DNA from: Thermoplasmata archaeon
GTDB taxonomy: Archaea > Thermoplasmatota > Thermoplasmata > Halarchaeoplasmatales > Halarchaeoplasmataceae
Length of the DNA: 37,578 nucleotides
NCBI GenBank assembly: GCA_003551675.1
Contig: PUNG01000138.1
Location: 1 to 37,578, forward strand
Reading direction: 5' to 3'
Both the position numbers and the translations under genes were made by a program. The notes under the pieces are model-generated. The model was not told the DNA's origin. It made no database searches and saw nothing but the letters and a program-made list of their open reading frames with translations. This document shows, in pieces, positions 1-37,578 of this stretch (the stretch's first letter is position 1; the number at the start of each line of letters is the position of its first letter).

Positions 1-168
1 CTCATAATTATCTGTTCATGAATATCGAAAGGAATGAGGACTTTTCGGACAAATTTTCTTTCTCTTATCTCAACAATGCTCAGGAAAATTGTAATCTCGA
101 TTTTTTCTACACCCTAAAATAGAATATAATGCCTCTGGATGTTCTAGGTCGACCTCACTAACTTTCAT
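1..168 (-). pseudogene. 5' part of an unrecognised gene, frameshifted, running off the left edge
   Basis: Reading from an ATG at 168-166 gives 32 codons beginning MKVSEVDLEHPEALYSILG and then a stop at 72-70. If the A6 run (T run at 101-106 on the plus strand) is read one base shorter, the frame continues without a stop to the window edge as a plausible protein (…KIEITIFLSIVEIRERK…FDIHEQI). A TATA-like A/T stretch lies about 25-35 bases upstream of the ATG. I do not recognise the family. It may be a real frameshift mutation or a homopolymer sequencing error. The second frame has no ATG of its own, which supports one broken gene over two small ones. Confidence 0.35.
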
Positions 169-341
169 GTCATCGTAGATGAGTAGAGCTTTATTTTATC
201 TTTAGGGAGAACAGTATTTATTTTTGAAGAAATATTTTAGGTCTCAGTCTTCAAACCACTATGATTCTATGCGTGTTAAGCACATATATATGTTTTTTGA
301 TAAGAAATAAATGTTTGATTTAACAATAACGAATCGATAAT

Positions 342-476
342 ATGGGATATGCAGACGATCGGTTCCTCCATCTACTGACCCCGAGATGGGAAAAGGAGAT
401 GGTAGCTAAAGGGATGGGGATCAAAAAAGAAGAAGCGAGGAAGTTAGCCGAAAGTGGAGAACTACCGATAGAATAA
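342..476 (+). CDS. Small hypothetical protein, 44 aa
   Basis: A 44-codon frame from ATG 342 to TAA 474-476. It has charged, helix-like composition (WEKEMVAKGMGIKKEEARKL) and ends just upstream of the toxin-antitoxin pair. The codons (AGA, ATA, GAA) match neighbouring genes and an A/T-rich stretch precedes it. No family is recognised. It could be a small DNA- or protein-binding factor, or the tail of a decayed gene. Support is only coding-like composition and an intact frame. Confidence 0.35.
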   Translation: MGYADDRFLHLLTPRWEKEMVAKGMGIKKEEARKLAESGELPIE

Positions 477-536
477 TTTATAAAAATATTAGGAGAACAG
501 GTTTGAAAACTAATAAATATCGTCGATTATGAAAAA

Positions 537-546
537 GTATAAATAG
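537..546 (+). promoter_or_regulatory. TATA box of the vapBC pair
   Basis: GTATAAATAG is centred about 25 bases before the ATG at 567. The transcript probably starts at or next to the start codon (leaderless). Confidence 0.55.
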
Positions 547-551
547 TTGTT

Positions 552-563
552 ATACTTAAGTAT
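552..563. promoter_or_regulatory. 12-bp perfect palindrome between TATA box and start codon (operator candidate)
   Basis: ATACTTAAGTAT is a perfect palindrome lying between the TATA box and the AbrB start. AbrB/MazE-type antitoxins usually repress their own promoter by binding such sites, so this is the likely autoregulatory operator. That function is inferred from position. Confidence 0.5.
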
Positions 564-566
564 TAC

Positions 567-815
567 ATGATGATAGAGTTGGGTATGAATGTCGGTTCTA
601 AAGGCCAAGTGGTGATCCCTGCGGTCTTCAGAAAAAACTTCAATATAAAGCCAGGAGATAAGGTTATATTTGAGTCAGACGGAGATAGATTGGTAATCAA
701 GCGGGCGGAGAAAGGTTCTGTCGAAAAATTGAAGAAGATCGCACAGCGAACCAGTGAAGTAGAAGTCGATTCAGACAAGGATTACGAGAGAAGGATGGAG
801 GAAAGATTGGGATGA
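567..815 (+). CDS. AbrB/MazE-family antitoxin (SpoVT-AbrB fold)
   Basis: Eighty-two residues. The N-terminal half is a swapped-hairpin AbrB DNA-binding domain, recognised by GSKGQVVIPAVFRKNF followed by IKPGDKVIFESDGDRLVIKR. The C-terminal half is acidic and helical, as expected for the part that wraps and inhibits a PIN toxin. The stop codon overlaps the start of the downstream vapC by 4 bases (ATGA), so the pair is translationally coupled. The promoter gives a near-leaderless transcript at ATG 567. An internal ATG at 585 would also leave the whole AbrB domain intact, so the start is not certain. Known role of the family: neutralise the partner toxin and repress the operon. Both are inferred here. 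Confidence 0.88.
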   Translation: MMIELGMNVGSKGQVVIPAVFRKNFNIKPGDKVIFESDGDRLVIKRAEKGSVEKLKKIAQRTSEVEVDSDKDYERRMEERLG

Positions 816-1213
816 AATATCTGGATTCCAACATATTGATCTACGCAGCAATGGACGACGATGAAAAAGGGGATTGGTGCCGTTCCCTTTTGAAGGAGAT
901 AGAAGATGGTGAAAAAAAGGCAGGAACGTCCTATCTTACCTACGACGAAGTCTTCTGGAAAATAGATAATGCATCATCTCAAGAAGACGCCTTGGAAGCT
1001 ACCGAGACAATCTTGACCATGCCGAATCTGAGATTTTTTGAAGTGAACAGCGAAATCATCTGGAAAGCCCATCAATTGATCAAACAGAAAGATTTCGATC
1101 CTAGAGATGCTATACACCTTAGCACTGCAGTTAACCACGGCATCTATACGATAGTGTCGGAAGATACTGATTTTGAGGAAAGTTCTGAAGTCGAAAGAGA
1201 ATGGATGGTATGA
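812..1213 (+). CDS. vapC: VapC-type PIN-domain ribonuclease toxin
   Basis: A 133-residue PIN domain of normal length. The expected acidic active-site residues are visible: Asp in MKYLDSN at the N-terminus, Glu in the YDEVFWK segment, Asp in DPRDAIHLSTA and Asp in SEDTDF. PIN toxins are Mg2+-dependent endoribonucleases that usually cleave tRNA or rRNA. The specific target cannot be read from the sequence. It overlaps the upstream AbrB antitoxin by 4 bases, the usual layout. No frame damage is seen, so this pair should be functional. Confidence 0.88.
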   Translation: MKYLDSNILIYAAMDDDEKGDWCRSLLKEIEDGEKKAGTSYLTYDEVFWKIDNASSQEDALEATETILTMPNLRFFEVNSEIIWKAHQLIKQKDFDPRDAIHLSTAVNHGIYTIVSEDTDFEESSEVEREWMV

Positions 1214-1320
1214 AATGGCTTTTTGACTCGCTTTACTCTCTTTTAGTATATTGACCACCTAGAGAGCGATATAGCTAAAAGAAAAAAATCTTTTTGAGAA
1301 GAGCATTAAAACTGAGAACA

Positions 1321-1328
1321 TTTATATC
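1321..1328 (+). promoter_or_regulatory. TATA box of the ParB-like/GNAT fusion gene
   Basis: TTTATATC lies 24-31 bases before ATG 1352. The spacing implies a leaderless mRNA. No ribosome binding site is seen, which agrees. Confidence 0.5.
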
Positions 1329-1351
1329 AGGAAAACAATCATCATCTGCTC

Positions 1352-2215
1352 ATGGCTTGTAGAACTGAAAAACTTCAACTGAGAAAAATACAACCGAGCG
1401 AGCTGTACCTTAGCAGAGAGAGGTTGGAAAGTTTAGAGGAGTTAGATGATGAATTCGAGCCTTTACCCGTTCGAGAGATAGGAGATCGATTGTTTTTCAC
1501 TGATGGTCATCACAGAGCGTTCAAGCTGATGAAAGAGGGAAGAGAGAAGATCGAGGTCTATAGAGATGATGGTGATCTGGATTGGTTGGCCTATCTGATA
1601 TGTTTGGACTGGTGTGAAAAAGAAGGTATTCAAAACATATCTGATCTGGAAGGAAGGGTGATAACTGAGAAAAAATTCCAAGAAAAGTGGTTAGGGAAGT
1701 GTGAAGAGATGCACGAAAAAGTAGAGGACGATATATTCGAACATTTTGTGGAATTCACGGAGATATCTGAAGGGAGTGTGAAGAGCGAGATCTGTGAAAC
1801 TGTTCTTAGATCATTACCTGAATATTTTGGGATAGAAGAAGCTGTAGAAGCGTTTATAGAAGGAGTCAGAGACAAATATTTTTTATCCGCTAACGTGGGA
1901 GACATACCCGTGGGATTTGTTTCCCTGAAAGATCATAATGAATTCACTTCGGAGATCTATGTGATGGGGTTGGTGGAAGAGCTGCACGGGGAAGATATAG
2001 GTAGAAAATTGATAGAAAATGTAGAAGAATACCTTTCTGACCGAGGAAAGAAATATCTGACGGTCAAAACATTAGGTCCCTCTCGGGAAAACGATGCCCC
2101 CTACGATAGAACAAGAGGGTTTTACAGGGCAGTAGGCTTCACCCCTTTGGAAGAGTTCAAGGAACTGTGGGACGAAGATAATCCGTGCCTTTTCATGGTC
2201 AAACGGATAGACTGA
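1352..2215 (+). CDS. ParB-like nuclease-fold domain fused to GNAT acetyltransferase
   Basis: A 287-residue two-domain protein. Residues about 5-75 look like a ParB/Srx-type N-terminal domain: QLRKIQPSELYLS, then PLPVREIGDRLFFTDGHHRAF, where the DGHHRA element corresponds to the ParB GxxR-like box. A charged helical linker follows (about 90-165). Residues about 185-287 are a GNAT N-acetyltransferase, with IPVGFVSLKDH, the motif A region VEELHGEDIGRKLIENV and the C-terminal TRGFYRAVGFTPLEEF. The GNAT half should transfer an acetyl group from acetyl-CoA to an amine. The substrate is unknown. Related ParB-like/GNAT fusions occur in bacteria. It stands alone with its own promoter. Confidence 0.72.
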   Translation: MACRTEKLQLRKIQPSELYLSRERLESLEELDDEFEPLPVREIGDRLFFTDGHHRAFKLMKEGREKIEVYRDDGDLDWLAYLICLDWCEKEGIQNISDLEGRVITEKKFQEKWLGKCEEMHEKVEDDIFEHFVEFTEISEGSVKSEICETVLRSLPEYFGIEEAVEAFIEGVRDKYFLSANVGDIPVGFVSLKDHNEFTSEIYVMGLVEELHGEDIGRKLIENVEEYLSDRGKKYLTVKTLGPSRENDAPYDRTRGFYRAVGFTPLEEFKELWDEDNPCLFMVKRID

Positions 2216-2249
2216 AGTGGCTTTTTTGCAGGATATCTCTGATTAGCAT

Positions 2250-2756
2250 TCATTTTTTCTTGAAAACATGGGTCCTTTTTATCTCTTCTACATAGACTAG
2301 ATTCCTTTCAGAATATTCAAGAATTTTCTCGACAGATATCTCCGGATCTCTGTATAGAAATAGCCCGTTGGATCTAAGATGATCCAACATATCTCTTAAT
2401 CCATTCCCTGGATCCTCCAACTCGTGAAGTGTATCGAAACACACTATCTTATCCAAATCTTCGTTCTCTAAACCTATCTCTTCTGCGTCCTCACAGAGGG
2501 GGACGATGTTTTCATAACCTTCATTCTTACTTTTCCTTTCCATGTAGTCTATGAACTCCTCAGATATATCCACAGCATATACCTTTCCATCTTCAGCTAG
2601 ATCCGCCAAAGGGAATGTATGGAAACCTATCGCACAACCCATCTCCAAGATCTCATCATCTTTTTCCACTCCTATACGTGAAAATAACTCGTGCGGGTCT
2701 TCCTTCAGTCCGGCGAACCAGTAGATGATCCTCGCCAACAGTACTTTAGCAGACAT
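2250..2756 (-). CDS. Class I SAM-dependent methyltransferase (short)
   Basis: The Rossmann-type methyltransferase core is clear: motif I ILEMGCAIGFHTFPLA, motif II KVYAVDISEEFIDYM, then LDKIVCFDTLHELEDP and LRSNGLFLYRDPEIS. A GTG further upstream (2765) would add three residues, but the ribosome binding site AAGGAG overlaps it. GGAG sits 8 bases before the ATG at 2756, so I use that start (168 aa). The upstream methyltransferase ends 12 bases before this ATG and its stop codon is embedded in the same ribosome binding site, so the two are an operon. The substrate is unknown, since this is the generic small UbiE/arsM-like group. Confidence 0.78.
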   Translation of the reverse strand: MSAKVLLARIIYWFAGLKEDPHELFSRIGVEKDDEILEMGCAIGFHTFPLADLAEDGKVYAVDISEEFIDYMERKSKNEGYENIVPLCEDAEEIGLENEDLDKIVCFDTLHELEDPGNGLRDMLDHLRSNGLFLYRDPEISVEKILEYSERNLVYVEEIKRTHVFKKK

Positions 2757-2768
2757 AAGATACACTCC

Positions 2769-3515
2769 TTAACCTTTCCTTGCCAAGGCTACCGATCGAC
2801 TAGCATCCTGATCGTAGGGATCTCCATCATAACTTCCATAGATATCCACTTTGCTAAAACCAACCTCTTTCAACATGTCTTTCAATTCCTTGGCGGAATA
2901 CAACCAGTGGCTGACCTCGTATTCTTTGACCTCTCCATCAACTATCTTGATGCGCCTGTTCTTCAACCAAGTCCAATCTTTTTCAACGCTCCTCTCCATC
3001 AATCTGAATCCGCCGTCGAACTCATACCAGTCCTTCTCTTGAAAAATCCGGGCGATTATCTCTTTTCCCATGATGTCTAATATGAATATTCCATCAGCTT
3101 TCAGGCTCTCATGAACGTTCCTCAGCACTTTCATGTTCTCTTCTTCGTCTTCGAAGTAACCAAAAGAAGTGAAAAGATTCAGAACCGCATCGTATTCATC
3201 CTTTCTCTTAAAATCTCTCATATCATCTTCCACGAATTCTACATCCACTCCTTCTTCATCCGCTCTTTTCCTAGCCTTCTCTAGATAATGTTCTGTTTTG
3301 TCTACCCCGGTTACTTCGAATCCATCTTTTGCAAATTCCACTGAATGTCTACCGATACCGCAGCAGAGATCTAAGATCTTCATCTCTTGTTCCAATCCAC
3401 CGAGTTCGATCAGATTCTCTACTTCTTCAGACGCTATTTCGATGACTTTTTCATTGAAAGGATGATCCTTCCAGAACTCCTCCTTCTCATGCCACGATTT
3501 TCCTTCATCGTTCAT
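2769..3515 (-). CDS. Class I SAM-dependent methyltransferase
   Basis: A 248-residue protein with motif I MKILDLCCGIGRHSVEFA (about residues 46-62), motif II FEVTGVDKTEHYLEKARKRA, motif III VEFVEDDMRDF and motif IV EYDAVLNLFTSFGYF. A C-terminal beta-rich extension follows (LMERSVEKDWTWLKNRR to SYDGDPYDQDASRSVALARKG). This layout is common in small-molecule methyltransferases of the YcgJ/TehB-like group. The acceptor cannot be assigned. No ribosome binding site precedes the ATG, so the transcript is probably leaderless. It is first in a two-gene minus-strand operon with the shorter methyltransferase. Confidence 0.8.
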   Translation of the reverse strand: MNDEGKSWHEKEEFWKDHPFNEKVIEIASEEVENLIELGGLEQEMKILDLCCGIGRHSVEFAKDGFEVTGVDKTEHYLEKARKRADEEGVDVEFVEDDMRDFKRKDEYDAVLNLFTSFGYFEDEEENMKVLRNVHESLKADGIFILDIMGKEIIARIFQEKDWYEFDGGFRLMERSVEKDWTWLKNRRIKIVDGEVKEYEVSHWLYSAKELKDMLKEVGFSKVDIYGSYDGDPYDQDASRSVALARKG

Positions 3516-3567
3516 ATTTACAATAATTTTGATTGGCCATATATATTTTCCGCCAACATTCTCATCT

Positions 3568-4524
3568 CTACAACATTTTTTCGTAGCTTATCCACGCGAG
3601 CTTTTTTTCGTACCCCAATTTCTGAGCGATATGAAGCATCGCCTCGTTACCTGTTTCGGTCGAAGTCTTCATCTTTTGGATCCCTTCTTCTGATGCTTTC
3701 TCTATCGCTTTCACTTTCATCGCGGTCGCTATCCCTTTGCCTCTATGTTTCTCTCTCACACCAGTGAGTTGAGTGAACAAGGCGTTCTCTCCATCCATCT
3801 CCCATTTACTGCTCAAACCGATGAACTTATCGTCCTTTACAGCTACTAGGTAGGCCTCTGGAAAGAGTTTAGGACTTTCAAGAGATTTGACGAATCGATC
3901 ATAATCTTTTCCTGTATATTCCCCTGAGATAGGGACGTCTTTGTATATCTCATTGTACAGCTCGTGCAGTTTCTTCATATCTTCTTCATCTAATCTCATC
4001 TCGTCTAGAGATCTTAGTTCTATACCATGATCTTCATCCAATCTATCCTCCAAACCACTGAACTCTTCAAGATCAAAATCATCTACATCTAGAACTAACT
4101 CACATTCTCTCTGGGTCTCTTTGAAGCCTCTATCTTCGAGGAATCGAATACTTCTCTCTTTGTCCTCTCTCGTATGAACTCCGAGCTTTTTCGGCTCTTT
4201 CTCTTCCAACTCATCCATCAGGTATCGGTAAAATTCTGACCCGTAGCCTTCTCCTTGAAGATCGGGATCGATGCATCCATAGATGAAGAACTTCCCAGGT
4301 GCGTAGTTCCATTCCAATTGTGTATAATGGCCGCATCCTATCACCTCATCATTTATCTCGGCGATATACCTCTGATGCTCGCACTTTTCTGCCTTGTTCT
4401 TGTCATAGTTCCTGAAAGATTCCTCAGTTCTTTTCATTTCAGGGAAGACGGTATTTGACAATCTCACTATCTCCGGGTAGTCGGATCCTTCGAATTTCCT
4501 GATCTCTAGTTCTTTAGGGGGCAT
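3568..4524 (-). CDS. Tandem double-GNAT acetyltransferase, copy 1
   Basis: The 318 residues hold two GNAT domains in series. Domain 1 (about 5-150) has the acetyl-CoA loop DPDLQGEGYGSEFYRYL. Domain 2 (about 170-318) has REKHRGKGIATAMKVKAIE and the C-terminal GNEAMLHIAQKLGYEKK. The double-GNAT layout resembles mycothiol-synthase-like and related acetyltransferases, but the substrate is unknown. It is paralogous to the gene at 6124-7083: same length, same domain order, about half of residues shared, and an identical first 22 residues down to the DNA level. The gene is divergent from the ATPase gene to its right and shares a 130-bp control region with it. Confidence 0.82.
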   Translation of the reverse strand: MPPKELEIRKFEGSDYPEIVRLSNTVFPEMKRTEESFRNYDKNKAEKCEHQRYIAEINDEVIGCGHYTQLEWNYAPGKFFIYGCIDPDLQGEGYGSEFYRYLMDELEEKEPKKLGVHTREDKERSIRFLEDRGFKETQRECELVLDVDDFDLEEFSGLEDRLDEDHGIELRSLDEMRLDEEDMKKLHELYNEIYKDVPISGEYTGKDYDRFVKSLESPKLFPEAYLVAVKDDKFIGLSSKWEMDGENALFTQLTGVREKHRGKGIATAMKVKAIEKASEEGIQKMKTSTETGNEAMLHIAQKLGYEKKLAWISYEKML

Positions 4525-4538
4525 GTCACCACTTGAAA

Positions 4539-4551
4539 GTAACTAAGTTAC
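4539..4551. promoter_or_regulatory. Inverted repeat upstream of GNAT copy 1 (operator candidate)
   Basis: GTAAC-TAA-GTTAC is a 5-bp perfect inverted repeat 15-27 bases upstream of the GNAT ATG, near the expected transcription start. It is conserved exactly at 7098-7110 in front of the paralogue. Repression by a dimeric regulator is a reasonable inference. Confidence 0.45.
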
Positions 4552-4601
4552 GACTGCATATCAAATTTTCGCGACGCTCTAACGAACTATCCCAAAAATT
4601 A

Positions 4602-4609
4602 CTTATACA
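4602..4609 (+). promoter_or_regulatory. TATA box of the ATPase gene
   Basis: CTTATACA lies about 50 bases before ATG 4655. It predicts transcription start near 4632 and a leader of about 20 nt with a GAGGTG ribosome binding site. It is embedded in the first of two palindromes. Confidence 0.55.
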
Positions 4610-4635
4610 CTATTGTATTATACATAATTGTATAA
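4603..4635. promoter_or_regulatory. Two overlapping palindromes over TATA box and start site
   Basis: TTATACA-N4-TGTATTA (4603-4620, one mismatch) and TTATACA-N4-TGTATAA (4618-4635, perfect) overlap by three bases, giving a 15-bp period. They cover the TATA box and the likely transcription start, the classical layout of an archaeal repressor operator. In the duplicated copy near 7163-7193, where the ATPase gene is absent, both palindromes are degraded. Confidence 0.5.
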
Positions 4636-4654
4636 CATAAAGAGGTGTAAGGAT

Positions 4655-5752
4655 ATGCCCAACAATCCGTTCGAATACAGGCTTTTAGCCAGGGGAGAAG
4701 ATTTCGTGAACAGAGAAAAGGAACTGAAAGAGATCATCCAAACTGTAAAGAGCGGACAGAACATTACGATCTACTCACCTAGAAGGTATGGTAAGTCCAG
4801 TTTGATAAAAGAATCGTTGGAAGGTTTGGAGAAAGAGAGAATCACCGCTTATATCGATTTCAACAGAGTGAATAGTGTTTCTGATCTGGCGGATCATCTC
4901 ATAAGCTCTATCACCATGAACGCATACTCTTCAGCAGAGAAAGGTTTCTCATTCTTAAAAGAGACCGTACTATCATTGAGGCCTACCTTCACTCCTACAG
5001 AAGATGGAGGAGTAACTGTCTCAGTGAAGATGGTGGAAGAAGAAAAAGATCTAGAAAAGGCTCTCCAGTACCCTCAGAAAGTAGCTGAGAAGAAAGAGAT
5101 GGATATCGTAATAGCGATGGACGAATTTCAACGTATCAACACTTTGAACGGTGACGATCTCCAGAGACTCCTAAGGTCGGTGATCCAGGAACAGGACAAA
5201 GTTACCTACCTATTTAGTGGATCTCAGGTCAGCATGTTAAAAGAGATGTTTGAGAGCGGGGATAAACCCTTCTTCAAATCTACGAAAGTTATGAAACTAG
5301 ATAAGATACCTATTGAGGATTTCAAAGAATACGTCGTCGAGAATTTTCAGGAAACAGGTGTCCAAATAGAAAAGGAGATGGTGGGAGAGATATTCGATAT
5401 CACGGAAGGTCATCCCATGCGGACCAAACAGCTCTGTTTTGAGATCTGGAACAGAAAACGATCTGATGATGAAAAGGTCTCGGTTCAAGAGATCCTTCAG
5501 GTGATGATCGAGAACGATATCTATATCGAAGAGATCTGGGAAAGCATCAGAAGTGCGGTCCAAAGAAGAACGCTGAAAGCCCTTGCCGAGGATAAAAATC
5601 TCTACTCGCATGAGACGATAGAAGAACACGAACTAAAGAGTGCTTCTCATGTTCAGAGGAGTTTAAAAAGCTTAGAGCGCAAAGGGATAATTTTCGAAGA
5701 GGAGATCGTGGACCCGTTTTTGAAAGAGTGGATCAAAAGACTTTCCCAGTGA
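4655..5752 (+). CDS. ATPase_2-family (archaeal STAND-like) ATPase with C-terminal winged helix
   Basis: A 365-residue P-loop ATPase of the archaeal ATPase_2 (PF01637) type. It opens with NPFEYRLLARGEDFVNREKE. Walker A is SPRRYGKSS (about residues 41-49) and Walker B is IVIAMDEFQRI (about 155-165). The VTYLFSGSQVSMLKEMF segment fits the sensor region. The last 75 residues (RRTLKALAEDKN … HVQRSLKSLERKGIIFEE) look like a winged helix-turn-helix. I chose ATG 4655 because it follows GAGGTG by 7 bases; an upstream TTG at 4628 would lie before the expected transcription start. Members of this family are abundant in archaea with mostly unknown roles. The double operator in its promoter suggests tight, possibly self-, regulation. 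Confidence 0.82.
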   Translation: MPNNPFEYRLLARGEDFVNREKELKEIIQTVKSGQNITIYSPRRYGKSSLIKESLEGLEKERITAYIDFNRVNSVSDLADHLISSITMNAYSSAEKGFSFLKETVLSLRPTFTPTEDGGVTVSVKMVEEEKDLEKALQYPQKVAEKKEMDIVIAMDEFQRINTLNGDDLQRLLRSVIQEQDKVTYLFSGSQVSMLKEMFESGDKPFFKSTKVMKLDKIPIEDFKEYVVENFQETGVQIEKEMVGEIFDITEGHPMRTKQLCFEIWNRKRSDDEKVSVQEILQVMIENDIYIEEIWESIRSAVQRRTLKALAEDKNLYSHETIEEHELKSASHVQRSLKSLERKGIIFEEEIVDPFLKEWIKRLSQ

Positions 5753-5802
5753 TTTTCACCTTAAAAACGTTGGATCAAACATGTATCCAAGACCGCAGGA
5801 CT

Positions 5803-5812
5803 TTTATTATAC
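5803..5812 (+). promoter_or_regulatory. TATA box of the orphan vapB
   Basis: TTTATTATAC lies 19-28 bases before ATG 5831, predicting a leaderless transcript. Confidence 0.45.
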
Positions 5813-5830
5813 GATGCACAGTTTGTATTG

Positions 5831-6049
5831 ATGAGTACGAAAACGCTCTCGGTAGATGAAGAAGCCTATGAGCTATTGAAGAAAGAGAAAGGTGAAGATG
5901 AAAGTTTCTCAGATGTTATCAAGAAGATAGCTAAAGAAAAATCTCTTATGGAGATAGCTGGCATATGGAAGGATGGTGAACTGAGAAAAAAGGTAGAAGA
6001 TACAAGGGAGAGAACGGAAAGGGAACTCGATTCGATCTTTGGGGAATAA
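5831..6049 (+). CDS. vapB: VapB-type antitoxin (DUF217-like), orphan
   Basis: Seventy-two residues: MSTKTLSVDEEAYELLKKEK, then ESFSDVIKKIAKEKSLMEIAG, the ribbon-helix-helix pattern of archaeal DUF217/VapB antitoxins, followed by an acidic helical tail. The ATG at 5831 fits the TATA spacing better than the TTG one codon upstream. In intact loci a vapC follows within a few bases. Here only a nine-codon stub follows, so the antitoxin has lost its partner. It may still regulate its own promoter or neutralise a toxin encoded elsewhere, but neither is shown. Confidence 0.8.
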   Translation: MSTKTLSVDEEAYELLKKEKGEDESFSDVIKKIAKEKSLMEIAGIWKDGELRKKVEDTRERTERELDSIFGE

Positions 6050-6051
6050 CC

Positions 6052-6081
6052 ATGATGTTAGATACCTGTTTTCTGATATAG
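6052..6081 (+). pseudogene. vapC remnant: first nine codons of a PIN toxin, then stop
   Basis: Two bases after the vapB stop, ATG ATG TTA GAT ACC TGT TTT CTG ATA TAG encodes MMLDTCFLI and stops. The (M)LDT-FLI(D) start is the hallmark first strand of VapC PIN domains, with the first catalytic Asp. Dropping two bases (TA) at the stop would give FLIDI before another stop at 6094-6096. Nothing further resembles a PIN domain before the convergent GNAT gene at 6124, so most of the toxin has been lost. The loss point abuts the duplicated GNAT gene, suggesting that the duplication removed it. Confidence 0.6.
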
Positions 6082-6123
6082 ATATCAAAGTGTATTGATC
6101 CCGATTTGTCTTACACCATATCC

Positions 6124-7083
6124 TCATCTCTTCAGCACTTTCTCATAACTTATCCATGCGGGCTTTTTCTTGAATCCAAACTTCTGGTTGATGTGAAGCA
6201 TAGCTTCGTTGCCGGTCTCGTTATCCGTCCTTATCTTTGGGATCCCTTTCTCTGATGCGATCTCGATGGCTTTCACTTTCATCGCAGTAGCGAGACCTTT
6301 ACCTCTGTACTCCTCTCTGACACCTGTGAGTTGAGTGTACAAGACATCCTGCTCTTCTTTCTTCCAGTGACTGCTCAGACCGACGATTTCATCATCTTTT
6401 ACCGCTATTATATACGCCTCGGGGAAGAAGTCAGGATGTTCAAAGAACTCGATAAAACGATCATGATCTGTTCCTGTATATTCATCGCTCATGGGAACAT
6501 CGTGCATCGCTTCCTCATAAACTTCGTGTAATTTTCTACTTGTATCTTCATCTATCCCCATCTCTGCTAATGTTGTAAGTTCTATTCCCTTCTCCATCAA
6601 TTTTTTTCTCAACTCATAATACTCTTCAGGTTCAAAATCATCGACATCCAACTCCAGAGTCCACATCCTCATACTTTCCTCAAAACCCCTATCCTCTATG
6701 AATCTGATAGCTCTTTCTTTATCTTCTCTAGTATAACATACGAGTTTTTTAGGTTCGTGTTTTTCCAACTCCTTCAACAGATACTGGTAAAACTTCTTCC
6801 CGTGACCTTCACCTTGATAGTTGGGATGAATTTCGATATGGATGGAGAACTTTCCAGGCTGGTAGCTACCCTCCCATTGTGAATAGAAGCCGTGGCCCAT
6901 GAGCTCATCGTCTAATTCCGCAACGAACCTCTGGTGTTTACATTTCTCTGGTCTGGTTTCATCACGGAATCTCAGCGATTCTACACTCGTTTCTACTTCT
7001 AGAAAGACTTTGTTCTCCAATCTCACTATCTCCGGGTAGTCGGATCCTTCGAATTTCCTGATCTCTAGTTCTTTAGGGGGCAT
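6124..7083 (-). CDS. Tandem double-GNAT acetyltransferase, copy 2
   Basis: A 319-residue paralogue of the gene at 3568-4524 with the same architecture: domain 1 motif A HPNYQGEGHGKKFYQYL, domain 2 motif A REEYRGKGLATAMKVKAIE, and the C-terminal GNEAMLHINQKFGFKKK. After the first 22 residues, which are identical in protein and DNA, the two copies diverge strongly. The copies are therefore old while their 5' ends look recently homogenised. The promoter and the GTAAC-TAA-GTTAC element are also shared, so the two genes are probably co-regulated. Substrate unknown. The 3' end faces the orphan vapB and its truncated toxin. Confidence 0.82.
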   Translation of the reverse strand: MPPKELEIRKFEGSDYPEIVRLENKVFLEVETSVESLRFRDETRPEKCKHQRFVAELDDELMGHGFYSQWEGSYQPGKFSIHIEIHPNYQGEGHGKKFYQYLLKELEKHEPKKLVCYTREDKERAIRFIEDRGFEESMRMWTLELDVDDFEPEEYYELRKKLMEKGIELTTLAEMGIDEDTSRKLHEVYEEAMHDVPMSDEYTGTDHDRFIEFFEHPDFFPEAYIIAVKDDEIVGLSSHWKKEEQDVLYTQLTGVREEYRGKGLATAMKVKAIEIASEKGIPKIRTDNETGNEAMLHINQKFGFKKKPAWISYEKVLKR

Positions 7084-7199
7084 GTCACCACTTGAAAGTA
7101 ACTAAGTTACGACTATATATCAAATTTTCTCGACGCTCTAACGAACTATCCCAAAAATTACTATGTACATTATTGTATCATGCATAATTGTACGGCATG
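7018..7199. repeat. Direct repeat copy 2: 5' end and promoter region of the double-GNAT gene
   Basis: Partner of 4459-4639. The first 97 bp are identical, and the rest is similar up to about 7199, where unrelated sequence leading to the surface-protein gene begins. The ATPase gene that follows copy 1 is missing here. Confidence 0.9.
7098..7110. promoter_or_regulatory. Inverted repeat upstream of GNAT copy 2 (operator candidate)
   Basis: GTAAC-TAA-GTTAC, identical in sequence and distance from the start codon to the element at 4539-4551. Confidence 0.45.
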
Positions 7200-7251
7200 A
7201 ATAAAACTAAATAAAACATATGTTATAGAATCTTACAGTGAGGTTGTAATC

Positions 7252-9627
7252 ATGGATATACAAGATTGTGTGAGTGCGTTAGTGGTGGTGTTGCTGCTCA
7301 CTTCGACTTTTGTCCCTATAGTTTCGGGTACCGATGAAGATGTTGCCGAGAAAACCTCTACAGCCCCCTACAAAGAATTTAACGAACCAGATGATGAGAC
7401 TCTGCAGAAGGCTTTCGGGGAGAAATACCTGCTCACCTTTAATTATACCTACAACATGGACTACGAGGTCGTTCCCGAAAATTTGGTCATGGTCTTAAAT
7501 GGAACCTGTACTTCTTACATGTACTACTACATAAATATAGATAGACCAGATGATGAGGTGATCAGATTAGTGGACAAGGAGGTAAATGAAAGCGACCATA
7601 TAGACGAGATCCACTCTGTAAGAAATTCATATCACGTTCGAGAGAATGTATATGAGTATATGCGCTCGACTTTGAGAAGACAGGAAGAGGATTGGACCGA
7701 TCCCGGCGAGATGGAGATGGTGAATCCGACTAAAGTCATCTTCGGAGAATTAGACGAAGATGTATTGGTGGATCCGCATCCTTTGAAAGGGGAGTACGAG
7801 ATCACGATCACGATACTTGGGCGAGATATGGAGATGAACTATGGTGAAAAAGAGACAAAGTTAGCTCTAATGAGCGATCGATCAGTATCAGAACCTAGAA
7901 ATTTAGAAGGTGAATATGAAGACGGCAAGGTGGAATTGGAATGGAAGGAACCCGAGGAAAAGGAAGCTGAGATAAGACAGTACAATATATACAGGGCAAA
8001 CACCCTTCATGGATATGAATATATAGGAAACGTGAGTGGAGATCAAACTGAATATGTGGATGAACTTGAGGAGAAATCCGGTTTTTACCATCAGAGAAAA
8101 GGTGATATACTATACTATAGAGTGGTCGCAATAAATGAAAACGATCATTATTACGTAGTAAATAGCCCAAATAAAAGAAACTTTCACATTCATTACAGGC
8201 AGGAATCCACGTCATTAGAAGAGATAGTCTATTTATCACCTGAAAAGACGGAAAAGAGCGACATGGGCTATAAATGGGTGATGAATTATTCTAGTTTATC
8301 AGAAGAAGATTTTGAAGATAGAGTAGGTATGGATTCTGTAAATATCAACAAAATGGAAGGAGGCGATGTCTTCTTTTATGACATAAATAAAGTAGAGGAA
8401 GAAAATGGGATAAAGGTGTATGAATACGAGGGAGGATTCTTTTCTAAAGGCGAGACGGATATGGTCTTAGAAGACGGTGATGTATCCTCCGAGTTGAACA
8501 TAGTGACGAATAATAGTTGGTTTGACTTTTCAGGTGAGATATGGGCGGAAGAAACGTCCGGACCAGGATATGAGGGACTTAAAATCCTCAATCAATCCAT
8601 ACGCTCGGAAGGGAGAGTCAGGGCTAGCTTGAACAACACTTTTGATTTCCCATTCAAAGAAAATGAAACTCACTGGAGAGTTTCTAAAGAACTCGATATA
8701 AATTGGACGGTGGACCTTCAATTAGATTATGACAATAGAGAAAACAATGGTTGGATCGTCTCAAAAGAGAATGAAACACTAAGCAGGAAATTTTGGAGCC
8801 CGGTCAATTTAACCGGCAGTATAGATAGCGAGGGAACATTAGTCCAAGAGAGCAACCATCTCGATGAAGAAAAAAAGACAGTTGGGGAAATATCCACGGA
8901 GCTCCAAGAGAAAAACTTTAGGGTCGGTGGATTGTCTGCTCAAGGCAAACAGGAAGCATTCAGTCCTATAGTCGGTGCAGGTAATATTGGATATTATCTA
9001 GCCTTAGACGAAACACTAGACAAACGCATGGGGAGTTTAGAAGGTAGAGTCTATACACCTCTTACCTCCATAGCCTTTTCTACCAATTGTCAAAGAGACG
9101 GATTTTCGACGGAAAAACTTTACAGAGATCAATACATGGATCCTATGGCATTACCGGGGATGGGTTCTTTTCTAGGGACGTCCCTGAAAAGAGCAAATCT
9201 AACGAACGATCATCATCTAGAGATAAAGGTAGAACAACAAGTCCGAGCAGAGATGGAGGAATTAGAGTTCGATTGTGAGGAAGCGATGAAAGAATATAAA
9301 AAGAGCAGGGGAGAAGAGTTACTACAAAGATGTGTTTTGGGGAACCCTTGGGGTATACAGCAGTATAATGGAATTTACGGATGGAATACATTGTACGGTG
9401 CTCACGTCATCGAGCCCTTAGGCTATTTTGCCTCAGAACCCTTAAGTGAAGATGAGATCAACAGCTATCACGAAGATAGAGAGAAGTTTTTTGAAGATCA
9501 AATCAAAGATGAGGAGCCCGAAGAAGACCACAATAGGCTGGTCTCAATTATTATTCTAATATCGCTGATCACTATATTATTGGTTGTGACGCTCTATACG
9601 ATGAGAAAAGCGGAGAAGCAAAATTGA
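7252..9627 (+). CDS. Large membrane-anchored surface protein with DppC-type extracellular domain and FN3 domain
   Basis: A 791-residue exported protein. Residues about 7-26 form a hydrophobic N-terminal signal or anchor. Residues about 55-207 resemble the extracellular domain of archaeal DppC-type permeases: RENVYEYMRSTLRR, NPTKVIFGELDEDVL and HPLKGEYEITITI align with residues 1270-1325 of the permease encoded at 29587-34311. Residues about 212-305 are fibronectin type III-like (PRNLEGEYEDGKVELEWKEP … YYRVVAINEN). The middle, about 310-750, is acidic, rich in potential N-glycosylation sites and unrecognised. A C-terminal TM helix (about 762-785) precedes a short charged tail. GAGG lies 8 bases before the ATG. 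It is probably a single-gene unit. Function unknown; cell-surface peptide handling is one possibility. Confidence 0.75.
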   Translation: MDIQDCVSALVVVLLLTSTFVPIVSGTDEDVAEKTSTAPYKEFNEPDDETLQKAFGEKYLLTFNYTYNMDYEVVPENLVMVLNGTCTSYMYYYINIDRPDDEVIRLVDKEVNESDHIDEIHSVRNSYHVRENVYEYMRSTLRRQEEDWTDPGEMEMVNPTKVIFGELDEDVLVDPHPLKGEYEITITILGRDMEMNYGEKETKLALMSDRSVSEPRNLEGEYEDGKVELEWKEPEEKEAEIRQYNIYRANTLHGYEYIGNVSGDQTEYVDELEEKSGFYHQRKGDILYYRVVAINENDHYYVVNSPNKRNFHIHYRQESTSLEEIVYLSPEKTEKSDMGYKWVMNYSSLSEEDFEDRVGMDSVNINKMEGGDVFFYDINKVEEENGIKVYEYEGGFFSKGETDMVLEDGDVSSELNIVTNNSWFDFSGEIWAEETSGPGYEGLKILNQSIRSEGRVRASLNNTFDFPFKENETHWRVSKELDINWTVDLQLDYDNRENNGWIVSKENETLSRKFWSPVNLTGSIDSEGTLVQESNHLDEEKKTVGEISTELQEKNFRVGGLSAQGKQEAFSPIVGAGNIGYYLALDETLDKRMGSLEGRVYTPLTSIAFSTNCQRDGFSTEKLYRDQYMDPMALPGMGSFLGTSLKRANLTNDHHLEIKVEQQVRAEMEELEFDCEEAMKEYKKSRGEELLQRCVLGNPWGIQQYNGIYGWNTLYGAHVIEPLGYFASEPLSEDEINSYHEDREKFFEDQIKDEEPEEDHNRLVSIIILISLITILLVVTLYTMRKAEKQN

Positions 9628-9657
9628 CAAACACTCATAAAGGCACTTAGTGATTGA

Positions 9658-9938
9658 TTTCTATGTCGCTTAAAGCTGCTCAGAGGAGACCGTATAGCTC
9701 AAAACATCGATCTCGTGGTAAAAAAGAACACAGGAACAAAGGCATCGGTAAGCATTACTTCGGGACTCCTTCCACAGGGCTGAAGAAAGAGGATACTATA
9801 AGATGTATATTTCAACTCACTCCGAGAACCCAGCCCAGAGATTGTATAGAAGAGTGGGCTTCGAACTGGAGAAGGAACATCCGAACTTGACCTATGAAGA
9901 CGAACTCATCCAATTTTATATACCTCTCCCACTGATAA
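9658..9938 (+). pseudogene. GNAT acetyltransferase pseudogene with two frameshifts
   Basis: Three successive frames join into one GNAT C-terminal half: LLRGDRIAQNIDLVVKK in one frame, KKEHRNKGIGK in the next (motif A), then ALLRDSFHRAEERGYYKMYI and STHSENPAQRLYRRVGFELE. Each join needs one missing base: an A in the A6 run at 9720-9725 and a G near 9750-9752. The N-terminal half of a normal GNAT domain is absent and the frame is closed by a stop at 9655-9657. The two open stretches that cover this region individually do not make sensible proteins. Either a decayed gene or one with homopolymer sequencing errors; the missing N-terminus favours decay. Confidence 0.7.
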
Positions 9939-9961
9939 CTACACAGCCCAATCCTTTCTGG

Positions 9962-10372
9962 TCACTCTACAACTACGGTTTGAATCTCATCTATATCTTC
10001 AAAATCGGGATCGCCGGAATATAATCTTTCGCAGTCACTCAAAATAGCAGTAGCGACATGTATCGCATCGGCATAGGACAGTTCTCTCACATTTCTTTCA
10101 TAGTATTTATCACGTAGATCTGCAGCGTATTTTGCAACTTTAGAAGTCACGGGTAAAACGGTCAGGTTATCGAAGGCTTCGATTGCGTGGATCGTTCTAT
10201 CGGAAAGCTCTCTATCGTATTTTTTCTTGATCCTGTACTTGACTTCCATCAAAACAGTGGGGGAGATCACACCATCTCTTTCTTCGAGTTCTTCAATGAT
10301 TGTTTCGGCCTTTTTGCTTTTTTCTCCCTCGGAAAAGAATTCTATCCAAACCCAAGAATCGATGAAGATCAT
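9962..10372 (-). CDS. vapC: VapC-type PIN-domain ribonuclease toxin
   Basis: A 136-residue PIN domain with the canonical start MIFIDSWVWIEFF (first catalytic Asp), an acidic residue in SPTVLMEVKYR, LSYADAIHVATA and the late SGDPDFEDI acid. It lies one base after the stop of the AbrB antitoxin, in the usual antitoxin-toxin order on the minus strand. The target RNA is unknown. The frame is intact. Its sequence is only distantly like the PIN protein at 812-1213, so the two TA pairs are not recent duplicates. Confidence 0.88.
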   Translation of the reverse strand: MIFIDSWVWIEFFSEGEKSKKAETIIEELEERDGVISPTVLMEVKYRIKKKYDRELSDRTIHAIEAFDNLTVLPVTSKVAKYAADLRDKYYERNVRELSYADAIHVATAILSDCERLYSGDPDFEDIDEIQTVVVE

Positions 10373-10373
10373 A

Positions 10374-10622
10374 TCAACTCAACTTGCTCCATTTGTTTTT
10401 CGAGCTTTCGATCATATCTTCTATCTCTTTCTCATCGAATCGTACTTCTTTTCGAAGTTGTTTCAATTCCTCTAATGGGTCTTCGATCTCAGGGTAGATC
10501 ACGGCCTCCTTTCCTATCACCTCGAAGGAGACCTTTTTGCCCGGTTCTAAACCCAACATTTCCCTTATCGATTTGGGGATGGTGACCTGTCCTTTCTGAG
10601 AGATCTTAGCCTTCTCAGCCAT
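10374..10622 (-). CDS. AbrB/MazE-family antitoxin
   Basis: An 82-residue AbrB-fold antitoxin: AKISQKGQVTIPKSIREMLG, then LEPGKKVSFEVIGKEAVIYP. The N-terminal domain should bind the promoter as a dimer, while the acidic C-terminal helix (EVRFDEKEIEDMIESSKNKW) should mask the PIN active site of the toxin. It starts the two-gene TA operon. The short region 10623-10672 that separates it from the photolyase gene contains A/T-rich promoter-like sequence. Confidence 0.88.
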   Translation of the reverse strand: MAEKAKISQKGQVTIPKSIREMLGLEPGKKVSFEVIGKEAVIYPEIEDPLEELKQLRKEVRFDEKEIEDMIESSKNKWSKLS

Positions 10623-10672
10623 GGTATCATCTTTACTTTTAGATTGTTTGTAAAGATATTTAGTATTTTTCC

Positions 10673-12028
10673 TTACAATGAATCCACCTTTTCCACGTAC
10701 TTCCCTATGTCGAACTTGCGCTCTAAGCCGTTAGAGTTCATATACCTCACTTTCCCGTACACCTCTCTTTCTTTCCACCCCTGGTCGTGCTTGCCGAAAC
10801 ACCAAGCCACACCGGCATAACCGTTCGGATCTCTTCCATCCAACTCATACTTGTTGTTCAAATACAGAGCAGTTTCATAAGCTTCCTCAGGCGTCTCGCT
10901 CCATTCCAATATCTTCTTTCCCCAGTACATCCTCATGTAGTTGTGCATCTTACCCGTTTTCAGCATCTCTTCTTGGGCCGCGTTCCAGTACTCGTCGTGC
11001 GTCTCCGCTTTTTCAAATTCTTCTCTAGGATAGATGTATTCCCGTTCATCCTCTTCATGTTCTTCCAAAGTCTTTTGGGCCCACTCCGGTAGACATTTTA
11101 AAGATCTGTGATCTTCATTGTAATAAACGAAGTTGTAAGCCAGTTCTCTCCTAACGATCAATTGCTCCAAATACTCATCTACTCCGGGTCCGCCTTTCTC
11201 TTTGACTTTAAGAGCCACATAAAGAGGAGAGATCTGGCCGAAATGTAAGTACGGACTCATATGTGAAAGGTAATCTTTTGTAGGGTCGTTGGAATGATCA
11301 GCATATCCTCTGAGCTTGTGCTCTAAAAACTCTTCGAGGTGATTTTTCGCCTCGCTGGTGCCTCCCTTGAAACTTTCAACCGGTTCTACGCTCTCATCCA
11401 CATCTAACTTGGAAAGCGCTTCTTCGATATCATCTATATCAAAAGTGTCGAAATCGTATTCAAGAGAAGTTTTTTCTAATTTTCTCTCCTGAACTTTTTT
11501 CATATAATCACTCAGTACATCGTTGATCTTCGGCCTGATGGTCCTAGCGGCATACTCTTCTTTAGTAGAGGCCTCCTCAACTGGAACCACAACATCGGTT
11601 TCCACTTCTATCAGGGGAATATCTACTTCTTCCGCAACACTTTCTCTCCACTCTCTCAAAAAATCTAGGTAAGCCTTGTCCACTATCAACAAAGAGGCCT
11701 CGTATGCAAGTTTTTTTACTCCTTCTCTCGGATGCTCGTGCCTTATCACCAGAGTTATCCCTTTATCTTCAAGTTCCTCTTTCGTCTCTTTCAACCCTTC
11801 GAGCATGAATCTGTAATGCCGCAAATTCGCATCCTCGAACTCGTCTGTTATCCCAAAAAAGACTACAAGAGTTTTATCCGCTTCATTAGCTTTTTCTACA
11901 GCATATTCCAGGGCATGGTTGTATTCAGCTCTTTGGGCCCTCTGCATCCAGTATAGTATATGATCCCCTTCTTTTACTTGATCATCCCTTAACAGCGCCG
12001 TTCTTTCTTCTCTTATATCTTCCCTCAT
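10673..12028 (-). CDS. phrB: Class II CPD photolyase (deoxyribodipyrimidine photo-lyase)
   Basis: A 451-residue FAD photolyase, normal class II length. It repairs UV-induced cyclobutane pyrimidine dimers using light. The alpha/beta N-terminal domain begins ILYWMQRAQRAEYNHALEYA, typical of class II enzymes (WMxRxQR-N-AL). The FAD domain includes YADHSNDPTKDYLSHMSPYLHFGQISP, RRELAYNFVYYN, MHNYMRMYWGKKILEW and LNNKYELDGRDPNGYAGVAW, all highly characteristic. I use the ATG at 12028 because AGGA lies 8 bases upstream; the GTG two codons earlier is too close. It is divergently transcribed from the glutamine synthetase gene. Presence implies at least intermittent exposure to light, now or in the recent ancestry. 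Confidence 0.95.
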   Translation of the reverse strand: MREDIREERTALLRDDQVKEGDHILYWMQRAQRAEYNHALEYAVEKANEADKTLVVFFGITDEFEDANLRHYRFMLEGLKETKEELEDKGITLVIRHEHPREGVKKLAYEASLLIVDKAYLDFLREWRESVAEEVDIPLIEVETDVVVPVEEASTKEEYAARTIRPKINDVLSDYMKKVQERKLEKTSLEYDFDTFDIDDIEEALSKLDVDESVEPVESFKGGTSEAKNHLEEFLEHKLRGYADHSNDPTKDYLSHMSPYLHFGQISPLYVALKVKEKGGPGVDEYLEQLIVRRELAYNFVYYNEDHRSLKCLPEWAQKTLEEHEEDEREYIYPREEFEKAETHDEYWNAAQEEMLKTGKMHNYMRMYWGKKILEWSETPEEAYETALYLNNKYELDGRDPNGYAGVAWCFGKHDQGWKEREVYGKVRYMNSNGLERKFDIGKYVEKVDSL

Positions 12029-12111
12029 ATTCACAGTCCTTCCACGGATAGAGTTTTTACCCTTTTAGTATTTTGGTCAAAAGAAATACTTTCAAAAACA
12101 TGCGATGGTTT

Positions 12112-12119
12112 TTTATATT
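12112..12119 (+). promoter_or_regulatory. TATA box of the glutamine synthetase gene
   Basis: TTTATATT predicts transcription start near 12141, downstream of the first in-frame ATG (12126) and 15 nt upstream of the GGTG-preceded ATG at 12156. Confidence 0.55.
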
Positions 12120-12155
12120 TAACATATGCTTCCTAATCCCTTTCAAGGTGCTATC

Positions 12156-13430
12156 ATGACAGAACATGAAAAAATACCGGAAGATGTAGGCTCGATCGCT
12201 TTGAGATTCCTTGACCTAAAAGGAAAAACGAGGGAGATCAGAGTTCCTTTGAATATGTGGGAAGTCGTCAAAGAGGACGGGATGAGCTTCGACTCATCTA
12301 ATGTTGGTTTTGCAGACGTCTCTGAGAGCGACATGGTCGCTATTCCAGATCCTTCCACCATGAAGATCATCGAAAGAAACGATGAAAAGATCGCCGCATT
12401 CATCTGTGATATCCAATGGCCCGACGGCAGCAGGTTCAAAGGAGATCCGAGGTACCTATTAAAAAAGACGATGGATGAGTTGGCCGATGAAGGCATGGAG
12501 ATAAAAATTAAGCCCGAATACGAATTTCATATCCTCGATCCTGAAACTAAAGAACCCTACGACCAGGGCAATTATATAGACGGAAGAGTTGAATACACTG
12601 ACATGGTGGGTGAACTAACGAAGGCGGTTGAAAGATACGATATGACGGTCGAAAAGATACATCACGAAGCGGCTGCAGGTCAATATGAGATAGAGCCTCT
12701 TCCCTACGATGATCCTCTTCAAGCTGCAGATGATTTCATGATCATAAAAGATATCGTGAAGAGAAAGGTGAGAGAAAAAGGTGCATATGCCACCTTCATG
12801 CCAAAACCCGTAGCTAAAGATGCTGGTAACGGTTTTCATGTTCATATGTCCCTATTCAAAGATTCAAAATACCTTTTCTCAGCTGACGAGTTGAACGAGG
12901 AAGCTGCAGGCTTTATAGGCGGTCTGCTCAACCACGCTAAAGCTCTTTCCGCCGTGGTTTCCCCAACCATAAATTCGTACAAGCGTTTGATACCTGGTTA
13001 CGAGGCACCGGTTTACATCTCTTGGGGCGGGGAGAACAGAAGCGTACTGGTGAGAATACCCGCCTACGGAACCGAAGAGCAGAAGAAAGGTAGGATCGAG
13101 TTCCGTGCAGGGGACGCCACCGCCAACATCTATCTGATGCTGAACTCGCTGATACGTGCAGGGATGAACGGTATGAAGAATTCTATGGATCCGGGAGAAG
13201 AGATGAAAGAGGATCTTTTCCAGTTGACTACAGAAGAGATAGAAAAGAAAGGTATAGAGATACTGCCCGCTGATCTAGGTGAAGCACTTGATGAGCTCGA
13301 AAAGGATGAGATAATCAGATCCTCTTTAGGAGAATCCTACGAGCACTACGTACGATTGAAGCAAAAAGAAGTGGAGCAGTTCAACCTATCGGTCACTGAC
13401 TGGGAGATGAAAGAGTATATCGATTACTGA
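12156..13430 (+). CDS. glnA: Glutamine synthetase family protein (type I-like)
   Basis: A 424-residue GS-family ligase, which makes glutamine from glutamate, ammonia and ATP in the classical members. Core motifs are present: metal Glu in PEYEFHIL, HHEAAAGQYEIEPLP, NGFHVHMSLF, NSYKRLIPGYEAPVYISW, NRSVLVRIP and RIEFRAGDATANIY. There is no adenylylation NLYDLPP motif; the KKGIEILPADLGEALDELE stretch resembles type I-alpha enzymes. The ammonia-site loop, usually DGSSIEGF, reads DSSNVGF, one residue shorter. A GS-like enzyme using another amine therefore cannot be excluded. Start at 12156 because GGTG sits 5 bases upstream and the TATA box places the transcript start after the earlier ATG. Confidence 0.85.
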   Translation: MTEHEKIPEDVGSIALRFLDLKGKTREIRVPLNMWEVVKEDGMSFDSSNVGFADVSESDMVAIPDPSTMKIIERNDEKIAAFICDIQWPDGSRFKGDPRYLLKKTMDELADEGMEIKIKPEYEFHILDPETKEPYDQGNYIDGRVEYTDMVGELTKAVERYDMTVEKIHHEAAAGQYEIEPLPYDDPLQAADDFMIIKDIVKRKVREKGAYATFMPKPVAKDAGNGFHVHMSLFKDSKYLFSADELNEEAAGFIGGLLNHAKALSAVVSPTINSYKRLIPGYEAPVYISWGGENRSVLVRIPAYGTEEQKKGRIEFRAGDATANIYLMLNSLIRAGMNGMKNSMDPGEEMKEDLFQLTTEEIEKKGIEILPADLGEALDELEKDEIIRSSLGESYEHYVRLKQKEVEQFNLSVTDWEMKEYIDY

Positions 13431-13433
13431 TCA

Positions 13434-14300
13434 TCAGGTATATTTGAAACCGATATCAGAGATTATGTAAATGTTTAGGACACCTATAATAAGGGCCAAT
13501 ACTCCGGCGTTCATTAAAAGAAATGAAAAATCCTGAGTGATCTGGAACAAAAATACCACAGCGGTTCCAAGCAATACCAAGGATGCCATTGTCTTGACTA
13601 TACCCGTCCTGCTTTCTCCCATCAGCTTTTCGATTCGTGTATTTATAAAATCCTCGTTGGTGCCTTCAGGACCCAAGTTCTTTTCCATGGCAAAAACGAT
13701 CTCCGTTAGTTCTTCTAGATTTGATATATATCTATCTTTTTCTAGAGTCAATCCATAATCACTGAACATGATTATACCCGGTTCGAGTATGATAGCCCTG
13801 AAATCCTCCTGATTTTTTTCTATCAGTTTGTGAATATAATGGGATATTTTTTTTGTGAACATATCGTCGATTTTTTCCTCATCTAATCTACTCTGACTGT
13901 AGACATTATAATTGTTCTTATCCAAAGTTGGAACATCCAATTCAAACTCATAATCTTCTGGAGAAAGCAGGGTGGAAGAAGGAACTATTATGATGTCTCC
14001 CTCCAGATCTATATCATTTTCAACACCGAATATGGTTTTAGCGGCACGATTCTTCCTTCTACTACCCTTATGAGGATGGACATACACTTTTTTACCCTTT
14101 ATCTCACCGCGAAGGTCTGGCCAATTAGAAAAAAAACTAAGACTCATCATGAGTTCTAAATCGGTCCTACCAGATATCTCTCTATAAAGGGCCCATATCT
14201 CTTTTCCAACTTTATGTTCTATAACATTTTTAAGTATATATATGAGACCGATGACGATCAGAAAAAAACTTATCAATATTTCCAGCAATATCGGTAACAT
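13434..14300 (-). CDS. Membrane protein of unknown function, three TM segments
   Basis: A 288-residue protein: one N-terminal TM (LLEILISFFLIVIGLIYIL), a cytoplasmic or external domain of about 190 residues and two closely spaced C-terminal TMs (MASLVLLGTAVVFLF and LLMNAGVLALIIGVLNIYII). The middle includes RGEIKGKKVYVHPHKG and a basic KGSRRKNRAAK patch. I do not recognise the family. An ATG five codons upstream (14315) contains the ribosome binding site GAGGTG, which lies 7 bases before ATG 14300, so I use the latter. Its 3' end comes within 3 bases of the convergent glutamine synthetase stop. Confidence 0.65.
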   Translation of the reverse strand: MLPILLEILISFFLIVIGLIYILKNVIEHKVGKEIWALYREISGRTDLELMMSLSFFSNWPDLRGEIKGKKVYVHPHKGSRRKNRAAKTIFGVENDIDLEGDIIIVPSSTLLSPEDYEFELDVPTLDKNNYNVYSQSRLDEEKIDDMFTKKISHYIHKLIEKNQEDFRAIILEPGIIMFSDYGLTLEKDRYISNLEELTEIVFAMEKNLGPEGTNEDFINTRIEKLMGESRTGIVKTMASLVLLGTAVVFLFQITQDFSFLLMNAGVLALIIGVLNIYIISDIGFKYT

Positions 14301-14513
14301 CTTATCCCACCTCATAGTTTATTTTTTTACACATAGACCTATGGCAAAGCATGAGAGGGAATACTACCTGTGGTTTTGTTGGATGGATACATAAATTACC
14401 TTCTTTTAACATGATGATACTTGGCCTACTGAGTTTTACCTATAATTGAACTCCATTAATAAAGTTTTTATCGAAGAGGTCCTTTATCTTTACTATAAGA
14501 GTCGGTGTAGATC

Positions 14514-15101
14514 ATGGTTGAGATAGATGAATTGGTTCCTGAATGGGCAGGCGGGTTCTGCGGTATTTTAGCACCATTTTTAGCTTATGGTTTGATAGCG
14601 ATCTCGATATTGGTCAATCCTGATTTTAGCGTCACCGAGAGTGCGTTGAGTGAGTTAGGCGCCTCTGATGCGGTTTACAGCAATATTTTTAATTTTGCAC
14701 TTGTGATATCAGGTATCCTATTCATCTTATTCCTTCTTTCGATGTTCCGGCTCTGTGAAAGCCAGATAGGATTCATCGGTATAGGAGGTATGATCATCGG
14801 CGCGATATGTATGGTCTTGCTTGGTGGACTCTTTCCTCTAGGAACTTCACCACATACGGCTCTTGCACTGCTGTTCTTTTCATTCTCCATAGGAGGCATG
14901 GTGATATTCAGTCTCGACTTGTTCTTAGAATTTGAATACGTTTGGAGCGTATTCATATGGTCAAGCCTTGGATTCACACTGGTCGCGATAGCTCTGGTGG
15001 GAACTCTTTCTCCAGAAGGAATAGCCATCTATCAGATAATCGGTTCGATCCCTGTGATCCAATTCGGTCTGATATTCGGAACTAGGTTACTTTTTGATTG
15101 A
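14514..15101 (+). CDS. DUF998-family integral membrane protein
   Basis: 195 residues with six predicted TM helices, no large soluble domain, and the DUF998 signature: ESALSELGASDAVYSNIFNFALVISG, followed by GLFPLGTSPHTALALLFF. DUF998 proteins are widespread in archaea and bacteria with no established function. Promoter-like CTTTATCTTTA at about 14482-14492 precedes the ATG by some 25 bases and there is no ribosome binding site, so it is probably leaderless. It stands alone before the tRNA-His gene. Confidence 0.8.
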   Translation: MVEIDELVPEWAGGFCGILAPFLAYGLIAISILVNPDFSVTESALSELGASDAVYSNIFNFALVISGILFILFLLSMFRLCESQIGFIGIGGMIIGAICMVLLGGLFPLGTSPHTALALLFFSFSIGGMVIFSLDLFLEFEYVWSVFIWSSLGFTLVAIALVGTLSPEGIAIYQIIGSIPVIQFGLIFGTRLLFD

Positions 15102-15140
15102 GTATCTTTCGAGTAGGAATCGGATATAGATGGAAAAAGT

Positions 15141-15148
15141 ATTATACC
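15141..15148 (+). promoter_or_regulatory. TATA box of the tRNA-His gene
   Basis: ATTATACC lies about 31-38 bases before the mature 5' end, giving a predicted start a few bases upstream of the tRNA. Confidence 0.5.
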
Positions 15149-15178
15149 AAATCATTTTCTTTAGTGTGAATACATGAT

Positions 15179-15252
15179 GGCCGTGATGGTGTAGCTTGGC
15201 AGCATGTGGGACTGTGGATCCCTTGGCTCGGGTTCAAATCCCGATCACGGCC
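15179..15252 (+). tRNA. tRNA-His (GTG anticodon)
   Basis: A full cloverleaf can be folded by hand: acceptor GCCGTGA paired with TCACGGC, a four-pair D stem (GTGT/GCAT), anticodon loop CTGTGGA with anticodon GTG, and T arm TCGGG-TTCAAAT-CCCGA. The G at 15179 is the G-1 identity base of tRNA-His and pairs with discriminator C at 15252, a His-specific arrangement that confirms the assignment. No intron; CCA is not encoded. The outermost anticodon-stem pair is a T-T mismatch. Confidence 0.95.
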
Positions 15253-15267
15253 CTCTCTTTGGGAGGG
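15251..15267 (+). terminator. Possible terminator hairpin at tRNA-His 3' end
   Basis: CCCTC-TCTTTGG-GAGGG could form a 5-bp hairpin directly after the tRNA, followed by ATTTGTTT. It could help termination or 3' processing. The stem is short, so this is tentative. Confidence 0.3.
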
Positions 15268-15344
15268 ATTTGTTTCACGAGGACATTTTGAGTTCTAGTG
15301 GAAGACAAACCTCTTTATAATTCGGTTTTGTCATCCACTGTTAT

Positions 15345-15384
15345 TCAAAGACACTGAAAAATCCACTAAAAGTTGTGTCTTTGA
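15345..15384. other. 10-bp perfect inverted repeat with 20-nt loop in the tRNA-His/kinase intergenic region
   Basis: TCAAAGACAC (15345-15354) and GTGTCTTTGA (15375-15384) are perfectly complementary arms around an A-rich 20-nt loop. The surrounding 200 bases (15253-15454) have no coding frame I can support. ATCCACT occurs twice, once just before the left arm and once in the loop. It might be a small structured RNA, a transcription end signal for the convergent neighbours or a protein-binding site. Confidence 0.4.
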
Positions 15385-15454
15385 CTATAAAAATGAACGA
15401 GCGTTAGGAATATGGACCATTCAATAGTAAAATACAATTGATATCCAGTTCCCA

Positions 15455-16348
15455 TCAGTCTGGCTTTAGAAAATCAAATTTCAACGTATCTAGATCCAAG
15501 TCCCAGTCGTTTATATATATCAACAAATTCATCTGAGCTTGATAGAACCTTTTAGCGGATGTGAAGGAAAGCTGCACTATCCTATAAGGTCCCATCAGCG
15601 GCAGGTTAGCGTTGTGTAAAAATTGCGAGATCACATCATCCTCACCATATGACTCCAATATCAATTCTATCAACTCTTCGTCGGTCAAACCTATGTCTCC
15701 CTCCTCATCAAAAGCACCCATGATAGAGAGAGTAAACTGCTCAAGGTCGTTGGCTTTTTTTTCGATCATAGTCAAGTCTTCATGATATTCTATTTCAAAA
15801 TCGATCCAGTATATCTCACCGTCATCCGTGATTATACAATTTTGAGTGTTGGGCTCGCCGTGGTATAGATCCATCTTGTGGATGTCGGCTAGTCCCTCTG
15901 CTAGTTCCACTATCGTTTCCAATTTATCCTCAACACCTAATTCTTCATCCTGTAATATGTCATAGGCTATATCGCCGTCTATCTTTTCCACAAGTATTGC
16001 ATTCTCGTGAGGCGGATGATCTACTTCGATATCAGGGTTTAAACTTTTAAGATAATCCTTTTCCCGCTCTCGCCAGCGCTCATTATCGAGTATCTTTCTA
16101 GAACTGGTCCCTGAAAGAAGGCGAGAAAAATTGCTCAAAATACCGTTCAAATAGAACAGAGGTGGCCTTATCTTCACCAAATGGCTCCTACCTGTTTTTC
16201 CGTCTTGTATCTCCTTTATAACGCTGCCAAAATGTCCGTAACTGTTGTTACTCTCTTTGTTGAAAAAAGTAGACTCAAGATTGCTCTCATCTACAAGTTT
16301 GTCGATCTCATCTAAAGATCTTCTCTTCAATCCGCTCTTTTCCGCCAT
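15455..16348 (-). CDS. Protein-kinase-fold (APH/Kdo-kinase-like) protein with altered catalytic loop
   Basis: A 297-residue single-domain kinase-like protein. The catalytic loop reads YHGEPNTQNCII (about 162-173) and the metal site YWIDFEIEYHED (about 180-191). N-terminal glycine-rich and lysine elements are less clear (SYGHFGSVIKEIQDG, HLVKIRPP). In APH, Kdo-kinase and Bud32 relatives the loop is H-G-D; here the catalytic base Asp is Glu. The protein may be a weak or specialised kinase or a pseudokinase. I start at ATG 16348 because AGGTG lies 6 bases upstream; the ATG ten codons earlier lacks a site. Its target is unknown. Confidence 0.6.
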   Translation of the reverse strand: MAEKSGLKRRSLDEIDKLVDESNLESTFFNKESNNSYGHFGSVIKEIQDGKTGRSHLVKIRPPLFYLNGILSNFSRLLSGTSSRKILDNERWREREKDYLKSLNPDIEVDHPPHENAILVEKIDGDIAYDILQDEELGVEDKLETIVELAEGLADIHKMDLYHGEPNTQNCIITDDGEIYWIDFEIEYHEDLTMIEKKANDLEQFTLSIMGAFDEEGDIGLTDEELIELILESYGEDDVISQFLHNANLPLMGPYRIVQLSFTSAKRFYQAQMNLLIYINDWDLDLDTLKFDFLKPD

Positions 16349-16471
16349 ATCGGCCACCTTTAGGAGCAATTGAACCATGTGTATAGAGGGGTAATATAGT
16401 TTTTGCCCTCCTATATGCGATAAACGTTATAAAGATAAGCCATGTATCTATCTTAGACCGGGGCCATATGT

Positions 16472-17152
16472 ATGCTCAAAAAAGGACAAAAGTGGTACAA
16501 AATAGAGGACGTTGCTGAAAAGTACGAAGACAGCAGATTCACAGGCGGAGGAAAAATCTTGGATAAGAAGGAACGTGAAACACTTCTTTCACTAGTAGAT
16601 CCAAAGGATAAAAAAATTTTAGATATAGCTACTGGTACGGGGCGATTCGCTGAACTACTCTCTGAGAACGGAGCAGAGGTTATAGGGTTAGATGCAAGCA
16701 GAGAGATGTTACTGCAAAGTGAGATCGGATCTGTACAGGGCGATGCTTTGAGTCTTCCCTTTAAGGATGAAAGCTTCGATGTGTCGATCAGTATGCGATT
16801 TCTACATCTATTAGATCCTTCGGATATAGATGATTTTATCTCGGAAGTGGGAAGGGTCACCAAAGAGAAATTCGTATTTGAAAGTCTCCATCCGTTGAGT
16901 CTAAGGATGCTATACCAGTGGGCACTACCACAGGGTAGCAGACTCTATTCTAATTCCTTTTTAAAGGAAATATTCCATGAGGTCTCAGTGGTAAAAAAAG
17001 TGAAGTCTCACGAGAGATTCATAATACCTTATGGCATATATCAGTCGTTACCTTTGGATCTAACAGAAGAGATCATGGAACTCGATGAAAAGACAGCGGA
17101 AGATCAGGAGTGGTTAGCTTCTACCATCTACTGGGAAGTATTTTTTGAGTGA
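16472..17152 (+). CDS. Class I SAM-dependent methyltransferase (UbiE-like)
   Basis: 226 residues. The methyltransferase core is plain: KILDIATGTGRFAELLS (motif I), AEVIGLDASREMLLQ (motif II), SVQGDALSLPFKDESFDVSIS and MRFLHLLDPSDIDDFI. The C-terminal third diverges and probably forms the acceptor-binding cap. No substrate can be assigned from the context. Its last 25 bases overlap the 3' end of the convergent membrane-protein gene, a long coding overlap for this otherwise non-overlapping region. Confidence 0.8.
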   Translation: MLKKGQKWYKIEDVAEKYEDSRFTGGGKILDKKERETLLSLVDPKDKKILDIATGTGRFAELLSENGAEVIGLDASREMLLQSEIGSVQGDALSLPFKDESFDVSISMRFLHLLDPSDIDDFISEVGRVTKEKFVFESLHPLSLRMLYQWALPQGSRLYSNSFLKEIFHEVSVVKKVKSHERFIIPYGIYQSLPLDLTEEIMELDEKTAEDQEWLASTIYWEVFFE

Positions 17153-18018
17153 TTTGATGTGTCTTCTCGATCCCGATGGTCTCTTTCAGCATGTCCACAG
17201 TTTTCACAGTAGGCCGATCCGTCCGAACTCACATCTAATTCATTTTTCTTACACATAGGACATTTCTGCTTTTTGGAATTCGCGAACATCTCAGACCCAT
17301 GGGAGGTTTCTATTTCTTTGGAATAACCTATCTTTGGTTCGATTTTATCTGACTTCTCTCGTTCCCTTAAACTCTCTGCAACTCTTCTATAGCCGAAAGC
17401 AAAGGATAGATAACCCACCGACGTGAAGATGGTTGCTAACGACGTCATCCGCAGGCCTCTGAAGGCAACCTCATCAACATCTCCGTTGGTGATAAGGTAA
17501 GAGGAATATAAAACTAGCAGTACCAAGCTGAGACCGATCAAGATAGATGCGCCCAGGTAAAGATATTTTTTAGCCTTAGAATCCGCTATCTCGTAGACAA
17601 GGACAACTGGCATCAGTCCGTAAGCCATATTCGTTAACAAACTAAAGATGCCTCTATCCACAAACGAAGACTGGAGAGCATCTACAGTACGGAATTGATA
17701 ATCCATAGATGAACCTATCTGGTTGAAGACGAATCCCACGATTATCAATATTATAGCTATCTTCACTTTGGACCTATGATCATAGGATATCATCAGTGCA
17801 TCTTTGTATATCTGGAGTATTCCGTAAAGAAAGAAGATGATAGCTATTAAACTCACCAGTAGAGGAAAGCAAAGTAATGTCATAGGATCATCTCTTGGAT
17901 CTGCTGACCATGCATAAATCACCCCACCCATGATCAGAGCTGACAAAGCATAGATGCAAAAACCGCCTGTCATAAAGCCGAGACCGGATATAGTCGTTCC
18001 ATATCCTTTTTTAGACAT
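17128..18018 (-). CDS. Polytopic membrane protein with C-terminal zinc ribbon
   Basis: 296 residues: about seven hydrophobic helices over the first 215 residues (for example GFCIYALSALIMGGVIYAW, LLCFPLLVSLIAIIFFLYGI, YLYLGASILIGLSLVLLVLY), then a charged linker and a zinc ribbon with two CxxC pairs (CPMCKKNELD … YCENCGHAE). The tail after the ribbon is hydrophilic. Membrane proteins with a terminal zinc ribbon are frequent in archaea and mostly uncharacterised. It is followed on the same strand by nothing; upstream, 40 bases separate it from the HerA-like ATPase gene, so they may be cotranscribed. Confidence 0.7.
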   Translation of the reverse strand: MSKKGYGTTISGLGFMTGGFCIYALSALIMGGVIYAWSADPRDDPMTLLCFPLLVSLIAIIFFLYGILQIYKDALMISYDHRSKVKIAIILIIVGFVFNQIGSSMDYQFRTVDALQSSFVDRGIFSLLTNMAYGLMPVVLVYEIADSKAKKYLYLGASILIGLSLVLLVLYSSYLITNGDVDEVAFRGLRMTSLATIFTSVGYLSFAFGYRRVAESLREREKSDKIEPKIGYSKEIETSHGSEMFANSKKQKCPMCKKNELDVSSDGSAYCENCGHAERDHRDREDTSNHSKNTSQ

Positions 18019-18057
18019 ATATTTCTCTCTGCCCAGTGATATTATTTAAAAATTTCG

Positions 18058-19377
18058 TTAATATCTCTCTTCGTTTGGAAGAGCCGAGGCATCCACGCCC
18101 GTGTGAAGCGTGTGCCTTGGCCTTACCCGTGTCATCTGTAATTTTCTCGTTCTATCGTCGAGTATCATCGCCAATCCTCTTTTGAACTGCATCTTTCCCA
18201 CCATCTCGTCTAACCCTTTTCTCATATAGGACTGCTTTGCAACTTTTAAAGCTTCTAGATCATCTTTTGAAGTCATATTGTGTGCTATTATCAAGTCGGA
18301 CTGTCTTATGGCACTGGTATGTAGTGCGGAAGGTTCCTGAGTAGCGAGGATCAGCGATAAACCGGGATGACGACCCAACTTTATCCAGTCTATCAGCGGT
18401 TTAGAAGAGATAGTTTCTCCCTCAGAAGGCAGGAACAGATGAGCCTCGTCTATCAGCATGTAGATTATGGGGTACTCTTCCGTGATGTCTTTGGAAGTCT
18501 TAGACTCGACAAGATCCGCCTGTGACTGCATCTCGATGGTAGTGTACAACGTACGTTTAGCCATCTGTTCTCTTGCAAATATGGAAACGATCAGGTTCCT
18601 CAATTCGTACTTTCCGAGTCTGCCTAGATAGGATATATCTAGAACCGTTATCTTGCCGCCTTCGGCCATCTCCAAGTCCATACCGTCTTTGGAAAAAAGC
18701 TTCAAACCTTCGATCATGCTGAAGAGGTTTTTCAGCGTCTCCTTCCTGTCTTTATCCACATCGGCCTCGTTGACCTTACGATAAACGTCTTGGAAAGAAA
18801 AGTTAGCGTCTTCCTCTTTCAAGTCCGTTATGACCTGACTCAATAACGTACCCACTGGTTCAGTTATCTCGAGGTCGAAGAGGTCCAGCCATTCGTGGAT
18901 CTCGACCTTAGAGAGAGGTAGTTTCAACACCTCGTCACGATGTATATCTTTACCGTCTTTTTCGGCCTCGTCCATGGCAACTTGAGGTACCAATATCCTC
19001 ACCATGTCTTCCCAGCTTTTCGGTTCGATACCGAATCTTCGCATGACTTGTATCTCCCTCTTGTTGGTGTTACTTTTTTTAAGGCTGTGGAAAACGCTCA
19101 TGGTGTCCACAAGTATCAACGAGACTCTCTTCGAATATTCTTCTTTCAGCTTGGCGAAACCCTCCGCTATGACTCCAAGGGTGTAAGACTTGCCGGTACC
19201 TCTTTTTCCCACCACCAGCATGCAGTGAGGTGAAACGATATCGATGTAGGTCTCACCCATCTCTTCGTATTCGCCGCCGGGGTAAGATACGTTCCTGCCG
19301 AGATAGCAGGTTCCCTTGGTGCCGAGCTTTTCCGCTTTAGACTTCGAACGGCCGATTATCTCGTGGGTTTCTAGCAG
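18058..19377 (-). CDS. HerA-like (DUF87) hexameric ATPase, probable CTG start
   Basis: P-loop ATPase of the HerA/FtsK superfamily: Walker A VVGKRGTGKSYTLGV, Walker B IIYMLIDEAHLFLPSEG, and the downstream sensor-arginine region LGRHPGLSLILATQEPSALHTSAIRQSDLIIAHN. Starting at the first ATG (19260) would remove a conserved-looking N-terminus, because the same frame continues upstream as ETHEIIGRSKSKAEKLGTKG and CYLGRNVSYPGGEYEEM, matching what I recall of this archaeal family. There is no ATG, GTG or TTG before an in-frame TGA, but a CTG at 19377 is preceded by GAAGTG at 5 bases, the local ribosome-site spacing. That gives 439 residues. It begins 25 bases after the pilin-like gene. DNA- or membrane-translocase activity is possible; it is not the NurA-linked repair HerA by context. 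Confidence 0.8.
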   Translation of the reverse strand: MLETHEIIGRSKSKAEKLGTKGTCYLGRNVSYPGGEYEEMGETYIDIVSPHCMLVVGKRGTGKSYTLGVIAEGFAKLKEEYSKRVSLILVDTMSVFHSLKKSNTNKREIQVMRRFGIEPKSWEDMVRILVPQVAMDEAEKDGKDIHRDEVLKLPLSKVEIHEWLDLFDLEITEPVGTLLSQVITDLKEEDANFSFQDVYRKVNEADVDKDRKETLKNLFSMIEGLKLFSKDGMDLEMAEGGKITVLDISYLGRLGKYELRNLIVSIFAREQMAKRTLYTTIEMQSQADLVESKTSKDITEEYPIIYMLIDEAHLFLPSEGETISSKPLIDWIKLGRHPGLSLILATQEPSALHTSAIRQSDLIIAHNMTSKDDLEALKVAKQSYMRKGLDEMVGKMQFKRGLAMILDDRTRKLQMTRVRPRHTLHTGVDASALPNEERY

Positions 19378-19402
19378 TGTATCACTTCAAATTTACTATC
19401 AA

Positions 19403-19855
19403 CTAATCACGAGGAGTCACAAGTATAGTAGCAGTCTCGGTCCTAGTCATTTCACCTGAATATTCTGCAGTTATAGTTATATATCCATAAGATTCTCCAG
19501 GAGGTACGTTCAAATCTACTTCAGATAAATTAAACTCAGTCTCTCCATTTTCATCTGTCAATCTCACTGGCTCTTCAAAATTTCCTGTTCCACAACCCTC
19601 GATTGAAACTGTCACTCCTTCAAGTGGATCTCCGTTCTCGGCGTATGTTGTTACGTGGATAGTTGCTCCTGAGTTTTCACCCACTTCATCCTCATCGACT
19701 TCAATACTCCCCAGTTCCGTGCTCTGCGCACTCAGCATCCAACCGGCTATTATAGCGGTTCCAACACCAGCTATGACCACCAGGATGATCAGGTAGAGAG
19801 GTAGTCCTTCCAAAGCTCCTTTCTCGTCACTTCTTTTTAATGTTCTTCCCTTCAT
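19403..19855 (-). CDS. Archaeal type IV pilin-like protein with Ig-like domain
   Basis: 150 residues. The N-terminus KRSDEKG-ALEGLPLYLIIL has the class III signal layout: positive charges, Gly before the cut, Glu at +3 and a 20-residue hydrophobic helix that would form the pilus core. The remaining 110 residues form a beta-rich Ig/CarboxypepD-like domain (GATIHVTTYAENGDPLEGV, then DENGETEFNLS) ending in a short tail with no second membrane segment. It probably assembles at the cell surface after cleavage by an archaeal prepilin peptidase. It heads a short minus-strand unit with the HerA-like ATPase; no PilB/PilC-type assembly genes are in the window. Confidence 0.7.
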   Translation of the reverse strand: MKGRTLKRSDEKGALEGLPLYLIILVVIAGVGTAIIAGWMLSAQSTELGSIEVDEDEVGENSGATIHVTTYAENGDPLEGVTVSIEGCGTGNFEEPVRLTDENGETEFNLSEVDLNVPPGESYGYITITAEYSGEMTRTETATILVTPRD

Positions 19856-19961
19856 TCTATCCTTTGGTTGAACGAAAGATTCTATTTATTATTTTCGCAA
19901 AATGTAATGAGTATCTATTATGAGTGATTTAAAAATGCCGTTTGATACAAAATTGAACGGA

Positions 19962-20801
19962 TCATAGGACATCCACCTCATATATCTTACCTCCGTCCTT
20001 GTATATCCTTATGATCCCCTCAGAAGATACGACCATGGCTATGGCGTCGGTTCGGAGTGTTATATACGAGGCTGCAAAATGCCTTCCACCCAGCCCGTCC
20101 TCGATCCGAACATTTGAGTCGGTTCTGAACATCACGTATCTACCTGCTGCTATGGGGTTTCCGTACTTATCGATTACAAGAGCACCATCTAGCATGGCGA
20201 ACTCTTTGATCGTGTTCCAGTTTTCTTTGTCCTTTATGTTCTTCCTCGCCCCTGTGCGGTCCTCCAAAGGATTTTTGACTGATTCGGTGGTTTTGTTCAA
20301 AACGTTGTTCATATCGCCTATTATGAATAAAGCACCGGCCGGGAAACCTTCCTTACCCTCCCTCACTATCTTTGTACCGATATTGAAGAGATATTCCAGC
20401 AATTCAAGATCTATTCTACCTTCTATCTCATCCCTTAGATTTACGATACCAAGTTCTTTCATGTCAAAATACAATATGGTCTGTATGTCCGCTGATACCA
20501 CTAATAAAACTTCATCATCTTCATCGACGAGACCTTCAGCCGCACAGGAGAGAACAATATTTTTGGCCTGATCCAATACCTCGATACCTACGGCGGGAGA
20601 GTTATTAACATGGCGTATGTGCACGTTTTTTCTATTTATGAATGAAGAATAAGGCGGTTTAGGGGTGAATATAGTTATAGGAACTCTATCAACATTGTCA
20701 GACACTTTTTCCATCAACGTCCTAGACTCTGTAAAGATCAGTATGGACGTTGGTTTGACTTCATCCTTTGCCTTCAACACCGATTCGATTATTTCCGTCA
20801 T
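19962..20801 (-). CDS. dacZ: Archaeal diadenylate cyclase DacZ
   Basis: 279 residues. The C-terminal DAC domain has both signature motifs: MLDGALVIDKYGNPIAAG (DGA at about 205-207) and GLGGRHFAASYIT (about 236-248), plus EGFPAGALFIIGD. The N-terminal 115 residues form an alpha/beta domain of the pyruvate-kinase C-terminal type, the usual DacZ partner domain. The enzyme condenses two ATP to c-di-AMP, a messenger tied to potassium and osmotic control in archaea. The RHR of many DAC enzymes is RHF here. GGAG lies 9 bases before the ATG. RNase Z ends 72 bases upstream on the same strand, so a common transcript is possible. Confidence 0.9.
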   Translation of the reverse strand: MTEIIESVLKAKDEVKPTSILIFTESRTLMEKVSDNVDRVPITIFTPKPPYSSFINRKNVHIRHVNNSPAVGIEVLDQAKNIVLSCAAEGLVDEDDEVLLVVSADIQTILYFDMKELGIVNLRDEIEGRIDLELLEYLFNIGTKIVREGKEGFPAGALFIIGDMNNVLNKTTESVKNPLEDRTGARKNIKDKENWNTIKEFAMLDGALVIDKYGNPIAAGRYVMFRTDSNVRIEDGLGGRHFAASYITLRTDAIAMVVSSEGIIRIYKDGGKIYEVDVL

Positions 20802-20873
20802 ACGCTCGTTCTCCGATTAGTATCAAGGCCTTTTTATCCTTTTCGGCCGTTTAGGAGCTTTTTATCGACAAGA

Positions 20874-21788
20874 TCATAGACTATATTCTGAAAGATCATC
20901 TGGAACTTTGCTGGTTTCGAATATCTCTTTCGCTTGCTCCTCCAGTAGGTCTAAATCTTTGTATCTGGGACTTATGTGGAATAGATATAATCTATCGACT
21001 TCAGCCTTTCTAGCTACCTCCGCCGCCATCTTTGCCGTGGAGTGATGATGGCGCAACGCCGCGTCAGACAAAGAGGCGTCAAGAGTACTGTCATGTATCA
21101 GCACATCGGATCTAAAAGCCGCTTCGATGATCTCATTACAAGGTTTAGTGTCTCCAGAGTAAAACACTTTTTTACCCCGCCTCGGAGGACCTACTATCTC
21201 ATCGGGGCCTATGACCTTATCAGCAATTGTTATAGATTCACCCCGATGTATCTTGCTGAAAAGTGGGCCTTCGGGAACACCCATATCCAGAGCCTTTTTT
21301 TTGTTGAACCTACCCTTCTTGTCTCTTTCTTCAAAAAGATAGGCCAATGTAGGTACGTTGTGATCAGCCTTTATTGCGGTTACAGAAAAATCACCAAAGT
21401 CCAACCTTGCGGAAGGTTGTAATTCTGTTATGTGCACGGGAAAACCGGGTCTGAAATAACCTTTGAATATTATATCTTTAAGAACCCTCCCAGTGTCCCT
21501 CGGGCCAAATATTTCTACAGCTTTTTCCCTATCGTTCATGTTCATACTTTGTAACAATCCCGATAGTCCTAAGATATGATCCCCGTGTAGATGTGTAAGG
21601 AATACTTTGTCCACTTTCATAAAAGATAGTGATGAAGACATCAACTGTCTTTGTGTTCCCTCCCCACAATCGAACAACAGCACTTCACTATCCACCTTCA
21701 AAGCGATAGAAGAGACGTTCCTCTCCGGTATAGGATAACTTCCACCTGTTCCAAGGAAAACCAGTTTTATAGATGCTCTTGATGCCAT
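20874..21788 (-). CDS. rnz: Ribonuclease Z (tRNA 3' processing endonuclease)
   Basis: 304 residues, the usual length of the short form RNase Z. It is a metallo-beta-lactamase nuclease that trims tRNA 3' trailers so that CCA can be added, a step needed for the tRNA-His here, which lacks an encoded CCA. Motifs: FLGTGGSYPIPERNVSSIAL, LLFDCGEGTQRQLM, FLTHLHGDHILGL (zinc box), FYSGDTKPCNEI and HHHSTAKMAAEVARKA. I use ATG 21788 because GAGG lies 8 bases upstream; the longer frame begins at a non-ATG codon with no site. Divergent from the zinc-ribbon/Hef unit. Confidence 0.95.
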   Translation of the reverse strand: MASRASIKLVFLGTGGSYPIPERNVSSIALKVDSEVLLFDCGEGTQRQLMSSSLSFMKVDKVFLTHLHGDHILGLSGLLQSMNMNDREKAVEIFGPRDTGRVLKDIIFKGYFRPGFPVHITELQPSARLDFGDFSVTAIKADHNVPTLAYLFEERDKKGRFNKKKALDMGVPEGPLFSKIHRGESITIADKVIGPDEIVGPPRRGKKVFYSGDTKPCNEIIEAAFRSDVLIHDSTLDASLSDAALRHHHSTAKMAAEVARKAEVDRLYLFHISPRYKDLDLLEEQAKEIFETSKVPDDLSEYSL

Positions 21789-21868
21789 GCTTATATCCTC
21801 AGATCGTATTGAAAACACTACCGAAAGGGATTCATATAAAGGTTGACATCCTCGTCATGCAGGGATAT

Positions 21869-21877
21869 AACTTAAAT
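21869..21877 (+). promoter_or_regulatory. TATA-like box of the zinc-ribbon/Hef operon
   Basis: AACTTAAATAG region. It predicts a start near 21898, after the only upstream in-frame ATG (21857) and 16 nt before the proposed CTG start. Confidence 0.4.
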
Positions 21878-21913
21878 AGTTCAAAGTGTTTAAAATCGAT
21901 TACAGGTGGTAGA

Positions 21914-22246
21914 CTGGCAAAGAAAACCGAGGAAAAAGACACGGAGCCTTTAGACTTAGATGATGATATCGATGAAGAAATCAAAGAAAAATTTATGTCT
22001 AGATTGAAGGAAGGCAAAAGGATGGAAGCCTATGCGGAACACAGGACTAAAGATATGAACTACTGCTGTCTCTGTGAGACCATAAATTACAAAAAACTAC
22101 CCGGTAAAGATATAGGAAAAAAGTGGTTATGTTTAGATTGTCTGCGTAGGCTAAAAGAGGTTCTAGATAACCTGGACAAATGGGAGGAAGAATTAGCTTT
22201 GGAAGGAGAATTGGACGAACAGATGGATCAAGACATGGGTCTATGA
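21914..22246 (+). CDS. Small zinc-ribbon protein upstream of Hef, probable CTG start
   Basis: 110 residues with a compact zinc-binding module: CCLCETINYKKLPGKD … WLCLDCLRRLKEV, two CxxC pairs, between acidic helices. An in-frame extension runs upstream to 21773, but it crosses the promoter and overlaps the RNase Z start. The reading that fits promoter and ribosome site is CTG 21914 preceded by AGGTGG with 5 bases of spacing, giving (M)AKKTEEKDTEP. No ATG, GTG or TTG is available at that point. The family is not one I can name. It sits 25 bases before Hef on the same strand, so a role in DNA repair or an RNA/DNA-binding adaptor is possible. Confidence 0.65.
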   Translation: MAKKTEEKDTEPLDLDDDIDEEIKEKFMSRLKEGKRMEAYAEHRTKDMNYCCLCETINYKKLPGKDIGKKWLCLDCLRRLKEVLDNLDKWEEELALEGELDEQMDQDMGL

Positions 22247-22271
22247 TGTAAAACCATTGGGAGCAGTTGGA

Positions 22272-24602
22272 TTGAAAATGTCAGGAGATTTACTGAAAAC
22301 GGATGCTATCGAAGAGCGCGAATACCAAAAAAATATAGCCAGCATAGCAAAAAATCGCTCTACCCTAGTAATTCTCCCAACTGGCCTGGGTAAGACCATA
22401 ATAGCTTTGATGGTTATGAGCCATCGGCTGATGCATGAGCGTGAAAAAAAGATACTTTTTTTAGCGCCTACGAAACCTCTTGTAAATCAACATTCTAAGG
22501 ATATCTCAAATCTGATCAAAGATGCTGAGCCAGAAATTTTTACCGGAGAAGTAAGACCGGACCAGAGAGAAAAACTATGGCGGGATAACAACATCATCGT
22601 TTCCACACCACAGGTGATAAGAAACGATCTGATGGCTAAAAGGATCGACTTGAAGGACACTTCGCTGATTGTGTTCGACGAGGCACACAGAGCCGTAGGT
22701 GATTATGCGTACGTATTCATAGGTGAGGCCTATGAAAGGGGCGGCCTAACTCTAGGGCTTACTGCATCGCCCGGAAGCGAAAAGGGAGATATATTGTCGG
22801 TATGTGACACATTAGGGTTGGAGCATATCGAGATCAGGACAAAATACGACCCGGATGTTGTAAAATACACCAACCATCTTGAAAAAAAATGGATAGACGT
22901 GCGACTGCCCCAAGAGCAAAAAAGAATCGTACAAAAACTTAAAAAGATAAAAAAGAGGGAAGTCAAAAAAATACAATCTTTTGGGTTTCTTGAAGGTAAA
23001 AATGCAAATCGGCTCTCAAGAAAAGACTTGATCAAAGCTAGAGATCAAATACAAAGTGAATTACACTCTTCGAACAAATCGTCACTTTATAGAGCGGCTA
23101 GTTTGATAGCTTCTTCGATAAAGATAGACCACGCCATCGATCAGGCGGAAACTCAAGGACCATATGGTTTAAGAGAGTTCATAGAGAAGATAAAGAACGA
23201 AGCCGAGAGCAGAGGAGGATCTAAGGCATCTAAACGTCTGATGAAATGTTCTGAAATGAGCGAAGTTCTAGCAGAATTAAAAGAACTGGATCAAGAACAT
23301 CCTAAAGTAGAAAAGGTCAAAAAGATCGTGACTCAGCAGTTGGAAAAAAAACCTGATTCGAGGATGATAGTATTTACAAATTATAGAAGAACCGCCACTA
23401 AAATAACGGAAAAACTCGAAGAAATAGATGGAGCAAGACCTACCCGATTCATAGGACAAGCAGACAAGGAAGGAGATAAAGGCCTGAAACAAAAAGAGCA
23501 GATAAAAACAATCGAAGACTTTGAATCAGGTGATTTCAACGTTCTTGTGGCTACCAGTGTTGGTGAAGAAGGATTGGATATCCCTTCAACGGATATGGTG
23601 ATCTTTTATGAGCCTGTGCCCTCTGAAATCAGAACGATACAAAGAAGAGGCAGGACCGCTAGAAGAAGAAAAGGAAAAGTGGTAATACTCATAACCAAAG
23701 ATACGAGAGATGAGGCTTACTATTGGTCCAGCAAAAGAAAAGAAAAAAAGATGCATAAAAATCTGATGCGGTTGAGAGACGATCTTGAGACCGAGATCAG
23801 TGTGGGTGATCCCATGGATGTGGATAAAAAAGGATACAAGGTGGTCGGAAAGAAAAGTAAAAAAAATTTGAAAAAGGAGCAGAAAAAAAAGGATACTCGA
23901 GAGGACAAAAAACAGAGAGCGTTGACTGATTTTGATGATAACAAAGATGAGGCTCAAAAAGAGAGCGGGGATGAGATAACAGTAGACACAAGAGAACAGA
24001 ACAGTAAGGTGGTCCTAGAACTTGCAAAAAAAGACATAAAGATAAATACATCTCAACTTTCCATAGGTGATTACGTAGTTTCCGAGGATATAGCGGTTGA
24101 AAGGAAAGAGGTCTCAGACTTTTTACAATCTCTGATCGATGGAAGACTCTTCACCCAGGCTAAAGCTCTTTCAGAAAATTATCAAAATCCCATCATCATC
24201 TTAGAGGGAGACGGACTCTACCAAAAGAGGAACATAAGAGATAACGCTATCTACGGAGCCCTAGCCTCTTTGGCTACTGACTTTAGGATACCTGTTTTAT
24301 TCACAAAGGGAGAAGAAGAAACCGCAGCCATCATAGCAACCATGGTCAAACGTGACTCAAAAGACAAAAAAAGATCTCTATCTGTTCGTAAAGAAAAAGA
24401 AAGCATGTCCATGTATGACACTAGAAAATTCATATTAGAAGGACTTCCCTCCATATCGGGCAGGCTTGCGGAGAGACTGCTGGAACATTTCGGCTCGGTG
24501 AGAGAAGTATTTATGGCTGATGAAAAGGAACTTCAGGAAGTGAAAGGCATAGGACCTTCTACCGCTGAAAAGATCGTTTCCGTGATCTCTGAAGATGGAT
24601 AA
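22272..24602 (+). CDS. hef: Hef helicase-nuclease (FANCM/XPF family)
   Basis: About 776 residues, the standard Hef architecture. The SF2 helicase half has Walker A LPTGLGKTIIALM, DEAH box IVFDEAHRAVGDY, motif III LGLTASPGS and motif VI QRRGRTARRRKGKV. After a lysine-rich linker comes the XPF nuclease domain: VDTREQNSKVVLELA, SIGDYVVSEDIAVERKEVSDF (ERK-x3-D). A tandem helix-hairpin-helix end follows (LPSISGRLAERLLEHFG, VKGIGPSTAEKIVSVI). Hef remodels and cuts stalled forks and branched DNA. The start is uncertain: TTG 22272 has GGGAG 8 bases upstream, ATG 22278 follows two codons later. Likely in an operon with the zinc-ribbon gene. Confidence 0.95.
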   Translation: MKMSGDLLKTDAIEEREYQKNIASIAKNRSTLVILPTGLGKTIIALMVMSHRLMHEREKKILFLAPTKPLVNQHSKDISNLIKDAEPEIFTGEVRPDQREKLWRDNNIIVSTPQVIRNDLMAKRIDLKDTSLIVFDEAHRAVGDYAYVFIGEAYERGGLTLGLTASPGSEKGDILSVCDTLGLEHIEIRTKYDPDVVKYTNHLEKKWIDVRLPQEQKRIVQKLKKIKKREVKKIQSFGFLEGKNANRLSRKDLIKARDQIQSELHSSNKSSLYRAASLIASSIKIDHAIDQAETQGPYGLREFIEKIKNEAESRGGSKASKRLMKCSEMSEVLAELKELDQEHPKVEKVKKIVTQQLEKKPDSRMIVFTNYRRTATKITEKLEEIDGARPTRFIGQADKEGDKGLKQKEQIKTIEDFESGDFNVLVATSVGEEGLDIPSTDMVIFYEPVPSEIRTIQRRGRTARRRKGKVVILITKDTRDEAYYWSSKRKEKKMHKNLMRLRDDLETEISVGDPMDVDKKGYKVVGKKSKKNLKKEQKKKDTREDKKQRALTDFDDNKDEAQKESGDEITVDTREQNSKVVLELAKKDIKINTSQLSIGDYVVSEDIAVERKEVSDFLQSLIDGRLFTQAKALSENYQNPIIILEGDGLYQKRNIRDNAIYGALASLATDFRIPVLFTKGEEETAAIIATMVKRDSKDKKRSLSVRKEKESMSMYDTRKFILEGLPSISGRLAERLLEHFGSVREVFMADEKELQEVKGIGPSTAEKIVSVISEDG

Positions 24603-24638
24603 ACAAAACCTTTTTGTGCAGCTATCCCAAAATACAAA

Positions 24639-24648
24639 AATATATAAC
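24639..24648 (+). promoter_or_regulatory. TATA box of rtcB
   Basis: AATATATAAC lies 30-39 bases before the ATG at 24678, so rtcB can be transcribed independently of hef. Confidence 0.55.
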
Positions 24649-24677
24649 CCAATAAACTCAATCAAAGTGTGATAGAT

Positions 24678-26135
24678 ATGGGCAGGAATTGGAACGGACC
24701 TTTAAAAAAAAGTAGTGATTACGTCTTCACGATACCTAAAAGCTACAAGAGAAGTATGAATGTGCCAGGTTGGATCTTTGCCGACGACGAACTCATCAGA
24801 TCCATAAGACAGGACAACGCCCCTGAACAGGTGGCGAACGTAGCTACTCTCCCTGGGATAATCGGGGCTTCCAAGGCCATGCCCGATATCCACTGGGGAT
24901 ACGGTTTTCCCATAGGAGGAGTTGCTGCTATGGATCCAAAAGAAGGTGTTATCTCTCCTGGCGGAGTCGGCTACGACATCAACTGCGGTGTCAGACTGGT
25001 CAGGAGCAACTTGGAAGAAGGGGATGTGAGGGATAATATCAAGTCGCTGATCAACACAATATTCGATAACGTACCCGCGGGAGTAGGTAGAAAAAGCCGT
25101 CTAAGGTTGAAAAAAGGCGAATTAGAAGAAGCACTAGATCATGGAGTAGAATGGGCTATCGACCAAGGCTACGGCTGGGAACAGGACCTAAAACGTATCG
25201 AAGACAACGGAAGGATGGAGAGCGCGGATTCGGATAAAGTGAGCAAGAAAGCGAAAGATCGTGGTTCTCCTCAGTTGGGTACCCTCGGCGGCGGAAACCA
25301 CTTTATCGAGATACAAAAGATAGAAAAAATATTCGATAAAAAGTTGGCGGATTCCATCGACCTTGAAGAAGGAGACATAGTGACCATGATCCATACTGGT
25401 TCTAGAGGCTGTGGACATCAGATAGCCACCGATTACATAAACAAAATGGAAAAGGCTATCAGAAAGTACAACATAGATCTTCCCGACAAACAGTTAGCCT
25501 GCGCACCTTTTGACTCTCCCGAAGGTGATGATTACTTCGCAGCCATGAGCTGCGGAGCCAACTATGCATGGACCAACAGGCAGTTGATCTTACATTGGGT
25601 CAGAGAGAGTTTTGAGCAAGTCTTCGACGAAAGTGCAGAAGATATGGATATGGAATTAGTCTACGATGTATGTCACAACATCGCAAAAAAAGAAAAACAC
25701 GAAATAGATGGAAAGAAGAAAGAGGTCATAGTACATAGAAAAGGAGCTACTAGAGCATTTGCACCAGGTAGAAAAGAAGTACCAAAAAAGTACAGAGATG
25801 TAGGGCAGCCTGTGATCATACCAGGCGATATGGGTACCGCGAGCTATATGATGATGGGAACTGAAAACGCTATGAAAAGAAGTTGGGGGTCTACTTGTCA
25901 TGGAGCTGGAAGACTTATGTCTAGAACCGGTGCCAGGAAAAAGTTCCATGCGAATCAGATCAAAAGAGATCTCTCCGAGCAAGGGATATATGTAAAAGCA
26001 GCTAGTGATAAAGTTTTAAGAGAAGAGAGCCCAGGGGCCTACAAAAACGTCAATAACGTGGTAGAAGTGACCCATAACGCAGGACTTTCAAAGATCGTGG
26101 CAAAGATGGTGCCCATAGGTGTGATGAAAGGGTAA
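24678..26135 (+). CDS. rtcB: RtcB tRNA-splicing/RNA ligase
   Basis: A 485-residue 3'-phosphate/5'-OH RNA ligase that joins tRNA exon halves after intron removal, using GTP and Mn2+. All key parts are present: AMPDIHWGYGFPIGGVAA, GGVGYDINCGVRLV (metal Cys), LGTLGGGNHFIEI, MIHTGSRGCGHQI, and the guanylated His in STCHGAGRLMSR. Length matches inteinless archaeal enzymes and there is no insertion at the common intein sites. ATG 24678 is chosen over the GTG three codons upstream because the latter overlaps the GTGTGAT ribosome-site-like element. Archease, its usual cofactor, is not encoded nearby. Confidence 0.96.
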   Translation: MGRNWNGPLKKSSDYVFTIPKSYKRSMNVPGWIFADDELIRSIRQDNAPEQVANVATLPGIIGASKAMPDIHWGYGFPIGGVAAMDPKEGVISPGGVGYDINCGVRLVRSNLEEGDVRDNIKSLINTIFDNVPAGVGRKSRLRLKKGELEEALDHGVEWAIDQGYGWEQDLKRIEDNGRMESADSDKVSKKAKDRGSPQLGTLGGGNHFIEIQKIEKIFDKKLADSIDLEEGDIVTMIHTGSRGCGHQIATDYINKMEKAIRKYNIDLPDKQLACAPFDSPEGDDYFAAMSCGANYAWTNRQLILHWVRESFEQVFDESAEDMDMELVYDVCHNIAKKEKHEIDGKKKEVIVHRKGATRAFAPGRKEVPKKYRDVGQPVIIPGDMGTASYMMMGTENAMKRSWGSTCHGAGRLMSRTGARKKFHANQIKRDLSEQGIYVKAASDKVLREESPGAYKNVNNVVEVTHNAGLSKIVAKMVPIGVMKG

Positions 26136-26150
26136 AATCAAAGGATCTCA

Positions 26151-26579
26151 TCAAAACCGACGACCGTATGAACCTGCTAGTGAACTCAGGAAACCATCCT
26201 GGTAGTCGCTCTTCAATATTTCATAAGATACTTTTTTAGATTCTTTTTTGCTCAACTTTTTGACCCAATCGGGTATCCCTTTAACAAGGGGACCTATATC
26301 TTCTTTGTTTTCCACCATGAATGTATATATCTTTACCTCTTTATCGGTTTTTAATCCGAGTTTTATCTCATTCCAAACCACATAAGTAAAACAACCCGAT
26401 ACGGCCATGGCTACGATGGCATCGGATTTTTTTAATTTTCCTATCACATCGTGTTTGATACCAAATTCAGCCGGGTTGATTATCTTATCCGGCTCCAGAT
26501 ATTCATCGATTATACTGAGGCATTTTCTTTCCGTCTCCGTTTTAAAAGTAAAAGTAGGATGACTAAAAAATATATGCAT
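26151..26579 (-). CDS. Nucleoside 2-deoxyribosyltransferase-like fold protein
   Basis: 142 residues. The pattern MHIFFSHPTFTFKTETERK at the N-terminus, followed by IINPAEFGI, KKSDAIVAMAVSGCFTYVVWNEIKLGL and VKIYTFM, is reminiscent of the nucleoside deoxyribosyltransferase/DUF4406 fold, where the late acidic residue (here Glu in WNEIKLG) catalyses base exchange or cleavage. Similarity is by fold pattern only. The related TIR/SLOG folds are alternatives. ATG 26579 is used, 10 bases after GGAGG; a GTG three codons upstream overlaps the previous gene's stop and leaves no room for the site. It is coupled to the upstream membrane-protein gene with a 5-base gap. Confidence 0.5.
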   Translation of the reverse strand: MHIFFSHPTFTFKTETERKCLSIIDEYLEPDKIINPAEFGIKHDVIGKLKKSDAIVAMAVSGCFTYVVWNEIKLGLKTDKEVKIYTFMVENKEDIGPLVKGIPDWVKKLSKKESKKVSYEILKSDYQDGFLSSLAGSYGRRF

Positions 26580-26584
26580 ACGAA

Positions 26585-27334
26585 TCACGCCTCCTGGTCC
26601 TCTTCATCCTCTTCCGATCCTTCGGGGATTCCCATGAAATTCACATGGTCCGATGGTTTCCCTTCTTTTTTTTCGCCCTCATATATCACATCTTCAAAAT
26701 GTTCTCGATCCTTGCCCTTTTCGTATTTTTTTTGCCTCCGAGCCTTGATCTTTCTCTCTTCCTCTTCTATCTGCCTTTCTTTTATCTCTCCCAGGAGCGC
26801 ACCCTTGCCTTTGAAAGCATAGACCATGCCTATGATCGTCAAAAGTATAGCTGGTAAAGACAAGATCCCATATGGACTTGTAGCATAACTGACATAGTAA
26901 ACGTAGGTTAGATTTCCCTCAGTCACATTGAAATCGAAATGCCTAGGGATATCATCGAGCTCGGTAAGATCTAGAGATCTGTTTTCATCTTCGGCGATGG
27001 TTAGGTTTATTCTTTCTCCTGTTTCATCAGCCCATGTGCCCGGAAGGCTGATAGGTTGAAAATTTGTATTTAATATCCTAAGCGATAAATTCGTTTCCTC
27101 TTCCCCCCTAAGTTCCAGTGTGGAATTTTCTACATTACGAAGATGAGGATAGCGTATATCTTTCACAAGTCCTTGGTCATCAGGCTCGATAGAATCTTTA
27201 TCTGTATCATCCTCAACTGTCGTGATCACCGCTGAAAAAGCTAATATCAAAGCTAAAGCAAAAAGAACGAAACCCTTTTGTATGTCAGGATTGGAAATTA
27301 TCCTGACGACCAAACTTCCTTTACTCTTTTTCAT
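26585..27334 (-). CDS. Two-TM membrane protein with charged cytoplasmic tail
   Basis: 249 residues. An N-terminal TM (GFVLFALALILAFSAVITTV), an external domain of about 115 residues with several N-x-S/T sites (NSTLELRG, NLSLRILN, NRSLDLTE, NLTYVYYV), a second TM (GILSLPAILLTIIGMVYAF), then a highly charged tail (EIKERQIEEEERKIKARRQK and on) ending in an acidic stretch. No family is recognised. ATG 27334 is preceded by GGTG at 6 bases. Forms an operon with the deoxyribosyltransferase-like gene. A membrane scaffold or sensor is conceivable, but nothing in the sequence proves this. Confidence 0.65.
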   Translation of the reverse strand: MKKSKGSLVVRIISNPDIQKGFVLFALALILAFSAVITTVEDDTDKDSIEPDDQGLVKDIRYPHLRNVENSTLELRGEEETNLSLRILNTNFQPISLPGTWADETGERINLTIAEDENRSLDLTELDDIPRHFDFNVTEGNLTYVYYVSYATSPYGILSLPAILLTIIGMVYAFKGKGALLGEIKERQIEEEERKIKARRQKKYEKGKDREHFEDVIYEGEKKEGKPSDHVNFMGIPEGSEEDEEDQEA

Positions 27335-27464
27335 GAACATCACCTACATCATAAGCCCCTGATCATCCTTTACTGATCGTTAGTGATCTTCGATTCGCTT
27401 ACTCCGGTATATCCTATAACTATATAGGTGAAAAAGGGTATATAAAAGGGTTTTTACTCACAGA

Positions 27465-28493
27465 TCACTTAGCTACCTCGAGATCGAACTCGATCTCACC
27501 GGCAAAGTGGCATTTTGCGATATGTTCCTTCCCTACCTCTTTACCCACTGGTTTCTTATTCCTGCATATCTTTTTCGAATGAGGACATCGCGGATGAAAT
27601 CTACATCCCTTCGGTATATTTACAGCAGATGGTATCTCTCCCTTTATCGGTACTTTTTTGACGCCTCTACCTCTTTCAGGATCAGGTTCTGGCACAGCAA
27701 CAAGCAATGCTTGGGTATAAGGATGTGAGGGATTGTCTAAAACATCACCCACTTTTCCTTTCTCGACCATGTCTCCTAGGTACATGACCCCTATGTAATC
27801 CGTGAAAAAACGAGTCGTAGAGATATCATGCGTTATGTAAAAGTAAGTGATATCTTCCTTATCTATGAGGTCCTTCATGAGGTTCAATACTTCCGCCCTC
27901 ACAGAAACGTCGAGCATAGACACCGGTTCGTCTGCGACTATGAAATCTGGGTTGAGTATCATCGCTCTAGCAAGAGATATCCTTTGTTTTTGACCACCTG
28001 AAAGCATGTGAGGATACCTTCTTAAAAACTTTTCAGGGGGAGTCAATCGTACCTCCTCCATGGCCTCATATATCATATCATCTCTTTCATCTCTGCTGTC
28101 ACCGATGCCATGTATCATTAAAGGTTCTTCCAAGATGGTGCGGATCCTGTGCCTTGGATCCAAAGCAGAAAACGGATCCTGGTATATCATCTGAGTTTGC
28201 CGTCTGTAAGCCTTTATCTGCTGTTTGTTAGATAGTTCTGTTATGTCCTTTCCTTTCATATACATGCGTCCGTCAGTAGGATCCAATAGGCGCATCATGA
28301 GTTTACCCACAGTTGTTTTACCACAACCAGATTCGCCGACTGCAGAAAAGTTCTGCTTCCAATAGATGTCAAAGTCTATGCCGTCGACCGCCTTCACTTT
28401 TTGTTTTTCCTCTCCTCTGAGTTTCTGTAAAAAACCCTGTGTGATATCAAAGTGTTTAGTCAAGTTTCTCGCTTTAAATAATGGTTTAGCCAT
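27465..28493 (-). CDS. dppF: Dipeptide/oligopeptide ABC transporter ATP-binding protein (DppF type)
   Basis: A 342-residue ABC ATPase: Walker A GESGCGKTTVGKLM, signature LSGGQKQRISLARAMIL, Walker B DFIVADEPVSMLD, H-loop YITHDIST. The C-terminal oligopeptide-transporter domain contains a Cys cluster, C-x5-C-x6-C (GCRFHPRCPHSKKIC) plus a later Cys in KCHFAGE, as in Opp/Dpp ATPases that bind a [4Fe-4S] cluster. It should power peptide import together with DppD, acting on the cytoplasmic face of DppB/DppC. It is last in the operon, 6 bases after dppD, and is followed by a T-rich stretch on its strand that could end transcription. Confidence 0.92.
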   Translation of the reverse strand: MAKPLFKARNLTKHFDITQGFLQKLRGEEKQKVKAVDGIDFDIYWKQNFSAVGESGCGKTTVGKLMMRLLDPTDGRMYMKGKDITELSNKQQIKAYRRQTQMIYQDPFSALDPRHRIRTILEEPLMIHGIGDSRDERDDMIYEAMEEVRLTPPEKFLRRYPHMLSGGQKQRISLARAMILNPDFIVADEPVSMLDVSVRAEVLNLMKDLIDKEDITYFYITHDISTTRFFTDYIGVMYLGDMVEKGKVGDVLDNPSHPYTQALLVAVPEPDPERGRGVKKVPIKGEIPSAVNIPKGCRFHPRCPHSKKICRNKKPVGKEVGKEHIAKCHFAGEIEFDLEVAK

Positions 28494-28499
28494 GGTTTT

Positions 28500-29582
28500 C
28501 TACTCCTCCTCTGTTACAACTTCTTCTTCACCTAGTTCGCCTTCATAGGCCTCAGAAGCGCTTTCATCCTCATAAGCGGTCTCATATTCGGCTTCTTCAC
28601 TTTCCGCTATCTCTTTGTCCTCACTGAACAGATGACACTTAACTTTTACACCGTCTATGTTGTATATCTCAGGTTCCAACTCTCTACATACCTCCATGGC
28701 CTTGTGACACCTCGGATGAAATCTACATCCAGTAGGAGGATTGACCAAATTCGGAGGAACGCCTGGGATGTATTCTAGGCGTTCTATATCAGTACGGATG
28801 TCCGGGATCGCCGCTATCAGCTTTTCAGTGTAAGGATGTTTTGGATCTTTGTAGATCTGTTTTGCAGAACCGAATTCTACTATCCAACCCGCGTACATTA
28901 TTGCAAGGTTGTCAGAAACCTCTGCCAGTATACTGAGATCGTGAGTGATGAATATCATGGAGATATCTAACTCTCTTCTGAGTCGCTTGAGATCGTTCAT
29001 TATCCTAGCCTCTACAACCACGTCTAGCGCAGTCGTGGGCTCATCAAGTATGACCAAGTCCGGCTCTAAGAGAAGAGCAGTAGCGATTATCACTCTCTGT
29101 TTCTGACCTCCGCTGAGCTCGTGTGGGTACCTATCGAATATACCTCCTTCGAGATTTACCAGTTCAAGATACTTCTCACAGATAGCCCTTGCTTTTTTAC
29201 CCTCGATACCTTTATGATACTTCAGGGGTTCCACCATCTGATGACCGACCGTGTAAACAGGAGTCATTATGTCCATGGCTCCCTGGAAAACCATGGATAC
29301 TTTTTTCCAGCGTATCTTTTTTCGGGACTGTTTCTCATTCAGATCAGTGACCTCGATACCATCCAAGTTTATCGAACCATTTACGATCTGACCAGGAGGT
29401 GGAACCAAATTTAGCAAGGAGAATGCAAGAGTACTCTTTCCACATCCTGATTCTCCTGCCACACCTATGGATTCTCCTTTGTGAAGTACAAATGATGCAT
29501 CATCAAGTGCCTGAACTTCTCCATCACCTGTTAAATAATGCGTAGACAATTCATCGACCTTTAAGACTGCTTTTCCAACCAT
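28500..29582 (-). CDS. dppD: Dipeptide/oligopeptide ABC transporter ATP-binding protein (DppD type)
   Basis: A 360-residue ABC ATPase: Walker A GESGCGKSTLAFSLL, signature LSGGQKQRVIIATALLL, Walker B DLVILDEPTTALDV, H-loop FITHDLSIL. The C-terminal domain has the FeS-type Cys set GCRFHPRCHKAMEVC … KCHLF. The protein ends with an unusual acidic tail of about 40 residues (EIAESEEAEYETAYEDES and on) not found in bacterial DppD, perhaps a salt adaptation. The ribosome site GGTG is formed by the end of the permease gene (AGG TGA). The second of two ATGs, at 29582, has the 5-base spacing seen elsewhere in the window. Confidence 0.92.
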   Translation of the reverse strand: MVGKAVLKVDELSTHYLTGDGEVQALDDASFVLHKGESIGVAGESGCGKSTLAFSLLNLVPPPGQIVNGSINLDGIEVTDLNEKQSRKKIRWKKVSMVFQGAMDIMTPVYTVGHQMVEPLKYHKGIEGKKARAICEKYLELVNLEGGIFDRYPHELSGGQKQRVIIATALLLEPDLVILDEPTTALDVVVEARIMNDLKRLRRELDISMIFITHDLSILAEVSDNLAIMYAGWIVEFGSAKQIYKDPKHPYTEKLIAAIPDIRTDIERLEYIPGVPPNLVNPPTGCRFHPRCHKAMEVCRELEPEIYNIDGVKVKCHLFSEDKEIAESEEAEYETAYEDESASEAYEGELGEEEVVTEEE

Positions 29583-29586
29583 CATT

Positions 29587-32500
29587 TCACCTTTGCTTCA
29601 TCTTAGGATTGATAACTCTCTCTATAGCCATTCCTGTGGATATGAATCCAAAGCCCACAAGGACCATACCTACACCTGGGAAGAGTACCCAAAACCATGA
29701 TTCCTCCCAGTTCATAACGGCTCCACTGGATTGTGCGTCTTCTAATATCGTACCCCAAGTAACGATAGTAGGATCACCTAGCCCGAGTATGTGCATACCC
29801 GCTTCAGCCATGATCACAACCGGAACGAGTAGTGCAGCCTGAGCTATAGAATAAGGCAGTATCTGAGGTATCATATGTTTGAAGATTATTCGTGCGGAGC
29901 CTGAGCCTAGAGATTCCGAAGCTTCTATATAGGTATCTTTAGCAACTTGTAATCCTCTGGCTCTTATAACTCTTGCAGCACCACGCCACATCACTAATGC
30001 ATAGATCAGCACGAATATATTGATACTCCTGCTCCAGAACCTCAATACGATGATAAGGATCGGTAATACGGGTATACCCATCAATATCTCATTTATCCTA
30101 GACATGAACTCATCTACCCATCCGCCGTAATAGGCGCTGGTCATACCGAAGCTAGTAGAGAAGAATATAGTCGTTAGGGCAACAACGCCGCCTGCATACA
30201 GACCATATCTAGCACCCCAGATCCAACCCTGCCACAGGTCTCGCCTGCTATTGTCAGTTCCAAATACGCCAAATACAGCCCCCGAGAACGTGGTCTCGGC
30301 TTCTTCGAACTCCACACCTATACCGTCAACACGGATAGTAACATTGTATTCTCCTTTCAACGGGTCGCCTTCCTCAAGCCAATTCTCGTTCCGTTGGCCG
30401 AATAAGATCTGAGTTGGATGGACATCTTCCTGTGAAGGGAACTCTCTTACATCTGTATTCCTTCTCAGCCATCTCCTAGATTGCTCATACAAATTCTCTC
30501 TTATACTTCCCCTTCTAACCACCGTTATCGTTTCGTGGAAATCACCAACCCTGTCACCTCTATCTATATCTTCTAGTACAAGAGTATCTTCGGGTGTGGC
30601 TGTGAGCGTTACCTCGGCTCCTTCACTGTATTCAAGTCGGAACGGGCTTCTGTCGACTCTACCTTCACCGTGTGTACTCACATCAAGGGAGTAAGAGATA
30701 TCATCATCAAAAGTGGCTGTTACATCTTTGTCTTCATCCATCACGATGGTGATCTCTTCATCGGTACCTCGAAGGTCTCCGCTCCATCTATCGAACTGCC
30801 AACCTTCAGCAGCAACGGCATCCAATACTACTGTTTCACCTTTGTAGTAAGTCTCTTTCTCGGGCTCTATATCTACAGCGCCTTCACCTTCGATGTTCAC
30901 GTTGAGTTCATGTTCCACCGTGGTATCGACCCTCTTAAAGAACGCCCTTAGGTTCATCTCTTTATCCATCTCGACTGTTATCTCCTCTTCGAACTGCTCT
31001 CCTTCGGGATAATCTCCTATCCAATGGCTGAATTCCCAATCATCTAATTCAAAGAAGTTCAGATCTCCTTCATCTGCATCCTCTTCTATCCTGTATTCCT
31101 TTTCACCTTCTACCAAGACCCACCATTCACCGTTCGATATGGCTATCTCCGCATCATCTTCGAGTGCATGACCCTGGACCTCAAAGGCGATCGATAATTC
31201 TTCAGCGACCGGGCCTTCTTCAAGATGCTCTTCGTATAATTCCATGCTCAGATCGAATACATTCTCCCCTGGTTTCGCCAACAGAGTTACTTCATCCCCT
31301 CTCTCATAATTGAATTGTGAAGGATGTGTTTCGATGGTCCCATTTCCCGATGTACTAGTCCTTAAGTTGTATCTCTCTTCTCCAAAATGGGCCCTTAGCT
31401 CCTTGTCACTATCCATGGTTATGGTTATCTCGTCTTCGGGACCTTCATAATCTCCCGTCCAACCGACGAACTCAAACGGCTCAGTAGGCCGTTGAACCTC
31501 TATACGCCTGTGCCTATATCTATCAGCATAACCAGAATATTCCATGAAAAGCTCCAACGGTACCCTATCAGCCTGCATATCATGTACAAAAGAGATCTCG
31601 TAACCTCTTATATCTCCTGCGGGTGCGACCACGTCTTCATATAATAATCTCTCATCAAGTTCATCTGTCAAATACAACGATATGGTACGTTCTTCTCTTT
31701 CTTCGTTCAGTACCTCGACATTTACCCTGATTATATCTCCAAGATATACCTCGTCCTCGTCAACAATGAGTTTGGCTTCTAGATCATCCTCTTCTTCTTG
31801 CTGCAACTCAAGTTCGGCCTCATAGACTGTTTGTTCGTCGGAAGTATGCATCGCTAGTGTCTCTTCTTCCTCTTCTTCCTCTTCTTCAAAAGTTATAGAG
31901 GCTCTCTCAGGACCCAAAATGAAATGATACGTGCCTTCCTCTGTAAATTCATGGGTGTACTCTATAGCCTTCATATCTCCTGGTTGTATCGTCCATTCTT
32001 CTTCAGCCACCCTAATACCTTCATCATCCTCGATCCTCAACCTTATGGTCCTTTCTTCCTCTCTGTGTGTATTTCTGACCTCGGCTTCCATGCTCCCCAT
32101 GAGAGCCGCGGTCTCTTCCACAGAGAATTCATCTACTACCACGTCGTCGCCCACTCCTACCGTGACCACTTGGGTTTGATCTCCGAGCCTTATAGTGTAT
32201 ACACCATCCAACTCAAAGGTGTGTTCGGCAACTATACTTTCTACCTGTCCTGGGGCTAATTCCCATTCGTAATCGACGGGTTCACCAGGTATCTCCAGTT
32301 CGATGGTCCTGTTTTCATCCTCTTCACCACCTATATGAGCTATATCTGCAGTTATATCGACTTCTAGTGGTGCGGTCCCATCAACAGGACTCACCGCGAA
32401 ATTGGAAACCTCTATATTTTCTACTCCCGGAGGTCTACTAACCTTGATTCTGTGTGATGCTGGTCCTAGTTCCTGATGTCCTAATACATTATCGCCGTGC

Positions 32501-34311
32501 CTCACTTCGATGGTGTTTGAACCCCACGTATCCGATACATCTTCTACACTCCCATCCACCAAAAAGCGTACCTGTTGTATCTCCGCCTCAGCACCCGTAT
32601 TCGTTACTCTGTATTCAACAACGACATCTTCGCCTTCGGCTACTTGTTTATCATATCCCGTGATCATCACACTGAACAGTCTATCATCCGATACGGTCAC
32701 AGTGACTTCGTCTTCGGAGTCCTCGCTGGTAACACCAAATACATAGTCGCCTGCATCATCTCTCTCAGTTTGCCAAGTAAACTCGCCTTGGTATTCCTCT
32801 CCACCGGCGAGAGTGACCTCCTCGGTTTCAACTACATCTTGGTCTACGGTCAACTCGATCTCTTGTGTCACCTCCAATTCCCCCTCATTCGTTACACTGT
32901 ACTTGATCATAGCTTCATCGTATTCGTAGATGATCTCGTCAAAATCGATCACCTCGACCTGGAAAAAGGGCTCATCTAAAACAAAGACTGTTACTTCGTC
33001 AAGATCATCGTCACTTCGAACCGAAAGATTGTATTCTCCTAACTCTTCTGTAACCCAATTGAACTCACCTTCAAAATTTTCTCCACCTTCAAGTTCTACC
33101 TCTTCGCTATCAACGAGTTCCTCATCAACGTAGAACTCTAAATCTTGGGTATCAAGATCATCACCTGTATTGTCCACAGAATATTCAACGGTAACTTCTT
33201 CTCCTTCACCTACTTCCTCATCAAAATCAACTATATCTACACTGAAGATACCTCTCTCTATCACGTAGATATTGATCTCGTCATGACCTCTTTCACTGTT
33301 CACTGAAAGGGTCCGATCGCCGTGACCTTCTGCCGTCCAAGTGAAATTGCCCTCATATTCTTCCTCCTCCTCAAGTTCTACGTTACTTTCTGTATCTACC
33401 AGATCATCATCTACGTAAAATTCTATATCCTGTGTGTCAGCCTCGCCGCCTGTATTCTCTACGACATACTCAACCGTAAGAGACTCGTCTTCTACCAGTC
33501 TATGGCCTTCCAAAGGCTCTTCGATCTCAACATCAAAGTAAGCTCCTTCTTCTACATTTATGGTGAACTCATCGTGATCATCCCTGCTGTGCACAGAGAG
33601 TTCACGTTCGCCTGGTTCTTCTGCCTCCCAAACGAGCTCAGTCTCTACTATCTCGTCCTGTTCTAGAGTTACTTCTTGGGAGCGTGCCATCTCACCATCT
33701 GCCCGCAATTCTATCATCTGAGTACCTGTTGCTACACCTGTATTTTCTACGGTGAATTCAACCACCACCGGTTCGCCCTCTATCACGTTAAGGCCATCTT
33801 CCGGTGCGGTTATCTCTATTTCAAAATTTGCAGGTTCTAACACAGTGACGGAAACTTCACGCTCATGATCTGCACTAGCAACTTCTAGATCATGGATACC
33901 TTCATCACCTTCTTCAGTCCACCATATAAATTCCCCTTCATATACATCTCCTTCACCTAGTGGAGGAGGATCATCAAACAACACATCATAACTAAATTCC
34001 AATGCTCCCGGTTCCTCATAGGACCAATCGCTCACCTGTGTCTCCCCGTCCCAGTCGACTACAGTATGCCTTGCATAATCCTCTCTAGTGATCCAATCGA
34101 GCCATACGGGAGGAGCGCTCCGAGGATTAGACTGCCACCTTCTCGCGGCCGGACTCCATTCATCTGCAACACCTGGTGCCATATAGGGTGCAAGCAGCCC
34201 CAACACCACCATGATGGTTATGAGCGATACTCCTATCAAACCGATCTTGTGCTTCTTGAACTCTCCTAGGACTTCTTTTACGTCAGCTAGTAAATCTTCC
34301 CATGTGACCAT
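29587..34311 (-). CDS. dppC: Giant DppC-type ABC permease with ~1300-residue extracellular insertion
   Basis: 1574 residues against about 300 for typical DppC. TM1 is at about 23-46 (IGLIGVSLITIMVVLGLLAP). From residue 1350 a complete permease core follows (FGTDNSRRDLWQGWIWGAR), with the ATPase-coupling EAA loop EASESLGSGSARIIFKHMIP and five TM helices. Between them, outside the membrane: about five CARDB-like repeats of roughly 95 residues (162-590), further Ig-like modules (630-940), InlB-B-like repeats of the GWxFDRWSGD type (946-1245), and the family's own PTQILFGxxxE … DPLKGEY domain (about 1262-1345). An E9 run occurs at about 809-817. ATG 34311 follows GGTG by 6 bases. It pairs with DppB to form the peptide channel. 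The frame is unbroken, so the length is genuine unless assembly is wrong. Confidence 0.88.
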   Translation of the reverse strand: MVTWEDLLADVKEVLGEFKKHKIGLIGVSLITIMVVLGLLAPYMAPGVADEWSPAARRWQSNPRSAPPVWLDWITREDYARHTVVDWDGETQVSDWSYEEPGALEFSYDVLFDDPPPLGEGDVYEGEFIWWTEEGDEGIHDLEVASADHEREVSVTVLEPANFEIEITAPEDGLNVIEGEPVVVEFTVENTGVATGTQMIELRADGEMARSQEVTLEQDEIVETELVWEAEEPGERELSVHSRDDHDEFTINVEEGAYFDVEIEEPLEGHRLVEDESLTVEYVVENTGGEADTQDIEFYVDDDLVDTESNVELEEEEEYEGNFTWTAEGHGDRTLSVNSERGHDEINIYVIERGIFSVDIVDFDEEVGEGEEVTVEYSVDNTGDDLDTQDLEFYVDEELVDSEEVELEGGENFEGEFNWVTEELGEYNLSVRSDDDLDEVTVFVLDEPFFQVEVIDFDEIIYEYDEAMIKYSVTNEGELEVTQEIELTVDQDVVETEEVTLAGGEEYQGEFTWQTERDDAGDYVFGVTSEDSEDEVTVTVSDDRLFSVMITGYDKQVAEGEDVVVEYRVTNTGAEAEIQQVRFLVDGSVEDVSDTWGSNTIEVRHGDNVLGHQELGPASHRIKVSRPPGVENIEVSNFAVSPVDGTAPLEVDITADIAHIGGEEDENRTIELEIPGEPVDYEWELAPGQVESIVAEHTFELDGVYTIRLGDQTQVVTVGVGDDVVVDEFSVEETAALMGSMEAEVRNTHREEERTIRLRIEDDEGIRVAEEEWTIQPGDMKAIEYTHEFTEEGTYHFILGPERASITFEEEEEEEEETLAMHTSDEQTVYEAELELQQEEEDDLEAKLIVDEDEVYLGDIIRVNVEVLNEEREERTISLYLTDELDERLLYEDVVAPAGDIRGYEISFVHDMQADRVPLELFMEYSGYADRYRHRRIEVQRPTEPFEFVGWTGDYEGPEDEITITMDSDKELRAHFGEERYNLRTSTSGNGTIETHPSQFNYERGDEVTLLAKPGENVFDLSMELYEEHLEEGPVAEELSIAFEVQGHALEDDAEIAISNGEWWVLVEGEKEYRIEEDADEGDLNFFELDDWEFSHWIGDYPEGEQFEEEITVEMDKEMNLRAFFKRVDTTVEHELNVNIEGEGAVDIEPEKETYYKGETVVLDAVAAEGWQFDRWSGDLRGTDEEITIVMDEDKDVTATFDDDISYSLDVSTHGEGRVDRSPFRLEYSEGAEVTLTATPEDTLVLEDIDRGDRVGDFHETITVVRRGSIRENLYEQSRRWLRRNTDVREFPSQEDVHPTQILFGQRNENWLEEGDPLKGEYNVTIRVDGIGVEFEEAETTFSGAVFGVFGTDNSRRDLWQGWIWGARYGLYAGGVVALTTIFFSTSFGMTSAYYGGWVDEFMSRINEILMGIPVLPILIIVLRFWSRSINIFVLIYALVMWRGAARVIRARGLQVAKDTYIEASESLGSGSARIIFKHMIPQILPYSIAQAALLVPVVIMAEAGMHILGLGDPTIVTWGTILEDAQSSGAVMNWEESWFWVLFPGVGMVLVGFGFISTGMAIERVINPKMKQR
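32689..33828 (-). repeat. Four full tandem CARDB-like repeats coding within dppC
   Basis: Residues 162-541 of the permease: copies near 162-254, 258-351, 355-445 and 449-541, each about 95 residues. Shared landmarks are VxVEYxVxNTG, a D/E-rich strand with FYVDxxLVD, EEYEGxFxW and a serine-aspartate strand (LSVxSxxxxDEV). A half copy precedes them (about 100-160) and a partial one follows (545-590). Confidence 0.75.
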
Positions 34312-34354
34312 TTTATACACCTTTGATTTTTATCATTTGTTGTTGTAATCTTCT

Positions 34355-35416
34355 CTAGCCTGTTTTCTTTTCTGCACCTACTTCTACCCGCGGATCTAGA
34401 TATCCATATATCAGATCTGCTATGTAATATCCAAAGATATACAGGAAAGCAGTTATGAAAGATATACCTAATATCACAGGTACGTCAGTATATGTAAATA
34501 TAGCCAATCTCAATAAGTAGCCCATCCCAGGCCATGCAAATATGATCTCCGATATCATCGCTCCTGCAACAGACATCAGAAGAGCCATGATGGCGGAGGT
34601 AACAACAGGAGGTGCCGCCGTCTTAAGGGTATGTCCGTAGATAACTTTCCTTTCAGGTACGCCTTTAGCCCTTGCAGCCATTATATAATCGTCTTGGAGG
34701 ATGCCAGTTACTAGGTTCCTCGTGACCCACGCATTTCCTCCGAACAGGACGAAAACTATCGTAGCCAAAGGAAGCGCCATCTTCCAAAGTAACTCCCTTA
34801 AAAATGTACTATAACCCAAAGCACTTGCACTCGGGAACGTAGGGTCCGGACTGGGGAACCACCTAAGTTCATAAACGAAAACTAGCAAAGCGAGCATACC
34901 TACCCACCACATGGGCATCGAAGACGCCGTCATCCCGAAAAGGGATAAAAATTTATCCAATCTTGATCCTGCCCTTTGAGCCGCCTTCAGACCTACAGCT
35001 ATACCTAATGCAGTATATATCACCGCTGCAGTTGTAAATAATAGGATTGTTCTAGGTAAATAATCCATGATGATAGCAGATACCTCACTAGAGCCTTCTC
35101 CACAGGTCATATCTTGTGCTCTACCAAAATCAAATGTCAAAACATCGTAAGCCGAATAAAAAACTCTTTGCCATCTAGGAAGGTGTAAATTATACCGCTC
35201 TCTTAGTTCTTCGGTCCTATTCTCACGATAACTACGAACCTCTTCAGGAGACCCTTCAAACTCCTGCAACTCCGCTCTCACGATCTGTGTGACACTTGTT
35301 TCCAGCTCACGCTCCGCCATAGTACTGAATGCGGCGGACAAGATAAAAACAACTATTATAAGTACTAGAAACATATTGAAAGTCCTTAATGCGAAATATT
35401 TCCACGACGCAGGCAT
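34355..35416 (-). CDS. dppB: Dipeptide/oligopeptide ABC transporter permease (DppB type)
   Basis: 353 residues, normal DppB length. TM1 (MFLVLIIVVFILSAAFSTM), a periplasm-facing loop of about 85 residues, then five TMs with the EAA loop MAARAKGVPERKVIYGHTLK that docks the ATPases, and the final GMGYLLRLAIFTYTDVPVILG region. No large insertion, in contrast to its partner DppC. GGAGG lies 18 bases before the ATG, further than usual, and an in-frame TAG upstream excludes a longer start. A TATA-like TTTATATT some 30 bases before the ATG may give an internal promoter, so dppBCDF could be transcribed apart from the binding protein. Confidence 0.92.
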   Translation of the reverse strand: MPASWKYFALRTFNMFLVLIIVVFILSAAFSTMAERELETSVTQIVRAELQEFEGSPEEVRSYRENRTEELRERYNLHLPRWQRVFYSAYDVLTFDFGRAQDMTCGEGSSEVSAIIMDYLPRTILLFTTAAVIYTALGIAVGLKAAQRAGSRLDKFLSLFGMTASSMPMWWVGMLALLVFVYELRWFPSPDPTFPSASALGYSTFLRELLWKMALPLATIVFVLFGGNAWVTRNLVTGILQDDYIMAARAKGVPERKVIYGHTLKTAAPPVVTSAIMALLMSVAGAMISEIIFAWPGMGYLLRLAIFTYTDVPVILGISFITAFLYIFGYYIADLIYGYLDPRVEVGAEKKTG

Positions 35417-35442
35417 ATTATCATTTTGCTATTACCTCCTTT

Positions 35443-35451
35443 AAGAATATA
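35443..35451 (-). promoter_or_regulatory. Possible internal promoter (TATA) before dppB
   Basis: On the minus strand CTTTATATTC precedes AAAGGAGGTAAT and the dppB start. The spacing would put transcription start within about 10 bases of the ATG. Tentative. Confidence 0.3.
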
Positions 35452-35547
35452 AAGTTTTTGATAAGACTGGTCGATAGCCAGGACTATGTTTAAAGATTTG
35501 GTTGACCAAAAATTAAGACTTGGTGAGAAATGTTTGTTTTTACAAAA

Positions 35548-35566
35548 TAATATAAAAAGAAAGGGT
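35548..35566 (-). terminator. T-rich stretch after the substrate-binding protein gene
   Basis: Read on the minus strand, CCCTTTCTTTTTATATT starts about 25 bases after the stop codon. Oligo-T is the main archaeal termination signal. It may reduce read-through from the highly expressed binding protein into dppB. Confidence 0.35.
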
Positions 35567-35589
35567 TTTGGGTTTTGATTTGGTCTCTT

Positions 35590-37578
35590 TTACTGTTTCT
35601 TCTTGTAGTAGATCGCCACAGCCATGCAGGCTGCTATCGCCAACAGTACCAATGTAAATCCAGGGGTTACTTCTTCTTCTTCGAAGTGAGCGATCAGATC
35701 CATGTCTTCCTCTATTTCAAAAGTTATCTCTGACTCTTCTTCGTTCCAATCTTCCGGAAGTCCTTCCCACTCATCGAACTCCCAGTCGTCTGCTGGATTC
35801 GCTGTCAATCGGATCTCCGTTCCTTCTGGTACAGGATCATCTTCCCAGAATTCTTCGATCGGGGATTCATCTATCTCATGCCATTCTCCTTCAAAATACA
35901 CTTCGACCGTTACGTTGCCTTCTCCTTCGATGTCTATGGTGAGATAGTAGTATTCCAATTCCTCTTCGAAGACCGCTGTCAGATTCTTGTCTTCATCCAT
36001 GGTTATGGTTATCTCGTCTTCAAATCCCTCGTGATCTCCAGTCCACTCAATAAAAGTCCATCCTTCGTCTGGTACCGCCGTTAAAGTCACTTCAGTTCCT
36101 TCTTCGTATTCTTCTTCATCAGGATCGAGTTCGACCTCTCCTTCTCCCTCGATGTTTACCGTCAAGTCAAAGAGACCCAATACTGTGATCGTCTCTTGAA
36201 GTACCGTATTGTCTGCTTCGTCCCGTACCTCTACATCGAACTCACCAGACTCTTCGAAAACGTATTCGTATGCAAAGGTATGCTCTCCTTCGCCATCTAG
36301 CTCTTCGACGTGTTCTTCTTCTCCACCGATGTATAGATGTGCCGTAGTGTCCTCGACGTAGCTTTCCACAACGGCTTCGATAGTTACTGTCTCTCCTGTA
36401 TTCGTTTCCTCAGGCACGGTCAATTCAGTACCTGTGATAAAGAGTTCATCTACTACTTCTACCTTTGTTTCAAGTTCTCCGAACGTGACCGTATAAGTTC
36501 CAACTGTTTCAAAGGTATATTCTTCTCTAGTGGAATAGGTTCGGCCTACTTCTACTTCGTATTCACCTATGACTTCACTGTCCACTTTCAATTCGATCTC
36601 TCCGTCTAAGTTACCAATGTTTTCAGCCGCCACGTCGATGACCGCATCTAAAGGCGCTTCTCCGATGATAGGATCAACATCAAGTGTATGAGGTATGATC
36701 GATGCACCAGTCACAGTAACTTGGCCAAGTTCATCTACGAACCTATCTTCAGCATCCCAAAGTTGTATGATGAACTCACCAGCGATGTCGTAAGTATGAT
36801 CGTAATCTATGTTTATGGTTTCACCAGCAGGTACGTTCTCCTCGTAGATCATCTCAGCTTCGCCCATCTCGTCTATCAGGACTATCTGCGCCGTGTCGTC
36901 TTCTTCGCCATCGTTCTCAAACTCCACCTGTATGTTGCCTTGTCCACCGATATCGATTTCTTCGTCTATAGAGAATTCGATGACATTTAGAGCAACATCA
37001 GGATCATACACGATAACGGTAGAGTCGATCGTGGTAAACACAGGATCATCTTCGCCGCGTGCTTCTAACTGCAGCGAGTAGTGACCTCCTCTAACTACAC
37101 CGTCGGTCGGTACAGTCGCCTCGAATATACTGTAGGTGTCCTCTTCGATGATAGTTATGTCTTCTTCACGTACCTCTTCTAGTATCTCGCCGCCTAGGTC
37201 TCGTCTCAGTGTAAATCTCCACTCTTCCATGTTGTCCTCTGTCAAAGGCCCTTGGTCTACAACAGGATACAACGAAGCGTAATGCCCATCTCCTTCAGCC
37301 TCTATGGGATCCCCAAGAGCAACTTCCGAGTCTACTACCTCTAGGGAATCAAGCCGTATCTCTGAGATGTCGAATTGCTCCGCCCAGTAACCGTATTCGA
37401 ACTCATAACCGTCTACTTCTTCTCCTTCGAATGGGTAACCGTAATCATCCCATCTCTCTAGGACCATGGAGTGATCGTCCGTATCATAATCCTCTATGTA
37501 GAACGGACCTACGCCTATGAACGTGTGCTCGTACTCATCTATGAAGTCTAGAAGACTCTCTAAAGTAGCTTCGACTTC
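35590..37578 (-). CDS. dppA: Peptide ABC transporter substrate-binding protein, C-terminal part, with Ig and InlB-B-like modules and PGF-type anchor
   Basis: The frame is open to the right edge, so the start lies outside; 662 residues are visible. The first 65 (TFIGVGPFYIEDYDTDDHS, then LERWDDYGYPFEG) match the C-terminal end of family 5 solute-binding proteins (…GxGPFYL…, RxxxYPF). Next come about four Ig/CARDB-like modules (for example IGGQGNIQVEFENDGEEDDT, AGEFIIQLWDAEDRF, VGTYTVTFGELETKVEV), then InlB-B-like repeats (GWTFIEWTGDHEGFEDEITI; WEFDEWEGLPED). The C-terminus is TPGFTLVLLAIAACMAVAIY plus KKKQ, a PGF-CTERM-like anchor. It captures peptides outside the cell for DppBCDF. Confidence 0.85.
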   Translation of the reverse strand, partial: EVEATLESLLDFIDEYEHTFIGVGPFYIEDYDTDDHSMVLERWDDYGYPFEGEEVDGYEFEYGYWAEQFDISEIRLDSLEVVDSEVALGDPIEAEGDGHYASLYPVVDQGPLTEDNMEEWRFTLRRDLGGEILEEVREEDITIIEEDTYSIFEATVPTDGVVRGGHYSLQLEARGEDDPVFTTIDSTVIVYDPDVALNVIEFSIDEEIDIGGQGNIQVEFENDGEEDDTAQIVLIDEMGEAEMIYEENVPAGETINIDYDHTYDIAGEFIIQLWDAEDRFVDELGQVTVTGASIIPHTLDVDPIIGEAPLDAVIDVAAENIGNLDGEIELKVDSEVIGEYEVEVGRTYSTREEYTFETVGTYTVTFGELETKVEVVDELFITGTELTVPEETNTGETVTIEAVVESYVEDTTAHLYIGGEEEHVEELDGEGEHTFAYEYVFEESGEFDVEVRDEADNTVLQETITVLGLFDLTVNIEGEGEVELDPDEEEYEEGTEVTLTAVPDEGWTFIEWTGDHEGFEDEITITMDEDKNLTAVFEEELEYYYLTIDIEGEGNVTVEVYFEGEWHEIDESPIEEFWEDDPVPEGTEIRLTANPADDWEFDEWEGLPEDWNEEESEITFEIEEDMDLIAHFEEEEVTPGFTLVLLAIAACMAVAIYYKKKQ

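Follow-up and report, generated by a model that had tools for sequence, protein, structure and literature searches.

The DNA studied here (the window, 37,578 nucleotides in full length) is contig 150 of a MAG of 2.29 Mb in 158 contigs. The host is a haloalkaliphilic archaeon of the Thermoplasmatota, and named collections contain near relatives of it among Thermoplasmata MAGs recovered from sediments of soda lakes and from the Great Salt Lake, including 'Candidatus Haladaptatiplasma halalkaliphilum'. On the minus strand, on which all features given below lie, five genes are arranged in the order SBP-DppB-DppC-DppD-DppF, where SBP is a substrate-binding protein. This is the gene order of an operon for an importer with an OppC/DppC subunit, and it is syntenic in relatives. 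By Pfam and NCBIfam, a DppB-type permease of 353 aa (34355-35416) precedes DppC, which is followed by the ATPases of DppD type (28500-29585) and DppF type (27465-28493). The SBP is represented by its C-terminal 662 aa (35590-37578); its 5′ end is lost at the contig end and no frameshift is involved. Complete orthologous SBPs occupy the equivalent place in relatives, with lengths of, for example, 1,152, 1,212 and 1,725 aa, and SBP_bac_5 was found in two of the three family-member SBPs scanned. The part in the window contains Ig/CARDB-like and two InlB-B modules, followed by a PGF-type C-terminal transmembrane (TM) anchor recognised by eye. At 35590-35700, as in the orthologous SBPs, the C-terminus shows a PGF motif followed by a TM helix and a tail of basic residues, which by eye resembles a PGF-CTERM sorting signal; an NCBIfam search of the SBP C-terminus gave no match for such a signal.

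The DppC-type gene (29587-34320) is a single frame of 1,577 codons which joins TM1 to the core of TM2-TM6 without interruption, as the preliminary description of this DNA had claimed. Counted from a GTG at 34320 the product has 1,577 aa. The likely start is the ATG at 34311, in frame and three codons further on, which had been proposed before and which the aligned relatives L023 (N-terminus MVHWDD) and L021 (MYKMVRWED) favour. TM1 with OppC_N, at residues 25-49 (34174-34248), is separated by about 1,300 residues from TM2; the TM2-TM6 core with its EAA-type coupling loop comprises residues 1352-1577 (29590-30267). Pfam places OppC_N at residues 15-57 and BPD_transp_1 at residues 1390-1575. PF00528 lies above its cut-off (E 2e-21), and PF12911 (E 8e-5) reaches 22.9 bits against a cut-off of 23.9, which is exceeded by the orthologues. 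A BPD_transp_1 core together with an OppC_N TM segment is the signature of OppC/DppC subunits. The NCBIfam Opp4C equivalog was matched with 156.8 bits against a curated cut-off of 350, which makes the protein a relative rather than a member, and none of the NCBIfam permease equivalog cut-offs was reached. Judged by its sequence, the protein is a DppC-type membrane subunit of an SBP-dependent ABC importer of the oligopeptide family. A second OppC-like gene, encoding 320 aa, is present on contig 20 of the same genome, so that the giant loop is dispensable for some such importers of the cell.

The segment between TM1 and TM2 is built around a conserved extracellular domain of about 200 residues (190-220), which we call the base domain. 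It was delimited by aligning 24 minimal relatives and reaches from TM1 to the GTD motif that opens the TM core. The domain is present in Thermococcales, Desulfurococcales, Thermoplasmata and other archaea as well as in Spirochaetes, Thermotoga and Bacillota, with P, W, F, G and Y positions invariant across archaea and bacteria. AF2 predicts a compact beta domain with one long helix (mean pLDDT 82). Foldseek returned only weak jelly-roll-like matches (BMP prodomain, MAM, CBM) with TM-scores by query of at most 0.35, and because of these weak scores no homology to these folds is claimed. In the window DppC the base domain is broken at two points, after residue 93 and after residue 945. By alignment, its N-terminal part with the SAPPVWLDW motif covers residues 50-93 (34042-34173), its middle strands residues 906-945 (31486-31605) and its C-terminal part residues 1246-1351 (30268-30585).

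Insert A (32539-34041), which follows residue 93, is a CARDB array that has no counterpart in the closest orthologue, L021. It consists of a C-terminal half-unit, the units CARDB1-4 (residues 166-547) and an N-terminal half-unit (549-594), which makes five units. Three Ig/PKD/CARDB-like domains at about residues 596-930 (31531-32535) are common to the orthologues L021, L023 and L024. Insert B (30586-31485), after residue 945, is an InlB-B block recognised by Pfam Flg_new_2 and without counterpart in the orthologues. Here a 3′ half-unit (946-982) is followed by InlB-b (983-1131), which is interrupted by an element of about 70 residues, by the intact InlB-c (1137-1206) and by a 5′ half-unit (1208-1245), which adds up to three units. 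Both private arrays start and stop mid-unit at matching points of the unit, which means that whole numbers of units were gained; we infer that the half-units at the ends fold together. In the Pfam search CARDB was detected with E 1e-30 in three significant stretches and InlB-B/Flg_new_2 with E 6e-25, and a PKD match at residues 670-712 stayed below the threshold. The CARDB, Ig-like and InlB-B identities given in the preliminary description are borne out. Its placement of the whole module mass outside the membrane agrees with standard OppC topology: both DppB and DppC are six-TM proteins whose TM1-TM2 region faces outward (PMC12136057). In an AF2 model of residues 590-1577 the Ig-like domains are confident (pLDDT mostly 75-92) and the TM core is moderate; alignment depth is lacking at insert B, which mostly stays below 50, so its fold is not confirmed.

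In a MAG of 158 contigs in which InlB-B units recur, a gene of this kind could result from an assembly or binning chimera that fused DppC with a surface protein built of modules. Against this speaks the closest orthologue (L021/L061, genome G003, 791 aa): DppC residues 600-945 align with its residues 118-456 (49% identity) and residues 1247-1577 with 461-791 (82%), so that the middle as well as both ends of the protein run collinear with a DppC from another genome. The longest exact repeat within the gene has 13 nt and the longest word common with 359 kb of its own genome 27 nt; repeats able to confuse an assembly were not found in the gene, nor did GC and GC3 give any signal of a foreign stretch. 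Long-loop DppC frames also occur on the single-contig genomes G027 (818 aa) and G046 (729 aa). Given the collinear orthologue, the single-contig genomes and the lack of long repeats, we reject a chimera or misassembly, its probability being very small, and the absence of a join artefact assumed in the preliminary description was upheld. Protein homology along its whole length excludes chance as an explanation of the open stretch of 1,300 codons.

A supply of suitable modules exists in the genome itself (G000, 2.3 Mb), where CARDB gives 96 matches and InlB-B at least 150, spread over many contigs. Most of this very high load falls on large proteins that have a signal-like N-terminus, a C-terminal TM or both. 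In a sample of 55 module proteins, DppC and one MMPL transporter were the sole polytopic ones; most of the others, where complete, show an N-terminal TM resembling a signal, a C-terminal TM or both. DppC shares CARDB and InlB-B above the Pfam cut-offs with surface proteins; it has no signal peptide with C-terminal anchor and is a polytopic permease. At the DNA level the CARDB array is closest to other secreted proteins encoded in its own genome, and the single strong DNA match of the Ig block is the orthologous DppC. A copying of the InlB-B block from the adjoining SBP gene found no support, as other genes of the genome match equally well or better.

Complete DppC proteins in the family range from 469 to 1,577 aa, and orthologues differ by modules which enter the base domain at different points. 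The shortest complete ones have 469-496 aa; an orthologue of about 300 residues with the modules on a separate protein, named beforehand as the case that would speak against the stalk, was not found. In L062 and L063 of the same genus, InlB-B modules sit on the SBP and DppC is without modules. Of the 61 genomes searched, 51 contained a match, and by hand count 35 of these 51 encode a DppC-like frame of 600 aa or more. PQQ-type propellers occur in the DppC loop of the class members L038, L042, L040 and L052, and Kelch together with PQQ in L048. L052 is in addition a natural DppB-DppC fusion of 1,157 aa (L052:9042-12512, G026 contig 19) with the propeller in its DppC half. In L026, L027, L028 and L032 the loop contains seven or eight copies of a repeat of about 65 residues, in the same-genus L024 three; these repeats are related to the dispersed element described below, and their insertion points in the base domain differ from those of the window. 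In Desulfurococcales, L103 and L105 have a DppC of 735 aa with a long TM1-TM2 loop, which in L103 is without Pfam match and possibly another unrelated insertion. Family-like DppC was also seen in records titled Dojkabacteria or Bipolaricaulota (L063, L065, L067, L070-L072), with about 60% identity to the window core in L065, L067 and L070-L072 and 82% in L063, which suggests transfer or mis-binned contigs. The window DppC is an example, of unusual size, of a general pattern of which we found no earlier description; our literature search revealed no paper on module-bearing DppC or propeller-bearing permeases.

With the core profile, the DppC/OppC structures of E. coli and M. tuberculosis (8z1v, 8z21, 8wd9, 8j5q) were recovered from the PDB at E 1e-40 to 1e-52. 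They share the TM2-6 core, the EAA-type loop and the five-gene operon logic. However, with 287-302 aa and a short TM1-TM2 loop they are too short for the base domain and also lack modules. Opp4C-like DppC of Thermococcus, Treponema, Thermotoga and Bacillota (460-530 aa) have the base domain in common with the window DppC, but no CARDB, InlB-B or Ig modules were detected in those examined. In the Thermoplasmata L038, L042, L052 and L048, the TM1-TM2 loop of this type of permease likewise holds extra domains; these are propellers instead of CARDB/InlB-B, and the cores are about 31-36% identical where aligned (L038, L042, L048). As worded, the view that transport channels ordinarily lack such a stalk finds no support: an outer TM1-TM2 domain of about 200 residues is the norm in this DppC clade, class relatives bear beta-propellers in the loop, and MalF-P2, a large beta-containing extracytoplasmic permease loop that touches the SBP MalE, is a characterised precedent (PMC3150292). 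Like MalF-P2, the base domain is a big outer beta-containing loop of a permease subunit that is predicted to be folded. MalF-P2 differs in belonging to another subunit family, in its size (MalF residues 91-271, about 180 aa) and in having no accreted modules. Homology to MalF-P2 was not found and the structural position is another, the DppC loop being that between TM1 and TM2. No maltose-permease structure was among the core-profile matches at E ≤ 0.001, and the 50 Foldseek matches listed for the base domain likewise contained no chain of MalF.

The element that interrupts InlB-b (residues 1020-1093; 31042-31263) is dispersed. Its family typically starts with YLF.L or HLF.L and ends with L.IY; the median DNA identity among copies is 62%. 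It occurs in 15 of 16 genomes of the host family and is patchy across Thermoplasmatota: a class sample of 300 genomes had it in three from outside the family, and the phylum sample in two further families. In the MMPL host protein, the orthologue from G002 aligns on both sides of the segment and lacks the segment itself, which represents an empty site. An OppD-type ATPase of G009 contains two copies within its nucleotide-binding domain, between the Walker A and signature motifs, whereas DppD and DppF contain none. Two PQQ proteins bear the element inside a blade, and one copy lies in a CcmC-type protein. In the sole ribosomal protein L3 (uL3) gene found in G136, it is part of an insertion of about 90 residues with Pfam L3 on both flanks. 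Outside the window, copies were noted at L141, L142, L143, L156, L157, L184, L185, L200, L213 and L214. The alignments of host proteins and the domain context indicate that the element was inserted.

Short coding elements inserted in frame within unrelated genes are known from Rickettsia (PMC10969869), and palindromic coding repeats were reported in Wolbachia and in the archaeon Methanocaldococcus jannaschii (PMC2996958), so that elements of this kind have precedents. The likeness to the Rickettsia palindromic elements lies in the in-frame position within unrelated genes, here for an ABC ATPase, MMPL, PQQ proteins and uL3. The archaeal element has about 210 nt and is not palindromic. An assignment to the palindromic elements was rejected because inverted-repeat scores equal those of shuffles. 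Target-site duplication was rejected as well, since the flanks of 35 copies gave a mean of 4.26 against 4.12 in cross-pairings; one suggestive GGATAT pair flanks the MMPL site. For an intein it is too short and, by eye, lacks conserved terminal splice residues. No convincing match was obtained in Pfam, the PDB or viruses, the viral scan having used one copy and being sensitive to close relatives only. The chances appear evenly balanced that an undescribed-looking dispersed coding element, an archaeal non-palindromic counterpart of the Rickettsia elements, helped the loop to grow by landing in it and builds new protein parts in place. Ordinary domain shuffling may account for the dispersal.

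Which role the loop plays has to be weighed against this background. The stalk could make the transporter a surface adhesin or a receptor for large substrates, which would bind cells, the S-layer or polymers and feed the channel. CARDB, Ig-like and InlB-B modules are indeed typical of surface proteins in this genome, the adjoining SBP also bears InlB-B modules, and the propellers of class relatives could bind ligands. However, sister species differ in the type of module, and the DppC of L062 and L063, members of the same genus, has none at all, so no single binding function is conserved, and Pfam detected no catalytic or known ligand-binding domain in the window DppC. We consider such a role unproven and quite improbable. 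Neutral accretion at a permissive site of a module-rich genome would explain why sister species hold different modules at different points of one domain, why the 70-residue element is nested within an InlB-B unit and why the modules are abundant genome-wide, the added parts then having no selected function. Against neutrality stand the family members examined, whose DppC are free of stops and frameshifts, the strong acidity maintained all along the loop, and the recurrence of long loops in many families of the class; as a full account it seems rather doubtful.

We think it probable that this is an importer DppC whose conserved base domain docks the SBP and whose outward loop accretes surface modules. 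The base domain would dock or position the membrane-anchored SBP, as MalF-P2 does with MalE. This proposal is drawn from analogy and position, and confidence in direct docking by DppC is lowered by the SBP contact described in E. coli, which is the scoop of DppB and not DppC (PMC12136057). The remaining 1,100 or so residues are surface-protein modules that entered in frame at two sites of the base domain in the species' own lineage, with five CARDB units, three InlB-B units and one dispersed 70-residue element gained on top of three older Ig-like domains. They would be tolerated because the loop faces outward, and a permissive site accreting surface modules is the best reading of the loop. Spacing or surface contact is the likeliest use of the modules, if they are not neutral, and we expect the transport process as such to be ordinary.

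For the biology of these archaea, the TM1-TM2 loop of DppC emerges as a folded and conserved outer domain for which no Pfam model exists, and as a place where propellers, Kelch, CARDB, Ig and InlB-B modules are recurrently inserted. The full and empty sites of the dispersed element form a natural series for the spread of in-frame coding DNA through essential proteins. The importer itself offers a testable case of how archaea, which have no periplasm, connect their channels with binding proteins held on a tether.
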